Assembly (NCBI GenBank): GCA_019244745.1
Contig: JAFASF010000219.1
Location: 1 to 40,796 of the forward strand
Direction: 5' to 3'
Source of the DNA: Solirubrobacterales bacterium
GTDB taxonomy: Bacteria > Actinomycetota > Thermoleophilia > Solirubrobacterales > Solirubrobacteraceae
DNA: 40,796 nt
Part shown: one piece after another, positions 1 through 40,796 of the stretch
How positions within the stretch are numbered: the first letter of the stretch is position 1
How the letters are laid out: each line of letters begins with the position of its first letter
Made by a program: the position numbers and the translations under genes
Notes under the pieces: generated by a model
Database searches by the model: none
What the model was told of the DNA's origin: nothing
Seen by the model: only the letters and a program-made list of their open reading frames with translations

Positions 1-2
1 TC

Positions 3-377
3 GTCCACGCCCTCGACTCCTCACCGCCATGCGAGCCGCAGGACGAGGCGGCGGCGACGTATGCCGAGAAGATCTCCGCCGCCGACCGCAAGCTCGATCC
101 TCGCCGAACCGCCGCGGAGCTCGAGCGGACCGTTCGCGCGCTCACAAACCACATCGGCGCCTACGTCGAGCTGCCCGACGCGATGCGGCTAGGCGTCCTC
201 AAAGCCCGCGTCCGCGACGCCGACGACCACCCACCGGAGGGAGCCGTGTCCCTGAAAGGACCCCTACCAGTCCTGGGTACCGCCGACGGCGCGCTCGAGC
301 TCGTGGTCGTGCAACCTCCCGGCCGGCGGACGATGCGCGGCGAAGACTTCCTTCGCGGGTACCGGGGTAAGGCCTGA
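3..377 (+). CDS. fmt: methionyl-tRNA formyltransferase, C-terminal part (5' end outside window)
   Basis: Only the last ~124 codons are present, open from base 3. Fmt formylates the amino group of Met-tRNA(fMet) with 10-formyl-tetrahydrofolate so that it can be used for initiation. The visible part is the C-terminal tRNA-binding region: it contains ATYAEKISAADRKLD, then NHIGAY about 35 residues later, and ends with a segment (GRRTMRGEDFLRGYRGK) typical of the Fmt tail. Its stop is followed after 3 bases by rsmB, so the two are probably co-transcribed, as in other actinobacteria where fmt, rsmB and rpe are neighbours. Catalytic residues lie upstream and cannot be checked. Confidence 0.93.
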   Translation, partial: VHALDSSPPCEPQDEAAATYAEKISAADRKLDPRRTAAELERTVRALTNHIGAYVELPDAMRLGVLKARVRDADDHPPEGAVSLKGPLPVLGTADGALELVVVQPPGRRTMRGEDFLRGYRGKA

Positions 378-380
378 GCG

Positions 381-1706
381 ATGGCCTCCGTCTCGCCGGC
401 GCGCGCCTGCGCGTTCAGGGTCGTCCGCCGCGTGTTCGAGCAGGGCGCGTACGCCGACCGCGCGCTGGCGGCGGAGGCGGCTTCGCTGCAAGGGCGCGAG
501 CGAGCCCTCGCCACCGCCCTCTCCTACGGGGTGGTGCAGCGGCGCGCGACGCTCGATCACGTCGCCCAGCGGCTCACGAACCGGCCGCTGGCCAAGCTCG
601 ACCCGCCGGTGCTCGCCGCACTGCGGCTGGGCCTGTTCCAGCTGCTCTATCTCGACGGTGTGGCCGAGTACGCCGCGGTCAACGAGAGCGTCGAGCTTGT
701 CAAGCGCGGACGGCGCGGCGGCGCGGCGCTCGTCAACGCAGTGCTGCGCCGAGGCGCCACCCAGGGCCCGGCCATCCTCGAAGAGCTCGATGACCGAGGT
801 CCCCGCGAGGCGGCCGTCCTCCACTCCGTCCCGCAGTGGCTGGCCGAGCGCTGGTGGGAGGAGCTCGGCGAGGAGTCCGCCCGCGCCCTTCTGAGGCACA
901 TCAACCAGCCGGCCGAGTCGGCCCTGCGCGTGAACACGCTGCGCGCGACCGTGCCGGAGGTGCTCGAGCGCCTGCCGGTGGCGTCCACGCCGGCGCCCGA
1001 ACTGCCCGAGGGGCTGATCCTGGCCGGGCCGCTCGACATCCAGAGCACGGAGCTGTGGCGCCGGGGCGCGGTCATGGGGCAGTCGCGGGCTTCGATGCTC
1101 ATCAGCCGCGTGCTCGGGCCGCGTCCCGGCGAGCGGGTGCTCGACCTGTGCGCGGCCCCGGGGGCCAAGAGCACCCAGCTTGCCGCGCTGATGGAGAACC
1201 GCGGGTCGCTGCTCGCGGTGGAGCGCCACCCCGGCCGGGCGTGGGCGCTCGAGCGCACCTGCGAGCGCATGGGCGCCACCTGCGTGCGCGTCCAGATCGC
1301 GGATGCGGTCGAAGCCAGGGGGGACCCGGCAGCGGACCGAGTTCTCGTGGATCCGCCGTGCAGCGGGCTGGGCACCCTGCAGTCGCGTCCGGACGTACGC
1401 TGGCGCGCCAGCCCGCAGAAGATCTCCGAACTGATCGATTCCCAAGCCCGCATCCTGGCGGCCGGAGCGGCCGCGACCGCACCGGGGGGCGTGCTCGTCT
1501 ACTCGGTGTGCACGATCTCGCGGGCCGAGAGCGAGGAGCTGATCGAGTCGTTCCTGCGGGAACACGAGGAGTTCAGCGCCGACGATCTGGGCGCCGAGTA
1601 CCCGGCGTGGCGGCATCGGGGCGACGGGCGCTACCTCCAGCTGCTGCCCCACCGCGACCGCACGGACGGGTTCTTCGTGGCAAGGCTGCGCCGGGCGCAC
1701 CGTTAA
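381..1706 (+). CDS. rsmB: 16S rRNA (cytosine-967-C5)-methyltransferase RsmB
   Basis: Protein of 441 residues with the family's two parts. Residues 1-140 form a NusB-like RNA-binding domain, and the rest is a Rossmann methyltransferase. SAM motif I is VLDLCAAPGAKSTQ (253-266). The two cysteines of m5C RNA methyltransferases are visible: C327 in DPPCSGLG and C377 in YSVCTIS, one attacking the base and the other releasing the enzyme. Length is normal. The ATG lies 3 bases after the fmt stop. It modifies C967 of 16S rRNA during small-subunit maturation. The TAA stop is also the start of a TAACCT hexamer that may be the -10 of the next gene. Confidence 0.95.
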   Translation: MASVSPARACAFRVVRRVFEQGAYADRALAAEAASLQGRERALATALSYGVVQRRATLDHVAQRLTNRPLAKLDPPVLAALRLGLFQLLYLDGVAEYAAVNESVELVKRGRRGGAALVNAVLRRGATQGPAILEELDDRGPREAAVLHSVPQWLAERWWEELGEESARALLRHINQPAESALRVNTLRATVPEVLERLPVASTPAPELPEGLILAGPLDIQSTELWRRGAVMGQSRASMLISRVLGPRPGERVLDLCAAPGAKSTQLAALMENRGSLLAVERHPGRAWALERTCERMGATCVRVQIADAVEARGDPAADRVLVDPPCSGLGTLQSRPDVRWRASPQKISELIDSQARILAAGAAATAPGGVLVYSVCTISRAESEELIESFLREHEEFSADDLGAEYPAWRHRGDGRYLQLLPHRDRTDGFFVARLRRAHR

Positions 1707-1709
1707 CCT
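1704..1709 (+). promoter_or_regulatory. candidate -10 element TAACCT
   Basis: TAACCT overlaps the rsmB stop codon and ends 8 bases before the GTG of the zinc-ribbon gene. This places a likely transcription start at or within a base or two of the start codon (leaderless). It is one of about a dozen such motifs in the window. No clear -35 is seen. Confidence 0.4.
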
Positions 1710-1717
1710 AAAGGATC

Positions 1718-1945
1718 GTGACCGATCCTCCCGTCAACCTCGGTCCAGCGTGTCCCGGCTGCGGCGAGCCGTGGCTCCGGCCCACGGCCGTTCCCGGCCG
1801 CTACCGATGCGTGTACTGCCTGCGGCGCTACGAGCTTGTGTCGGTGTGCCCGAACTGCGGCGAGCACTCCACGATCGTGCGGATGTCAACGACGGCGATC
1901 GTCGCCTGCAACCACTGCCAGGGCAGCATGCTGCAGGTGGTCTAA
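1718..1945 (+). CDS. small zinc-ribbon protein
   Basis: A 75-residue protein of unknown function. It holds three CxxC pairs: CPGC, CVYC and CPNC, followed by CNHC near the end (eight cysteines, enough for two zinc sites). No enzymatic motif is visible. The cysteine pattern is that of a treble-clef or rubredoxin-like zinc ribbon, so it may bind nucleic acid or a protein partner; this is inference. It begins with GTG shortly after rsmB, either from the TAACCT promoter or by read-through. The weak AAAGGA before GTG is too close to be a good ribosome site. Coding is supported by the regular cysteine pairs and by GC-rich third positions. Confidence 0.75.
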   Translation: MTDPPVNLGPACPGCGEPWLRPTAVPGRYRCVYCLRRYELVSVCPNCGEHSTIVRMSTTAIVACNHCQGSMLQVV

Positions 1946-1991
1946 GTGCTCTCCACCGCCAACGCCGGCCGGACTTACGGCGGGAAGCACT
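1945..1991 (+). repeat. imperfect inverted repeat between zinc-ribbon gene and rpe
   Basis: AGTGCT (1945-1950) pairs with AGCACT (1986-1991), and inside it CCGCC (1956-1960) pairs with GGCGG (1979-1983). The stem starts on the last base of the zinc-ribbon stop codon. There is no T-run. A 15-codon GTG ORF (1946-1993) runs through the same bases. It could be a weak terminator, an attenuator for rpe or chance. Confidence 0.35.
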
Positions 1992-2001
1992 AGACGGCTC
2001 G

Positions 2002-2733
2002 ATGCCCGGGGACCAGACCGCCCCTTACACGACCGACTCTCACACGGTGCCCCGCGTCACGCTCCCCCGCAACCTACGGGTCGCACCATCAATACTGTCG
2101 GCTGACTTCGCCCATCTGGGGACCCAGGTCGACGAGGTCCTCGAGGCCGGGGCGAGAGTGATCCACGTCGATGTGATGGACGGGCACTTCGTGCCGCCGA
2201 TCACGTTCGGGGCGATCATTGTGGAGGCGATCGCCGGCCGCGTGCACGACGCCGGCGGGATCATCGACGTGCATATGATGGTCGAGCGCCCCGAGCGGCA
2301 CATCGACGACATTGCCCGGGCCGGCGCGGACAACATCACCATCCACGTCGAGGCGACGCCGCACCTGCACTACACGCTCGCCGCCATCCGAGACGCCGGC
2401 TGCACCGCGGGCGCGGCGATCAACCCGGGGACGCCGGCGGACGCCGCGCGCGAGGTGGCCGGCGACGAGCTGGACCTGGCGCTGTGCATGAGCGTCAATC
2501 CCGGCTGGGGGGCCCAGGAGTTCATCCCGGCCTCGCTAGACAAGCTCGCGCGGATGCGGGCGAGGCTTCCAGACGGCGTCGTGCTCGAGGTCGACGGGGG
2601 GATCCACGAGACCACCGCCGCCCCGTGCGCCCAGGCGGGAGCGAACCTGCTCGTCACGGGATCGGCGGTGTTCGGCTCGGAGGACCCCGCCGCCGCGTAC
2701 ACCGCGATCGCAGCCGCCGCCGGAGCCACCTGA
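2002..2733 (+). CDS. rpe: ribulose-phosphate 3-epimerase
   Basis: Interconverts ribulose 5-phosphate and xylulose 5-phosphate in the pentose phosphate pathway, which also supplies ribulose 5-phosphate to the riboflavin genes downstream. The TIM-barrel landmarks are in order: RVAPSILSADF at strand 1, HVDVMDGHFVPPITFG with the metal-binding His/Asp, HMMVERPE, SVNPGWGAQEF, and EVDGGI near the C-terminus with the second catalytic Asp. The ATG at 2002 gives 243 residues with a ~15-residue extension before the conserved core. A GTG at 2047 would give a more usual N-terminus, and no clear ribosome site decides between them. The neighbourhood (fmt-rsmB-rpe-rib) matches other actinobacteria. Confidence 0.93.
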   Translation: MPGDQTAPYTTDSHTVPRVTLPRNLRVAPSILSADFAHLGTQVDEVLEAGARVIHVDVMDGHFVPPITFGAIIVEAIAGRVHDAGGIIDVHMMVERPERHIDDIARAGADNITIHVEATPHLHYTLAAIRDAGCTAGAAINPGTPADAAREVAGDELDLALCMSVNPGWGAQEFIPASLDKLARMRARLPDGVVLEVDGGIHETTAAPCAQAGANLLVTGSAVFGSEDPAAAYTAIAAAAGAT

Positions 2734-2785
2734 CCCCGACCCAGACCTTCCCGCGGCCGACGGTCCGGCCACCCGGCCGGTCCGC

Positions 2786-2791
2786 TAGGGT
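2786..2791 (+). promoter_or_regulatory. candidate -10 element TAGGGT
   Basis: GCTAGGGT ends 8 bases before the ATG of the lipoprotein gene, with no purine-rich ribosome site in between. This fits a leaderless transcript. Confidence 0.4.
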
Positions 2792-2799
2792 CCTTACGG

Positions 2800-3354
2800 A
2801 TGCATTTGCGCAAGCTCGCGGGAGCGCCGGCGACCGCTCTGGCCATCGCCGCGCTCGCCGGCTGCGGCTCGAGCGGGTCCTCCTCCAGCGTCACGCCCGC
2901 TGCCTACGTGAAGTCGATCTGCACAGCGGTGACGCCATTCGAAGCCGACGTCGTCAAGCGCAGCGACGAGCTCAACCTGACCACCCTCGCGAACGCCGAG
3001 CAGGGAAAGAAGGCGATCCAAGGATTTCTGTCGGCGGTCTCGGACGACACCGACCGGGCACTCTCCAAGCTCAAGGGGGCGGGCACCCCGAACGTCTCAA
3101 ACGGCAAGCAGCTCGCCGACACGGTCGTCTCCGCGTTCACGCAGCTGAAGGCCGCGGTGGGTCATGCACTGGCGCAGGCCGAAGCGCTGCCGACGAGCAG
3201 CCCCGAGGCGTTCAAGACGGCGGCGACCCACCTCGGTACCACCGTGCGCACCTCGATGAGCGGGATCGGGTCGAGCCTCGACAAGCTCAAGAGCCCCGAG
3301 CTCGAGAAGGCGGCCGCCAAGGAGCCCGCGTGCACGAGCCTCGGCGCGGCGTAA
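2800..3354 (+). CDS. predicted secreted lipoprotein, function unknown
   Basis: A 184-residue protein with a lipoprotein signal: basic start (MHLRK), hydrophobic stretch to residue 18, and lipobox ALAGC with the acylated Cys at 22, followed by a Ser/Gly-rich linker. The mature part is mainly predicted helix with regularly spaced hydrophobic residues and two further cysteines (in SICTAV near the start and EPACTS at the end) that could form a disulfide. No catalytic motif is recognised. It should sit on the outer face of the membrane. Its stop lies only 10 bases from that of the convergent flippase gene, so it borders the polysaccharide block and may act with it, but this is unproven. Confidence 0.82.
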   Translation: MHLRKLAGAPATALAIAALAGCGSSGSSSSVTPAAYVKSICTAVTPFEADVVKRSDELNLTTLANAEQGKKAIQGFLSAVSDDTDRALSKLKGAGTPNVSNGKQLADTVVSAFTQLKAAVGHALAQAEALPTSSPEAFKTAATHLGTTVRTSMSGIGSSLDKLKSPELEKAAAKEPACTSLGAA

Positions 3355-3364
3355 CGCCCGGGTA

Positions 3365-4783
3365 CTACGCGGTCCTCAACTTCGCCGCCGTCTGGCGATA
3401 GACCCCCCAAAGCAGACCGCACAGGACGAGCGCTCCGAGGAAGTACCCGACCTCGACTCGCGTCACCTCGGAGCTGATCGTGGGGGTCGCCACGAACACC
3501 ACGAACAGGCCGGCGGAGAACAGCCACGCCAGGGATGCCATGCCGGCGCGGTTGCGAGCAAGCGCGGCCTGGTTGAGCGTGCCAGCGCAGAGGTGCAGGC
3601 CCATGCCGATGCCGACCAGCGCCAGGCCGACACGGCCGTAGTGAAATCCCTTTTCGCCGAGCAGGGCGGTCATCACGAACGGGCCGATAATCAGGAGACC
3701 GAGCGCCACCGCTCCGGCGAACGCCGCGATCACGCGGATCGTGACTCGAATCGCGCGATCGAACTCGCTCGCACTCGCGCGCGCCTCCAGCCCGGCGAGA
3801 TGCGGAAGGATCGAGGTCTGTATGGCCTGGAACAGCTGGAGCGGAGCGCGAACGATCAGCAGCACGTTGAACACGAACCCGGTGAGCCCGACGGTCAGCG
3901 CCGCGCCCTTCGAATTGGCGGCCACGATCAGCACGCCCGCGTTCATCAACGTCTGCTCGGCCAACATGATCCCGACCACGGAAATGGCAAAGCCGGCGCC
4001 GCGCTTCATGGTCAGGTCGGTGGCAGCCTCCTCGATCTCGGCGTGGGCCGGTCCCTCACGAGCCGCGTCGGCCGCTGGCAATCCAGCCGGCGCGCGGAGC
4101 CGGATCCGGGAGAAGGCGAACGGAATCACGCACAGCGAGGCAAACGGTGCCACCGCCATGCCCAAACCGACCGCGGCTTGACCGGAGGCGATCCCGACCG
4201 CGACGGCGAGGGCAAACAGAAAGCGGGAGGTCGACTCGAGGAACACCAGGCCGCCGTAGAGCTCGAAGCGCTGATGGCCGGCGAGCCAGCCCCGGGCGAA
4301 GTAGCTCGCGGCGTAGGCGAGCACCCCCACCACGAGGATCCAGTAGAGCGCGGTCGAGCCATCGAAGATCCCCTGCTCGATGTCGTCGCGGAACACGAGC
4401 GCCCCGGTCAGGAACAGCAGGGCGAAGCTCCCCTGGATGAGAGCCGGAATCCGGAGCGGGTGGCCGTGCAGGCCGCGGGCGCGGCGGTCGGCGATCGTTC
4501 GTGAGAGCAGCTGCTCGATCGGCCGGTAGATCACCGACAAGATCACGAACATGATCGCCCAGCACAGGGCGATGCGGCTGTAGGAGGCGGGATCGAGCTC
4601 GTGGCTCGCGAACGCCAGGTACAGAAACGTGAAGATCCCAGTCGAGGCGATCCCGATCGAGAGGATCCGCGCCCCTGCCGCATAGGAGCTCCGCCGGGGC
4701 GAAGGGGGCGCCCCGCCCGCCGGGGGTGCGCTGGGCCCGGGCCTGGCAGGTGGCGACAGCACCGTGGACCCGGCGGCCGTCAT
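3365..4783 (-). CDS. polysaccharide flippase-like membrane protein (MOP/MATE superfamily)
   Basis: 472 residues, mostly hydrophobic, with about 12-14 membrane segments spaced like those of Wzx-type flippases. The first segment begins with ILSIGIASTGIFTFLYLAF, an N-terminal pattern of polysaccharide export proteins. Such proteins move undecaprenyl-linked saccharides to the outer membrane face. The start ATG at 4783 follows the methyltransferase stop by 20 bases. The open frame continues far upstream through the methyltransferase and GT2 genes, but that part is the antisense-frame shadow of them and has no coding character. A proline-rich, polar stretch of ~30 residues precedes the first membrane segment. 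The substrate cannot be told from sequence. Operon with the two genes upstream. Confidence 0.82.
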   Translation of the reverse strand: MTAAGSTVLSPPARPGPSAPPAGGAPPSPRRSSYAAGARILSIGIASTGIFTFLYLAFASHELDPASYSRIALCWAIMFVILSVIYRPIEQLLSRTIADRRARGLHGHPLRIPALIQGSFALLFLTGALVFRDDIEQGIFDGSTALYWILVVGVLAYAASYFARGWLAGHQRFELYGGLVFLESTSRFLFALAVAVGIASGQAAVGLGMAVAPFASLCVIPFAFSRIRLRAPAGLPAADAAREGPAHAEIEEAATDLTMKRGAGFAISVVGIMLAEQTLMNAGVLIVAANSKGAALTVGLTGFVFNVLLIVRAPLQLFQAIQTSILPHLAGLEARASASEFDRAIRVTIRVIAAFAGAVALGLLIIGPFVMTALLGEKGFHYGRVGLALVGIGMGLHLCAGTLNQAALARNRAGMASLAWLFSAGLFVVFVATPTISSEVTRVEVGYFLGALVLCGLLWGVYRQTAAKLRTA

Positions 4784-4803
4784 GCCGTCCCCGTCCGGCG
4801 GTT

Positions 4804-5448
4804 TCACGCTACCCGCACCAGGGCCATCGTCCACGGAGCAGGCGAGCGCACCTCGAGCAGTTCGCCATGACGCTCGAGGAGCGAGACGAACCCCCGCTTG
4901 GAGAAGTGATTGACATGGCCCGGCGTGTTCCCCAATTCCCGCAGGTATGCGCCACGCGCCACGTTCAGGACCCGCCACAGCGGCTCTCGGGGCACCGAGA
5001 CCAGCAGGTGCCGCCGCGCCACCCGGGTCATCTCGGAGACGGTGCGCTCCGGGTCGGGCACGTGCTCGAGCACCTCGATCGCGGCCACCAAATCGAATTC
5101 GCCATCGGCGAACTGCAGATCGTCGGCGAGCATGACCTGGAATTCGAGGTTTTCCCGACGCCGTCCTGCCCAGTGCGCCTCGAGCTTGGGATCGGGGAGA
5201 TCGACGCCGACGACTCGGCGCGATCCGAGCTGCTGCGCCCAGCGGGCGGTCAGCACCCCTTCGCCGCAGCCGACATCGAGGACCGAGTCCGGTGCCGCGC
5301 CGACAAACAGGCGATCCAGCGCTGCCTCGAAGCCGGCCATCAGCCGGCGCACCACCGGATTCGTGGAGCCGTACTTGTCGTAGGTGTTGCCGGTGGGCAC
5401 CGAGCGGGGGTCGCCGCCGGCGACGACGGCCTCGCCGGGGCGGGTCAT
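4804..5448 (-). CDS. SAM-dependent methyltransferase, class I
   Basis: 214 residues with a Methyltransf_11-type fold. Motif I is VLDVGCGEG (57-65), the acidic end of strand 2 is VVGVDLPD, then a strand-4 motif FDLVAAIEVLEHVPDPE. These positions bind the adenosyl and methionine parts of SAM. The enzyme is of the kind that methylates sugars, lipids or small molecules; the acceptor is unknown. Its ATG overlaps the stop of the GT2 gene by 4 bases (5445-5448), so translation is probably coupled. Lying between a glycosyltransferase and a flippase, it likely modifies the same glycan or lipid-linked intermediate, which is inference from context. Confidence 0.85.
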   Translation of the reverse strand: MTRPGEAVVAGGDPRSVPTGNTYDKYGSTNPVVRRLMAGFEAALDRLFVGAAPDSVLDVGCGEGVLTARWAQQLGSRRVVGVDLPDPKLEAHWAGRRRENLEFQVMLADDLQFADGEFDLVAAIEVLEHVPDPERTVSEMTRVARRHLLVSVPREPLWRVLNVARGAYLRELGNTPGHVNHFSKRGFVSLLERHGELLEVRSPAPWTMALVRVA

Positions 5449-6626
5449 ACTCCGAGCGCCTCGCGGTCGGGCGGCCCCGTGGCGGGGCCGTCATCCGGAT
5501 GCCCGGAGGCCGCCGGCGCCCGCGATGCCGCCGGCGCCCCTGATGCTTCCGGCGCCCGCGATGCCGCCGGCGCCCGCGATGCCGCCGGCGCCCGCGACGC
5601 CGCCGGCGCCCGCGACGCTTCCCGGGGCCGCGATGCTTCCGCGGCCGCGGCCGCCCCCGGCTCGTAGTGGGAAGGTTGCACGCCAAGTTGCAGCTCGATC
5701 CGGCGGACGCGCTCGAACGTCCGTTGCGAGAGGGTGCGCTGGGCGTCGAGCAGGTCCCCGATCACGCCGAGCGCGCCGAGCAGCATCGCGCCGAAGAACA
5801 GCACCGCCCCGAGGATCAGGGACTGGACGTGCCCGGCCTTCCCCCCGTGGGCGACGAATAGGACCAGGAAGCGGATGAACAGAGCGAGCGCCGGGAGCCC
5901 CAGGATGAGGGCGCCCGTCCAGAACAGCTTCAGCGGCTCGTACTGGGCCCACACGCGGAAGATCGTGAGCGCGTTGCGCCGCACGTACGCGCCGACGGAC
6001 GGGAACAGTCGCGACTGCCGGGTCCTTGGATTCGTGCGGATCGGCACGTGGTCGACCGCCACCAGCAGCTTTCCCGCCTGGATGATCGTCTCGAGCGTGT
6101 AGGTGAACTTGGAGACGACCTGCATCTGCAGCGCTGCCTCGCGGTTGTAGGCGCGGAATCCGGACGTGGTGTCGGGAACCTCGGTCGAGGACGCCTGGCG
6201 AACCACCCACGATCCCACGCCTTGGAGGCGCTTCTTGGGCCACGAGAAGTCCTCGACGGTGTTCACGCGCCGGTCGCCGACGACCATGTCCGCCTCGCCC
6301 CGAAGGATCGGCTCCACGAGCTTGGGTATGTCCGCGCCGTCGTATTGATTGTCGGCATCGGTGTTGACGATCACATCCGCCCCGAGCTTCAGCCCGGCGT
6401 CGAGACCCGCCTGGAAGGCGGCCGCGAGCCCCTTGTGGTTGGTCAGCCGGACCACGTGGTCGACGCCGTGCTCGCGCGCGACCTCGACCGTCCGGTCGCT
6501 CGAGCCGTCATCGATGATCAGCCACTCGACCGCATCGACGCCAGGAACCTCGCGGGGCAGGTGGCCGAGCGTCAGCGGCAGCTGCTCCTCCTCGTCGAAG
6601 CACGGAATTTGGATGATCAGCTTCAT
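5445..6626 (-). CDS. membrane-anchored family 2 glycosyltransferase (polyprenyl-phosphate type)
   Basis: 393 residues from the ATG at 6626. A GTG at 6671 would add 15 residues with no family similarity. The GT-A domain shows the start MKLIIQIPCFDEEEQL, the nucleotide-sugar motif IIDDGSSD (38-45) and the DxD metal site NTDAD (DAD 90-92), as in dolichol/undecaprenyl-phosphate mannosyl- or glucosyltransferases. Two membrane segments follow at about 235-258 and 268-292, the GtrB-like layout. A short coiled region is followed by a low-complexity tail (335-374) of ASRAPA hexapeptide repeats. It likely makes a polyprenyl-phosphate sugar that a GT-C enzyme such as the divergent GT39 could use. Divergent from the GT39 gene across 92 bases. 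Confidence 0.88.
   Translation of the reverse strand: MKLIIQIPCFDEEEQLPLTLGHLPREVPGVDAVEWLIIDDGSSDRTVEVAREHGVDHVVRLTNHKGLAAAFQAGLDAGLKLGADVIVNTDADNQYDGADIPKLVEPILRGEADMVVGDRRVNTVEDFSWPKKRLQGVGSWVVRQASSTEVPDTTSGFRAYNREAALQMQVVSKFTYTLETIIQAGKLLVAVDHVPIRTNPRTRQSRLFPSVGAYVRRNALTIFRVWAQYEPLKLFWTGALILGLPALALFIRFLVLFVAHGGKAGHVQSLILGAVLFFGAMLLGALGVIGDLLDAQRTLSQRTFERVRRIELQLGVQPSHYEPGAAAAAEASRPREASRAPAASRAPAASRAPAASRAPEASGAPAASRAPAASGHPDDGPATGPPDREALGV
5509..5634. repeat. 18-bp tandem repeat (about 7 units) in the GT2 gene end
   Basis: Seven 18-base units, typical copy GCCGCCGGCGCCCGCGAT (5509-5526, 5563-5580), with the last unit decayed. On the minus strand it encodes the ASRAPA hexapeptide repeat at the GT2 C-terminus. 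It lies about 60 bases before the 4-base overlap with the methyltransferase gene. A multiple of 3, it can expand without shifting the frame. Confidence 0.9.
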
Positions 6627-6718
6627 CGGATACGGTGCCGTCCTGTTGTGGACGGCGAGAGGACCCTTCACGCTGCAAGGCTAAGGACAACACGGTAGCG
6701 GGATACACGCGGGAAAAG

Positions 6719-8527
6719 ATGGATACCTCCACGGTCACTCTGCCTGGGCCGGCGCCCGCCGCACCCGCCCCCGCCGGGTTGCGGAGCGCAGTGCGCACCC
6801 GCCGCCGGCGCGCCAGCGAGCTCAGCCGGGCGCGAGCGCTCCGCCTCGGCGCGCTGGGGCTGCTGCTCGTGGCGACGTTCCTGCTGCGGCTGTGGGGGAT
6901 CAAGCAGGGGCTTCCGTACGTCTACAACATCGACGAGGCGCAGCACTTCGTGCCCCGCGCGATCGCGTTCTTCGATCACGGTCTCAATCCCCAGTACTTC
7001 CTCAACCCGCCCGCGTACTCCTACCTGCTTCACATCGTCTTCGAGCTGTGGTTCGGGAGCGGCGACGCGGTCGCCCGGGCCTACACCACCAATCCGACCG
7101 AGGTGTTCCTGATCGCGCGGATCGTGGCCGCGGTCCTCGGGACGCTCGCGGTCTGGCTCACCTACCTGGCCGGCACGCGATTCTTCAACGGCGCCGTGGG
7201 ACTGCTCGCGGCCGCGATCTTCGGGCTCGCGTTCCTCCCGGTCTTCTACAGCCATCTCGCCCTCAACGACGTCCCGACGCTCGCGCCGGTGGCCCTGGCT
7301 CTGTACGGGACCGCCGGCGTGCTGCGCCAGGGCCGACGGCGCGACTATGCCTGGGCGGGCCTCGGCGTGGGCCTGGCCGCGGCCACGAAGTACACCGGCG
7401 GGATCACGCTGATGTGCCTGGTGGCGGCGTTCGTGTGCGATTGCGCCGGCGGCTCGGATTGGGTGGCCGCCCGTCGTTTCATGGGTGCCCTCGCGATTTG
7501 CCTGCTGGCCTTCCTCATCGCCAACCCCTACGCGGTCCTCGACTTCTCCGCGTTTCGCACCGGCGTCGAGCAGCAGGCCTCGCTCGCCGCCGGCGAGGAG
7601 CCGGTCAAACTGGGTACCCGTCCGGGCAGCGGGATCACGTACTACCTCTGGACGTTCACCTGGGGGCTCGGCTGGGGCCCCACCCTGGCCGCCATCGCCG
7701 GCGCCGGGCTGCTGATCGTGCGGCGGAGAATCGCGTTGATCCTGGTGCTCCTGCCGGCGCCGATCGCGTTCATCATCTTCATGGGCGATCAGCAGCGCTT
7801 CTTCGGGCGCTGGCTGATGCCGATCTTCCCGATCGTCGCGCTCCTGGCCGCGTACGCGGCGGTCGAGCTCGTGCGCTGGCTCGCGCGGACCAAGCGGTTT
7901 CCCGCCGCCGTCGCGGGCGCGGTGGTGGCCGTGCTGCTGCTCACGCAGAGCGTCGTGGCGGTGGTCCACAACGATGCGGTCCTGTCGCGACCCGATACCC
8001 GCAATCTGGCTCGGGCTTGGATGGTGACCCACGTGCCGGCGGGGGCCAAGGTCGTGATCGAGCCCGTGGTCTCGGACGACTGGTCGACGGACATCGGCGT
8101 GTCGCTTCCCTGGACCCCCACCGGCGAGCGGTGGCTGCGCTATCCGACCTGGCTGGCCGACACCGATGCGGACGGCAGCCTGCTGCCGTACGGCGAGGTC
8201 CGCTACGTCCCGGTCGATCAGTACGAGCGCACGCTGCGCCCGGCGCTGATCGATCAGTACGTATCAAACGGCTTCTGCTGGGTCGTCCTCGGGTCGCTCC
8301 AGGCCGGGCGCGCCTTTGCGCAGCCGCAGGACGCGCCGGAGGCGGTGGCGTACTACGCCGACCTGGCCCGGCGCGGGCGGCTCGTGTATCACGTCAGCCC
8401 GCTCCCGGCCGGCGCCCATCCGGTGCCGTTCAGCTTCGACTGGTCGATCGACTACTACCCCCGGCAGTACCGGCTCCCGGGGCCGGAAATGAGCGTCTAC
8501 CGGCTGACCGGGGGTATCTGCTCGTAG
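6719..8527 (+). CDS. family 39 glycosyltransferase-like integral membrane protein (GT-C fold)
   Basis: 602 residues from ATG 6719, which has a good ribosome site (GGGAAAAG) just upstream. A polar, Pro/Arg-rich N-terminus is followed by the first membrane segment (about 41-58). The GT-C acidic motif is next in the first outer loop: VYNIDEAQHF, with Asp-Glu at 72-73 and a nearby His, as in ArnT, PMT and Agl-type enzymes. About 10-12 more membrane segments follow, then a soluble C-terminal domain from about residue 440. Such enzymes transfer sugars from polyprenyl-phosphate donors to proteins or lipids outside the membrane, which suits the divergent GT2 as donor maker. The acceptor is unknown. 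Confidence 0.85.
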   Translation: MDTSTVTLPGPAPAAPAPAGLRSAVRTRRRRASELSRARALRLGALGLLLVATFLLRLWGIKQGLPYVYNIDEAQHFVPRAIAFFDHGLNPQYFLNPPAYSYLLHIVFELWFGSGDAVARAYTTNPTEVFLIARIVAAVLGTLAVWLTYLAGTRFFNGAVGLLAAAIFGLAFLPVFYSHLALNDVPTLAPVALALYGTAGVLRQGRRRDYAWAGLGVGLAAATKYTGGITLMCLVAAFVCDCAGGSDWVAARRFMGALAICLLAFLIANPYAVLDFSAFRTGVEQQASLAAGEEPVKLGTRPGSGITYYLWTFTWGLGWGPTLAAIAGAGLLIVRRRIALILVLLPAPIAFIIFMGDQQRFFGRWLMPIFPIVALLAAYAAVELVRWLARTKRFPAAVAGAVVAVLLLTQSVVAVVHNDAVLSRPDTRNLARAWMVTHVPAGAKVVIEPVVSDDWSTDIGVSLPWTPTGERWLRYPTWLADTDADGSLLPYGEVRYVPVDQYERTLRPALIDQYVSNGFCWVVLGSLQAGRAFAQPQDAPEAVAYYADLARRGRLVYHVSPLPAGAHPVPFSFDWSIDYYPRQYRLPGPEMSVYRLTGGICS

Positions 8528-8558
8528 CGCCGGCGCCGACGGTCACCCGGGCGCGGGC

Positions 8559-8573
8559 GTTCAGGCCCTGAAC
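8559..8573. promoter_or_regulatory. 15-bp palindrome upstream of ribD
   Basis: GTTCAGG-C-CCTGAAC is a perfect 7+7 dyad with a one-base centre, 37 bases before the ribD ATG. A loop of one base is too small for a good RNA hairpin, so a dimeric repressor site is as likely as a terminator. A possible -10 TATGCT follows at 8593-8598. Confidence 0.35.
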
Positions 8574-8610
8574 GGGCCCTTAACAACGCGCCTATGCTGG
8601 TGAGACGGCA

Positions 8611-9732
<1,122 letters not shown>

Positions 9733-9733
9733 G

Positions 9734-10336
9734 GTGTTCACCGGCCTGGTGGCGGGTATCGGGCGGGTCGCACACGTGGATCGCTCGCCGGAGGGAGCCA
9801 GGCTCACGATCGAGACGCCGGCGCTCCTCGCGCGCGAGCTGCGCGAAGGCGACTCCGTCGCGGTCAACGGCATCTGCCTTACCGCGACGCGCGTTGGCGA
9901 AGGGTCGTTTGCCGCCGAGGCGATGAATGAGACGCTCGTCCGCACCTCGCTGGCGGGCGTCGCTCTCGGGACCGAGGTGAATCTGGAGTTGCCGATGCGG
10001 GCTGGGGACCGGTTCGGCGGTCACTTCGTCCAGGGCCACGTCGATGGCCTGGGCACCGTCACCTCCGTGCGTGATGACGGGTTTGCCCGCCGGATCGAGA
10101 TCGAACCCGCGCCCGAGCTGCTGCGCTACGTCGTGGCCAAAGGATCGATCGCCGTGGACGGGGTCTCGCTGACGGTCGCGGGAGTCGACGATGCATCGTT
10201 TACCGTGTCCCTGATCCCCGAGACCCTGCAGCGGACCAACCTGGGCCGGGTCGAGCCCGGGACGACCGTCAACCTGGAGGTGGACATATTGGCGAAGTAC
10301 GTGGAGAAGGCGGCCCGCGAGGTGCCGGGGACATGA
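9734..10336 (+). CDS. ribE: riboflavin synthase, alpha chain
   Basis: 200 residues with the two homologous lumazine-binding barrels of the family. Each opens a characteristic motif: the N-terminal MFTGLV and the internal [11 protein letters not shown] at the domain junction. The paired VNGICLT and VDGVSLT motifs mark the substrate sites. It dismutates two 6,7-dimethyl-8-ribityllumazine molecules into riboflavin. The GTG start follows the ribD stop by one base, with GGGAG upstream as ribosome site inside ribD. Its stop overlaps the ribBA ATG by 4 bases, so the operon is tightly coupled. Normal length. Confidence 0.96.
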
Positions 10337-11676
10337 GCAGCCGGACCGAGGCATCGTTCGCCACGATCGAGGAGGCGATCGAGGATCTCCGCCAGGGCAA
10401 GATGGTCGTCGTCTGCGACGACGAGAACCGAGAGAACGAGGGCGACCTGACGATGGCCGCGCAGTTTGTCACACCGGAGGCGATCAACTTCATGCGCAAG
10501 GAGGGCGGCGGCCTGATCTGCCTGGCGCTAACCCCCGAGCGCTGCGACGAGCTGGGGCTGGACCTGATGGCGGCCAAGAACGAGTCCGCGTTCGACACGG
10601 CGTTCACGGTCTCGATCGAGGCCCGCTCCGGAGTCAGCACCGGCATTTCCGCGGCCGATCGCGCGCGCACCATCCAGGTCGCGATCGACCCAGGCACGGC
10701 GCCGCGCGAGCTCGTCCAGCCGGGCCACATCTTCCCCTTGAAGGCCAAGGCCGGCGGGGTACTCGAGCGCGTCGGCCAGACCGAGGCCGCGGTGGACCTG
10801 GCGCGGCTGGCCGGCCTGATCCCGGCCGGGGTGATCTGCGAGATCATGAACGACGACGGGTCGATGGCGCGGGTGTCAGACCTCGAGCCCTACTGCGCCC
10901 GGCACGGCCTGAAGATGGTCACGGTCGCGGACCTCGTGGCGTACCGGCGCCGGCACGAGAAGCTCGTCGAGCGCGTGGTCTCGACCAGACTGCCGACCGT
11001 CTTCGGGGAGTTCGTCGCGGTCGGGTATCGCTCCCTGGTCGACAACAAACACCACGTCGCGCTCGTCAAAGGCCAGATCGCGGGCGCCGCCGACGTGTTG
11101 GTGCGAGTGCACTCGGAGTGCCTGACCGGCGACGTGTTCCACTCGCTGCGCTGCGACTGCGGCGAGCAGCTGGAGTCGGCGCTGGGGATGATCGAGCGGG
11201 AGGGCCGGGGCGTTCTGCTCTACCTGTCCCAGGAGGGCCGGGGCATCGGCCTGCTCAACAAGCTGCGCGCTTACAAGCTCCAGGAGGACGGGCTGGACAC
11301 CGTCGACGCCAACCTGCGCCTGGGCCTGCCGGCGGATCTGCGCGACTACGGCATCGGCGCCCAGATCCTCTCCGATCTCGGCCTGAGCACGATCCGGATC
11401 CTGACCAACAACCCCAAGAAGATCTCGGGCCTGGCCGGCTATGGGCTATCGGTAACCGACCAGATCCCGATTGCCCACCTTCCGAACCCGCACAACGAGG
11501 CCTACCTGCGCACCAAGCGCGAGAAGCTCGGGCACACGCTGCACCACCAGGGCCTGGCGCTCGACGAGGAGATGCTCCACGACGAGCATCAGCACGACCG
11601 GCAGGTCGCCGACGAGGCGCGCGAGCGGCAGGTTGCCGACGAGGAGCGCGAGCGGCAGGTTGCCGACGAGGCGTGA
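10333..11676 (+). CDS. ribBA: bifunctional 3,4-DHBP synthase / GTP cyclohydrolase II RibBA
   Basis: 447 residues. Residues 1-205 are the DHBP synthase domain: [11 protein letters not shown] (29-39) with the metal-binding Glu at 34, [12 protein letters not shown], and PGHIFPL. The metal-ligand His of E. coli RibB (H153) is replaced by Gln149 (VGQTEA), and the Arg before PGH is Gln129. The C-terminal GTP cyclohydrolase II keeps its zinc cysteines (263, 274, 276 in the ECLTG...RCDCG segment) and EGRGIGL. It supplies both branches of riboflavin synthesis. Past residue ~420 there is a charged tail of three RQVADEARE-like repeats with no family counterpart. The stop overlaps ribH as TGATG. Confidence 0.94.
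11599..11673 (+). repeat. 27-bp in-frame tandem repeat (2.8 units) at the ribBA 3' end
   Basis: Units at 11599-11625, 11626-11652 and a partial at 11653-11673, differing at only a few bases. Each codes for RQVADE(A/E)RE. The repeat ends directly at the TGATG overlap with ribH. The 27-base unit preserves the frame. Confidence 0.92.
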
Positions 11677-12119
11677 TGGAGGGATCGCCCGGAGGCCGGG
11701 TGGCGCTCTGTGTAGCGCGGTTCTACGAGGAGCTGGCGGATAAGCTCGAGTCGGGCGCGCGCGCGGCGCTGTCGGAAGCCGGAATCGAGGACGTGGACCG
11801 GTTCGACGTGCTGGGGGCGTTCGAGCTGCCGGTGGCGGCCAAGTACGCCGGCGAGTGCGGCCGCTACGCCGCCGTGGTGTGCCTCGGGGCGGTTATCCGC
11901 GGCGAGACCGACCACTACGAGTACGTGTGCCGAGAGGCTTCGCGCGGCATCCAGGACGTGCAGCTTCAGACCGGCGTGCCGTGCGGCTTCGGCGTCCTGA
12001 CAGTCGACACCATGGCCCAGGCGCTCGAGCGCGTGACGGGCGGCGCCAAGCGCGACACCGGGCGGCACGCGGCCGAGGCGGCGCTCGCGGCGCTACGGAT
12101 CAAGCGGGCTCTCGCCTAG
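11676..12119 (+). CDS. ribH: 6,7-dimethyl-8-ribityllumazine synthase
   Basis: 147 residues. It condenses the pyrimidine from RibD with 3,4-DHBP from RibBA to make lumazine, the RibE substrate; family members form pentamers or 60-subunit shells. Motifs in order: VARFYEEL near the start (aromatic ring stacking), GAFELPVAAKYA, LGAVIRGETDHYEYV, and PCGFGVLTVDTMAQALER. The ATG overlaps the ribBA stop by one base. A GTG one codon earlier is also in frame and could be used. The last codon's TAG is shared as CTAG with the stop of the convergent kinase gene. Confidence 0.95.
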   Translation: MEGSPGGRVALCVARFYEELADKLESGARAALSEAGIEDVDRFDVLGAFELPVAAKYAGECGRYAAVVCLGAVIRGETDHYEYVCREASRGIQDVQLQTGVPCGFGVLTVDTMAQALERVTGGAKRDTGRHAAEAALAALRIKRALA

Positions 12120-13693
12120 TCCCGTGTGTCGCCGTCGCGGCCGTCGTGACCGTGCTTCGGGGGCGGCGCCGGCGCGGCGCCGCCGCTCCGCTGTTGCTGC
12201 CCCAGCGTTCGCAGCGCTGACTGGAGCTCTGAGCGGACGATCCCGGTGGCGATCGGGATCTTGAGTCGCTGTGCGAGCACCGGAACCGCCGCCCGGACAT
12301 CCCCCTCCAGCCGCAGCGACCGGCCCAGGTCGTAGAGCGCGTAGGCGTAGGTGTCGCTCCCTGGCGACGCGTCTTGGAGCGCCTGGCGGAGGATCGGGAT
12401 CGCCGCCGCGTAGGTGCCAGCCAGCATCAGCGCATGCCCGCGCGCCTCGAGCGTGTCCGCCGTCGGCGGCGGCGTGGTCGCGGCCGCGGGCGCCGCCTGG
12501 ACCGGGTTGGCCGGCGGACTCGGCTGCGAGATCGGCTTGGGCTTCGGTCTCGGCTTCGGACGCGGTCGTGGCCGTGCTGGCAATTGGGCGTGCACTGTCG
12601 CGGGCGCCGGCTTGCGGGCCGGCGCCCGCGCACTCAATCGGGGTCCGTTGGGCGGCTTGGGCGCGGAGTGATGGTTCGCGCCGAGAGCGAGTCCCACGCC
12701 CAAGGCCGCGGCTGCCAGGGCTCCGATGGCCGCGATCCGACCGCGGGGCTTCACCTGTCGGGTGTCATGCCAGGGGGGTGGCGACACCCTGGCGACCCGT
12801 GGTCTTGCCGGCGCCGTCTCGCCCAGAGCCGCCTCGACAGCGTTCGCGAACGCGAGGGCGGTCGGCCAGCGATCCTCCGGCCGCTTGGCCATCCCGCGCG
12901 ACAGCACGGCGTCGAGCGCGGGCGGGAGCGCGGGATTGAGTCGGCTCGCTGGCGGAGGCTCATCGTCGACGTGCTGGCGCGCCACGGCGGTGAAGTTGTC
13001 CGCGATGAACGGACGCCGGCCGACCAGCAGCTCGAACGCCGCCACGGCCAGCGAGTAGCGGTCGCTCGCCGCGGTCGCGCCGTGGCCGAGCGCGCGTTCC
13101 GGAGCGAGGTACGCTGCCGTGCCGAGCACTTGATCGGCCCCCGTGAGCGTGTCCTCGCTGGCGAGCCGGGCGATTCCGAAGTCAGCCACATGAACGACGC
13201 GGTCGTGGTCGAGCAGCAGGTTGGCGAGCTTGATGTCCCGGTGGAGCACCCCCTGACCGTGGGCGTAGTCGAGCGCCGCGGCGGCCTGGGCGAGCCATCG
13301 GATCGTGTCCTGCGGGGTCACTGCGTCGGCTCGGAGCGCTTCGGCCAGCGTCCCCCCGGCCAGGTACTCCATGACGATGAAGGCTCGTCCGGGGGTGCCG
13401 TCGGACGGAGCCGTCTCCCCGATGTCGTACGTGGTGACGATGTTCGGATGGCCCGACAGACGACCGGCGGCCCGAGACTCGCGCTTGAAGCGCCTGACCG
13501 CCGCCTGGTCGCGGGCAAACGATGGGGACAGCACCTTGATCGCCACGCGGCGACCGAGCACCCGGTCCTCGGCGCACCACACGGACCCCATGCCGCCGCT
13601 CGCGAGGAACCGAACCGGCGCGTAGCGGTGGGGAAAGGCAAGGTCCGCAAACCGCCCAGCGCCCACATCAGCGGTGTCACGCATCGGGCCCAT
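12116..13693 (-). CDS. membrane Ser/Thr protein kinase with TPR-like extracytoplasmic domain
   Basis: 525 residues. A complete eukaryotic-like kinase domain spans about 22-290: glycine loop LASGGMGSVW (30-39), Lys53 in VAIKVL, catalytic HRDIKLAN (151-158), DFG (171-173) and LAPE (197-200). A juxtamembrane segment leads to one membrane helix (319-338). Outside is a Pro/Lys/Arg-rich linker (about 350-410) and a ~90-residue helical region with TPR-like repeats (A-x-A-L-Y-D-L-G-R spacing). PASTA domains, usual in PknB, are absent. An ATG 3 codons in is an alternative start. It probably senses an envelope signal and phosphorylates cytoplasmic proteins; substrates are unknown. Monocistronic, converging on ribH. 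Confidence 0.9.
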   Translation of the reverse strand: MGPMRDTADVGAGRFADLAFPHRYAPVRFLASGGMGSVWCAEDRVLGRRVAIKVLSPSFARDQAAVRRFKRESRAAGRLSGHPNIVTTYDIGETAPSDGTPGRAFIVMEYLAGGTLAEALRADAVTPQDTIRWLAQAAAALDYAHGQGVLHRDIKLANLLLDHDRVVHVADFGIARLASEDTLTGADQVLGTAAYLAPERALGHGATAASDRYSLAVAAFELLVGRRPFIADNFTAVARQHVDDEPPPASRLNPALPPALDAVLSRGMAKRPEDRWPTALAFANAVEAALGETAPARPRVARVSPPPWHDTRQVKPRGRIAAIGALAAAALGVGLALGANHHSAPKPPNGPRLSARAPARKPAPATVHAQLPARPRPRPKPRPKPKPISQPSPPANPVQAAPAAATTPPPTADTLEARGHALMLAGTYAAAIPILRQALQDASPGSDTYAYALYDLGRSLRLEGDVRAAVPVLAQRLKIPIATGIVRSELQSALRTLGQQQRSGGAAPAPPPKHGHDGRDGDTRD

Positions 13694-13711
13694 GCTTACC
13701 CGTCGCCCGGC

Positions 13712-13717
13712 ATTTTA
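13712..13717 (-). promoter_or_regulatory. candidate -10 element TAAAAT for the kinase gene
   Basis: On the minus strand TAAAAT lies 18 bases before the ATG at 13693, in one of the few AT-rich spots of the region. The spacing leaves a short leader of about 10 bases. Confidence 0.35.
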
Positions 13718-13854
13718 AGCGGCCTTTTGAGTGGCCCCGGCCCACAGATTCGTTCGCATTCGATCGTCCCCTGACGGCGCCTGCTCGGGCTTGCGGCCCG
13801 CTCGGCATCCGGCCTCGCCTATTCGGGCCGCGCCCGAGTCGTCCGGCTATCCTC

Positions 13855-13903
13855 GGCTCCTCGCGTACTTTTCAAGTACGCCACGGAGCCTGCGTCCTCG
13901 CCA
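13855..13903. repeat. REP-like hairpin element, copy A
   Basis: Outer stem GGCTCC (13855-13860) with GGAGCC (13885-13890); inner perfect 8-base stem GCGTACTT (13863-13870) with AAGTACGC (13874-13881) and loop TTC. The 3' flank TGCGTCCTCGCCA (13891-13903) matches 12 of 13 bases of the flank of copy B at 24281-24293, and both have CCTCG at the left edge. It sits between two divergent genes, so it is not a terminator for either. Confidence 0.6.
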
Positions 13904-13961
13904 GTCATCCCTCAGTGGACAATCTCGGTGCGAGCGAGCCTTTGGGCGAGACCACTGAGGC

Positions 13962-13967
13962 TATACT
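13962..13967 (+). promoter_or_regulatory. candidate -10 element TATACT for rpmB
   Basis: GCTATACT is the best -10 match in the window and ends 8 bases before the rpmB ATG, so transcription should begin at or next to the start codon. There is no ribosome site in CGCCCGCC. Confidence 0.55.
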
Positions 13968-13975
13968 CGCCCGCC

Positions 13976-14167
13976 ATGCCCAAGGTCTGCCACGTTTGTC
14001 GGAAGGGACCGGCGTTCGGCAACAGCCGCAGCCACTCGATGGTCGCCACGAAGCGACGCTTCAACCCCAACCTCCAGCGCATTCGTATCGACGACGGCGG
14101 CACGCCCCGTCGGGTCTACGTTTGCACGCGCTGCCTGAAGGCCGGCAAAGTCACCAAGGCTGCGTAG
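13976..14167 (+). CDS. rpmB: 50S ribosomal protein L28
   Basis: 63 residues starting [16 protein letters not shown], the usual L28 N-terminus, with the family's RRFNPNLQ segment and a C-terminal CTRCLKAG. Two CxxC pairs (CHVC and CTRC) make this the zinc-binding form of L28. Binds 23S rRNA near the E site. The context, upstream of a FakA-type kinase and recG, is common in Gram-positive bacteria. The messenger is likely leaderless, since a TATACT hexamer sits 8 bases before the ATG. Confidence 0.96.
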
Positions 14168-14221
14168 GTGGGGCCGACGAAGCGCGCAAGCGCGCCTTGG
14201 CCGGAGGATCACTAACCGGCC

Positions 14222-15865
14222 GTGTCCGACGCCAGCATCGTTCGCTTTCGCGCGGTCGTCGAGGCTGGTCTGGCGGCCCTGGAGGCCCGCCGAGAGGAGG
14301 TCAACGACCTGAACGTGTTCCCGGTGGCCGACGGGGACACCGGCGACAACATGGTGCTCACGCTGCGGGCGGTGCTTCAGGAGCTCGACCGGGTGTCGAC
14401 GGCCTCTCAGGAGCGGACGATCGATGACATTGGCCGCGACGAGATCGTCGCCTCGGTGGCCAGGGCGGCTCTGCTGGGCGCCCGGGGCAACTCGGGCGTG
14501 ATTCTCTCGCAGCTCATTCGCGGGGCGGCCGAGGAGCTCGCGAGCCGTCCGGGCGAGCTTGTCGATCCGGTGCTCATCAGTGCCGCGCTGGCGCGCGCCG
14601 CGGATCAGGCGTACGGGTCGGTGCGCGACCCCGCCGAGGGGACGATCCTGACCGTGGTGCGGGAGATGTCGGTGCGCGTCGCGTCGGATCTCGCGCACTC
14701 GAGCAATGCCCGGCTCGGCGCCGGCGCGACGGACCAACAGCAGAACGAGGTCATCGCCGAAGTGATCGAGCACGCGCTGGCGGCCGGTGAGCAGTCCGTC
14801 AAGCGTGGACCGGACCTGCTCCCGGTGCTGCGGGAGGCGGGCGTGGTCGACGCCGGTGGATATGCGGTGACCGTCCTGTTGGCCGGAATCGTCGGCGCGT
14901 TGCGCGGCTCGGAGCCCCCGCAGCTCGACCATCAAGAGCCGCCACGCGTGACCCGCCCGCAGCATTCCTCCACCACGTACCGGTATTGCACGAACTTCGC
15001 GGTCAGCGGCACGGGCCTCGAGCAGCGGCGATTCGTCCCCGCACTCGAACAGATCGGCGACTCCGTGCTCGTGGTCGGCGATCAGGCCACGCTGAAGGTC
15101 CATGTCCACACCGATGATCCGAAAGCGGCCACCGCGCTGTTCTCGCGAGCCGGGGTCGTATCGCACCTCGACGTCGCCGACATGCGCGCCCAGGTGCATG
15201 AGCGCGACGAGCGGATGACCGCACCTCCGCCGATGGCCACGTGCGGCGTGCTGGCGGTCGTGACCGGGGACGGGATGCGCGCCCTGTTCGAGAGCCTCGG
15301 CGTGCGGGCGCTCGATGGTGGAGCCTCGCGGGGTCCCTCGCCCTACGACCTGCTCGCGGCAATTCACGCCGTCCCGGCCGAGCAGGTGGTCGTGCTGCCC
15401 AACAGTCCGAACGTCTTGATCGCGGCCGACCGGGCGGCGGAGCTCTCCGACAAGACCGTGCGAGTGGTTCCGACGCGGTCCCCCCAGGCCGGGCTAGCGG
15501 CCGCGGTCAGCCTTCAGCCGCGGCGTACCGCCGCCGAGAACGCTGAGGGGATGCTCCGGACGCTCGAGCGGGTGCGCACCGGCGCCGTTGCGCCGGCCGC
15601 GCGGGACGACGCCCAGGGGCGCTTTCGGGAGGGCGACGCCGTCGGATTCATCGAGGAGGAGATCATCGCCTGGGGGCGCCCCCGCGAGGCGCTGCGGGGC
15701 GTGCTCGAGCAGCTGGCCGAGAACGCTGAACTGATCACCTGCCTGAGGGGTGCGGAGGCCCCGCTCGACGACGAGACAGTGCAGGCGCTCGCGGCAGGGG
15801 AGGTCGAGTTCGAGCTCTCGAACGGCGGCCAGCAAAGCTACTGGTGGCTGCTGGCGGCTGAGTAG
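14222..15865 (+). CDS. DAK2/DhaL-domain kinase of the FakA (YloV) family
   Basis: 547 residues, the length usual for FakA, the ATP-dependent kinase that phosphorylates fatty acids held by FakB (DegV) proteins. The N-terminal DhaL domain (about 8-205) has the metal-binding motif NVFPVADGDTGDNM and the nucleotide loop GARGNSGVILSQL. A middle domain and a C-terminal domain with YGD/EGD-like acidic loops follow. Starts with GTG; a GGAGGA lies 13 bases upstream, a little far. No FakB gene is in the window, so the substrate assignment rests on family. The same gene precedes recG in many Gram-positive genomes. ORF ends 61 bases before the chosen recG start. Confidence 0.88.
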   Translation: MSDASIVRFRAVVEAGLAALEARREEVNDLNVFPVADGDTGDNMVLTLRAVLQELDRVSTASQERTIDDIGRDEIVASVARAALLGARGNSGVILSQLIRGAAEELASRPGELVDPVLISAALARAADQAYGSVRDPAEGTILTVVREMSVRVASDLAHSSNARLGAGATDQQQNEVIAEVIEHALAAGEQSVKRGPDLLPVLREAGVVDAGGYAVTVLLAGIVGALRGSEPPQLDHQEPPRVTRPQHSSTTYRYCTNFAVSGTGLEQRRFVPALEQIGDSVLVVGDQATLKVHVHTDDPKAATALFSRAGVVSHLDVADMRAQVHERDERMTAPPPMATCGVLAVVTGDGMRALFESLGVRALDGGASRGPSPYDLLAAIHAVPAEQVVVLPNSPNVLIAADRAAELSDKTVRVVPTRSPQAGLAAAVSLQPRRTAAENAEGMLRTLERVRTGAVAPAARDDAQGRFREGDAVGFIEEEIIAWGRPREALRGVLEQLAENAELITCLRGAEAPLDDETVQALAAGEVEFELSNGGQQSYWWLLAAE

Positions 15866-15926
15866 CCGGCGGGTCGTGCTTCGGGCTGCGGGATTGACCG
15901 CAGGGGCCGTCATCATCAGCGGTGGT

Positions 15927-18041
15927 GTGAAAGTGTTCGCGTTCGGAGCGTCCCGGCCGTTGGAGCCCGACGAGCTGGAGGGTGCGCGCGTCCATTATCC
16001 CCGCCCCTCGGTGTTGGCTTCGCCCTTGAACCTCCAGGGGGGCAAGGCCGCGCAGGCGGCGCAGTCTCTCGGCCTCGGCACCGTGGGCGACCTCCTCGAG
16101 CATCTGCCGCGGGACCGCCGAGAGGCCCGAACGGTGGCCGAGCTCCAGCCGGGCGAAAGTGCCACCGTGGTCGTGGAGGTGCGAAGCATCACGTCGCGGC
16201 CGGTACGCCGGCGAGGGATGCGTCCCCTGGTAGAGGCGATGGTGGCGGACGCGACCGGTCCAATGAAGGCCACGTTCTTCAATCAACCGTGGCTCGTGCA
16301 GCGCTATCCCCCGGGCACGCGGCTCGTGCTGCACGGGAAGTTCGAGGCCCGCAACCGGTTCCGGGTGCAGGGCCATGCACCGACCAGCGAGGCGGTGGCA
16401 GGAGCCGGATCGGTGGCGCATTACCCGGCGAGCGAGGGGCTCTCGTCGACGCAGATCCTCGCGCTCGTGCGCGAGCATGCTCGCGCGCTGGGCGATGTCC
16501 TCGAGCCGCTGCCGGTTGCCGTCAGGTCTCATGAGCGGCTTCCCGACCGCGCGACGGCACTGACCGCCGTGCACTTTCCGGCGGGGGAGGAGGATCTGGA
16601 GCTGGGGCGGGGGCGGCTGGCGTTCGACGAGCTGCTCCTAGCCCAGCTGGCGCTGCTTCGCCGGCGCGCGACGCGCGGCCAGGCGAGCGCCCCGGTCCTA
16701 GATGGCGAGCCGGAGCTGACCGCAAGGTGGCTGTCCCAGATGGTTCCGTTCGAGTTGACCGGCGATCAGAGCCGGGCCCTCGAGGCCGTCGATGTCGATC
16801 TCGCACGGCCGCGCCCGATGCAGCGGTTGCTGATGGGGGAGGTGGGGTCGGGCAAGACGGTGGTGGCCCTGTACGCGATGCTCCGGGCCGTCGAGCACGG
16901 CTACCAGGGGGCACTGATGGCGCCGACGGAGACGCTGGCCGAACAGCACTTCGCCACGGTCCAGGGGCTGATGCCCGGTGAGGCCGTCGCCACCGGACTG
17001 CTGACGGGATCGACTCCCGGGCGGCGCAGGGCGGATCTGCTCGGCAAGCTCGGGAGTGGAGAACTGTCGCTCGTCGTAGGTACGCACGCGCTGATCGAGG
17101 ATGAGGTGGAGTTCTCGAGGCTCGCGGTCGCCGTGGTCGACGAGCAGCACAGGTTCGGGGTGCGTCAGCGGGCTGCGCTCGACGCGAAGGGACCGCTTGG
17201 GGAGAACCCTCACGTTCTGCACATGACCGCCACCCCGATCCCGCGGACGCTGGCGCTGCTCGGCTACGGGGATCTTGACTTCACGCTGCTGCGGGAGCTG
17301 CCGCTCGGGCGGGGGGCGATCCGGACGTTCGTAGCGTCGACCGAGCGCGAGCGCGCCCGCGCTTATGAACGAATCCGCGAGGAGCTGCGTGGGGGCCGGC
17401 AGGCGTTCCTGGTGTGCCCGCTCGTCGAGGAGTCCGAGCTGCTTCAGGCCCGGGCCGCAACCGCGGAGTTCGAGCGGCTCCGGGCCGGCGAGCTACGAGA
17501 TTTCGACGTCGTGCTGCTCCACGGTCAGCTGCGGCCGGCGGCCAAGCAGGCGGCGATGGCGGCGTTCGCCTCGGGCAGTGCCGACGTGTTGGTGGCGACG
17601 TCCGTGATCGAGGTGGGGATCGACGTGCCCAACGCGACCGTGATGCTGGTCGAAGACGCCGACCGCTACGGGATCTCGCAGCTGCACCAGCTCCGGGGGC
17701 GCATCGGGCGTGGCGAGCATCCGTCGCTGTGCGTGCTGTTCGGGCCCAAGGACTCGCCGCGCCTGCGCGCTCTGGCTACTCACACCGATGGCTTCGAGCT
17801 GGCGGAGATCGATCTGGAGCTCCGCGGCGAGGGCGAGCTGGTGGGGACGCGCCAGCACGGTCTGGCGCAGTTCCGTGTGGCCGAACTGCCGCGCGACATC
17901 GAGTGGCTGGAGCGCGCCCGGGTGCAAGCCGGGCGGATCTCGGATGAGGACTTGGCGCTGAGCCTGCCCGAGAACGCGCTGCTGGCGGAGGCGTTGCGCG
18001 ACGCGTACGGCTCCGAGGCCGAGGCGCCGATCCGGGCGTGA
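15927..18041 (+). CDS. recG: ATP-dependent DNA helicase RecG
   Basis: 704 residues from this GTG; GTG at 15876 (+17 residues) or 15933 are equally possible and the N-terminus is not conserved enough to choose. The wedge domain (about 38-230) starts with the conserved TVGDLLEHLPR. Helicase motifs follow: Walker A GEVGSGKT (304-311), GTHALIEDEV, DEQHRFG (405-411), MTATPIPRTLA, SVIEVGIDVPNA and QLRGRIGRG (motif VI). RecG reverses stalled replication forks and branch-migrates Holliday junctions. The stop TGA forms the first GTGA of a tandem-repeat ladder leading into rsmD. Confidence 0.93.
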   Translation: MKVFAFGASRPLEPDELEGARVHYPRPSVLASPLNLQGGKAAQAAQSLGLGTVGDLLEHLPRDRREARTVAELQPGESATVVVEVRSITSRPVRRRGMRPLVEAMVADATGPMKATFFNQPWLVQRYPPGTRLVLHGKFEARNRFRVQGHAPTSEAVAGAGSVAHYPASEGLSSTQILALVREHARALGDVLEPLPVAVRSHERLPDRATALTAVHFPAGEEDLELGRGRLAFDELLLAQLALLRRRATRGQASAPVLDGEPELTARWLSQMVPFELTGDQSRALEAVDVDLARPRPMQRLLMGEVGSGKTVVALYAMLRAVEHGYQGALMAPTETLAEQHFATVQGLMPGEAVATGLLTGSTPGRRRADLLGKLGSGELSLVVGTHALIEDEVEFSRLAVAVVDEQHRFGVRQRAALDAKGPLGENPHVLHMTATPIPRTLALLGYGDLDFTLLRELPLGRGAIRTFVASTERERARAYERIREELRGGRQAFLVCPLVEESELLQARAATAEFERLRAGELRDFDVVLLHGQLRPAAKQAAMAAFASGSADVLVATSVIEVGIDVPNATVMLVEDADRYGISQLHQLRGRIGRGEHPSLCVLFGPKDSPRLRALATHTDGFELAEIDLELRGEGELVGTRQHGLAQFRVAELPRDIEWLERARVQAGRISDEDLALSLPENALLAEALRDAYGSEAEAPIRA

Positions 18042-18124
18042 CGGCCGTGGCGGGCGGGGCGTGAGGGTCGTGGCAGGCCGGGCGTGAGGATCGTGGCAGG
18101 CCCGGCGTGAGGGTCGTGGCAGGC
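18038..18124 (+). repeat. 23-bp tandem repeat of the recG/rsmD stop-start junction (mini-ORF ladder)
   Basis: Units start at 18038, 18061, 18084 and 18107, each beginning GTGA and carrying GTGGC at the same offset. The first GTGA holds the recG stop, the last is the rsmD start. Copies 1-3 are 8-codon ORFs plus stop (18038-18064, 18061-18087, 18084-18110) whose TGA overlaps the next GTG. Copies 2-4 each encode the first residues of RsmD (VR(V/I)VAG). Read directly from the sequence. Confidence 0.95.
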
Positions 18125-18643
18125 GAATTCGGTGGCCGCCGGCTGGTCGCGCCCCGCGGCCGCGCGACCAGGCCGACGGCCGATCGCGTTCGTGAGGCGA
18201 CGTTTTCGATCCTGGGCTCCGTACAGGGTGCGCGAGTGCTCGACTTGTTCGCGGGATCCGGTGCGCTGGCGATCGAGGCGCTTTCGCGCGGCGCGCTTGC
18301 GGCCACCCTGGTCGATACCTCGCCAGCCGCGATCGCCGCGATCAAACGCAACCTGTCGACGGTCGGGGCCACGGCGGAAGTGCTTCGTCAGCCGGCGGCG
18401 GCCTTCCTCGGGGGAGCACGGGCGAACGCGCGTCAATACGATCTCGTTTTCCTCGATCCCCCATACCAGAGCGCCGGCGACGTGGGCCGAGAGCTCTCAG
18501 CAACGTTGATCCCGGTACTCGCGACCGACGCGCGGATAGTTGCGGAGAGCGATCGGCGAGCGCCTCTCGCGCTCGCCCTGTCGCTGGTGCAAGAACGGCG
18601 CTATGGCGACACTCTGATCCGCATCTACCATGTCCCCCCCTGA
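18107..18643 (+). CDS. rsmD: 16S rRNA (guanine-966-N2)-methyltransferase RsmD
   Basis: 178 residues. The N-terminus RVVAGEFGGRRL is the family signature, followed by the RPT-DRVREA segment. SAM motif I is VLDLFAGSGALAIEALSRGA and the catalytic motif IV is FLDPPY, as in N6/N2 amino-methyltransferases. It methylates G966 of 16S rRNA in the assembled small subunit. The GTG at 18107 is the fourth copy of a duplicated start region; starts at 18061 and 18084 run only 8 codons. coaD begins 14 bases before its stop. rsmD-coaD is a frequent pair. Confidence 0.94.
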   Translation: MRVVAGEFGGRRLVAPRGRATRPTADRVREATFSILGSVQGARVLDLFAGSGALAIEALSRGALAATLVDTSPAAIAAIKRNLSTVGATAEVLRQPAAAFLGGARANARQYDLVFLDPPYQSAGDVGRELSATLIPVLATDARIVAESDRRAPLALALSLVQERRYGDTLIRIYHVPP

Positions 18644-19130
18644 CAACCGCACCGCAATCTGCCCCGGCACGTTCGACCCCATCACCTACGGCCATCTCGA
18701 CGTGATCGGGCGTGCATCGGCGATGTTCGACCTCGTGATCATCGGCGTCGTCAACCATCCGTGGCGCAAGGGTCAGACGCTATTCACCGCCGAGGAACGG
18801 GTGCGCTTCGTCGAGAAGGCGACGAGTGACCTCGAGAACATCACCGTGGAGCCGTTCAGCACGCTGCTCGTCGAGTTCGCCCGCGAGCGCAGCGCGATGG
18901 CGATCGTGAAGGGTCTGCGGGCTATCTCGGACTTCGAGTACGAGTTGGAGATGAACCAGCTCAACCGCAAGCAGGCGCCGGACATCGAATCCGTTTACCT
19001 GATGGCGTCCGCCAAGTACAGTTTCCTTCGGTCTAGCGGGGTCAAGGAGCTTGCAACCTTCGGCGGTGACATCGACGAGCTGGTGCCCGGAGAGGTGGCC
19101 AAGGCCCTGAAGGAACGGCTTCGCCGCTAA
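18630..19130 (+). CDS. coaD: phosphopantetheine adenylyltransferase
   Basis: 166 residues. It transfers AMP from ATP to 4'-phosphopantetheine, the penultimate step of coenzyme A synthesis. The nucleotidyltransferase motif is CPGTFDPITYGHLD, with the T/HxGH signature. KGLRAISDFEYELEMNQLN binds the pantetheine arm, and the second ATP motif is LRSSGVKELA. Length is normal. The gene starts inside rsmD (14-base overlap), so translation is likely coupled. CoA is also needed for the acyl-carrier and fatty-acid genes further on. Confidence 0.96.
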   Translation: MSPPDNRTAICPGTFDPITYGHLDVIGRASAMFDLVIIGVVNHPWRKGQTLFTAEERVRFVEKATSDLENITVEPFSTLLVEFARERSAMAIVKGLRAISDFEYELEMNQLNRKQAPDIESVYLMASAKYSFLRSSGVKELATFGGDIDELVPGEVAKALKERLRR

Positions 19131-19148
19131 CGAAACAGAGGTTTTGCG

Positions 19149-19619
19149 ATGGACGTCCTAGTACTCATCGACAAGCTGGACGATCTCGTTCACAACGCCA
19201 AGCCGGTCCCCCTGACCGACCAGGTCCGCGTGGACAAAGAGGAGATCTACGACATCCTCGACCAGATGCGCGCGACCATCCCCGAGGAGATCAAGCAGGC
19301 ACGCTGGATCGTCAAGGAGCGTCAGGAGATGCTCGCCGAGGCCAAACGCGAGGCCGAGCGGATCGTCAAGGAAGCCCGCGACCGCCAGGAGCGGATGGTC
19401 TCCGAGGAGGAGATCACCAAGCAGGCCGAGCGCGCCGCGGACGACATCATCGAGGACGCGCGTGCCCGCGAGCGCGAGATTCGGCTGGGGGCCGAGGACT
19501 ACGCCGACGAGATCCTCAACACCCTCGAGGTCAACCTGAGCAAGTTCATTGCCGCCGTGCAGCGCGGGCGCGACCGGCTCGCCGGCAAGGAAGAGCCGGC
19601 CGAGATGGCGCGGGACTGA
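19149..19619 (+). CDS. SepIVA/DivIVA-like coiled-coil protein
   Basis: 156 residues, highly charged. A short N-terminal head (VLIDKLDDLVHNAKPVPLT) and a segment with ILDQMRATIPEEIKQAR precede a long heptad-rich helix (about 55-145). The head resembles the start of mycobacterial SepIVA (DivIVA-domain septation factor), from memory; this copy is shorter. Such proteins mark septa or poles and scaffold envelope synthesis. Automatic annotation often calls them ATP synthase subunit B because of the coiled coil, which is not justified here: no membrane helix is present. AGAGG upstream is a fair ribosome site. A perfect hairpin follows its stop directly. Confidence 0.72.
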   Translation: MDVLVLIDKLDDLVHNAKPVPLTDQVRVDKEEIYDILDQMRATIPEEIKQARWIVKERQEMLAEAKREAERIVKEARDRQERMVSEEEITKQAERAADDIIEDARAREREIRLGAEDYADEILNTLEVNLSKFIAAVQRGRDRLAGKEEPAEMARD

Positions 19620-19658
19620 CGATACGCATGCCGCGCTAGAAGCAAGGCATGCGTATCG
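19620..19658 (+). terminator. perfect 13-bp inverted repeat, probable terminator
   Basis: CGATACGCATGCC (19620-19632) and GGCATGCGTATCG (19646-19658) pair without mismatch around a 13-base loop, starting one base after the stop codon of the coiled-coil gene. No T-run follows, as in many actinobacterial terminators. Its perfect symmetry also allows it to be a protein-binding dyad. Confidence 0.6.
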
Positions 19659-19678
19659 CCAGATCCCCGCGCCTGGCC

Positions 19679-19684
19679 TAAGCT
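19679..19684 (+). promoter_or_regulatory. candidate -10 element TAAGCT
   Basis: TAAGCT ends 10 bases before the macro-domain ATG and 20 bases after the hairpin, consistent with a new transcription unit. Confidence 0.35.
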
Positions 19685-19694
19685 CCTCCGGGCC

Positions 19695-20204
19695 ATGAGC
19701 TCGATCGAGGTTCTCGACACCGACATCACGAAGCTGGAGGTCGATGCGATCGCCAACGCCGCCAACACGCGGCTGATGCATGGCGGCGGCGTCGCCGGGG
19801 CGATCTCGCGGGCCGGCGGTCCGGTGGTGCAGGAGGAGAGCCACGAGCGGGCACCGATCGGGCTGGGGGAGGCGGTCGAGACGAGCGGCGGGGAGATGCC
19901 CTGCCGATGGGTGATCCACGCCGCGACGATGGAGCTCGGGGGGCCCACCTCGTCGCAGATCATCCGGGACGCCACCGCGAGCACGCTGCGCAAGGCCCAT
20001 GAGCTCGGCGCGAGGTCGCTGGCGCTCGTAGCCTTCGGAACGGGTGTAGGTGGATTTCCTCTGGAGCGGGCGGCCACGATCGAGGTCGAAGAGGTGCGCG
20101 CTCACCTGGATCAGGGCAGCGGGCTGGAGCGGATCGTGTTCGCCGTGCGCGGCGAGGCGGCCCGGGAGGCGTTTGAGCGGGCGCTCGCCGGCGTGGGCAG
20201 CTGA
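19695..20204 (+). CDS. macro-domain protein (ADP-ribose-binding)
   Basis: 169 residues forming one macro domain. The N-terminal motif is DITKLEVDAIANAANTRL, followed by GGGVAGAISRAGG, which surrounds the distal ribose, and a C-terminal phosphate loop FGTGVGGFPL. Macro domains bind ADP-ribose and often remove it from proteins, nucleic acids or O-acetyl-ADP-ribose. Asn in AANT and the Gly-rich loop, both used for catalysis in MacroD types, are present. No ADP-ribosyltransferase or sirtuin gene is near, so the substrate is unknown. Converges on the acylphosphatase gene with only 6 bases between stops. Confidence 0.88.
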   Translation: MSSIEVLDTDITKLEVDAIANAANTRLMHGGGVAGAISRAGGPVVQEESHERAPIGLGEAVETSGGEMPCRWVIHAATMELGGPTSSQIIRDATASTLRKAHELGARSLALVAFGTGVGGFPLERAATIEVEEVRAHLDQGSGLERIVFAVRGEAAREAFERALAGVGS

Positions 20205-20210
20205 TCCCGA

Positions 20211-20486
20211 TCACCTGATCGAAAAGCCGCTCAACCCCTCGGGCTCCTCATCTTGAACCTCGACACGCTCCACGCGCGCTTGCCGCGGTCCGGTTTCCAG
20301 GAACCGAGCCACCCGATCGACCGCGTCCAGCGGACCCTCGAGCACCGCCTCGACGGCGCCGTCGCCTCGATTGCGGACCCAGCCCGCGACGCCGTGGGCC
20401 CGTGCGCGCTCCCGCGTGGAGTCACGGAAGAAGACGCCCTGGACGCTCCCGTGGACGATCACCCGCCGTCGGATCTGCTCGGGCAT
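20211..20486 (-). CDS. acyP: acylphosphatase
   Basis: 91 residues, the standard size. The N-terminal loop RRRVIVHGSVQGVFFRDST contains the phosphate-binding GxVQGVxFR with its catalytic Arg, and GWVRNRGDGAVEAVLEG contains the catalytic Asn. It hydrolyses acyl phosphates such as acetyl phosphate and carbamoyl phosphate. ATG at 20486 was chosen because it gives the family length; the longer open frame upstream encodes unrelated residues. Divergent from the secreted BNR gene, with 104 bases between. Confidence 0.93.
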   Translation of the reverse strand: MPEQIRRRVIVHGSVQGVFFRDSTRERARAHGVAGWVRNRGDGAVEAVLEGPLDAVDRVARFLETGPRQARVERVEVQDEEPEGLSGFSIR

Positions 20487-20590
20487 GCCAGGGATTGTCG
20501 CAACGCTGACCGAAGATGCCTGCATTGGGATGGGGATCGGCGGGCTCCGCCACCGGACGCTCTGAGCGAATCGAAAGGAGGGAGGGTCCT

Positions 20591-22597
20591 GTGTCATCAA
20601 AACGTCGTATCGCCATTCCGCTGGCACTTGCCGGCGCCGTGGGAGCTTTGTGTTTGCTGCTGCTCTCGCAGTCGCACGCCAGCGCCAGCAGCTCCATGAG
20701 CTATGGGCGCCTGAACAAGATCCAGAAGCGGATCATCTCCTCGGCGCTCGCCAGCGCGCTGAGTCCATCATCCACCACGCGGGCGCCGACCAACGATCAG
20801 GGCGGGGGTCCGGACGGCGCGCCGTTCACGCCACCGAAGTCGTTCGGATCACCGGGCGGGGCGGGCTCGCCCAGCACCTACTTCCCGTCGTCGCAGGGTA
20901 AGTGCTCGGCACGCCACGGGAACGATGTCAAGGTCAACCAGAACTGCCTGAACATCACCGATCGCGACCTACAGGGCCGGGCCCAGGCCAACAACGAGTC
21001 GTTCATCGCCCAGGATCCGTTCAACCCGAACCATCTGGTCGCGAGCGACAACAACTACATCCGAGGGGACGGGACCTGTGGGGCCTACTTCTCCCTCGAC
21101 GGCGGCCGGACCTGGGCCGACGCGACCACCCCGAACGGATTCACCCGGGGCGTCGCTGGGTTCGCCCGCGAGTACTGGCAGGCCGGAGGCGACACCTCCG
21201 TGGCCTGGGACACGCGCGGCAACTCGTACCTCAGCTGCCAGGCGTTCAATCGCGGGACGGTTGCCTCGGCCAACCCGGATCAGTCGAGCACCTTCCTCCT
21301 CTTCCGCTCGACCCAGAACAATGGCGCCTCGTTCAACTTCCCGGGTCGCTACTCGGCGACGTTCAGCTTTGACCCGACCGGGACCAGCGGGGTGCTCGAG
21401 GACAAGGCGCTGATGACTGTCGATGACAACGTAAGCAGTCCCTTTCGCGACCGTATCTATGTCACGTGGACCGAGTTCGCCGCCGACGGAACGGCGTACA
21501 TCTACGAGGTCCATTCCGACGACTACGGCGAGACATTCAGCAAGCGGGTCCTCGTAAGCGCGGACAGCCCGGTGTGCACGAACACGTTCGGAGCGGCGAC
21601 TCCGAATGGCCGGTGCAACGAGAACCAGTTCTCCGATCCGTTCGTCGGTCCCGACGGAAATCTGTATGTCGCCTGGGACAACTTCAACAACCAGCCCACG
21701 AGCGGCACCAACAACAACTACCAAGTGCTGCTGGCGAAATCGACCGACGGCGGCCAGACGTTCTCGGCTCCGGTCAGGGTCAGCACCTACTACGACCTCC
21801 CGGATTGCGACACCTATCAGGGCACCGGAGCAGATCCGGGTCGCTCCTGCGTGCCCGAGAAGGGTTCCTCGACCAAGTCGGTGTTCCGCGCGACGAACTA
21901 CCCCTCGGGGCAGGTCGACCCGCAGAACCCGAAGGTGGTGACGGTCGCGTTCGGGTCCTACATCAACAAGGACTCGAACGAGAGCAACGGTTGCGTTCCG
22001 GCCGGTTTCGCCGCCGACGGCAACCCGCTGTACACCGGCGTCAAGACGCCGGGGGCGTGCAACAACAAGATTTTGTTGAGCGCGTCCGCAAACGGCGGGG
22101 CGACGTTCACCGGCACCACGACCGATCCACGCGACGAGACGCTCGTCACGCAGTCGCCCGGGCAGAACGGAACGGATCAGTTCTGGCAGTGGAGCGCGTT
22201 CACGCGCAGCGGAAGGCTGGCTGTGGACTACTACGACCGCCAGTACGGCGACGATGAGACCACGGGCTCCTCGGACTTCAGCCTCTCCGGGAGCCGGGAC
22301 CTGGTCCACTTCGGCCAGGTCCGGGTGACCTCGAGCTCGATGCCGGCCCCGACACAGTTCGAGGGGCCGAAGGGTGGCCAGTTCTACGGCGACTACATCG
22401 GCCTCGCCGCGGCAGGCGACCAGGCGCATCCGATCTGGTCCGACACGCGCTCGCCCGATCTGTTCTTGTGTCCCGGCACAGCCCAGCCGGGCGTCCCGCC
22501 GGCGCTGTGCGGGGCGACGGAGACGAACGGCGAGCAGGCCAACGACGAAGACACCTTCACCGCGACGCTGGGGGTGCCTCTCGGCCACGGCCATTGA
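20591..22597 (+). CDS. secreted BNR/Asp-box repeat protein (sialidase-like propeller)
   Basis: 668 residues from GTG 20591, with a strong AAAGGAGGG ribosome site. N-terminal signal peptide: KRR, a hydrophobic core (8-26), and a cleavage area SHASA near residue 30. After a Ser/Pro-rich linker come repeats with Asp-box motifs (SLDGGRTW at 168-175, STDGGQTF, SANGGATF and the variant SDDYGETF), expected for a 6-8 bladed beta-propeller. Several paired cysteines suit an exported protein. The Arg triad and the FRIP motif of true sialidases are not recognised, so glycan hydrolysis is unproven; it may be a binding protein. A clear hairpin terminator follows. Confidence 0.82.
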   Translation: MSSKRRIAIPLALAGAVGALCLLLLSQSHASASSSMSYGRLNKIQKRIISSALASALSPSSTTRAPTNDQGGGPDGAPFTPPKSFGSPGGAGSPSTYFPSSQGKCSARHGNDVKVNQNCLNITDRDLQGRAQANNESFIAQDPFNPNHLVASDNNYIRGDGTCGAYFSLDGGRTWADATTPNGFTRGVAGFAREYWQAGGDTSVAWDTRGNSYLSCQAFNRGTVASANPDQSSTFLLFRSTQNNGASFNFPGRYSATFSFDPTGTSGVLEDKALMTVDDNVSSPFRDRIYVTWTEFAADGTAYIYEVHSDDYGETFSKRVLVSADSPVCTNTFGAATPNGRCNENQFSDPFVGPDGNLYVAWDNFNNQPTSGTNNNYQVLLAKSTDGGQTFSAPVRVSTYYDLPDCDTYQGTGADPGRSCVPEKGSSTKSVFRATNYPSGQVDPQNPKVVTVAFGSYINKDSNESNGCVPAGFAADGNPLYTGVKTPGACNNKILLSASANGGATFTGTTTDPRDETLVTQSPGQNGTDQFWQWSAFTRSGRLAVDYYDRQYGDDETTGSSDFSLSGSRDLVHFGQVRVTSSSMPAPTQFEGPKGGQFYGDYIGLAAAGDQAHPIWSDTRSPDLFLCPGTAQPGVPPALCGATETNGEQANDEDTFTATLGVPLGHGH

Positions 22598-22602
22598 GGA
22601 GG

Positions 22603-22635
22603 GGTGCGGGGCCTGGCGCGTCCGGGCCCCGCACC
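22603..22635 (+). terminator. intrinsic-type terminator hairpin after the BNR gene
   Basis: GGTGCGGGGCC (22603-22613) pairs with GGCCCCGCACC (22625-22635), 11 bp with an 11-base loop, 5 bases after the stop. No T-run. The following ~236 bases up to rmuC hold no gene I can support. Confidence 0.65.
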
Positions 22636-22871
22636 ACCACCGTCATCCTGGTCGAGAGCTGTTCATCTCGCGGAACGTCGTCGGCAAAAGGCGGGGCGCG
22701 TTCACGATCGCGTTCTCTTCCGTCATGATCGACCGTTGCAGCTCCCCCTTGGTGCTGGCAAGCCGGCGGCACGGGGTCACCGAGGTGCTGCACGGTCCCA
22801 AGCCGGCGTGGCCGCCGGCGTAGGCGCGGTGAGAGCGTTTCCGTCCGGCGGCGCCGCCATGCTGGCCGGCG

Positions 22872-24197
22872 ATGAACGCTTTATGGCTGCTCATGGGGCT
22901 GTTCGCCGGCGCGGCGTTGGTCGCGGTCACGGCTCGCGCGCGCCTGCGATCGCTCGTCGCTGAGGCTGCGCGCGCGGGCGAGCTCGAGCGTGAGCTGGTC
23001 AAGACCCGCGCGGACCTCGAGCATGAGAGAGCGCTGTCGGAGGAGCGGGTCCGGAACGTAACCGATTCCCAGGAGCGGCTGTCGGCGTCGTTCAAGGCGC
23101 TGAGCGCCGAGGCGCTGCAGGCGAGCATGGCGCAGCTGACTCAGCTCGCACGCGCCCAACTGCAGACCGTGCAGGCCGAGGCCAAGGGCGATCTCGACAA
23201 GCGTCAGCATGCGGTCGAGCAGCTCGTCACGCCGCTCAAGGAACAGCTCGGGCGCGTGGACGCTCAGCTGCTGCGACTCGACCAGGAGCGCCGCGAGGCG
23301 CGCGGCCGGCTCGAGGCACAGCTGCGCAGCCTGACCGAGACGGGGGAGAGGCTGCGGAGCGAGACGGGAGCTCTGATCACGGCGCTACGCAAGCCCAACG
23401 CCCGGGGGCAATGGGGACAGATGCAGCTGCGAAACGTGGTCGAGCTCGCCGGCATGGTCAGGCACTGCGACTTCAGCGAGCAGTCGCCGCTGTCGGGCGA
23501 CGACTCGGTCCTCCGCCCCGATCTCGTGGTCCGGATGCCTGGCGGCAAGCACGTCGTGGTCGACGCCAAGGCGCCGCTACAGGGAGTGCTCGACGCGTAC
23601 GAGGCGCGCGACGAGGAGGAGCGGGCGCGACATCTGCGCGACCACGCACGCCTGTTGCGAAAGCACGTCAAGATGCTGTCCGAGAAGGCCTATTGGGCGG
23701 GGCTCGACTCGGCGCCCGACTTCGTCGTCCTGTTCCTGCCTGGCGAGCACCTCTACGGCGCCGCGCTGGAGGCGGATCCATCGCTGATCGAGGACGCCAT
23801 GGCCCGACGGGTGCTGATCGCGACGCCCACCACCCTCCTGGCGATGCTCCGCGCGGTCGCTTACGGATGGCAGCAGGAGCGGGTGGCCGAGTCCGCGCAG
23901 GCGATCTCGGAGCTCGGACGCGAGCTCCACGGGCGTCTGGTCAAGCTCTCCGGGTTTTTGGCGACGCTCGGGTCGAGGCTCAACAGCGCCGTTCGCGCCT
24001 ACAACGAAACCGTTGGCTCCTACGAGGCGCGCGTGTTACCGGCCGCGCGGCGGTTCGCCGACCATGGCGCGGCGGGTGGGCGTGAGCTCCCGCAGCTCGA
24101 ACAGGTGACGGTCAGCGCTCGCACGGTCGACGCGCCCGAGCCCGCGGAGAGCGATGAGCCCCACGAGCAGCTGACGGCGTTGGGGGCCCGTCGATGA
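22872..24197 (+). CDS. rmuC: DNA recombination protein RmuC
   Basis: 441 residues with the RmuC layout: an N-terminal membrane helix (3-20), a long coiled coil (about 30-165), and then the conserved nuclease-like domain (PD-(D/E)XK type) with GQWGQMQLRNVVELAGM, RPDLVVRMPGGKHVVVDAKAP (Asp and the DAK triad), FLPGEHLYGAAL and ATPTTLLAMLRAVAYGW. RmuC limits DNA inversions and rearrangements between repeats in E. coli. The CATGCT before the ATG is a poor match to the window's -10 pattern. The C-terminal ~40 residues are acidic and variable. Converges on the phosphatase gene. Confidence 0.93.
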   Translation: MNALWLLMGLFAGAALVAVTARARLRSLVAEAARAGELERELVKTRADLEHERALSEERVRNVTDSQERLSASFKALSAEALQASMAQLTQLARAQLQTVQAEAKGDLDKRQHAVEQLVTPLKEQLGRVDAQLLRLDQERREARGRLEAQLRSLTETGERLRSETGALITALRKPNARGQWGQMQLRNVVELAGMVRHCDFSEQSPLSGDDSVLRPDLVVRMPGGKHVVVDAKAPLQGVLDAYEARDEEERARHLRDHARLLRKHVKMLSEKAYWAGLDSAPDFVVLFLPGEHLYGAALEADPSLIEDAMARRVLIATPTTLLAMLRAVAYGWQQERVAESAQAISELGRELHGRLVKLSGFLATLGSRLNSAVRAYNETVGSYEARVLPAARRFADHGAAGGRELPQLEQVTVSARTVDAPEPAESDEPHEQLTALGARR

Positions 24198-24246
24198 ATA
24201 ATCGCTTGTTGAGTCGCCCGAATGAGCTTCGCCTAGCTGCGTCCTC

Positions 24247-24293
24247 GGGGCTTGACGTAGCGCTGCTACGCCTGCGCCCCTGCGTCCTTGCCA
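24247..24293. repeat. REP-like hairpin element, copy B
   Basis: Outer stem GGGGC (24247-24251) with GCCCC (24276-24280); inner stem CGTAGC (24256-24261) with GCTACG (24265-24270). The 3' flank TGCGTCCTTGCCA (24281-24293) matches copy A in 12 of 13 bases, while the stem bases differ from copy A but still pair. It lies between the convergent rmuC and phosphatase genes and could end both transcripts. Confidence 0.6.
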
Positions 24294-24342
24294 TGCTCGC
24301 TCCTCGGACGCCTCAACTTCGCGCTGATTCATCTCCGAACCC

Positions 24343-24861
24343 TTAGGCTCCGCGCCGCCGAGGGATCGCGCCCTGGGTAGCCACCCGCGCCCGCCACCAG
24401 CGCCGGAGGTCCTCGCGCTGGTGGGGGAGCGGATCCGCGGACGGCTTGCGCGCCTGCACGTACGCGAGCGCCTCGTCGATCCCCATTCCCTCGCGCAACG
24501 CCACGACGCCCGCGGCGACGGCCGCCGATCGCTGCCAACCGGCACGGCAGTGCACGTAGGTCTGGATCCCGCTCTCGATCCAGCGGCTGACCTCGAGCAC
24601 GGCGGTCTCGAGCTGCTCTGGCGGGAGGCCGCCGTAGTCGATGAGCTGCAGCCGCCGCTCATCGATCCCATGGGCCGCGAGCGCGCGCACCACCACATCC
24701 CGCTCGCCCGGCCGGTACTCCCCGTCCTCGACGAGGTTGAGAACTCTCTGGATGCCGAGCCTGGACAGCGTGTCGACGTCGTCGGCGTCGAGCGGATAGG
24801 CGCCGATCGACAGCAAATCGAGGACCGCCGCGTAGCCGTAGGTCCGAAACCAGCTCGACAC
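24343..24861 (-). CDS. dual-specificity (cysteine-based) protein phosphatase
   Basis: 172 residues from GTG 24861. The catalytic loop is HCRAGWQRSAAV, matching HCxxGxxRS with nucleophile Cys and Arg. An upstream Asp-containing loop (LIDYGGLPPEQL) sits where the general acid is expected. DSP enzymes act on phosphotyrosine, phosphoserine/threonine, or lipid and sugar phosphates. An ATG at 24909 would add 16 residues, but its CATG also contains the start of the opposite gene, so the shorter form is preferred; the choice is weak. It might reverse the action of the kinase at 12116-13693, but nothing in the sequence links them. Confidence 0.82.
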   Translation of the reverse strand: MSSWFRTYGYAAVLDLLSIGAYPLDADDVDTLSRLGIQRVLNLVEDGEYRPGERDVVVRALAAHGIDERRLQLIDYGGLPPEQLETAVLEVSRWIESGIQTYVHCRAGWQRSAAVAAGVVALREGMGIDEALAYVQARKPSADPLPHQREDLRRWWRARVATQGAIPRRRGA

Positions 24862-24894
24862 AGAGCAATGATCGCTGCTGCCAGCTCCCGCCGC

Positions 24895-24900
24895 TAACCT
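24895..24900 (+). promoter_or_regulatory. candidate -10 element TAACCT
   Basis: GCTAACCT ends 7 bases before the DUF177 ATG. No ribosome site in between, so a leaderless transcript is likely. Confidence 0.45.
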
Positions 24901-24907
24901 CGGTTCC

Positions 24908-25429
24908 ATGGCGCTGCGAACCGACACTTTCGACCTCGGAGGGTTGCGCCTCAGCGCCGGCGAGGGGCGCTCGCTCGACCTGTCCGTCGCGGTGGACCCG
25001 TTCTCGTTCGGCGGCGGGCTCTATCCGGTCGAACCGGCGGCGGTGCCGGTTCGGTTGGACATCTCGAAGACCACCGGCGACGGGTACGCGCTGCGCCTGC
25101 GGTTTGAAGCCACCCTCACCGGCCCGTGCATGCGCTGCCTTGAGTCCGCGAGCCCGACGTTCGGCGTCGATGCTCGGGAGGTCTCGCAGCCGGGGGAGAC
25201 GGAGGAGCTTAGCTCGCCGTACGTGCATCGCGGCATCCTCGATCTCCACCGATGGGCGCGCGACGCGCTCGCGCTGGCGCTGCCGGCAACGCTGCTCTGT
25301 GACGCCGAGTGCGCGGGGCTGTGCCCGGTCTGCGGAGCGAACTTGAACACCGCCGGACGTGAGCATGTGCACGAGCGGGATCCCGACCCCCGCTGGGCCA
25401 AGCTGTCCGAGATCCGCTTCGAGTCCTAA
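24908..25429 (+). CDS. DUF177 (YceD) family protein, 23S rRNA accumulation factor
   Basis: 173 residues. The family signature is the cysteine set: CMRCLE in the middle, and CDAECAGLCPVCGANLN toward the end, giving a zinc-like site. YceD/DUF177 proteins are linked to 23S rRNA accumulation and stand immediately before rpmF almost everywhere, as here (56-base gap). N-terminal half is beta-rich. Length normal. Start of the plsX-acpP-rnc-smc-ftsY run; the promoter-like TAACCT 7 bases upstream supports the ATG. Confidence 0.9.
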   Translation: MALRTDTFDLGGLRLSAGEGRSLDLSVAVDPFSFGGGLYPVEPAAVPVRLDISKTTGDGYALRLRFEATLTGPCMRCLESASPTFGVDAREVSQPGETEELSSPYVHRGILDLHRWARDALALALPATLLCDAECAGLCPVCGANLNTAGREHVHERDPDPRWAKLSEIRFES

Positions 25430-25471
25430 CCCCGGCGTATCGGTTTGCCCCGAGGGTCACGACCGTCCTGG

Positions 25472-25477
25472 TAGCCT
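25472..25477 (+). promoter_or_regulatory. candidate -10 element TAGCCT for rpmF
   Basis: TAGCCT ends 8 bases before the rpmF ATG, with no ribosome site between. Confidence 0.4.
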
Positions 25478-25485
25478 GCGCATCC

Positions 25486-25680
25486 ATGGCCGTCCCCAAG
25501 CAGAAGCAATCACACGCCCGAACCACTCAGCGGCGCGCTCAGCACAAGATCAGCGCGCCGACGTACAACGAGTGCCCGCAGTGCCACAGCCCCCGGCTGC
25601 CCCACCGCGTCTGTCCCGTGTGCGGTAGCTACAAGGGGCGCGAGGTGATTGCGGCTGACGAGGGCGAGCACACCGCCTGA
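25486..25680 (+). CDS. rpmF: 50S ribosomal protein L32
   Basis: 64 residues starting MAVPKQKQSHARTTQRRAQ, the standard L32 N-terminus. The zinc form is shown by CPQC and CPVC. A short acidic tail ends it. Located between DUF177 and plsX as in most bacteria, which ties ribosome and fatty-acid synthesis to growth. plsX begins 12 bases later. Confidence 0.97.
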   Translation: MAVPKQKQSHARTTQRRAQHKISAPTYNECPQCHSPRLPHRVCPVCGSYKGREVIAADEGEHTA

Positions 25681-25692
25681 CGGCCAGGTCTA

Positions 25693-26763
25693 GTGGTCAC
25701 GGTCGCCGTGGATGCGGGCGGGGCGGATCTCGGCCCTCGCGAGGTCGCTGCCGGCGCCTCGTTGGCCGCTGCCAATGGGATCGGCATCCTCCTGTTCGGC
25801 CCGGCGCGGGAGATAGGACCGGTCTCAGCCGAGGTCGAGGTAGTAGATGCTCCCTTGTCGATCGCGAAGTCGGCCGATCCAGCGCTGGCGGTGCGATCGA
25901 CGCCGGAGGCGTCGATCGTCCAGACCGCGCGCGCCGTCGCCGAGGGCCATGCGCAGGCGCTCGTCTCCGCCGGCTCCACCGGACCCGCCCTGGCGGCGGC
26001 GCTGTTCAACGTGCGCCGGGACCGCGGGATCTACCGTCCGGCGCTGGCTCTTCCGCTTCCAATCCCCGAGGAGCCTCCGGTCCTCCTGCTCGACGTCGGC
26101 GCGAACGTAACCTGCCGCCCCGAGCACCTGGTCCAGTTTGCGCACATGGGCGCGGCGTTCGCGCAAGCCGTGATCGGTCTTCCCTCTCCGAGAGTAGCCC
26201 TCCTGTCGAATGGCGAGGAACCCACCAAAGGCACTCCGGACCTGCTCAGCGTGCACGAACAACTGGCCGGCGCCGGTGGCAAGGGGCTCAACTTCATCGG
26301 CAACATCGAGGGCACTCAGGTCACCGAACGGATCGCCGATGTGGTCGTTATGGACGGTTTCACGGGGAATGTGGCGCTCAAGCTGATCGAGGGGGTCTCG
26401 AGCCGGACGATGCGTCTCATCAACGATGCCTCGATGAGCTCGTGGCGGTCGAGGCTCGGCGGCTTCCTGCTGCGGCCGGCCGTTCAGCGCCTGCAGGACG
26501 AGATCGATCCGGAAGGACCCGGCGGCGCGTACATGCTCGGCTTGCGGCGGGTCGGGGTCGTCGCGCACGGGCGCTTCACCCGCCGCGGCTTCGCCCGAGC
26601 GATCGAGGTAGCCGCTCGCGGGGCGCAGAACGACGTGATCGAGCGCACCAGGGCGGCGCTCGAGGAGGCCGGTGCACTCAGGCCTCCTCGCGACCTGGCG
26701 ATCGATGACGAGGACTTGCCGGATGCCCCGTCCGAGCCTCCAGCTACGGTGTCGAATCGATGA
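25693..26763 (+). CDS. plsX: phosphate acyltransferase PlsX
   Basis: 356 residues. It converts acyl-ACP and phosphate to acyl-phosphate, the acyl donor for PlsY in phospholipid synthesis. Motifs: LVSAGSTGPALAAALF, LLDVGANVTCRPEHLVQFA, NGEEPTKGTPDLL, FIGNIEGTQV and VVVMDGFTGNVALKL. The N-terminal VDAMGGDxAP of most PlsX appears here as VDAGGADLGP, keeping the Gly and Asp but not the MGGD string. The C-terminal ~35 residues are a polar extension. GTG start; the ribosome site is weak. Its stop overlaps acpP by 4 bases (ATGA), so its product and its acyl carrier are made together. Confidence 0.92.
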   Translation: MVTVAVDAGGADLGPREVAAGASLAAANGIGILLFGPAREIGPVSAEVEVVDAPLSIAKSADPALAVRSTPEASIVQTARAVAEGHAQALVSAGSTGPALAAALFNVRRDRGIYRPALALPLPIPEEPPVLLLDVGANVTCRPEHLVQFAHMGAAFAQAVIGLPSPRVALLSNGEEPTKGTPDLLSVHEQLAGAGGKGLNFIGNIEGTQVTERIADVVVMDGFTGNVALKLIEGVSSRTMRLINDASMSSWRSRLGGFLLRPAVQRLQDEIDPEGPGGAYMLGLRRVGVVAHGRFTRRGFARAIEVAARGAQNDVIERTRAALEEAGALRPPRDLAIDDEDLPDAPSEPPATVSNR

Positions 26764-27047
26764 ATCGCGAGCAGATCTTCTCGCTCATCCGGGCGCACCT
26801 CGCCGACGAGCTCGAGGTCGATCCTTCCGTGATCACCGAGTCGACTCGCTTCAAGGAGGACCTGGAGGCGGATTCGCTGGATCTCTACACGCTCGTACAG
26901 GAACTGGAGGACTCCTACGGCATCAAGGTCCGCGACGAGGAGGCCGCGAAGATCATGACCGTCGGCCAAGCGGTTGAGTTCGTGCTCGCGAGTGGCGTGA
27001 CCACACACCCATCGGCGACCGCGAGCCGAGGTTCAGACCCTGAGTGA
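26760..27047 (+). CDS. acpP: acyl carrier protein
   Basis: 95 residues. The carrier fold has the phosphopantetheine site EADSLDLYTLV, where Ser of the DSL motif receives the arm made through CoaD's product CoA. Flanking acidic residues form the partner-binding helix. A ~15-residue Ser/Thr/Pro tail is longer than usual. Overlaps plsX (ATGA) and rnc (GTGA), each by 4 bases. The plsX-acpP-rnc order is widespread. Confidence 0.95.
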   Translation: MNREQIFSLIRAHLADELEVDPSVITESTRFKEDLEADSLDLYTLVQELEDSYGIKVRDEEAAKIMTVGQAVEFVLASGVTTHPSATASRGSDPE

Positions 27048-27790
27048 GCCCGGAGGGCGAACGCCGGACAGCCCCGACCGCGGGCCCGCGCGAGGCCGAC
27101 CAGGCCACGGCGGACCGGCCTGGCGCAGCGCTGCGGGCGCTTCTCGACGAGCTTCCGGAACAGCTCGCGGCCCCGGTGTTCACCCACTCTTCGTGGACCG
27201 CCCGCCGGGCGGACTCCTACGAGCGCCTGGCATTCCTCGGCGACAGCGTGCTAGGGCTCGCGGTCACCACGCATCTGTACCCCCGCCTGGAGGCGGAGCG
27301 GTTCGGCCCGGGCAGGCTGACCAAGATCCGTGCCCAAGTCGTGTCAGGGCGTTCGTGCAAGGCGGTGGCGGAGCGGCTTGACGTACCGGAGCGCCTCGCG
27401 GCCGCGGCCCCTCCCGAATCGGCCGCGAGCGTCCGCGCTCTGATAGGGACCGAACGGGTCCTGGCATCGGTGATCGAGGCCGTGATCGGAGCGTGCTACC
27501 TCGCGTCCGGGTACGACGCCACGGCGGCGGCGGTCGTCGACGCGTTCTCCCCAGAGATCGATTACGCGCTGGAGCACCAGGTTGACTACAAGTCGGCGCT
27601 CCAGGAGCTGCTCGCGCGTCGCGGCGAGCTGGTCAGCTACGACGTCGTGGAGGAGCAGGGACCACCGCACGATCGCACGTTCTCGATCGCCGCCATGATC
27701 GAAGGCGTCGAGGTCGGCCGTGGCAGCGGCCGCAGCAAGAAGGACGCCGAGCAGGAGGCCGCACAAGCGGCCCTGGAGTCGCTCGAGTGA
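27044..27790 (+). CDS. rnc: ribonuclease III, with altered acidic residues in the active site
   Basis: 248 residues. The nuclease domain (about 25-175) carries the signature ERLAFLGDSVLGLAV; the C-terminal dsRNA-binding domain (181-247) is ordinary. RNase III processes rRNA precursors and cuts structured mRNA. Aligned by eye with E. coli, E38, D45 and E117 are kept (Glu60, Asp67, Glu145), but E41 is Ala63 and D114 is Ser142, so two of the four usual metal-cluster acids are missing. A ~25-residue charged N-terminal extension precedes the domain. GTG start overlaps the acpP stop. smc starts 13 bases after its stop. Confidence 0.92.
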   Translation: MSPEGERRTAPTAGPREADQATADRPGAALRALLDELPEQLAAPVFTHSSWTARRADSYERLAFLGDSVLGLAVTTHLYPRLEAERFGPGRLTKIRAQVVSGRSCKAVAERLDVPERLAAAAPPESAASVRALIGTERVLASVIEAVIGACYLASGYDATAAAVVDAFSPEIDYALEHQVDYKSALQELLARRGELVSYDVVEEQGPPHDRTFSIAAMIEGVEVGRGSGRSKKDAEQEAAQAALESLE

Positions 27791-27803
27791 GGGGTACGAC
27801 CAC

Positions 27804-30800
27804 GTGTATCTGAAGTCGATCACGCTACGGGGCTTCAAGTCCTTCCCGGACCGCACCCGGCTCGAGTTCGGATCCGGCGTCAGCGTCGTGGTCGGGCCAA
27901 ACGGCTCGGGCAAGTCGAACATAACCGACGCCGTCCTGTGGGCGCTCGGTGAGCAGTCCCCGGTGGCCGTCCGCGGCCAGTCGATGCAGGACGTCATCTT
28001 CGGCGGCGCCCCGGGGCGTCAGGCCGGCAAGACCGCCGAGGTGGAGCTCGTGCTCGACGATAGCGACGGAGTGCTCGGCCTGGGCGCTCCCGAGATCTCG
28101 ATCGTTCGCCGCCTGGACCGGACCGGGGAGGGCGAGTACCGGCTGGCCGGCGCCCGCTGCAGGCTCGTGGATGTGATCGAGCTGCTCTCCGACACCGGGC
28201 TGGGCAAGGAGATGCACTCCGTGATCTCGCAGGGCAGAGTCGAGTCCCTGGTGACCTCAAAGCCCCGCGACCGCCGGCTGCTGATCGAGGAGGCGGCAGG
28301 CCTGGGTAAGCACCGCAAGCGCCGCCGCCGGGCGCAGCTCAAGCTCGAACGGACCCAGGACAACCTCGATCGTGCGCTGGATGTGGAGCGGGAGGCGCGT
28401 TCCCGGCTGCGGCCGTTGAAACGGCAGGCCGAGGCGGCCGAGCTCCACGCCCGCCTGGAGCGCCAGGCGCTGGAGGCACGCCGGGAGCTCGCCCGGGAAG
28501 ATCTGCGGGTGCAACTTCTCGAGCTCACCGGGGCGCAGGACGACGCCGCCCTGGCGAGGGCCCGGCGCGAACGGGTCGAGACCGAGCTGCACGCCGTGGG
28601 CGAGCGCCGGCAGGCGGCCGAGGAGGCGCTTGCGGGCCGAAGCGCGCATCGGGAGGAGCTGTCTCGTCGCTGCTTCGTGGCCCAATCCGCCGGCGATCGC
28701 GTCTCCTACCGCGCGGATGCGGTGCGGTCTATGGCGGCAAGGCTCGACGGCCGGCTGCACCATGACCGCGAGCTCCTCGCCGCGCTCGAGCGCGAGGTCG
28801 CCGACGAACAACCCGACCCCGCCGCACCGGAGCGGATCGCGAAGCTGGAGGCAACGCTCGCGGCGCTCGATCGAGACCGAGAGGCCGAGCTGGCGCGGCA
28901 GCTCGCGGGCCTCGAAGAGCAGCTACGGAGCGCGGACCGGCTGGTCGCGGAGCGCTCGGCGGCCGCGGAGCAGGCCGCGTCCGCGCGTAAGGAGGCCGAG
29001 GCTTCATCCGACCGGGCGCGGGCCGTCTTGCGCGAGACGGAGCGGGCGGTCGAGGCGGCCCGCCGCGAGGCCGCGCGGGTCGGAGGCGAGCTGGCGGCGG
29101 TCAACCAGTTCCTACGGGGCCAGGCGGCTCGTCCCGGCGGGGCGCGGGTGCTCGGCGATGAGCTCGACGTCGAATCGGGCTATGAGCTCGCGATTGCGGC
29201 TGCGCTCGACGGCCGCCTGCGGGCGGCAATCGTCGCGGACCGCGCGGCCGCGGGCGCGCTGCTCGACAGCGCGGACGCGGACGGTGGCCGCGCACTCGTG
29301 TCCGGCTCGCAGCGCTCACCAGACTGGGTCGGCGCGGGCGCGGGGCCACCCGCGCCTGGAGCGGAGCGTCTGGCGGACCACGTGCAGGGATCCGGGGAAG
29401 CGGTCGCGCTCGCCCGAGTCCTCTTGCATGACACCTGGCTCGTCGACTCGCTCGAGCACGTCCCGGAAACGTTCGACGGCGTCGCGGTCACACGCGCGGG
29501 TCGGGTTTGGTCGGCCCGGGCGCGCGAGGTCCGCCAACCGCCGGCGGTGGGCGAGGAGCGTGTCCTGGCCGAGCGCACCCGACGGGCGGAGCTCGTCCGC
29601 GCCAGCGAGGCCGCCGCGCAAGCGGAACTCGCCGCCGCTGCCGACCTCCGGCGAGCCGGCGAGGCGCATAACGAGGCGGATGCAGCCTGCGAGCGGGCCG
29701 TCGCGGCCCATCGAGCGGCGATACGAGAGCGCGACGAGGGTGCGGAGCAGCAGCGACGGATCGCGGCGCAAATCGAGCGCCGTCGCGCTGCTCCCGATGA
29801 CGGTCCGGACGCGGGAGGCCGCGCGCAGGCGGCCGCGGAGCTCTCGGCCGAGCGAACCGCGATGCAACGCGTCCAACGCGAACGCGCCGAGCGAGCGGCG
29901 CGGATCCACCGCGTTCGCGCCGCGATCGTGAGCGGCGAAGCGCTGCAACCGGCGGTCGCGGGTGTGGTCGAGGCGCTCGAGGCGACCGCCAACGCCATAT
30001 CCGGACGGTATGCCGAGTTCAAAGCCGCGCTCGCGGCCGACCGGGAGGAGGGCGAGCACGTCGCCGCGGAGCTCAAGGCATGCGCCCAACAGGAGGCGGC
30101 GCTCCACGCCCAGCTCCACCGGGAGAACGAGGCCCTGACCGAAACCGAGGTGCGCCTGCAACGGGTACGCGACACCGCCGAGGACGTGGAGCGAGAGCTC
30201 CGGCAGCTCGCCGAGCGCTTGCGGCTCGACGCAGAGCCCGCCGCGGAGCCCCTCCCGGCCGAGGAACGCGAGGCGCTCACCACCCGGATCGAGCGCATCG
30301 CCCGCCGCCGGGAGCAGCTCGGACCGGTCAACCCGCTCGCCCAGCAGGAGTACGCCGAAGCGGTTGAGCACGTGGAAGAGCTCGAGCGCCAGCGCGCCGA
30401 TCTCGAGACCGCGCTGCGAGAGCTGGAGAAGCTGATCGCCAACACCGACCGGCAGATCCGCGAGACGTTCGAGCAGATGTTCGAGGCCGCCGCGCGCAAC
30501 TTCGAGCAGGTTGTCGCGCGGCTTTTCCCGGGCGGCCGCGGCCGGCTGCGGCTGGTGGCCGAGCGAGACGGGCCGGCGCGGGTCCTCGGCGGCCAGCCCC
30601 AGCCCGAGAGCGACGATCCCGATGAACCGGACGCGCAAGAGGGCGGGGAGGCGCCCACCGAGGAGGATCTGCTCGGGGTCGAGATCGAGATCACGCCCGC
30701 CGGCAAGGAGATGAAGCGCCTCTCGCTCCTGTCCGGTGGAGAGAAGTCGATGACCGCGCTGGCCTTCCTGTTCGCAGTGTTCCTGGCTCGTCCTTGCCCG

Positions 30801-31022
30801 TTCTACATCCTCGACGAGGTAGAGGCCGCGCTGGACGATCTCAACATCGACCGCTTCCTGGAGCTGCTGCGGGTGTACTCCAAGCAGGCCCAGTTCATCG
30901 TGGTCACGCATCAAAAGCGCACCATGGAGGCCGCTGATTGCCTGTACGGCGTCTCCATGGGGGGAGACGGGATCTCGAAGGTGATCTCGCGGCGGCTTCC
31001 GCCGGCCGAGGCAGCCGCCTGA
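27804..31022 (+). CDS. smc: chromosome segregation protein SMC
   Basis: 1072 residues from GTG 27804, preceded by GAGGGG. Shorter than typical SMC (about 1150-1190). N-terminal half of the ATPase head: LKSITLRGFKSF and Walker A GPNGSGKS (31-38). Then a coiled coil, a hinge around 440-590, the return coil, and the C-terminal head with signature LSLLSGGEKS, Walker B FYILDEVEAALDD and VVTHQKRTME. An acidic insert of ~30 residues lies just before the C-terminal signature. With ScpA/ScpB (not in window) it organises and separates chromosomes. It is followed by ftsY, as in many Gram-positives. Confidence 0.95.
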   Translation: MYLKSITLRGFKSFPDRTRLEFGSGVSVVVGPNGSGKSNITDAVLWALGEQSPVAVRGQSMQDVIFGGAPGRQAGKTAEVELVLDDSDGVLGLGAPEISIVRRLDRTGEGEYRLAGARCRLVDVIELLSDTGLGKEMHSVISQGRVESLVTSKPRDRRLLIEEAAGLGKHRKRRRRAQLKLERTQDNLDRALDVEREARSRLRPLKRQAEAAELHARLERQALEARRELAREDLRVQLLELTGAQDDAALARARRERVETELHAVGERRQAAEEALAGRSAHREELSRRCFVAQSAGDRVSYRADAVRSMAARLDGRLHHDRELLAALEREVADEQPDPAAPERIAKLEATLAALDRDREAELARQLAGLEEQLRSADRLVAERSAAAEQAASARKEAEASSDRARAVLRETERAVEAARREAARVGGELAAVNQFLRGQAARPGGARVLGDELDVESGYELAIAAALDGRLRAAIVADRAAAGALLDSADADGGRALVSGSQRSPDWVGAGAGPPAPGAERLADHVQGSGEAVALARVLLHDTWLVDSLEHVPETFDGVAVTRAGRVWSARAREVRQPPAVGEERVLAERTRRAELVRASEAAAQAELAAAADLRRAGEAHNEADAACERAVAAHRAAIRERDEGAEQQRRIAAQIERRRAAPDDGPDAGGRAQAAAELSAERTAMQRVQRERAERAARIHRVRAAIVSGEALQPAVAGVVEALEATANAISGRYAEFKAALAADREEGEHVAAELKACAQQEAALHAQLHRENEALTETEVRLQRVRDTAEDVERELRQLAERLRLDAEPAAEPLPAEEREALTTRIERIARRREQLGPVNPLAQQEYAEAVEHVEELERQRADLETALRELEKLIANTDRQIRETFEQMFEAAARNFEQVVARLFPGGRGRLRLVAERDGPARVLGGQPQPESDDPDEPDAQEGGEAPTEEDLLGVEIEITPAGKEMKRLSLLSGGEKSMTALAFLFAVFLARPCPFYILDEVEAALDDLNIDRFLELLRVYSKQAQFIVVTHQKRTMEAADCLYGVSMGGDGISKVISRRLPPAEAAA

Positions 31023-31028
31023 CGCTGC

Positions 31029-31034
31029 TAACGT
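31029..31034 (+). promoter_or_regulatory. candidate -10 element TAACGT for ftsY
   Basis: GCTAACGT ends 10 bases before the ftsY ATG, in the 22-base smc-ftsY gap, so ftsY may have its own start site as well as read-through. Confidence 0.4.
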
Positions 31035-31044
31035 CGCCGGCCCG

Positions 31045-32055
31045 ATGGCTCGAGACTGGCGGGAGTTGTTCATCGTCGATGGCGGGCCCGCGACCAACGG
31101 AGATGGCGGGGTCGACGACGCGTCCTCGGCTCGCGACCCGCGACGAGGTGGCATGTTCCGCCGGCTACGGGAGAACCTGCGCAAGACCCGGCAGGCGCTG
31201 ACCAGCGAGATCCAGGCGACCCTGTTCGAAGGGGACCTGAGCGATGAGACGTGGGAGCGCCTGGAAGAGGCGCTGATCTATGCCGACGTGGGCGCGCGTA
31301 CGACCGCCAAGGTAGTCGAGCAACTCGAACGCGAGGCCACCGCGGGCGAGGTCTCCGGCGGTGAGGCGCTCACCGGGCGTCTCACCGAACTGCTCGCGGA
31401 GATGGCCCGGATCGACACCGACCGCATCGACCTGCGGGCGAAGCCGACGGTGATCCTCGTCGCCGGCGTGAACGGGACCGGCAAGACCACGACGGTCGGA
31501 AAGCTCGCCTGGCACCTCGGCAACGAGCTTGGCCGCAACGTCGTGATCGGCGCGGCCGACACCTACCGAGCCGCGGGTGTCGAGCAGCTAGAGCTGTGGG
31601 CGCAGCGCGCCGGCGCCGAGTTCGTCAAGGGGCCCCCGGGGGCCGACCCCGGCGCCGTCGCCTACGACACGATCGCGGCCGCCCGGCGCGACGCCGCCGA
31701 CGTGGTGATCATCGATACCGCGGGGCGCCTCCACACCCAGGACGATCTGATGGCCGAACTCGCCAAGGTCCGCCGGGTCATCGCCAACCAGATCCCGGAG
31801 GCGCCGCACGAGACGCTGCTGACCGTAGATGCGACCACCGGCCAGAACGGCCTGCGGCAGGCGAGACTCTTCTCCGAGGCGGTATCCGTGACCGGGCTGG
31901 TGCTGACCAAGCTCGACGGCACGGCCAAGGGCGGGATAGCGCTGGCGATCACGGGCGAGCTCGGGATCCCGGTAAAGCTGATCGGGATCGGGGAGCGGCT
32001 CGAGGACCTCCGGCCCTTCGACCCGAGCGAGTTCGCCCGGGCGCTGGTCACCTGA
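31045..32055 (+). CDS. ftsY: signal recognition particle receptor FtsY
   Basis: 336 residues. After a short acidic N-terminus the N-domain begins near residue 37 (MFRRLRENLRKTRQALT); an internal ATG there (31153) would give a minimal FtsY. The SRP-type GTPase G-domain has P-loop GVNGTGKTTT (141-150), AADTYRAAGVEQL, VIIDTAGRLHT and LTKLDGTAKGG. FtsY docks the SRP-ribosome complex at the membrane. No transmembrane segment or long A domain is present, so targeting relies on the N-terminal amphipathic helix. Its partner ffh is only 605 bases downstream. A strong hairpin follows. Confidence 0.95.
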   Translation: MARDWRELFIVDGGPATNGDGGVDDASSARDPRRGGMFRRLRENLRKTRQALTSEIQATLFEGDLSDETWERLEEALIYADVGARTTAKVVEQLEREATAGEVSGGEALTGRLTELLAEMARIDTDRIDLRAKPTVILVAGVNGTGKTTTVGKLAWHLGNELGRNVVIGAADTYRAAGVEQLELWAQRAGAEFVKGPPGADPGAVAYDTIAAARRDAADVVIIDTAGRLHTQDDLMAELAKVRRVIANQIPEAPHETLLTVDATTGQNGLRQARLFSEAVSVTGLVLTKLDGTAKGGIALAITGELGIPVKLIGIGERLEDLRPFDPSEFARALVT

Positions 32056-32111
32056 GGCCGCCCGCTTGTTCGCTCCCGCCGAGGCCGCGCGTGCTTCATC
32101 GAAGCGCTCAC

Positions 32112-32145
32112 GCGCGCGGGGCGTGCCACAAGCCGCCCCGCGCGC
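32112..32145 (+). terminator. terminator-type hairpin after ftsY
   Basis: GCGCGCGGGGC (32112-32122) and GCCCCGCGCGC (32135-32145) pair perfectly (11 bp, 12-base loop). There is no T-run. A second, weaker hairpin around GCTTC/GAAGC lies at 32092-32104. Confidence 0.6.
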
Positions 32146-32172
32146 AGTCACCTCCGGCCGCTAGCCCGGCGC

Positions 32173-32178
32173 TAACCT
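32173..32178 (+). promoter_or_regulatory. candidate -10 element TAACCT for the NfeD gene
   Basis: GCTAACCT ends 10 bases before the ATG and follows the ftsY terminator by 27 bases, marking a new transcription unit. Confidence 0.4.
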
Positions 32179-32188
32179 CGCGAGCGGG

Positions 32189-32641
32189 ATGTCGGGTTGG
32201 ATCGTGTGGGTCATCGTCGCCTGCGTGTTCGGCGTCGGCGAGGCGCTCACCCGCCGGTTCCTGATCGGCCCGTTCGCGCTCGGAGCGGCGCTGGCCGCGA
32301 TCGTCGATGCGTCCGGCGCAGGGAACCTCGCGGCATGGCTCGCGTTCATCGTCATCTCGCTGCTGGTTCTACTCGCCGTGCGTCCGATTGCGCGCTCGCG
32401 CAGGCAGACCAGGGCTGCGATGAGGCGCAGCAAGGCCGCGCTGATCGGCTCCCGCGCGATCGTGCTCGAAGACATCGCCAACCGCGAGGGCATGGGGTGC
32501 GTCAAGATCGGCGGCGAGGTGTGGACCGCCCGGGCGTTGGACGAGGACGGGGTGATCGAGCGCGGGACTCGAGTGGAGGTGGTTGAGATAAAGGGCGCCA
32601 CCGCCCTCGTCACGACCACCCACGGTGCTCGGCCGCAGTAG
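32189..32641 (+). CDS. NfeD-family membrane protein
   Basis: 150 residues. Two to three membrane segments (about 3-19, 25-43, 46-67) precede a soluble OB-fold domain (about 80-145) with the NfeD pattern of a Gly and Glu/Asp-rich beta barrel (LIGSRAIVLEDI, WTARALDEDGVIERGTRVEV). The short NfeD form usually works with a stomatin-like SPFH protein in membrane microdomains; none is next to it here. Instead it lies between the two SRP GTPases. Its TAG stop forms TAGCCT, and the ffh ribosome site GGAGGT follows. Confidence 0.85.
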   Translation: MSGWIVWVIVACVFGVGEALTRRFLIGPFALGAALAAIVDASGAGNLAAWLAFIVISLLVLLAVRPIARSRRQTRAAMRRSKAALIGSRAIVLEDIANREGMGCVKIGGEVWTARALDEDGVIERGTRVEVVEIKGATALVTTTHGARPQ

Positions 32642-32660
32642 CCTGGAGGTAGGTACACGC

Positions 32661-33992
32661 ATGTTCGATTCGCTCGCGGAAAAGCTCCAGACGACGCTCG
32701 CCGAGGTCCGCGGTCGCGGCACCCTGACCGAGGACGACGTCTCGGCCGCCATGCGCGAGATCCGGCTCGCCCTGCTCGAGGCCGATGTCAACTTCAAGGT
32801 CGTCAAGAGCTTCACGAATGCGGTCAAGGAGCGGGCGCTCGGCGCCGATGTCGTCGGCCAGCTGAATCCCGGACAGCAGGTGGTCAAGATCGTCTCCGAC
32901 GAGCTGACCGAGCTGATGGGCGGGGCGGCGCGTGACCTGTCGTTCTCGCCGCGTCCACCAACCATCGTGCTGATGGCTGGACTTCAAGGCTCCGGGAAGA
33001 CAACGGCGACCGCCAAGCTCGCGCGCTACCTCCACGAGGAGCACGGATCTTCGGTGGCCGTGGCGGCGTGCGACGTCTACCGCCCGGCGGCGGTCGATCA
33101 GCTGATCAAGGTCGGAACCCAGGTCGGCGCGGCCGTCTACGAGCAGGGGACGGACAAGGACCCGGTGAGGATCGCCGCCTGGGCACGCGACCGCGCGCAA
33201 TCCGAAGGCAAGGACGTGCTGATCATCGACACCAGCGGCCGCCTGCACATCGACCAGGAGCTGATGGCCGAGCTCGCCAACATCAAGAAGGCCGTCAGAC
33301 CGCACGACGTGTTGCTCGTGGTCGACGCGATGACCGGCCAGGACGCGGTCAACGTAGCCGAGCAGTTCTCCGAGGTCGTCCAGTTCGACGGTGTGGTGAT
33401 GACCAAGCTCGACGGCGACGCCCGCGGCGGCGCTGCACTGTCGGTCAAGGCGGTCACCGGCGTCCCGATCCTGTTCGCGTCGACCGGGGAGAAGCTCGAC
33501 CAGTTCGAGCGCTTCCATCCCGATCGCATGGCCCAGCGGATCCTCGGCATGGGCGACGTGATGACGCTGATCGAGAAGGCGCAGGGTGCCTACGACGAGC
33601 AGCAGACCGCAGAGCTCGAGCGCAAGCTTCGCAAGCAGGAGTTCGGACTCGACGACTTCCTCGACCAGCTGCGGCAAGTCCGGCGCCTGGGGCCGCTGCA
33701 GTCGCTACTGGGGATGATCCCCGGCCTCGGCAAGGAGCTGCGCGATGTCAAGGTGGACGAGCGCGAGTTCGACCGGATCCAGGCCATCATCCTCTCGATG
33801 ACGCCTGAGGAGAGGCGTCATCCCGAGCTGATCAAGGGCTCCCGGCGCCTGCGGATCGCACGTGGATCGGGAACCAACGTGCAGGCGGTCAAGCAGCTCA
33901 TCAAGCAGTTCGAGCAGATGCGCAAGGTCATGCGCCAGGTCTCCCAAGGGCGGATGCCCGATTTGGGCGCGCTGATGCGCCAGGCACGCTAA
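32661..33992 (+). CDS. ffh: signal recognition particle protein Ffh (SRP54)
   Basis: 443 residues from ATG 32661, supported by GGAGGT at 32645-32650 and by the family N-terminus MFDSLAEKLQ; longer frames upstream overlap NfeD. N-domain, then the G-domain with GLQGSGKTT, CDVYRPAAVDQL, IIDTSGRLH and MTKLDGDARGG. The methionine-rich M-domain (about 325-443) binds 4.5S RNA through SRRLRIARGSGTNVQAV. It recognises signal peptides on nascent chains and hands them to FtsY. The 4.5S RNA gene is not seen here. The TAA stop begins TAACCT, a candidate promoter for rpsP. Confidence 0.96.
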   Translation: MFDSLAEKLQTTLAEVRGRGTLTEDDVSAAMREIRLALLEADVNFKVVKSFTNAVKERALGADVVGQLNPGQQVVKIVSDELTELMGGAARDLSFSPRPPTIVLMAGLQGSGKTTATAKLARYLHEEHGSSVAVAACDVYRPAAVDQLIKVGTQVGAAVYEQGTDKDPVRIAAWARDRAQSEGKDVLIIDTSGRLHIDQELMAELANIKKAVRPHDVLLVVDAMTGQDAVNVAEQFSEVVQFDGVVMTKLDGDARGGAALSVKAVTGVPILFASTGEKLDQFERFHPDRMAQRILGMGDVMTLIEKAQGAYDEQQTAELERKLRKQEFGLDDFLDQLRQVRRLGPLQSLLGMIPGLGKELRDVKVDEREFDRIQAIILSMTPEERRHPELIKGSRRLRIARGSGTNVQAVKQLIKQFEQMRKVMRQVSQGRMPDLGALMRQAR

Positions 33993-33995
33993 CCT
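33990..33995 (+). promoter_or_regulatory. candidate -10 element TAACCT for rpsP
   Basis: GCTAACCT includes the ffh stop codon and ends 11 bases before the rpsP ATG. Confidence 0.4.
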
Positions 33996-34006
33996 CGTCC
34001 ACGCCC

Positions 34007-34249
34007 ATGGCAGTGAGACTCAGACTGACCCGGATCGGCAGCCGCAAGAACCCCATCTGGCGGGTGGTGGTCGCCGACCAGCGCGCCAAGCGCGACGGGC
34101 GCGTGATCGAGACCGTCGGTCATTACAACGCCCAGACGAACCCGTCGACGATCGTGCTCGACGAGGATCGCATCCGGGACTGGCTCGCCCGCGGCGCCCA
34201 GCCGACCGGCACGGTCCGCAAGCTGTTGCGCACTCAGGGCATCCAGTAG
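34007..34249 (+). CDS. rpsP: 30S ribosomal protein S16
   Basis: 80 residues with the S16 start MAVRLRLTRIGSRKNPIWR and VVADQRAKRDGRVIETVGHYN. S16 stabilises the 5' domain of 16S rRNA. It heads the conserved group rpsP-khpA-rimM-trmD-rplS, all acting on ribosome or tRNA maturation. The KH-protein gene follows after 12 bases. Confidence 0.97.
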   Translation: MAVRLRLTRIGSRKNPIWRVVVADQRAKRDGRVIETVGHYNAQTNPSTIVLDEDRIRDWLARGAQPTGTVRKLLRTQGIQ

Positions 34250-34261
34250 CCACACTGAACG

Positions 34262-34498
34262 ATGAAGGAGCTGCTCGAGTACCTGGCGCGCGGGCTCGTC
34301 GAACATCCCGATGCGGTTCGCGTCAACGAGGTACGGGACGAGGAGGGAGCCACGGTGCTGGAGCTCGCGGTCGCCGAAGACGACTACGGCAACGTGATCG
34401 GCCGAGGCGGTCGTACGGCGGCGGCGCTGCGCACGGTCGTCAAGACGGCCGCGGTGAAGCGCCAGCGCCGCGTGTTCGTGGACATCGTCGACTCCTAA
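34262..34498 (+). CDS. khpA: KH-domain RNA-binding protein KhpA
   Basis: 78 residues, a single KH domain. The RNA-binding GxxG loop is GRGG in NVIGRGGRTAAALRTVV (most homologues have GKxG; Arg replaces Lys). KhpA pairs with KhpB/Jag in other bacteria and affects small RNAs and cell elongation. The TAA stop overlaps the rimM ATG by one base (TAATG). Placed between rpsP and rimM as in most Gram-positives. Confidence 0.93.
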   Translation: MKELLEYLARGLVEHPDAVRVNEVRDEEGATVLELAVAEDDYGNVIGRGGRTAAALRTVVKTAAVKRQRRVFVDIVDS

Positions 34499-34989
34499 TG
34501 GCGACCTGGCTGCGGGCCGGCCGGGTGGGGCGCCCGCACGGGCTCGATGGCAGCTTTCACGTCTCGCAGCCCAACCCCGGACTGCTGACGCTCGGCGCGC
34601 ACGTCACGGTCGGAGATCGCGAGCTACGGATCACCCGTCGCGCCGGGACGGACGCCCGACCGATCCTGCGACTGGAGGGCTGTGAGGAGCGCTCCTGCGC
34701 CGAGGCCATGACCGGCGTCGAGATACTCGTGGCGCGGCACGAAGCGCCGGAGCTGGGTCCAGACGAATGGTGGGCCGACGATCTCGAAGGATGCACCGTC
34801 CACGATCAGGGCCAAACCGTCGGCGTCGTCCGGCGACTCCTCCAGCTGCCTTCGTGCGAGGTCCTCGAGGTCGCGCGTGAAGATGGAGCCGGAGAGCTGC
34901 TCGTCCCCCTTGTCAGCGACGCCGTGCGCAGCATCGATGTCGAGCGCGGGGAGATCGAAATCGACTTGAGGTTCCTCGGGGCGGCCTGA
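34498..34989 (+). CDS. rimM: 16S rRNA-processing protein RimM
   Basis: 163 residues. The N-terminal RimM domain opens with GRVGRPHGLDGSFHV and the C-terminal PRC-barrel domain contains DEWWADDLEGCTVHD and LLVPLVSDAV. RimM helps assemble the head of the 30S subunit through S19. Overlaps khpA (TAATG) and trmD (TGATG) by a single base each, so the three are translationally coupled. Slightly short compared with about 170-180 residues. Confidence 0.93.
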   Translation: MATWLRAGRVGRPHGLDGSFHVSQPNPGLLTLGAHVTVGDRELRITRRAGTDARPILRLEGCEERSCAEAMTGVEILVARHEAPELGPDEWWADDLEGCTVHDQGQTVGVVRRLLQLPSCEVLEVAREDGAGELLVPLVSDAVRSIDVERGEIEIDLRFLGAA

Positions 34990-35729
34990 TGCAAATCGAC
35001 GTGTTCACGCTGTTCCCCGACGCGTTTGCCTGGTTCGAGCGCCAGCGACACGTCTCCAACGCGCTGGCCGGCGGCCACCGGCTCGACTACGTCAACTACC
35101 GAGACCACACCCCGCTGAACGCCGGACAGGTCGATGACACGCCGTTCGGAGGCGGCGCGGGCATGGTCGTGCGGGTCGACGTCGTCGAGGCGGCGCTGCG
35201 CGCGCGCTACGGCCGGGATCCATTGCAGCTGCGCCGCGAGCGTCGGGTGATCGCCCTGACCCCAGGGGGACGGGTGCTCGACAACGCTCTCGTCGACGAG
35301 CTCACACGTGAGCCGGCCTTAACGCTGCTGTCCGGGCGGTACGAGGGCTTCGACCAGCGCGTGCTCGAGCACTTTGCCAGCGATGAGCTGTCGATCGGCC
35401 GGTACGTCCTCGCCGGCGGCGAACTCGCGGCTATGGTCGTATGCGACGCGGTGCTGCGCAAGCTGCCGGGTGCTCTGGGCCACGAGGAATCTGCACTTGA
35501 GGAATCCTTCAGCACGGCACTCGCGGGCGCACCCGAGTATCCGCACTACACCAGGCCCGCGGAGTATCGTGGCTGGCGGGTACCGGAGGTCCTGCTCTCG
35601 GGCCACCACACCAAGATTCGTGAGTGGCGCCTGGAGCAGAGCCGAGCCAGGGCGACGGGCGCCGGCAATGCCGCGGAGCCGGATCCAGAGGTCGCGCCCA
35701 CAAGCTCCGCAGGCGGTCCGCTACCATAG
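34989..35729 (+). CDS. trmD: tRNA (guanine-37-N1)-methyltransferase TrmD, with variant catalytic loop
   Basis: 246 residues with the SPOUT trefoil-knot fold: [10 protein letters not shown] start, [24 protein letters not shown] and LAGGELAAM. It methylates G37 next to the anticodon and prevents +1 frameshifts. Aligned with E. coli, Arg154 is kept (Arg157) but the catalytic base Asp169 of EDSF is Glu172 (EESF), and the Asp of SIGDYVL is Arg138. The C-terminal ~25 residues are polar and low in complexity. It overlaps rimM by one base. A possible rplS promoter (TACCAT) sits on its last codons. Confidence 0.93.
35722..35727 (+). promoter_or_regulatory. candidate -10 element TACCAT for rplS
   Basis: GCTACCAT at the very end of trmD. 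A start a few bases downstream would give a leader of about 80 bases before rplS, unlike the near-leaderless genes elsewhere. Confidence 0.35.
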
Positions 35730-35754
35730 GCCGCCCGCGCGGCGGGGCAGCGCA

Positions 35755-35814
35755 GAGAAGTGCGCGGCCCCCTACCACCGGCCATACCCGCCGGTGCCGG
35801 CGGTTGCACTTCTC
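35755..35814 (+). promoter_or_regulatory. candidate L19 leader hairpin ending at the rplS start codon
   Basis: GAGAAGTGC (35755-35763) pairs perfectly with GCACTTCTC (35806-35814), and the next three bases are the rplS ATG. Inside the loop ACCGG (35777-35781) pairs with CCGGT (35791-35795). The stem would hold the bases where a ribosome must bind. This arrangement is like autoregulatory r-protein leaders. It could control L19 synthesis, but no known leader motif was matched. Confidence 0.5.
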
Positions 35815-36474
35815 ATGAGCACCTTGATCGACAGCCTGGAGCGCTCCCAGCTGCGCCGCGTGCCGGCATTCGACGCCGGCGATCGATTGCGTGTCCACTT
35901 TCAGGTGATCGAGGGGACGCGGCGCCGGACCCAGGTATTCGAAGGGGTGGTGATCAAGCGTCAGGGCCACGGCGCTCGGGAGACGTTCACGGTCCGCAAG
36001 CAGTCCTTCGGGGTCGGCGTGGAGCGCACGTTCCCTCTGCACTCTCCGAAGATCGAGCGCATCGAGGTGGCGGCTCGCGGCGACGTGCGCCGAGCCAAGC
36101 TCTACTACCTGCGCGGCCGGGTCGGCAAGCGTGCCCGAGTCCGGGAGCGGCGCTCCACCGGACCCGAGCAGGTGATCGAGCGCGAGCTGCTCTACGGCGC
36201 CGAGCCCGAGCCCGAGCCGAGCGAGTCGGAGGCGGACGCCGACGACGCGGGCGTCGAGGAATCGGCCGCCGGGGAGTCGGGTGCCGAGGAGTTGGCCGCC
36301 GAGGCGTTGGCCGCCGAAGACTCGCGCGGCGAGGAGTCGAGCCTGGAGGACTCGGGCGCTGAGGGCGCTGAGGAGCCGGGCGCCGAGCAGTCGGCTGAGC
36401 CGGCATCCCAGGCGGCGGCTGAGGACGCCGGCCCGGCGGCCGCGGACGGCCCCGCCGGCGAAGAGCAGGTGTGA
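35815..36474 (+). CDS. rplS: 50S ribosomal protein L19 with long acidic C-terminal extension
   Basis: 219 residues; usual L19 is about 115. Residues 1-115 are ordinary L19, with [10 protein letters not shown]-type core ([23 protein letters not shown] region), [18 protein letters not shown] and [14 protein letters not shown]. From about 123 to 219 the chain is Glu/Ala/Ser/Gly-rich with EES, GAEE and AAED repeats and almost no basic residues. L19 sits at the 30S-50S interface, and such a tail would reach out into solvent. GC-rich, repetitive DNA suggests growth by slippage. The stop overlaps lepB by 4 bases (GTGA). Confidence 0.94.
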
Positions 36475-37097
36475 CAAAGACCAAGAAGTCCATCGCGGGC
36501 TCCGTGGTCGAGCTCGTGGTGATCGTGGCCGCCGCACTCGGCCTTGCGCTCGCGATTCAGGCTTTCGTCGTCAAGCCGTATCGGATTCCCAGCGGCTCGA
36601 TGCTGCCGACGTTGCGCATAAACCAGCGGGTGCTCGTGAACCGCCTGGGGAACGACTTTTCCTCCCCCCATCTTGGCGAAATCGTCGTCTTCCATCCTCC
36701 CAGGAACTTCGACGGTGGCTGCGCTGATCAGAACGAGGGTGTCGACTCGGACGGCGCCGCGGACACGAAGCCGTGTGGGGTGGCTCAAACGGACCGCTCC
36801 GCGGAGACGTTCATCAAGCGCGTAGTGGGACTCCCCGGGGACCGCATCAGGATCACCGACGGTCACGTGTATCGCGACGGCGTGCGCGAGAGCGATCCCT
36901 ATATCGTGCCTTGTGGTGGCGGTGGATCGTGCAGCTTCTCCGGGTCGATCACCGTGCCGACGGGCGACTATTACATGATGGGCGACAATCGTCCCGATTC
37001 CGAGGACAGCCGTTTTTGGGGACCGGTGCCGAGGGCCTGGATCATTGGCAAGGCGTTCTTCACCTATTGGCCCCCCACACGCATTGGATTTCTGTGA
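36471..37097 (+). CDS. lepB: signal peptidase I (first of two tandem copies)
   Basis: 208 residues. One N-terminal membrane segment (about 12-33) anchors the catalytic domain outside. Catalytic Ser43 is in PSGSMLPTL and Lys116 in [11 protein letters not shown]; the C-terminal box D is [14 protein letters not shown]. It cuts signal peptides off exported preproteins, downstream of the SRP route encoded by ftsY and ffh. Four cysteines (84, 102, 148, 154) lie outside the membrane. GTG start overlaps the rplS stop. Similar throughout to the next gene, so they come from a tandem duplication. Confidence 0.95.
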
Positions 37098-37115
37098 TCA
37101 AGGCGCCCTGAGCCT

Positions 37116-37739
37116 ATGCCGCAGTCCAGCAGGAGCACTCGAAAGTCCCCGATGAAATCCCTGATCGAGCTCGTCATCACGGTGGCGATCGCGGTTGGGC
37201 TGGCGCTGCTGATCCAGGCCTTCATCGTCAAGCCGTACCGGATTCCCAGTCCGTCAATGGTTCCCACGCTCAACGTTGGGCAGCGCATCCTGGCCAACCG
37301 CCTGATCAACCATCCGAGCGTGGGCGACGTCGTCGTGTTCCATCCGCCGCACGGCGCCGATCCCGCGACCCCTGACTGCGCGAACCCGAACCAGGGCGCC
37401 GGCCACGCCCAGGCCTGCGACGCGCCGACCCCCCAGGTGTCGAGCCAGACGTTCATCAAGCGCGTGGTGGCGGGACCGGGTGACACGATCCAGATCGTCA
37501 ACGGGCACGTGATTCGCAACGGCGTGCCCGAGCATGACCCCTACATCGAGCAGTGTGGCACCGACAGCTCGTGCAATTTCCGCGAAGCGATCAAGATTCC
37601 GCCCGGCGATTACTTCATGATGGGCGACAACCGTGGAGCATCCGACGACAGTCGTTTCTGGGGTCCCGTCCCGGACAAATGGGTCATCGGCGTCGCGTTC
37701 TTCACGTACTGGCCACCGGACCGGATCGGCTTCCTCTAA
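37116..37739 (+). CDS. lepB: signal peptidase I (second tandem copy)
   Basis: 207 residues, the paralogue of the gene before it (18-base gap). Membrane segment about 17-36. Catalytic Ser47 in IPSPSMVPTL (Pro in place of the Gly of the usual SGSM), Lys115 in FIKRVVAGPGD, and box D GDNRGASDDSRFWG. Four cysteines (88, 101, 147, 153) match those of copy 1; the last pair has the same CxxxxxC spacing. An internal ATG at codon 13 is an alternative start. The two may differ in substrate choice through the residues near Ser and the loop between strands. Confidence 0.94.
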   Translation: MPQSSRSTRKSPMKSLIELVITVAIAVGLALLIQAFIVKPYRIPSPSMVPTLNVGQRILANRLINHPSVGDVVVFHPPHGADPATPDCANPNQGAGHAQACDAPTPQVSSQTFIKRVVAGPGDTIQIVNGHVIRNGVPEHDPYIEQCGTDSSCNFREAIKIPPGDYFMMGDNRGASDDSRFWGPVPDKWVIGVAFFTYWPPDRIGFL

Positions 37740-37779
37740 TCGGCCAGAACCGGGCAAGCGGCCGAAGCGCGCGACGACC

Positions 37780-38442
37780 GTGACCCGCCGGCTGTTCGCC
37801 TTCGACCGCGCCCTCGGCCTTCGCTACGTTGCCGGCGCCGATGAAGCGGGCAGGGGGTGTCTCGCGGGGCCGCTCGTGGTGGCCGCCGTTCTGTTCGATC
37901 TCGAGCGGATCGGAACCGCCGAGGTCCGAGCGCTGCGGTCCCTGAACGACTCCAAGCAGCAGACGCCGGAGGGGAGAGCCGAGCTCTTTCCGGTGATCCT
38001 CCGCATCGCAGCCAAGGTCGCGATCATCTCCAGATGTGCGCCGGGCATAGACGCCCGAGGCCTTCACGTCACCAATCTCGCGGCGCTCCGCGACGCGCTG
38101 GCGAGAGTCGCGTGCGAGGGCTGCATCTGCCTCAGCGATGGCTTTCCCCTCGCGGGGCTGGGCCACCGCCAGCAGGCGGTGATCGGAGGCGACGCCAAGA
38201 GCGCTGCGATCGCCGCCGCATCGGTGATCGCCAAGGAGACTCGCGACCGGTACATGCGCCGAGCCGACGCGGTCCATCCCGGTTGGGAGTTCGCCCAGCA
38301 CGTCGGCTACGCCACCCCCGAGCACCGCGACGCGATCGAGCGCCTCGGCGTCTCTCCGTTGCACCGGCTCTCGTTCCAGTCGGCGGCGTATCAGCAGCTC
38401 TCGATGGCGGGCGCGGTCCCGCCCGGCGCCGCGGGCTACTAG
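37780..38442 (+). CDS. rnhB: ribonuclease HII
   Basis: 220 residues from GTG 37780. RNase HII cuts the RNA part of RNA-DNA hybrids and single ribonucleotides in DNA. Catalytic acids are visible: Asp and Glu in GADEAGRGCLAGP, Asp in LSDGFPL, and the last Asp in KETRDRYM after GGDAKSAAIAAASVIA. Length normal. The lepB-rnhB-yraN neighbourhood is a common actinobacterial arrangement. Starts 40 bases after lepB without a strong ribosome site. Confidence 0.93.
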   Translation: MTRRLFAFDRALGLRYVAGADEAGRGCLAGPLVVAAVLFDLERIGTAEVRALRSLNDSKQQTPEGRAELFPVILRIAAKVAIISRCAPGIDARGLHVTNLAALRDALARVACEGCICLSDGFPLAGLGHRQQAVIGGDAKSAAIAAASVIAKETRDRYMRRADAVHPGWEFAQHVGYATPEHRDAIERLGVSPLHRLSFQSAAYQQLSMAGAVPPGAAGY

Positions 38443-38493
38443 GGTCTGCGCGGCGCGGGTCGTTGCAGGCGCTAGCCCGCGGGCGGCGCCGAA

Positions 38494-38547
38494 GGGACCT
38501 GGTCGCTCCAATGTGGCGTATATGCCCCATTCGAGCGACCACGTCCC
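38494..38547. repeat. 54-bp near-perfect palindrome between rnhB and yraN
   Basis: Left arm from GGGACCTGGTCGCTC and right arm ending GAGCGACCACGTCCC, around GTATAT at the centre. Only three base-pair positions (38499/38542, 38509/38532, 38514/38527) break each arm's 24-base match. Located between two convergent genes. Could be a bidirectional terminator, a dispersed palindromic repeat or the remains of a small mobile element. The rest of the 239-base gap is GC-rich with no gene I can support. Confidence 0.7.
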
Positions 38548-38681
38548 TGTGCGCCGGAGCCGACACCGCCTGACGAGGCGCGACCGCCGCCGCTCGCGGG
38601 CTAGTGCCCGTACCGACCCGCACGGCGCCGGCGCCGGGGCGCGGCGCCGGGGGGCGGGGGTTTGCACCCGGCTCCCGTCGG

Positions 38682-39056
38682 CTAGAACGCGCCCTCGAGG
38701 TGGTCGATGCGGACCAGCTCGCCCGCGAAGTTGAACGTCACCCCGATCGCGTCGAACCGGATCACGTCGGCGTAAGGACGCTCCTTTCGCTCGATCAGCC
38801 ACTGGCCGGCCATCTTGCGCACCTGGCTCTGCTTCCGCACTCGCAGGGCTTCGAACGGATCGCCCCCGCCGGCGGCCAGACGTCGCGACTTGACCTCGCA
38901 GAACGCGAGCGTCTGCCCGTCGAACGCGACGATGTCGAGCTCGCCCCACCGGGTCCGGTAGTTGCGCTCGACGACCCGGAAGCCGCGGCGCGCGAGGTGC
39001 TCGGCGGCCAGACGTTCCCCGAGTCGGCCGAGGCGGTGTCGCACGTCGCTGCTCAC
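38682..39056 (-). CDS. yraN: YraN/UPF0102 family endonuclease-like protein
   Basis: 124 residues from GTG 39056, which has TAGCGT 7 bases upstream and so fits the leaderless pattern; a GTG at 39074 would add 6 residues. The fold is PD-(D/E)XK-like: GRLGERLAAEHLARRGFRVVERNYR, then GELDIVAFDG and FCEVKSR, with the Asp and Glu-x-Lys of the nuclease site. The function in DNA metabolism is not settled. Here it is divergent from comM, a natural-transformation helicase, which suits a DNA role. Converges on rnhB across the palindrome. Confidence 0.88.
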   Translation of the reverse strand: MSSDVRHRLGRLGERLAAEHLARRGFRVVERNYRTRWGELDIVAFDGQTLAFCEVKSRRLAAGGGDPFEALRVRKQSQVRKMAGQWLIERKERPYADVIRFDAIGVTFNFAGELVRIDHLEGAF

Positions 39057-39063
39057 CCGCCGG

Positions 39064-39069
39064 ACGCTA
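39064..39069 (-). promoter_or_regulatory. candidate -10 element TAGCGT for yraN
   Basis: On the minus strand TAGCGT ends 7 bases before the GTG at 39056. The divergent comM gene uses the same hexamer at 39183-39188. Confidence 0.4.
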
Positions 39070-39182
39070 CGCACGAGCGCGTGACAGGTGGGACACGCCG
39101 AGCGTCAATTCGTAGCAAGCGCGGCGCGGAGGCTTGCGAAGAGTTGGCACAAGCCGTGCCCCACACGTCACGCGAAGCCGCC

Positions 39183-39188
39183 TAGCGT
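39183..39188 (+). promoter_or_regulatory. candidate -10 element TAGCGT for comM
   Basis: CCTAGCGT ends 8 bases before the comM ATG, with no ribosome site in between. Confidence 0.4.
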
Positions 39189-39196
39189 CAAACGCC

Positions 39197-40720
39197 ATGC
39201 TCGCTCGAGTGAGCACGTTCGCGATCGACGGCGTCGACCCCCGCCAGGTGTGGGTCGAGGTCGACATTCGCCAAGGCCTTCCGACGTTCACGATCGTCGG
39301 TCTCGGAGACACCGCGGTCCGTGAATCCCGCGACCGGATCCGCTCGGCGGTGCTGAACTCGGAATTCGAGTTCCCGACCAAGCACATCACGGCCAACCTG
39401 GCGCCGGCGTTCCTTCGCAAGGCCGGACCGGGATTCGACCTCGCGCTCGCGCTCGGCGTGCTCGCCGCCAGCGGTCAGATCCCCGTGCAGGCCCTCCGCT
39501 CCGTGGCGGTCTTCGGTGAGCTGGCGCTCGGCGGCGAACTGCGCGACTCTCCCGGGGCGCTGGCGGTGGCGGAGGGCGCCCGCAGCGCCGGCCTGCGACT
39601 GTTGATCGTGCCGGCGGAGCGGGCGCGGGAGGCCGCCCTCGTCCGCGAGCTCCGGATCGCCGGGGTCGGCACGTTGCGCGAGGCGGCGGATGTCGTGCGG
39701 GGCGCCGTCCCGCCGCCCCCGCCCGCGGAGGAGCCTCGAGTCGATCGCCACGACGCGGACGGGCCCGACCTAGCCGATGTTCGTGGTCACGCCGCCCCGG
39801 TGCTGGCGGTGCAGATCGCGGCGGCGGGAGGTCACAACCTGCTCCTGGAGGGCGCGCCAGGGACGGGCAAGACGATGCTCGCGCGGCGCATTCCGTCGAT
39901 CCTGCCGCCGATGACCCATGCCGAGGCGATCGCGGTGACCCGGATCCACAGCGTCGCCGGCCTTCACACCGACGGGTTGATCACGCAGCGCCCGTTCCGC
40001 GCCCCGCACCATACGATTTCACCGTCGGGCCTCGTGGGGGGCGGAGCGGTCCCGAGGGCGGGCGAGGCGACGCTGGCAAACCAGGGCGTGCTGTTCCTGG
40101 ACGAGCTGTCTGAGTTCCAGCGTCCGACCCTCGACGCGCTGCGTCAGCCGCTCGAGGACGGGCACGTGACGATCGTCCGCGGCCAACGCGCGCTGGTCTT
40201 TCCGACCCGGTTCATGCTCGTAGCCGCGACCAACCCCTGTCCATGCGGGTTCGCCGGCACGGGAGATCGCTGCCAATGCGGGGAGGCGGATCTGCGCCGC
40301 CACCGCCGGCGGCTGAGCGGCCCGCTGCTCGACCGCATGGATCTCCTCGTGAACATCGAGCGGCCGACCGAGTCGGAACTGCGAGCACCGCCGGTCACGT
40401 CCTCGGCGCGCGCTCGAGACCGGGTCGGGGCTGCTCGGGAACGCCAGACAGCGCGGCTGAAGCGCTCCACCGCCTCCTGCAACGCGGAAATGGACTCGCG
40501 TCTCATCGCCAGCCACGTTCGGCTCGAAGAATCGGCCGAGCTCGCGCTGGCCCGCGCGTACTCCGCCGGTGCCATCAGCGCTCGAGGGCGGCACCGCGTG
40601 CTCCGGGTGGCGCGGACGATCGCCGACCTCGAGGCTCGAGACAGCGTTGGGCATGCCGACGTTCTGACGGCGTTCAGCCTGCGCCAGCGCGGCTTCCCCG
40701 ACGAGGCGCTCGCGGCATGA
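39197..40720 (+). CDS. comM: Mg-chelatase-like AAA+ protein ComM (YifB)
   Basis: 507 residues from ATG 39197, matching the family start MLARVSTFAIDG; longer frames upstream are unlikely. An N-terminal Lon-protease-like domain (about 1-175) is followed by the AAA+ module: Walker A EGAPGTGKTMLA, HHTISPSGLVGGG, Walker B FLDELSEFQ and arginine-rich sensor region. The cysteine cluster CPCGFAGTGDRCQCG is also typical. ComM is a hexameric helicase that extends branch migration during natural transformation. yraN is divergent, and its stop is part of a duplicated ATGA junction leading into the next gene. Confidence 0.94.
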   Translation: MLARVSTFAIDGVDPRQVWVEVDIRQGLPTFTIVGLGDTAVRESRDRIRSAVLNSEFEFPTKHITANLAPAFLRKAGPGFDLALALGVLAASGQIPVQALRSVAVFGELALGGELRDSPGALAVAEGARSAGLRLLIVPAERAREAALVRELRIAGVGTLREAADVVRGAVPPPPPAEEPRVDRHDADGPDLADVRGHAAPVLAVQIAAAGGHNLLLEGAPGTGKTMLARRIPSILPPMTHAEAIAVTRIHSVAGLHTDGLITQRPFRAPHHTISPSGLVGGGAVPRAGEATLANQGVLFLDELSEFQRPTLDALRQPLEDGHVTIVRGQRALVFPTRFMLVAATNPCPCGFAGTGDRCQCGEADLRRHRRRLSGPLLDRMDLLVNIERPTESELRAPPVTSSARARDRVGAARERQTARLKRSTASCNAEMDSRLIASHVRLEESAELALARAYSAGAISARGRHRVLRVARTIADLEARDSVGHADVLTAFSLRQRGFPDEALAA

Positions 40721-40776
40721 CCGCCGACGAGGTGCACGCGGCATGACCGCCGACGAGGCGCACGCGGCATGACCGC
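40699..40776 (+). repeat. 26-bp tandem repeat of the comM/downstream stop-start junction (mini-ORF ladder)
   Basis: Three units (40699-40724, 40725-40750, 40751-40776), each containing the end of comM (GACGAGG...GCGGC) and the start ATGACCGC. ATGA occurs at 40717, 40743 and 40769. ORFs 40717-40746 and 40743-40772 have nine codons plus stop, and each TGA overlaps the next ATG. The third ATG opens the gene that leaves the window. Confidence 0.95.
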
Positions 40777-40796
40777 CGACGCACCCCGCGATGCCC
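40769..40796 (+). CDS. start of next gene, possibly dprA (only 9 codons)
   Basis: Starts MTADAPRDA and runs out of the window. Too short to identify. dprA/smf (DNA-processing protein) follows comM in many actinobacteria, so it is the likely identity from gene order only. The first four residues, MTAD, are repeated by the two mini-ORFs before it. Confidence 0.35.

Follow-up and report, generated by a model that had tools for sequence, protein, structure and literature searches.

The 3' end of comM carries a 26-bp tandem array that probably arose through slippage duplications at a short microhomology, and that can be regarded as a tolerated minisatellite for which no dedicated function is needed. 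The resulting ladder of overlapping frames cleanly illustrates how a duplication can rebuild its own overlap. The window, that is, the whole stretch of 40,796 nt that was analysed, is one of 463 contigs in the assembly (C111), and it ends at position 40796, 15 nt past the comM array. TRF described this array with a period of 26, 3.2 copies, 94% matches, zero indels and a score of 154. The best score for any period of at least 9 was 64 in 25 windows simulated with a first-order Markov model, so that the head-to-tail units at the comM junction exceed chance. The comM stop codon occupies 40718-40720, and ATG codons begin at 40717, 40743 and 40769, each of them overlapping a TGA as ATGA. The junction is thus read as comM (ending in DEALAA and a stop), MTADEVHAA (stop), MTADEAHAA (stop) and MTADAPRDA..., with an ATGA at every step. 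The copies are not identical: CTC is replaced by CAC in copies 2 and 3, and GCG by GTG in copy 2 alone. The sequence-only reading had described a 26-base unit repeated across the comM end, with the ATGA-linked mini-ORFs MTADEVHAA and MTADEAHAA, and both TRF and the frames confirmed that description.

Table 1. Features of the comM junction and of the second ladder in the window, all on the forward strand.
Feature	Coordinates	Strand	Basis
recG/rsmD ladder, 23-bp unit x 4.0, three GTGA-linked mini-ORFs	18032..18124	+	TRF, ORFs, Pfam
comM/yifB, YifB-family Mg-chelatase-like AAA ATPase, 507 aa, ending ...DEALAA and a stop	39197..40720	+	TIGR00368 and ORF
Tandem array, 26-bp unit x 3.2, across the comM stop and the start of the next gene	40698..40781	+	TRF, score 154
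Left CCGACG of the proposed slippage microhomology, within the comM tail	40698..40703	+	6-bp identity at shift 78
Mini-ORF 1, MTADEVHAA and a stop, 9 codons, ATGA overlap with the comM stop	40717..40746	+	ORF reading
GAGGTG, Shine-Dalgarno-like site in copy 2, 8 nt before a start codon	40729..40734	+	Duplex energy
Mini-ORF 2, MTADEAHAA and a stop, 9 codons, ATGA overlap with mini-ORF 1	40743..40772	+	ORF reading
Start of the downstream gene, MTADAPRDA..., probably dprA	40769..40796	+	Synteny; cut by contig end
Right CCGACG of the proposed microhomology, within the head of the downstream gene and in matching codon phase	40776..40781	+	6-bp identity

The ComM protein scored 500.2 bits against NCBIfam TIGR00368 (cut-off 362.4), which is above the curated threshold for the YifB/ComM family, and 375.5 bits against the narrower equivalog PRK09862.1, below that model's own cut-off of 530. 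Among the comM matches listed, the best named ones belong to Solirubrobacterales, Solirubrobacteraceae and 'Actinomycetes' MAGs, so that the window probably derives from an uncultured bacterium within or close to Solirubrobacteraceae. comM was detected in 75 of 81 genomes, and the junction loci of 29 relatives were read. In every one of the 29, a dprA frame with a C..C...WL-type start directly follows comM. PF02481 (DNA recombination-mediator protein A) was confirmed in all 28 of these frames that were scanned (176-222 bits, cut-off 29.6, ORFs of at least 200 codons); the dprA frame of the 29th relative (L030) is broken by a stop. By this synteny the next gene after comM in the window is probably dprA as well, only 28 nt of which are visible before the contig end. 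No second strong match to 40690-40796 was found in the assembly among the 40 of 114 candidates that were scored, a search that a contig starting beyond the break would escape. The one strong DprA-domain match, on C226, was rejected as the missing continuation, being a separate gene with no comM beside it, and a weak DprA match on C463 was rejected for its different gene context. The DprA-domain gene on C226 (L042, G000:C226, 1204-2907) is followed by a phosphoribosyltransferase-like ORF, named from its translation; it lies apart from comM and possibly belongs to a separate system.

In the relatives, the junction is single-copy. comM and dprA overlap by the 4-nt RTGA in 22 of the 29 and by 1 nt in four, the remaining three having another arrangement, and no ladder was found at comM/dprA in any of the 29 read. 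Some TRF array occurs near the junction in five of them (scores 31-85), and only the 12-bp array of L032 (G032) spans the overlap. A DNA search of 28 same-genus genomes gave matches in 21, the own genome included, and no relative's alignment extended past position 40730. The comM array looks specific to this lineage. Since the nearest full-length ComM relative is only 77% identical (a fragment is 79% identical), the age of the array has no tight bound. In L009 (G016), an array with repeats like GTGTGAGAATCCTGCGCAGTCCCGG lies upstream of comM, from about position 3061 onward.

The ends of the array suggest how it probably formed. The 6-bp word CCGACG is found exactly at both ends, and the shift of 78 between its two occurrences corresponds to 26 bp in the inferred single-copy ancestor. 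Replication slippage between these words, one in the comM tail and the other in the downstream head, would duplicate exactly 26 bp, and the segment lying over the ATGA by which comM and (probably) dprA overlapped in the ancestor would have been duplicated in tandem at least twice. Three codons ahead of its stop, comM has CTC (Leu), a position at which the relatives have Leu in 13 of 29 and His in 0 of 29. The CAC of copies 2 and 3 would have arisen in one duplicate that was itself later duplicated, which points to a stepwise history of two duplications or more. As for the unit length of 2 mod 3, the ATGA shifts the downstream frame by one base, which places words of the same codon phase 2 mod 3 apart. 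Given that phase and a 4-nt overlap, each copy re-creates the ATGA together with an open frame of nine codons. Against the slippage account, the second ladder of the window, at recG/rsmD, ends today without a comparable microhomology (1 bp beyond four whole units), so that the mechanism is directly visible in only one of the two cases.

The phase of such microhomologies was analysed at 164 four-nt-overlap junctions, 116 from the own genome and 48 from G011, excluding the window's two ladders and retaining the weak junction arrays L185 and L219 in the count. Tail/head matches 2 mod 3 apart amounted to 184 of 413 at a length of at least 5 bp, 68 of 137 at 6 bp or more, 27 of 45 at 7 bp or more and 15 of 22 at 8 bp or more, a same-phase share of 50-68% for 6-8 bp matches. 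After codon shuffling of tails and heads the 2 mod 3 share was 45, 48, 53 and 54% at the same four thresholds, and in the base-shuffled null it was 33-35%. The codon-phase bias in this 67% GC genome accounts for most of the 2-mod-3 preference; at 7 and 8 bp or more the observed shares (60% and 68%) lie somewhat above the codon-shuffled ones (53% and 54%), on only 45 and 22 matches. Given the phase bias, the chance that two of two arrays are 2 mod 3 is about 0.23-0.47, not 0.11. In a GC-rich genome, the codon-phase bias and the ATGA frame offset make junction duplications compatible with coupling more often than one time in three. Together they provide a concrete null model against reading function into ladders, with a testable prediction on repeat periods at overlapping genes.

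The frequency of such arrays was estimated in an own-genome sample of 1,131,252 bases (1.13 Mb, 23% of the genome), in which a simple codon-score caller without a ribosome-site model found 1006 genes, 611 same-strand neighbours and 118 four-nt overlaps. Two strong arrays (score of at least 60) lie on 4-nt overlaps, recG/rsmD (23 bp) and comM (26 bp), both in the window, the very stretch from which the question had come; the comM array was filed under the "stop" class, its next gene being off the contig. The other 120 stretches of the sample contain no strong array that covers both a called stop and a co-directed called start. From array density, 0.31 (inside-gene rate) to 1.63 (outside-gene rate) arrays are expected on 4-nt overlaps at a score of at least 60, and 0.18-1.31 at a score of at least 100. 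The number of arrays found is about that produced by random tandem duplication, with an excess only at the lower rates: the two observed exceed the 0.31 or 0.18 expected at the inside-gene background, if that rate applies. The sequence-only reading had named a genome-wide count equal to that from random tandem duplication as what would refute it, and these figures (2 found in 1.13 Mb, 0.3-1.6 expected) largely speak against the reading. The same reading had taken the two ladders within 23 kb as one architecture that arose twice. Their independent origin holds, as they differ in sequence, unit length and genes, and no ladder was seen at the same junctions in the relatives read; a special architecture, beyond chance and codon-phase bias, is not supported, and the proximity of the two looks like a local coincidence. 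The idea that RTGA-linked mini-ORFs are unusual in themselves was also rejected: in the same sample, 22 chains that contain one or more mini-ORFs lead into a called gene, the recG/rsmD ladder included, versus 147 direct RTGA junctions.

Pfam supports RecG and an RsmD-type family at the 18032-18124 ladder. Outside the own genome 56 rsmD places were found, and the 20 that were read, from 19 same-genus genomes, include nine with a plain 4-nt overlap and none with the 23-bp ladder. In L283 (G005), an independent 27-bp x 3.9 array lies between the recG stop and rsmD, in the rsmD frame; it was rejected as junction-spanning, as the recG frame stops before the array. Weak arrays that do span a junction have units of 17 bp (L185, own genome), 18 bp (L219, G011) and 12 bp (L032, comM/dprA of G032). 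A further array, at comM/dprA of a named MAG (L051), is ambiguous between 22 and 23 bp, TRF giving a period of 22 with an indel and comM reading through it. This locus was drawn from 54 GC-rich loci out of 109, the rest falling below the GC cut-off and three having been removed as duplicates. All samples together thus hold six junction-spanning arrays, three of 2 mod 3 (23, 26 and the weak 17), two weak ones of 0 mod 3 (12 and 18) and the ambiguous one. A unit length of 2 mod 3 was rejected as a rule on account of the 12-bp (L032) and 18-bp (L219) arrays, which are 0 mod 3, and of the ambiguous L051.

The ladder probably keeps the translational coupling of the downstream gene, as terminating ribosomes would be handed from comM via the two mini-ORFs to that gene. 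Of every 26-bp copy, 23 nt belong to the comM tail or repeat it, and they include the SD-like GAGG. With a generic anti-SD, the duplex energy of the SD-like site is -9.5 kcal/mol in copy 2 (GAGGTG) and -5.9 kcal/mol in copies 1 and 3 (GAGGCG). Strict coupling was reported in 13 of 14 overlapping pairs tested by Huber et al. 2019 (PMC6728339), and the upstream gene's last 15 nt suffice for coupling in reporter tests, according to PMC10666635. By analogy with such pairs, in which coupling was measured in E. coli and Haloferax, ribosomes should be able to reinitiate at every step of the ladder, though some may be lost each time.

Selection on this hand-off offers a different explanation of the ladder, one that is possible but that we consider doubtful. 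Duplications would arise in all phases, and those that survive would either preserve the hand-off (2 mod 3) or lengthen the downstream protein within its frame (0 mod 3); the ladder would then be a scar filtered by purifying selection, the downstream gene needing coupling. If a 26-bp duplication lacked linked frames, the next start would lie 22-48 nt beyond the stop of comM, and coupling would probably be broken. PMC10666635 describes coupling as largely or wholly lost at such distances in E. coli and Haloferax: it was nearly abolished in both when the stop was moved about 20 nt away, and a 38 nt stop shift in E. coli caused an 80-90% loss for two pairs and a complete loss for one. In the genome sample, the two strong arrays that sit on 4-nt overlaps have units of 2 mod 3, and the other seven strong arrays (score of at least 60), at a gene end without a called start, are distributed as three of 0 mod 3, four of 1 mod 3 and none of 2 mod 3. 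Among the six junction-spanning arrays, only the ambiguous L051 (period 22, indel) could be 1 mod 3. However, the counts are tiny (three 2 mod 3, two weak 0 mod 3, one ambiguous), and the codon-phase mutational bias in itself leads one to expect about half of them at 2 mod 3 and only 20-24% at 1 mod 3 (codon-shuffled, at least 6 bp).

Two further arrays show that the mini-ORF architecture exists without a partner gene to couple. In L133:980-1072 (G000:C10), four copies of a 23-bp unit form GTGA/ATGA-linked mini-ORFs ahead of a RidA-family gene (PF01042), and the upstream neighbour of that gene is divergent. In L218:19182-19251 (G011), 3.5 copies of a 20-bp unit, with a GTGA-linked mini-ORF, lie downstream of a gene of the ClpB type (PF10431), whose neighbour is convergent. 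The unit of L133, read by eye, contains the inverted repeat CGCCCGC-AAGGA-GCGGGCG. On the minus strand of L138 (G000:C15), at about 6651 of the reverse complement, degenerate GTGAG-containing units follow a gene stop with spacings of 20, 23 and then longer, and there is no called gene beyond.

A wider generalization, which we regard as unlikely, is that duplications of gene junctions self-heal via codon-phased microhomology (2 mod 3) in genomes that are GC-rich and abound in 4-nt overlaps, giving translational relays, chains of mini-cistrons that would keep downstream expression and tune it by copy number. If true, these relays would form a general class of minisatellite, of which we have met no description so far. 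Very unlikely is the more specific proposal of a regulatory attenuator or phase-variable rheostat, in which the number of units sets the downstream output as each termination-reinitiation step loses ribosomes. Reinitiation at each step is indeed of limited efficiency, the stronger SD-like site lies in the middle copy, and tandem repeats readily change copy number; but the ladder is absent from the 29 relatives read, dprA is presumably not a typical phase-variable gene, recG/rsmD has a matching architecture, and similar arrays occur without a co-directed partner gene. An assembly artefact at the contig end is scarcely credible: although the contig stops 15 nt beyond the array and its continuation was not found among the 40 of 114 candidates scored in the assembly, the substitutions between copies, with their stepwise history, are not expected from an assembly loop, an equivalent array (recG/rsmD) lies inside the contig, and strong arrays are without clear enrichment at contig ends (of 226 ends, 3 have one within 60 bp, versus about 1.5 expected, a rough estimate).

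Bacterial minisatellites, or VNTRs, form by slipped-strand mispairing. The comM array resembles them in its short head-to-tail units, few substitutions and flanking microhomology, and in not being seen in the relatives read; it differs in that it spans two overlapping frames, its unit length keeping the frame open in every copy. Mini-cistron or bicistronic leader designs use a short ORF to bring ribosomes to a gene, and there too the stop of the short ORF overlaps the next start, whereas the comM ladder is natural, serial and derived from a duplicated junction. The coupled pairs with a 4-nt ATGA/GTGA overlap described in PMC6728339 and PMC10666635 share with it the -4 overlap, here present at each step, and an SD-like site in the upstream tail. 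The junction of comM is, however, repeated via 9-codon mini-ORFs copied from gene ends, and no such repeat appears in the accessible parts of these two papers. None of the literature matches listed gave a precedent for a stop/start overlap that is repeated in tandem.

Three other arrays of the window lie within genes. A ribBA-type gene (PF00926 and PF00925) carries a 27-bp x 2.9 in-frame array at its 3' end (11595-11673), before a TGATG junction; this array resembles the one at comM, with 77% over 66 nt. A 15-bp x 9.1 array at 36228-36364 and an 18/54-bp compound array at 5501-5661 are each found within a called coding frame.
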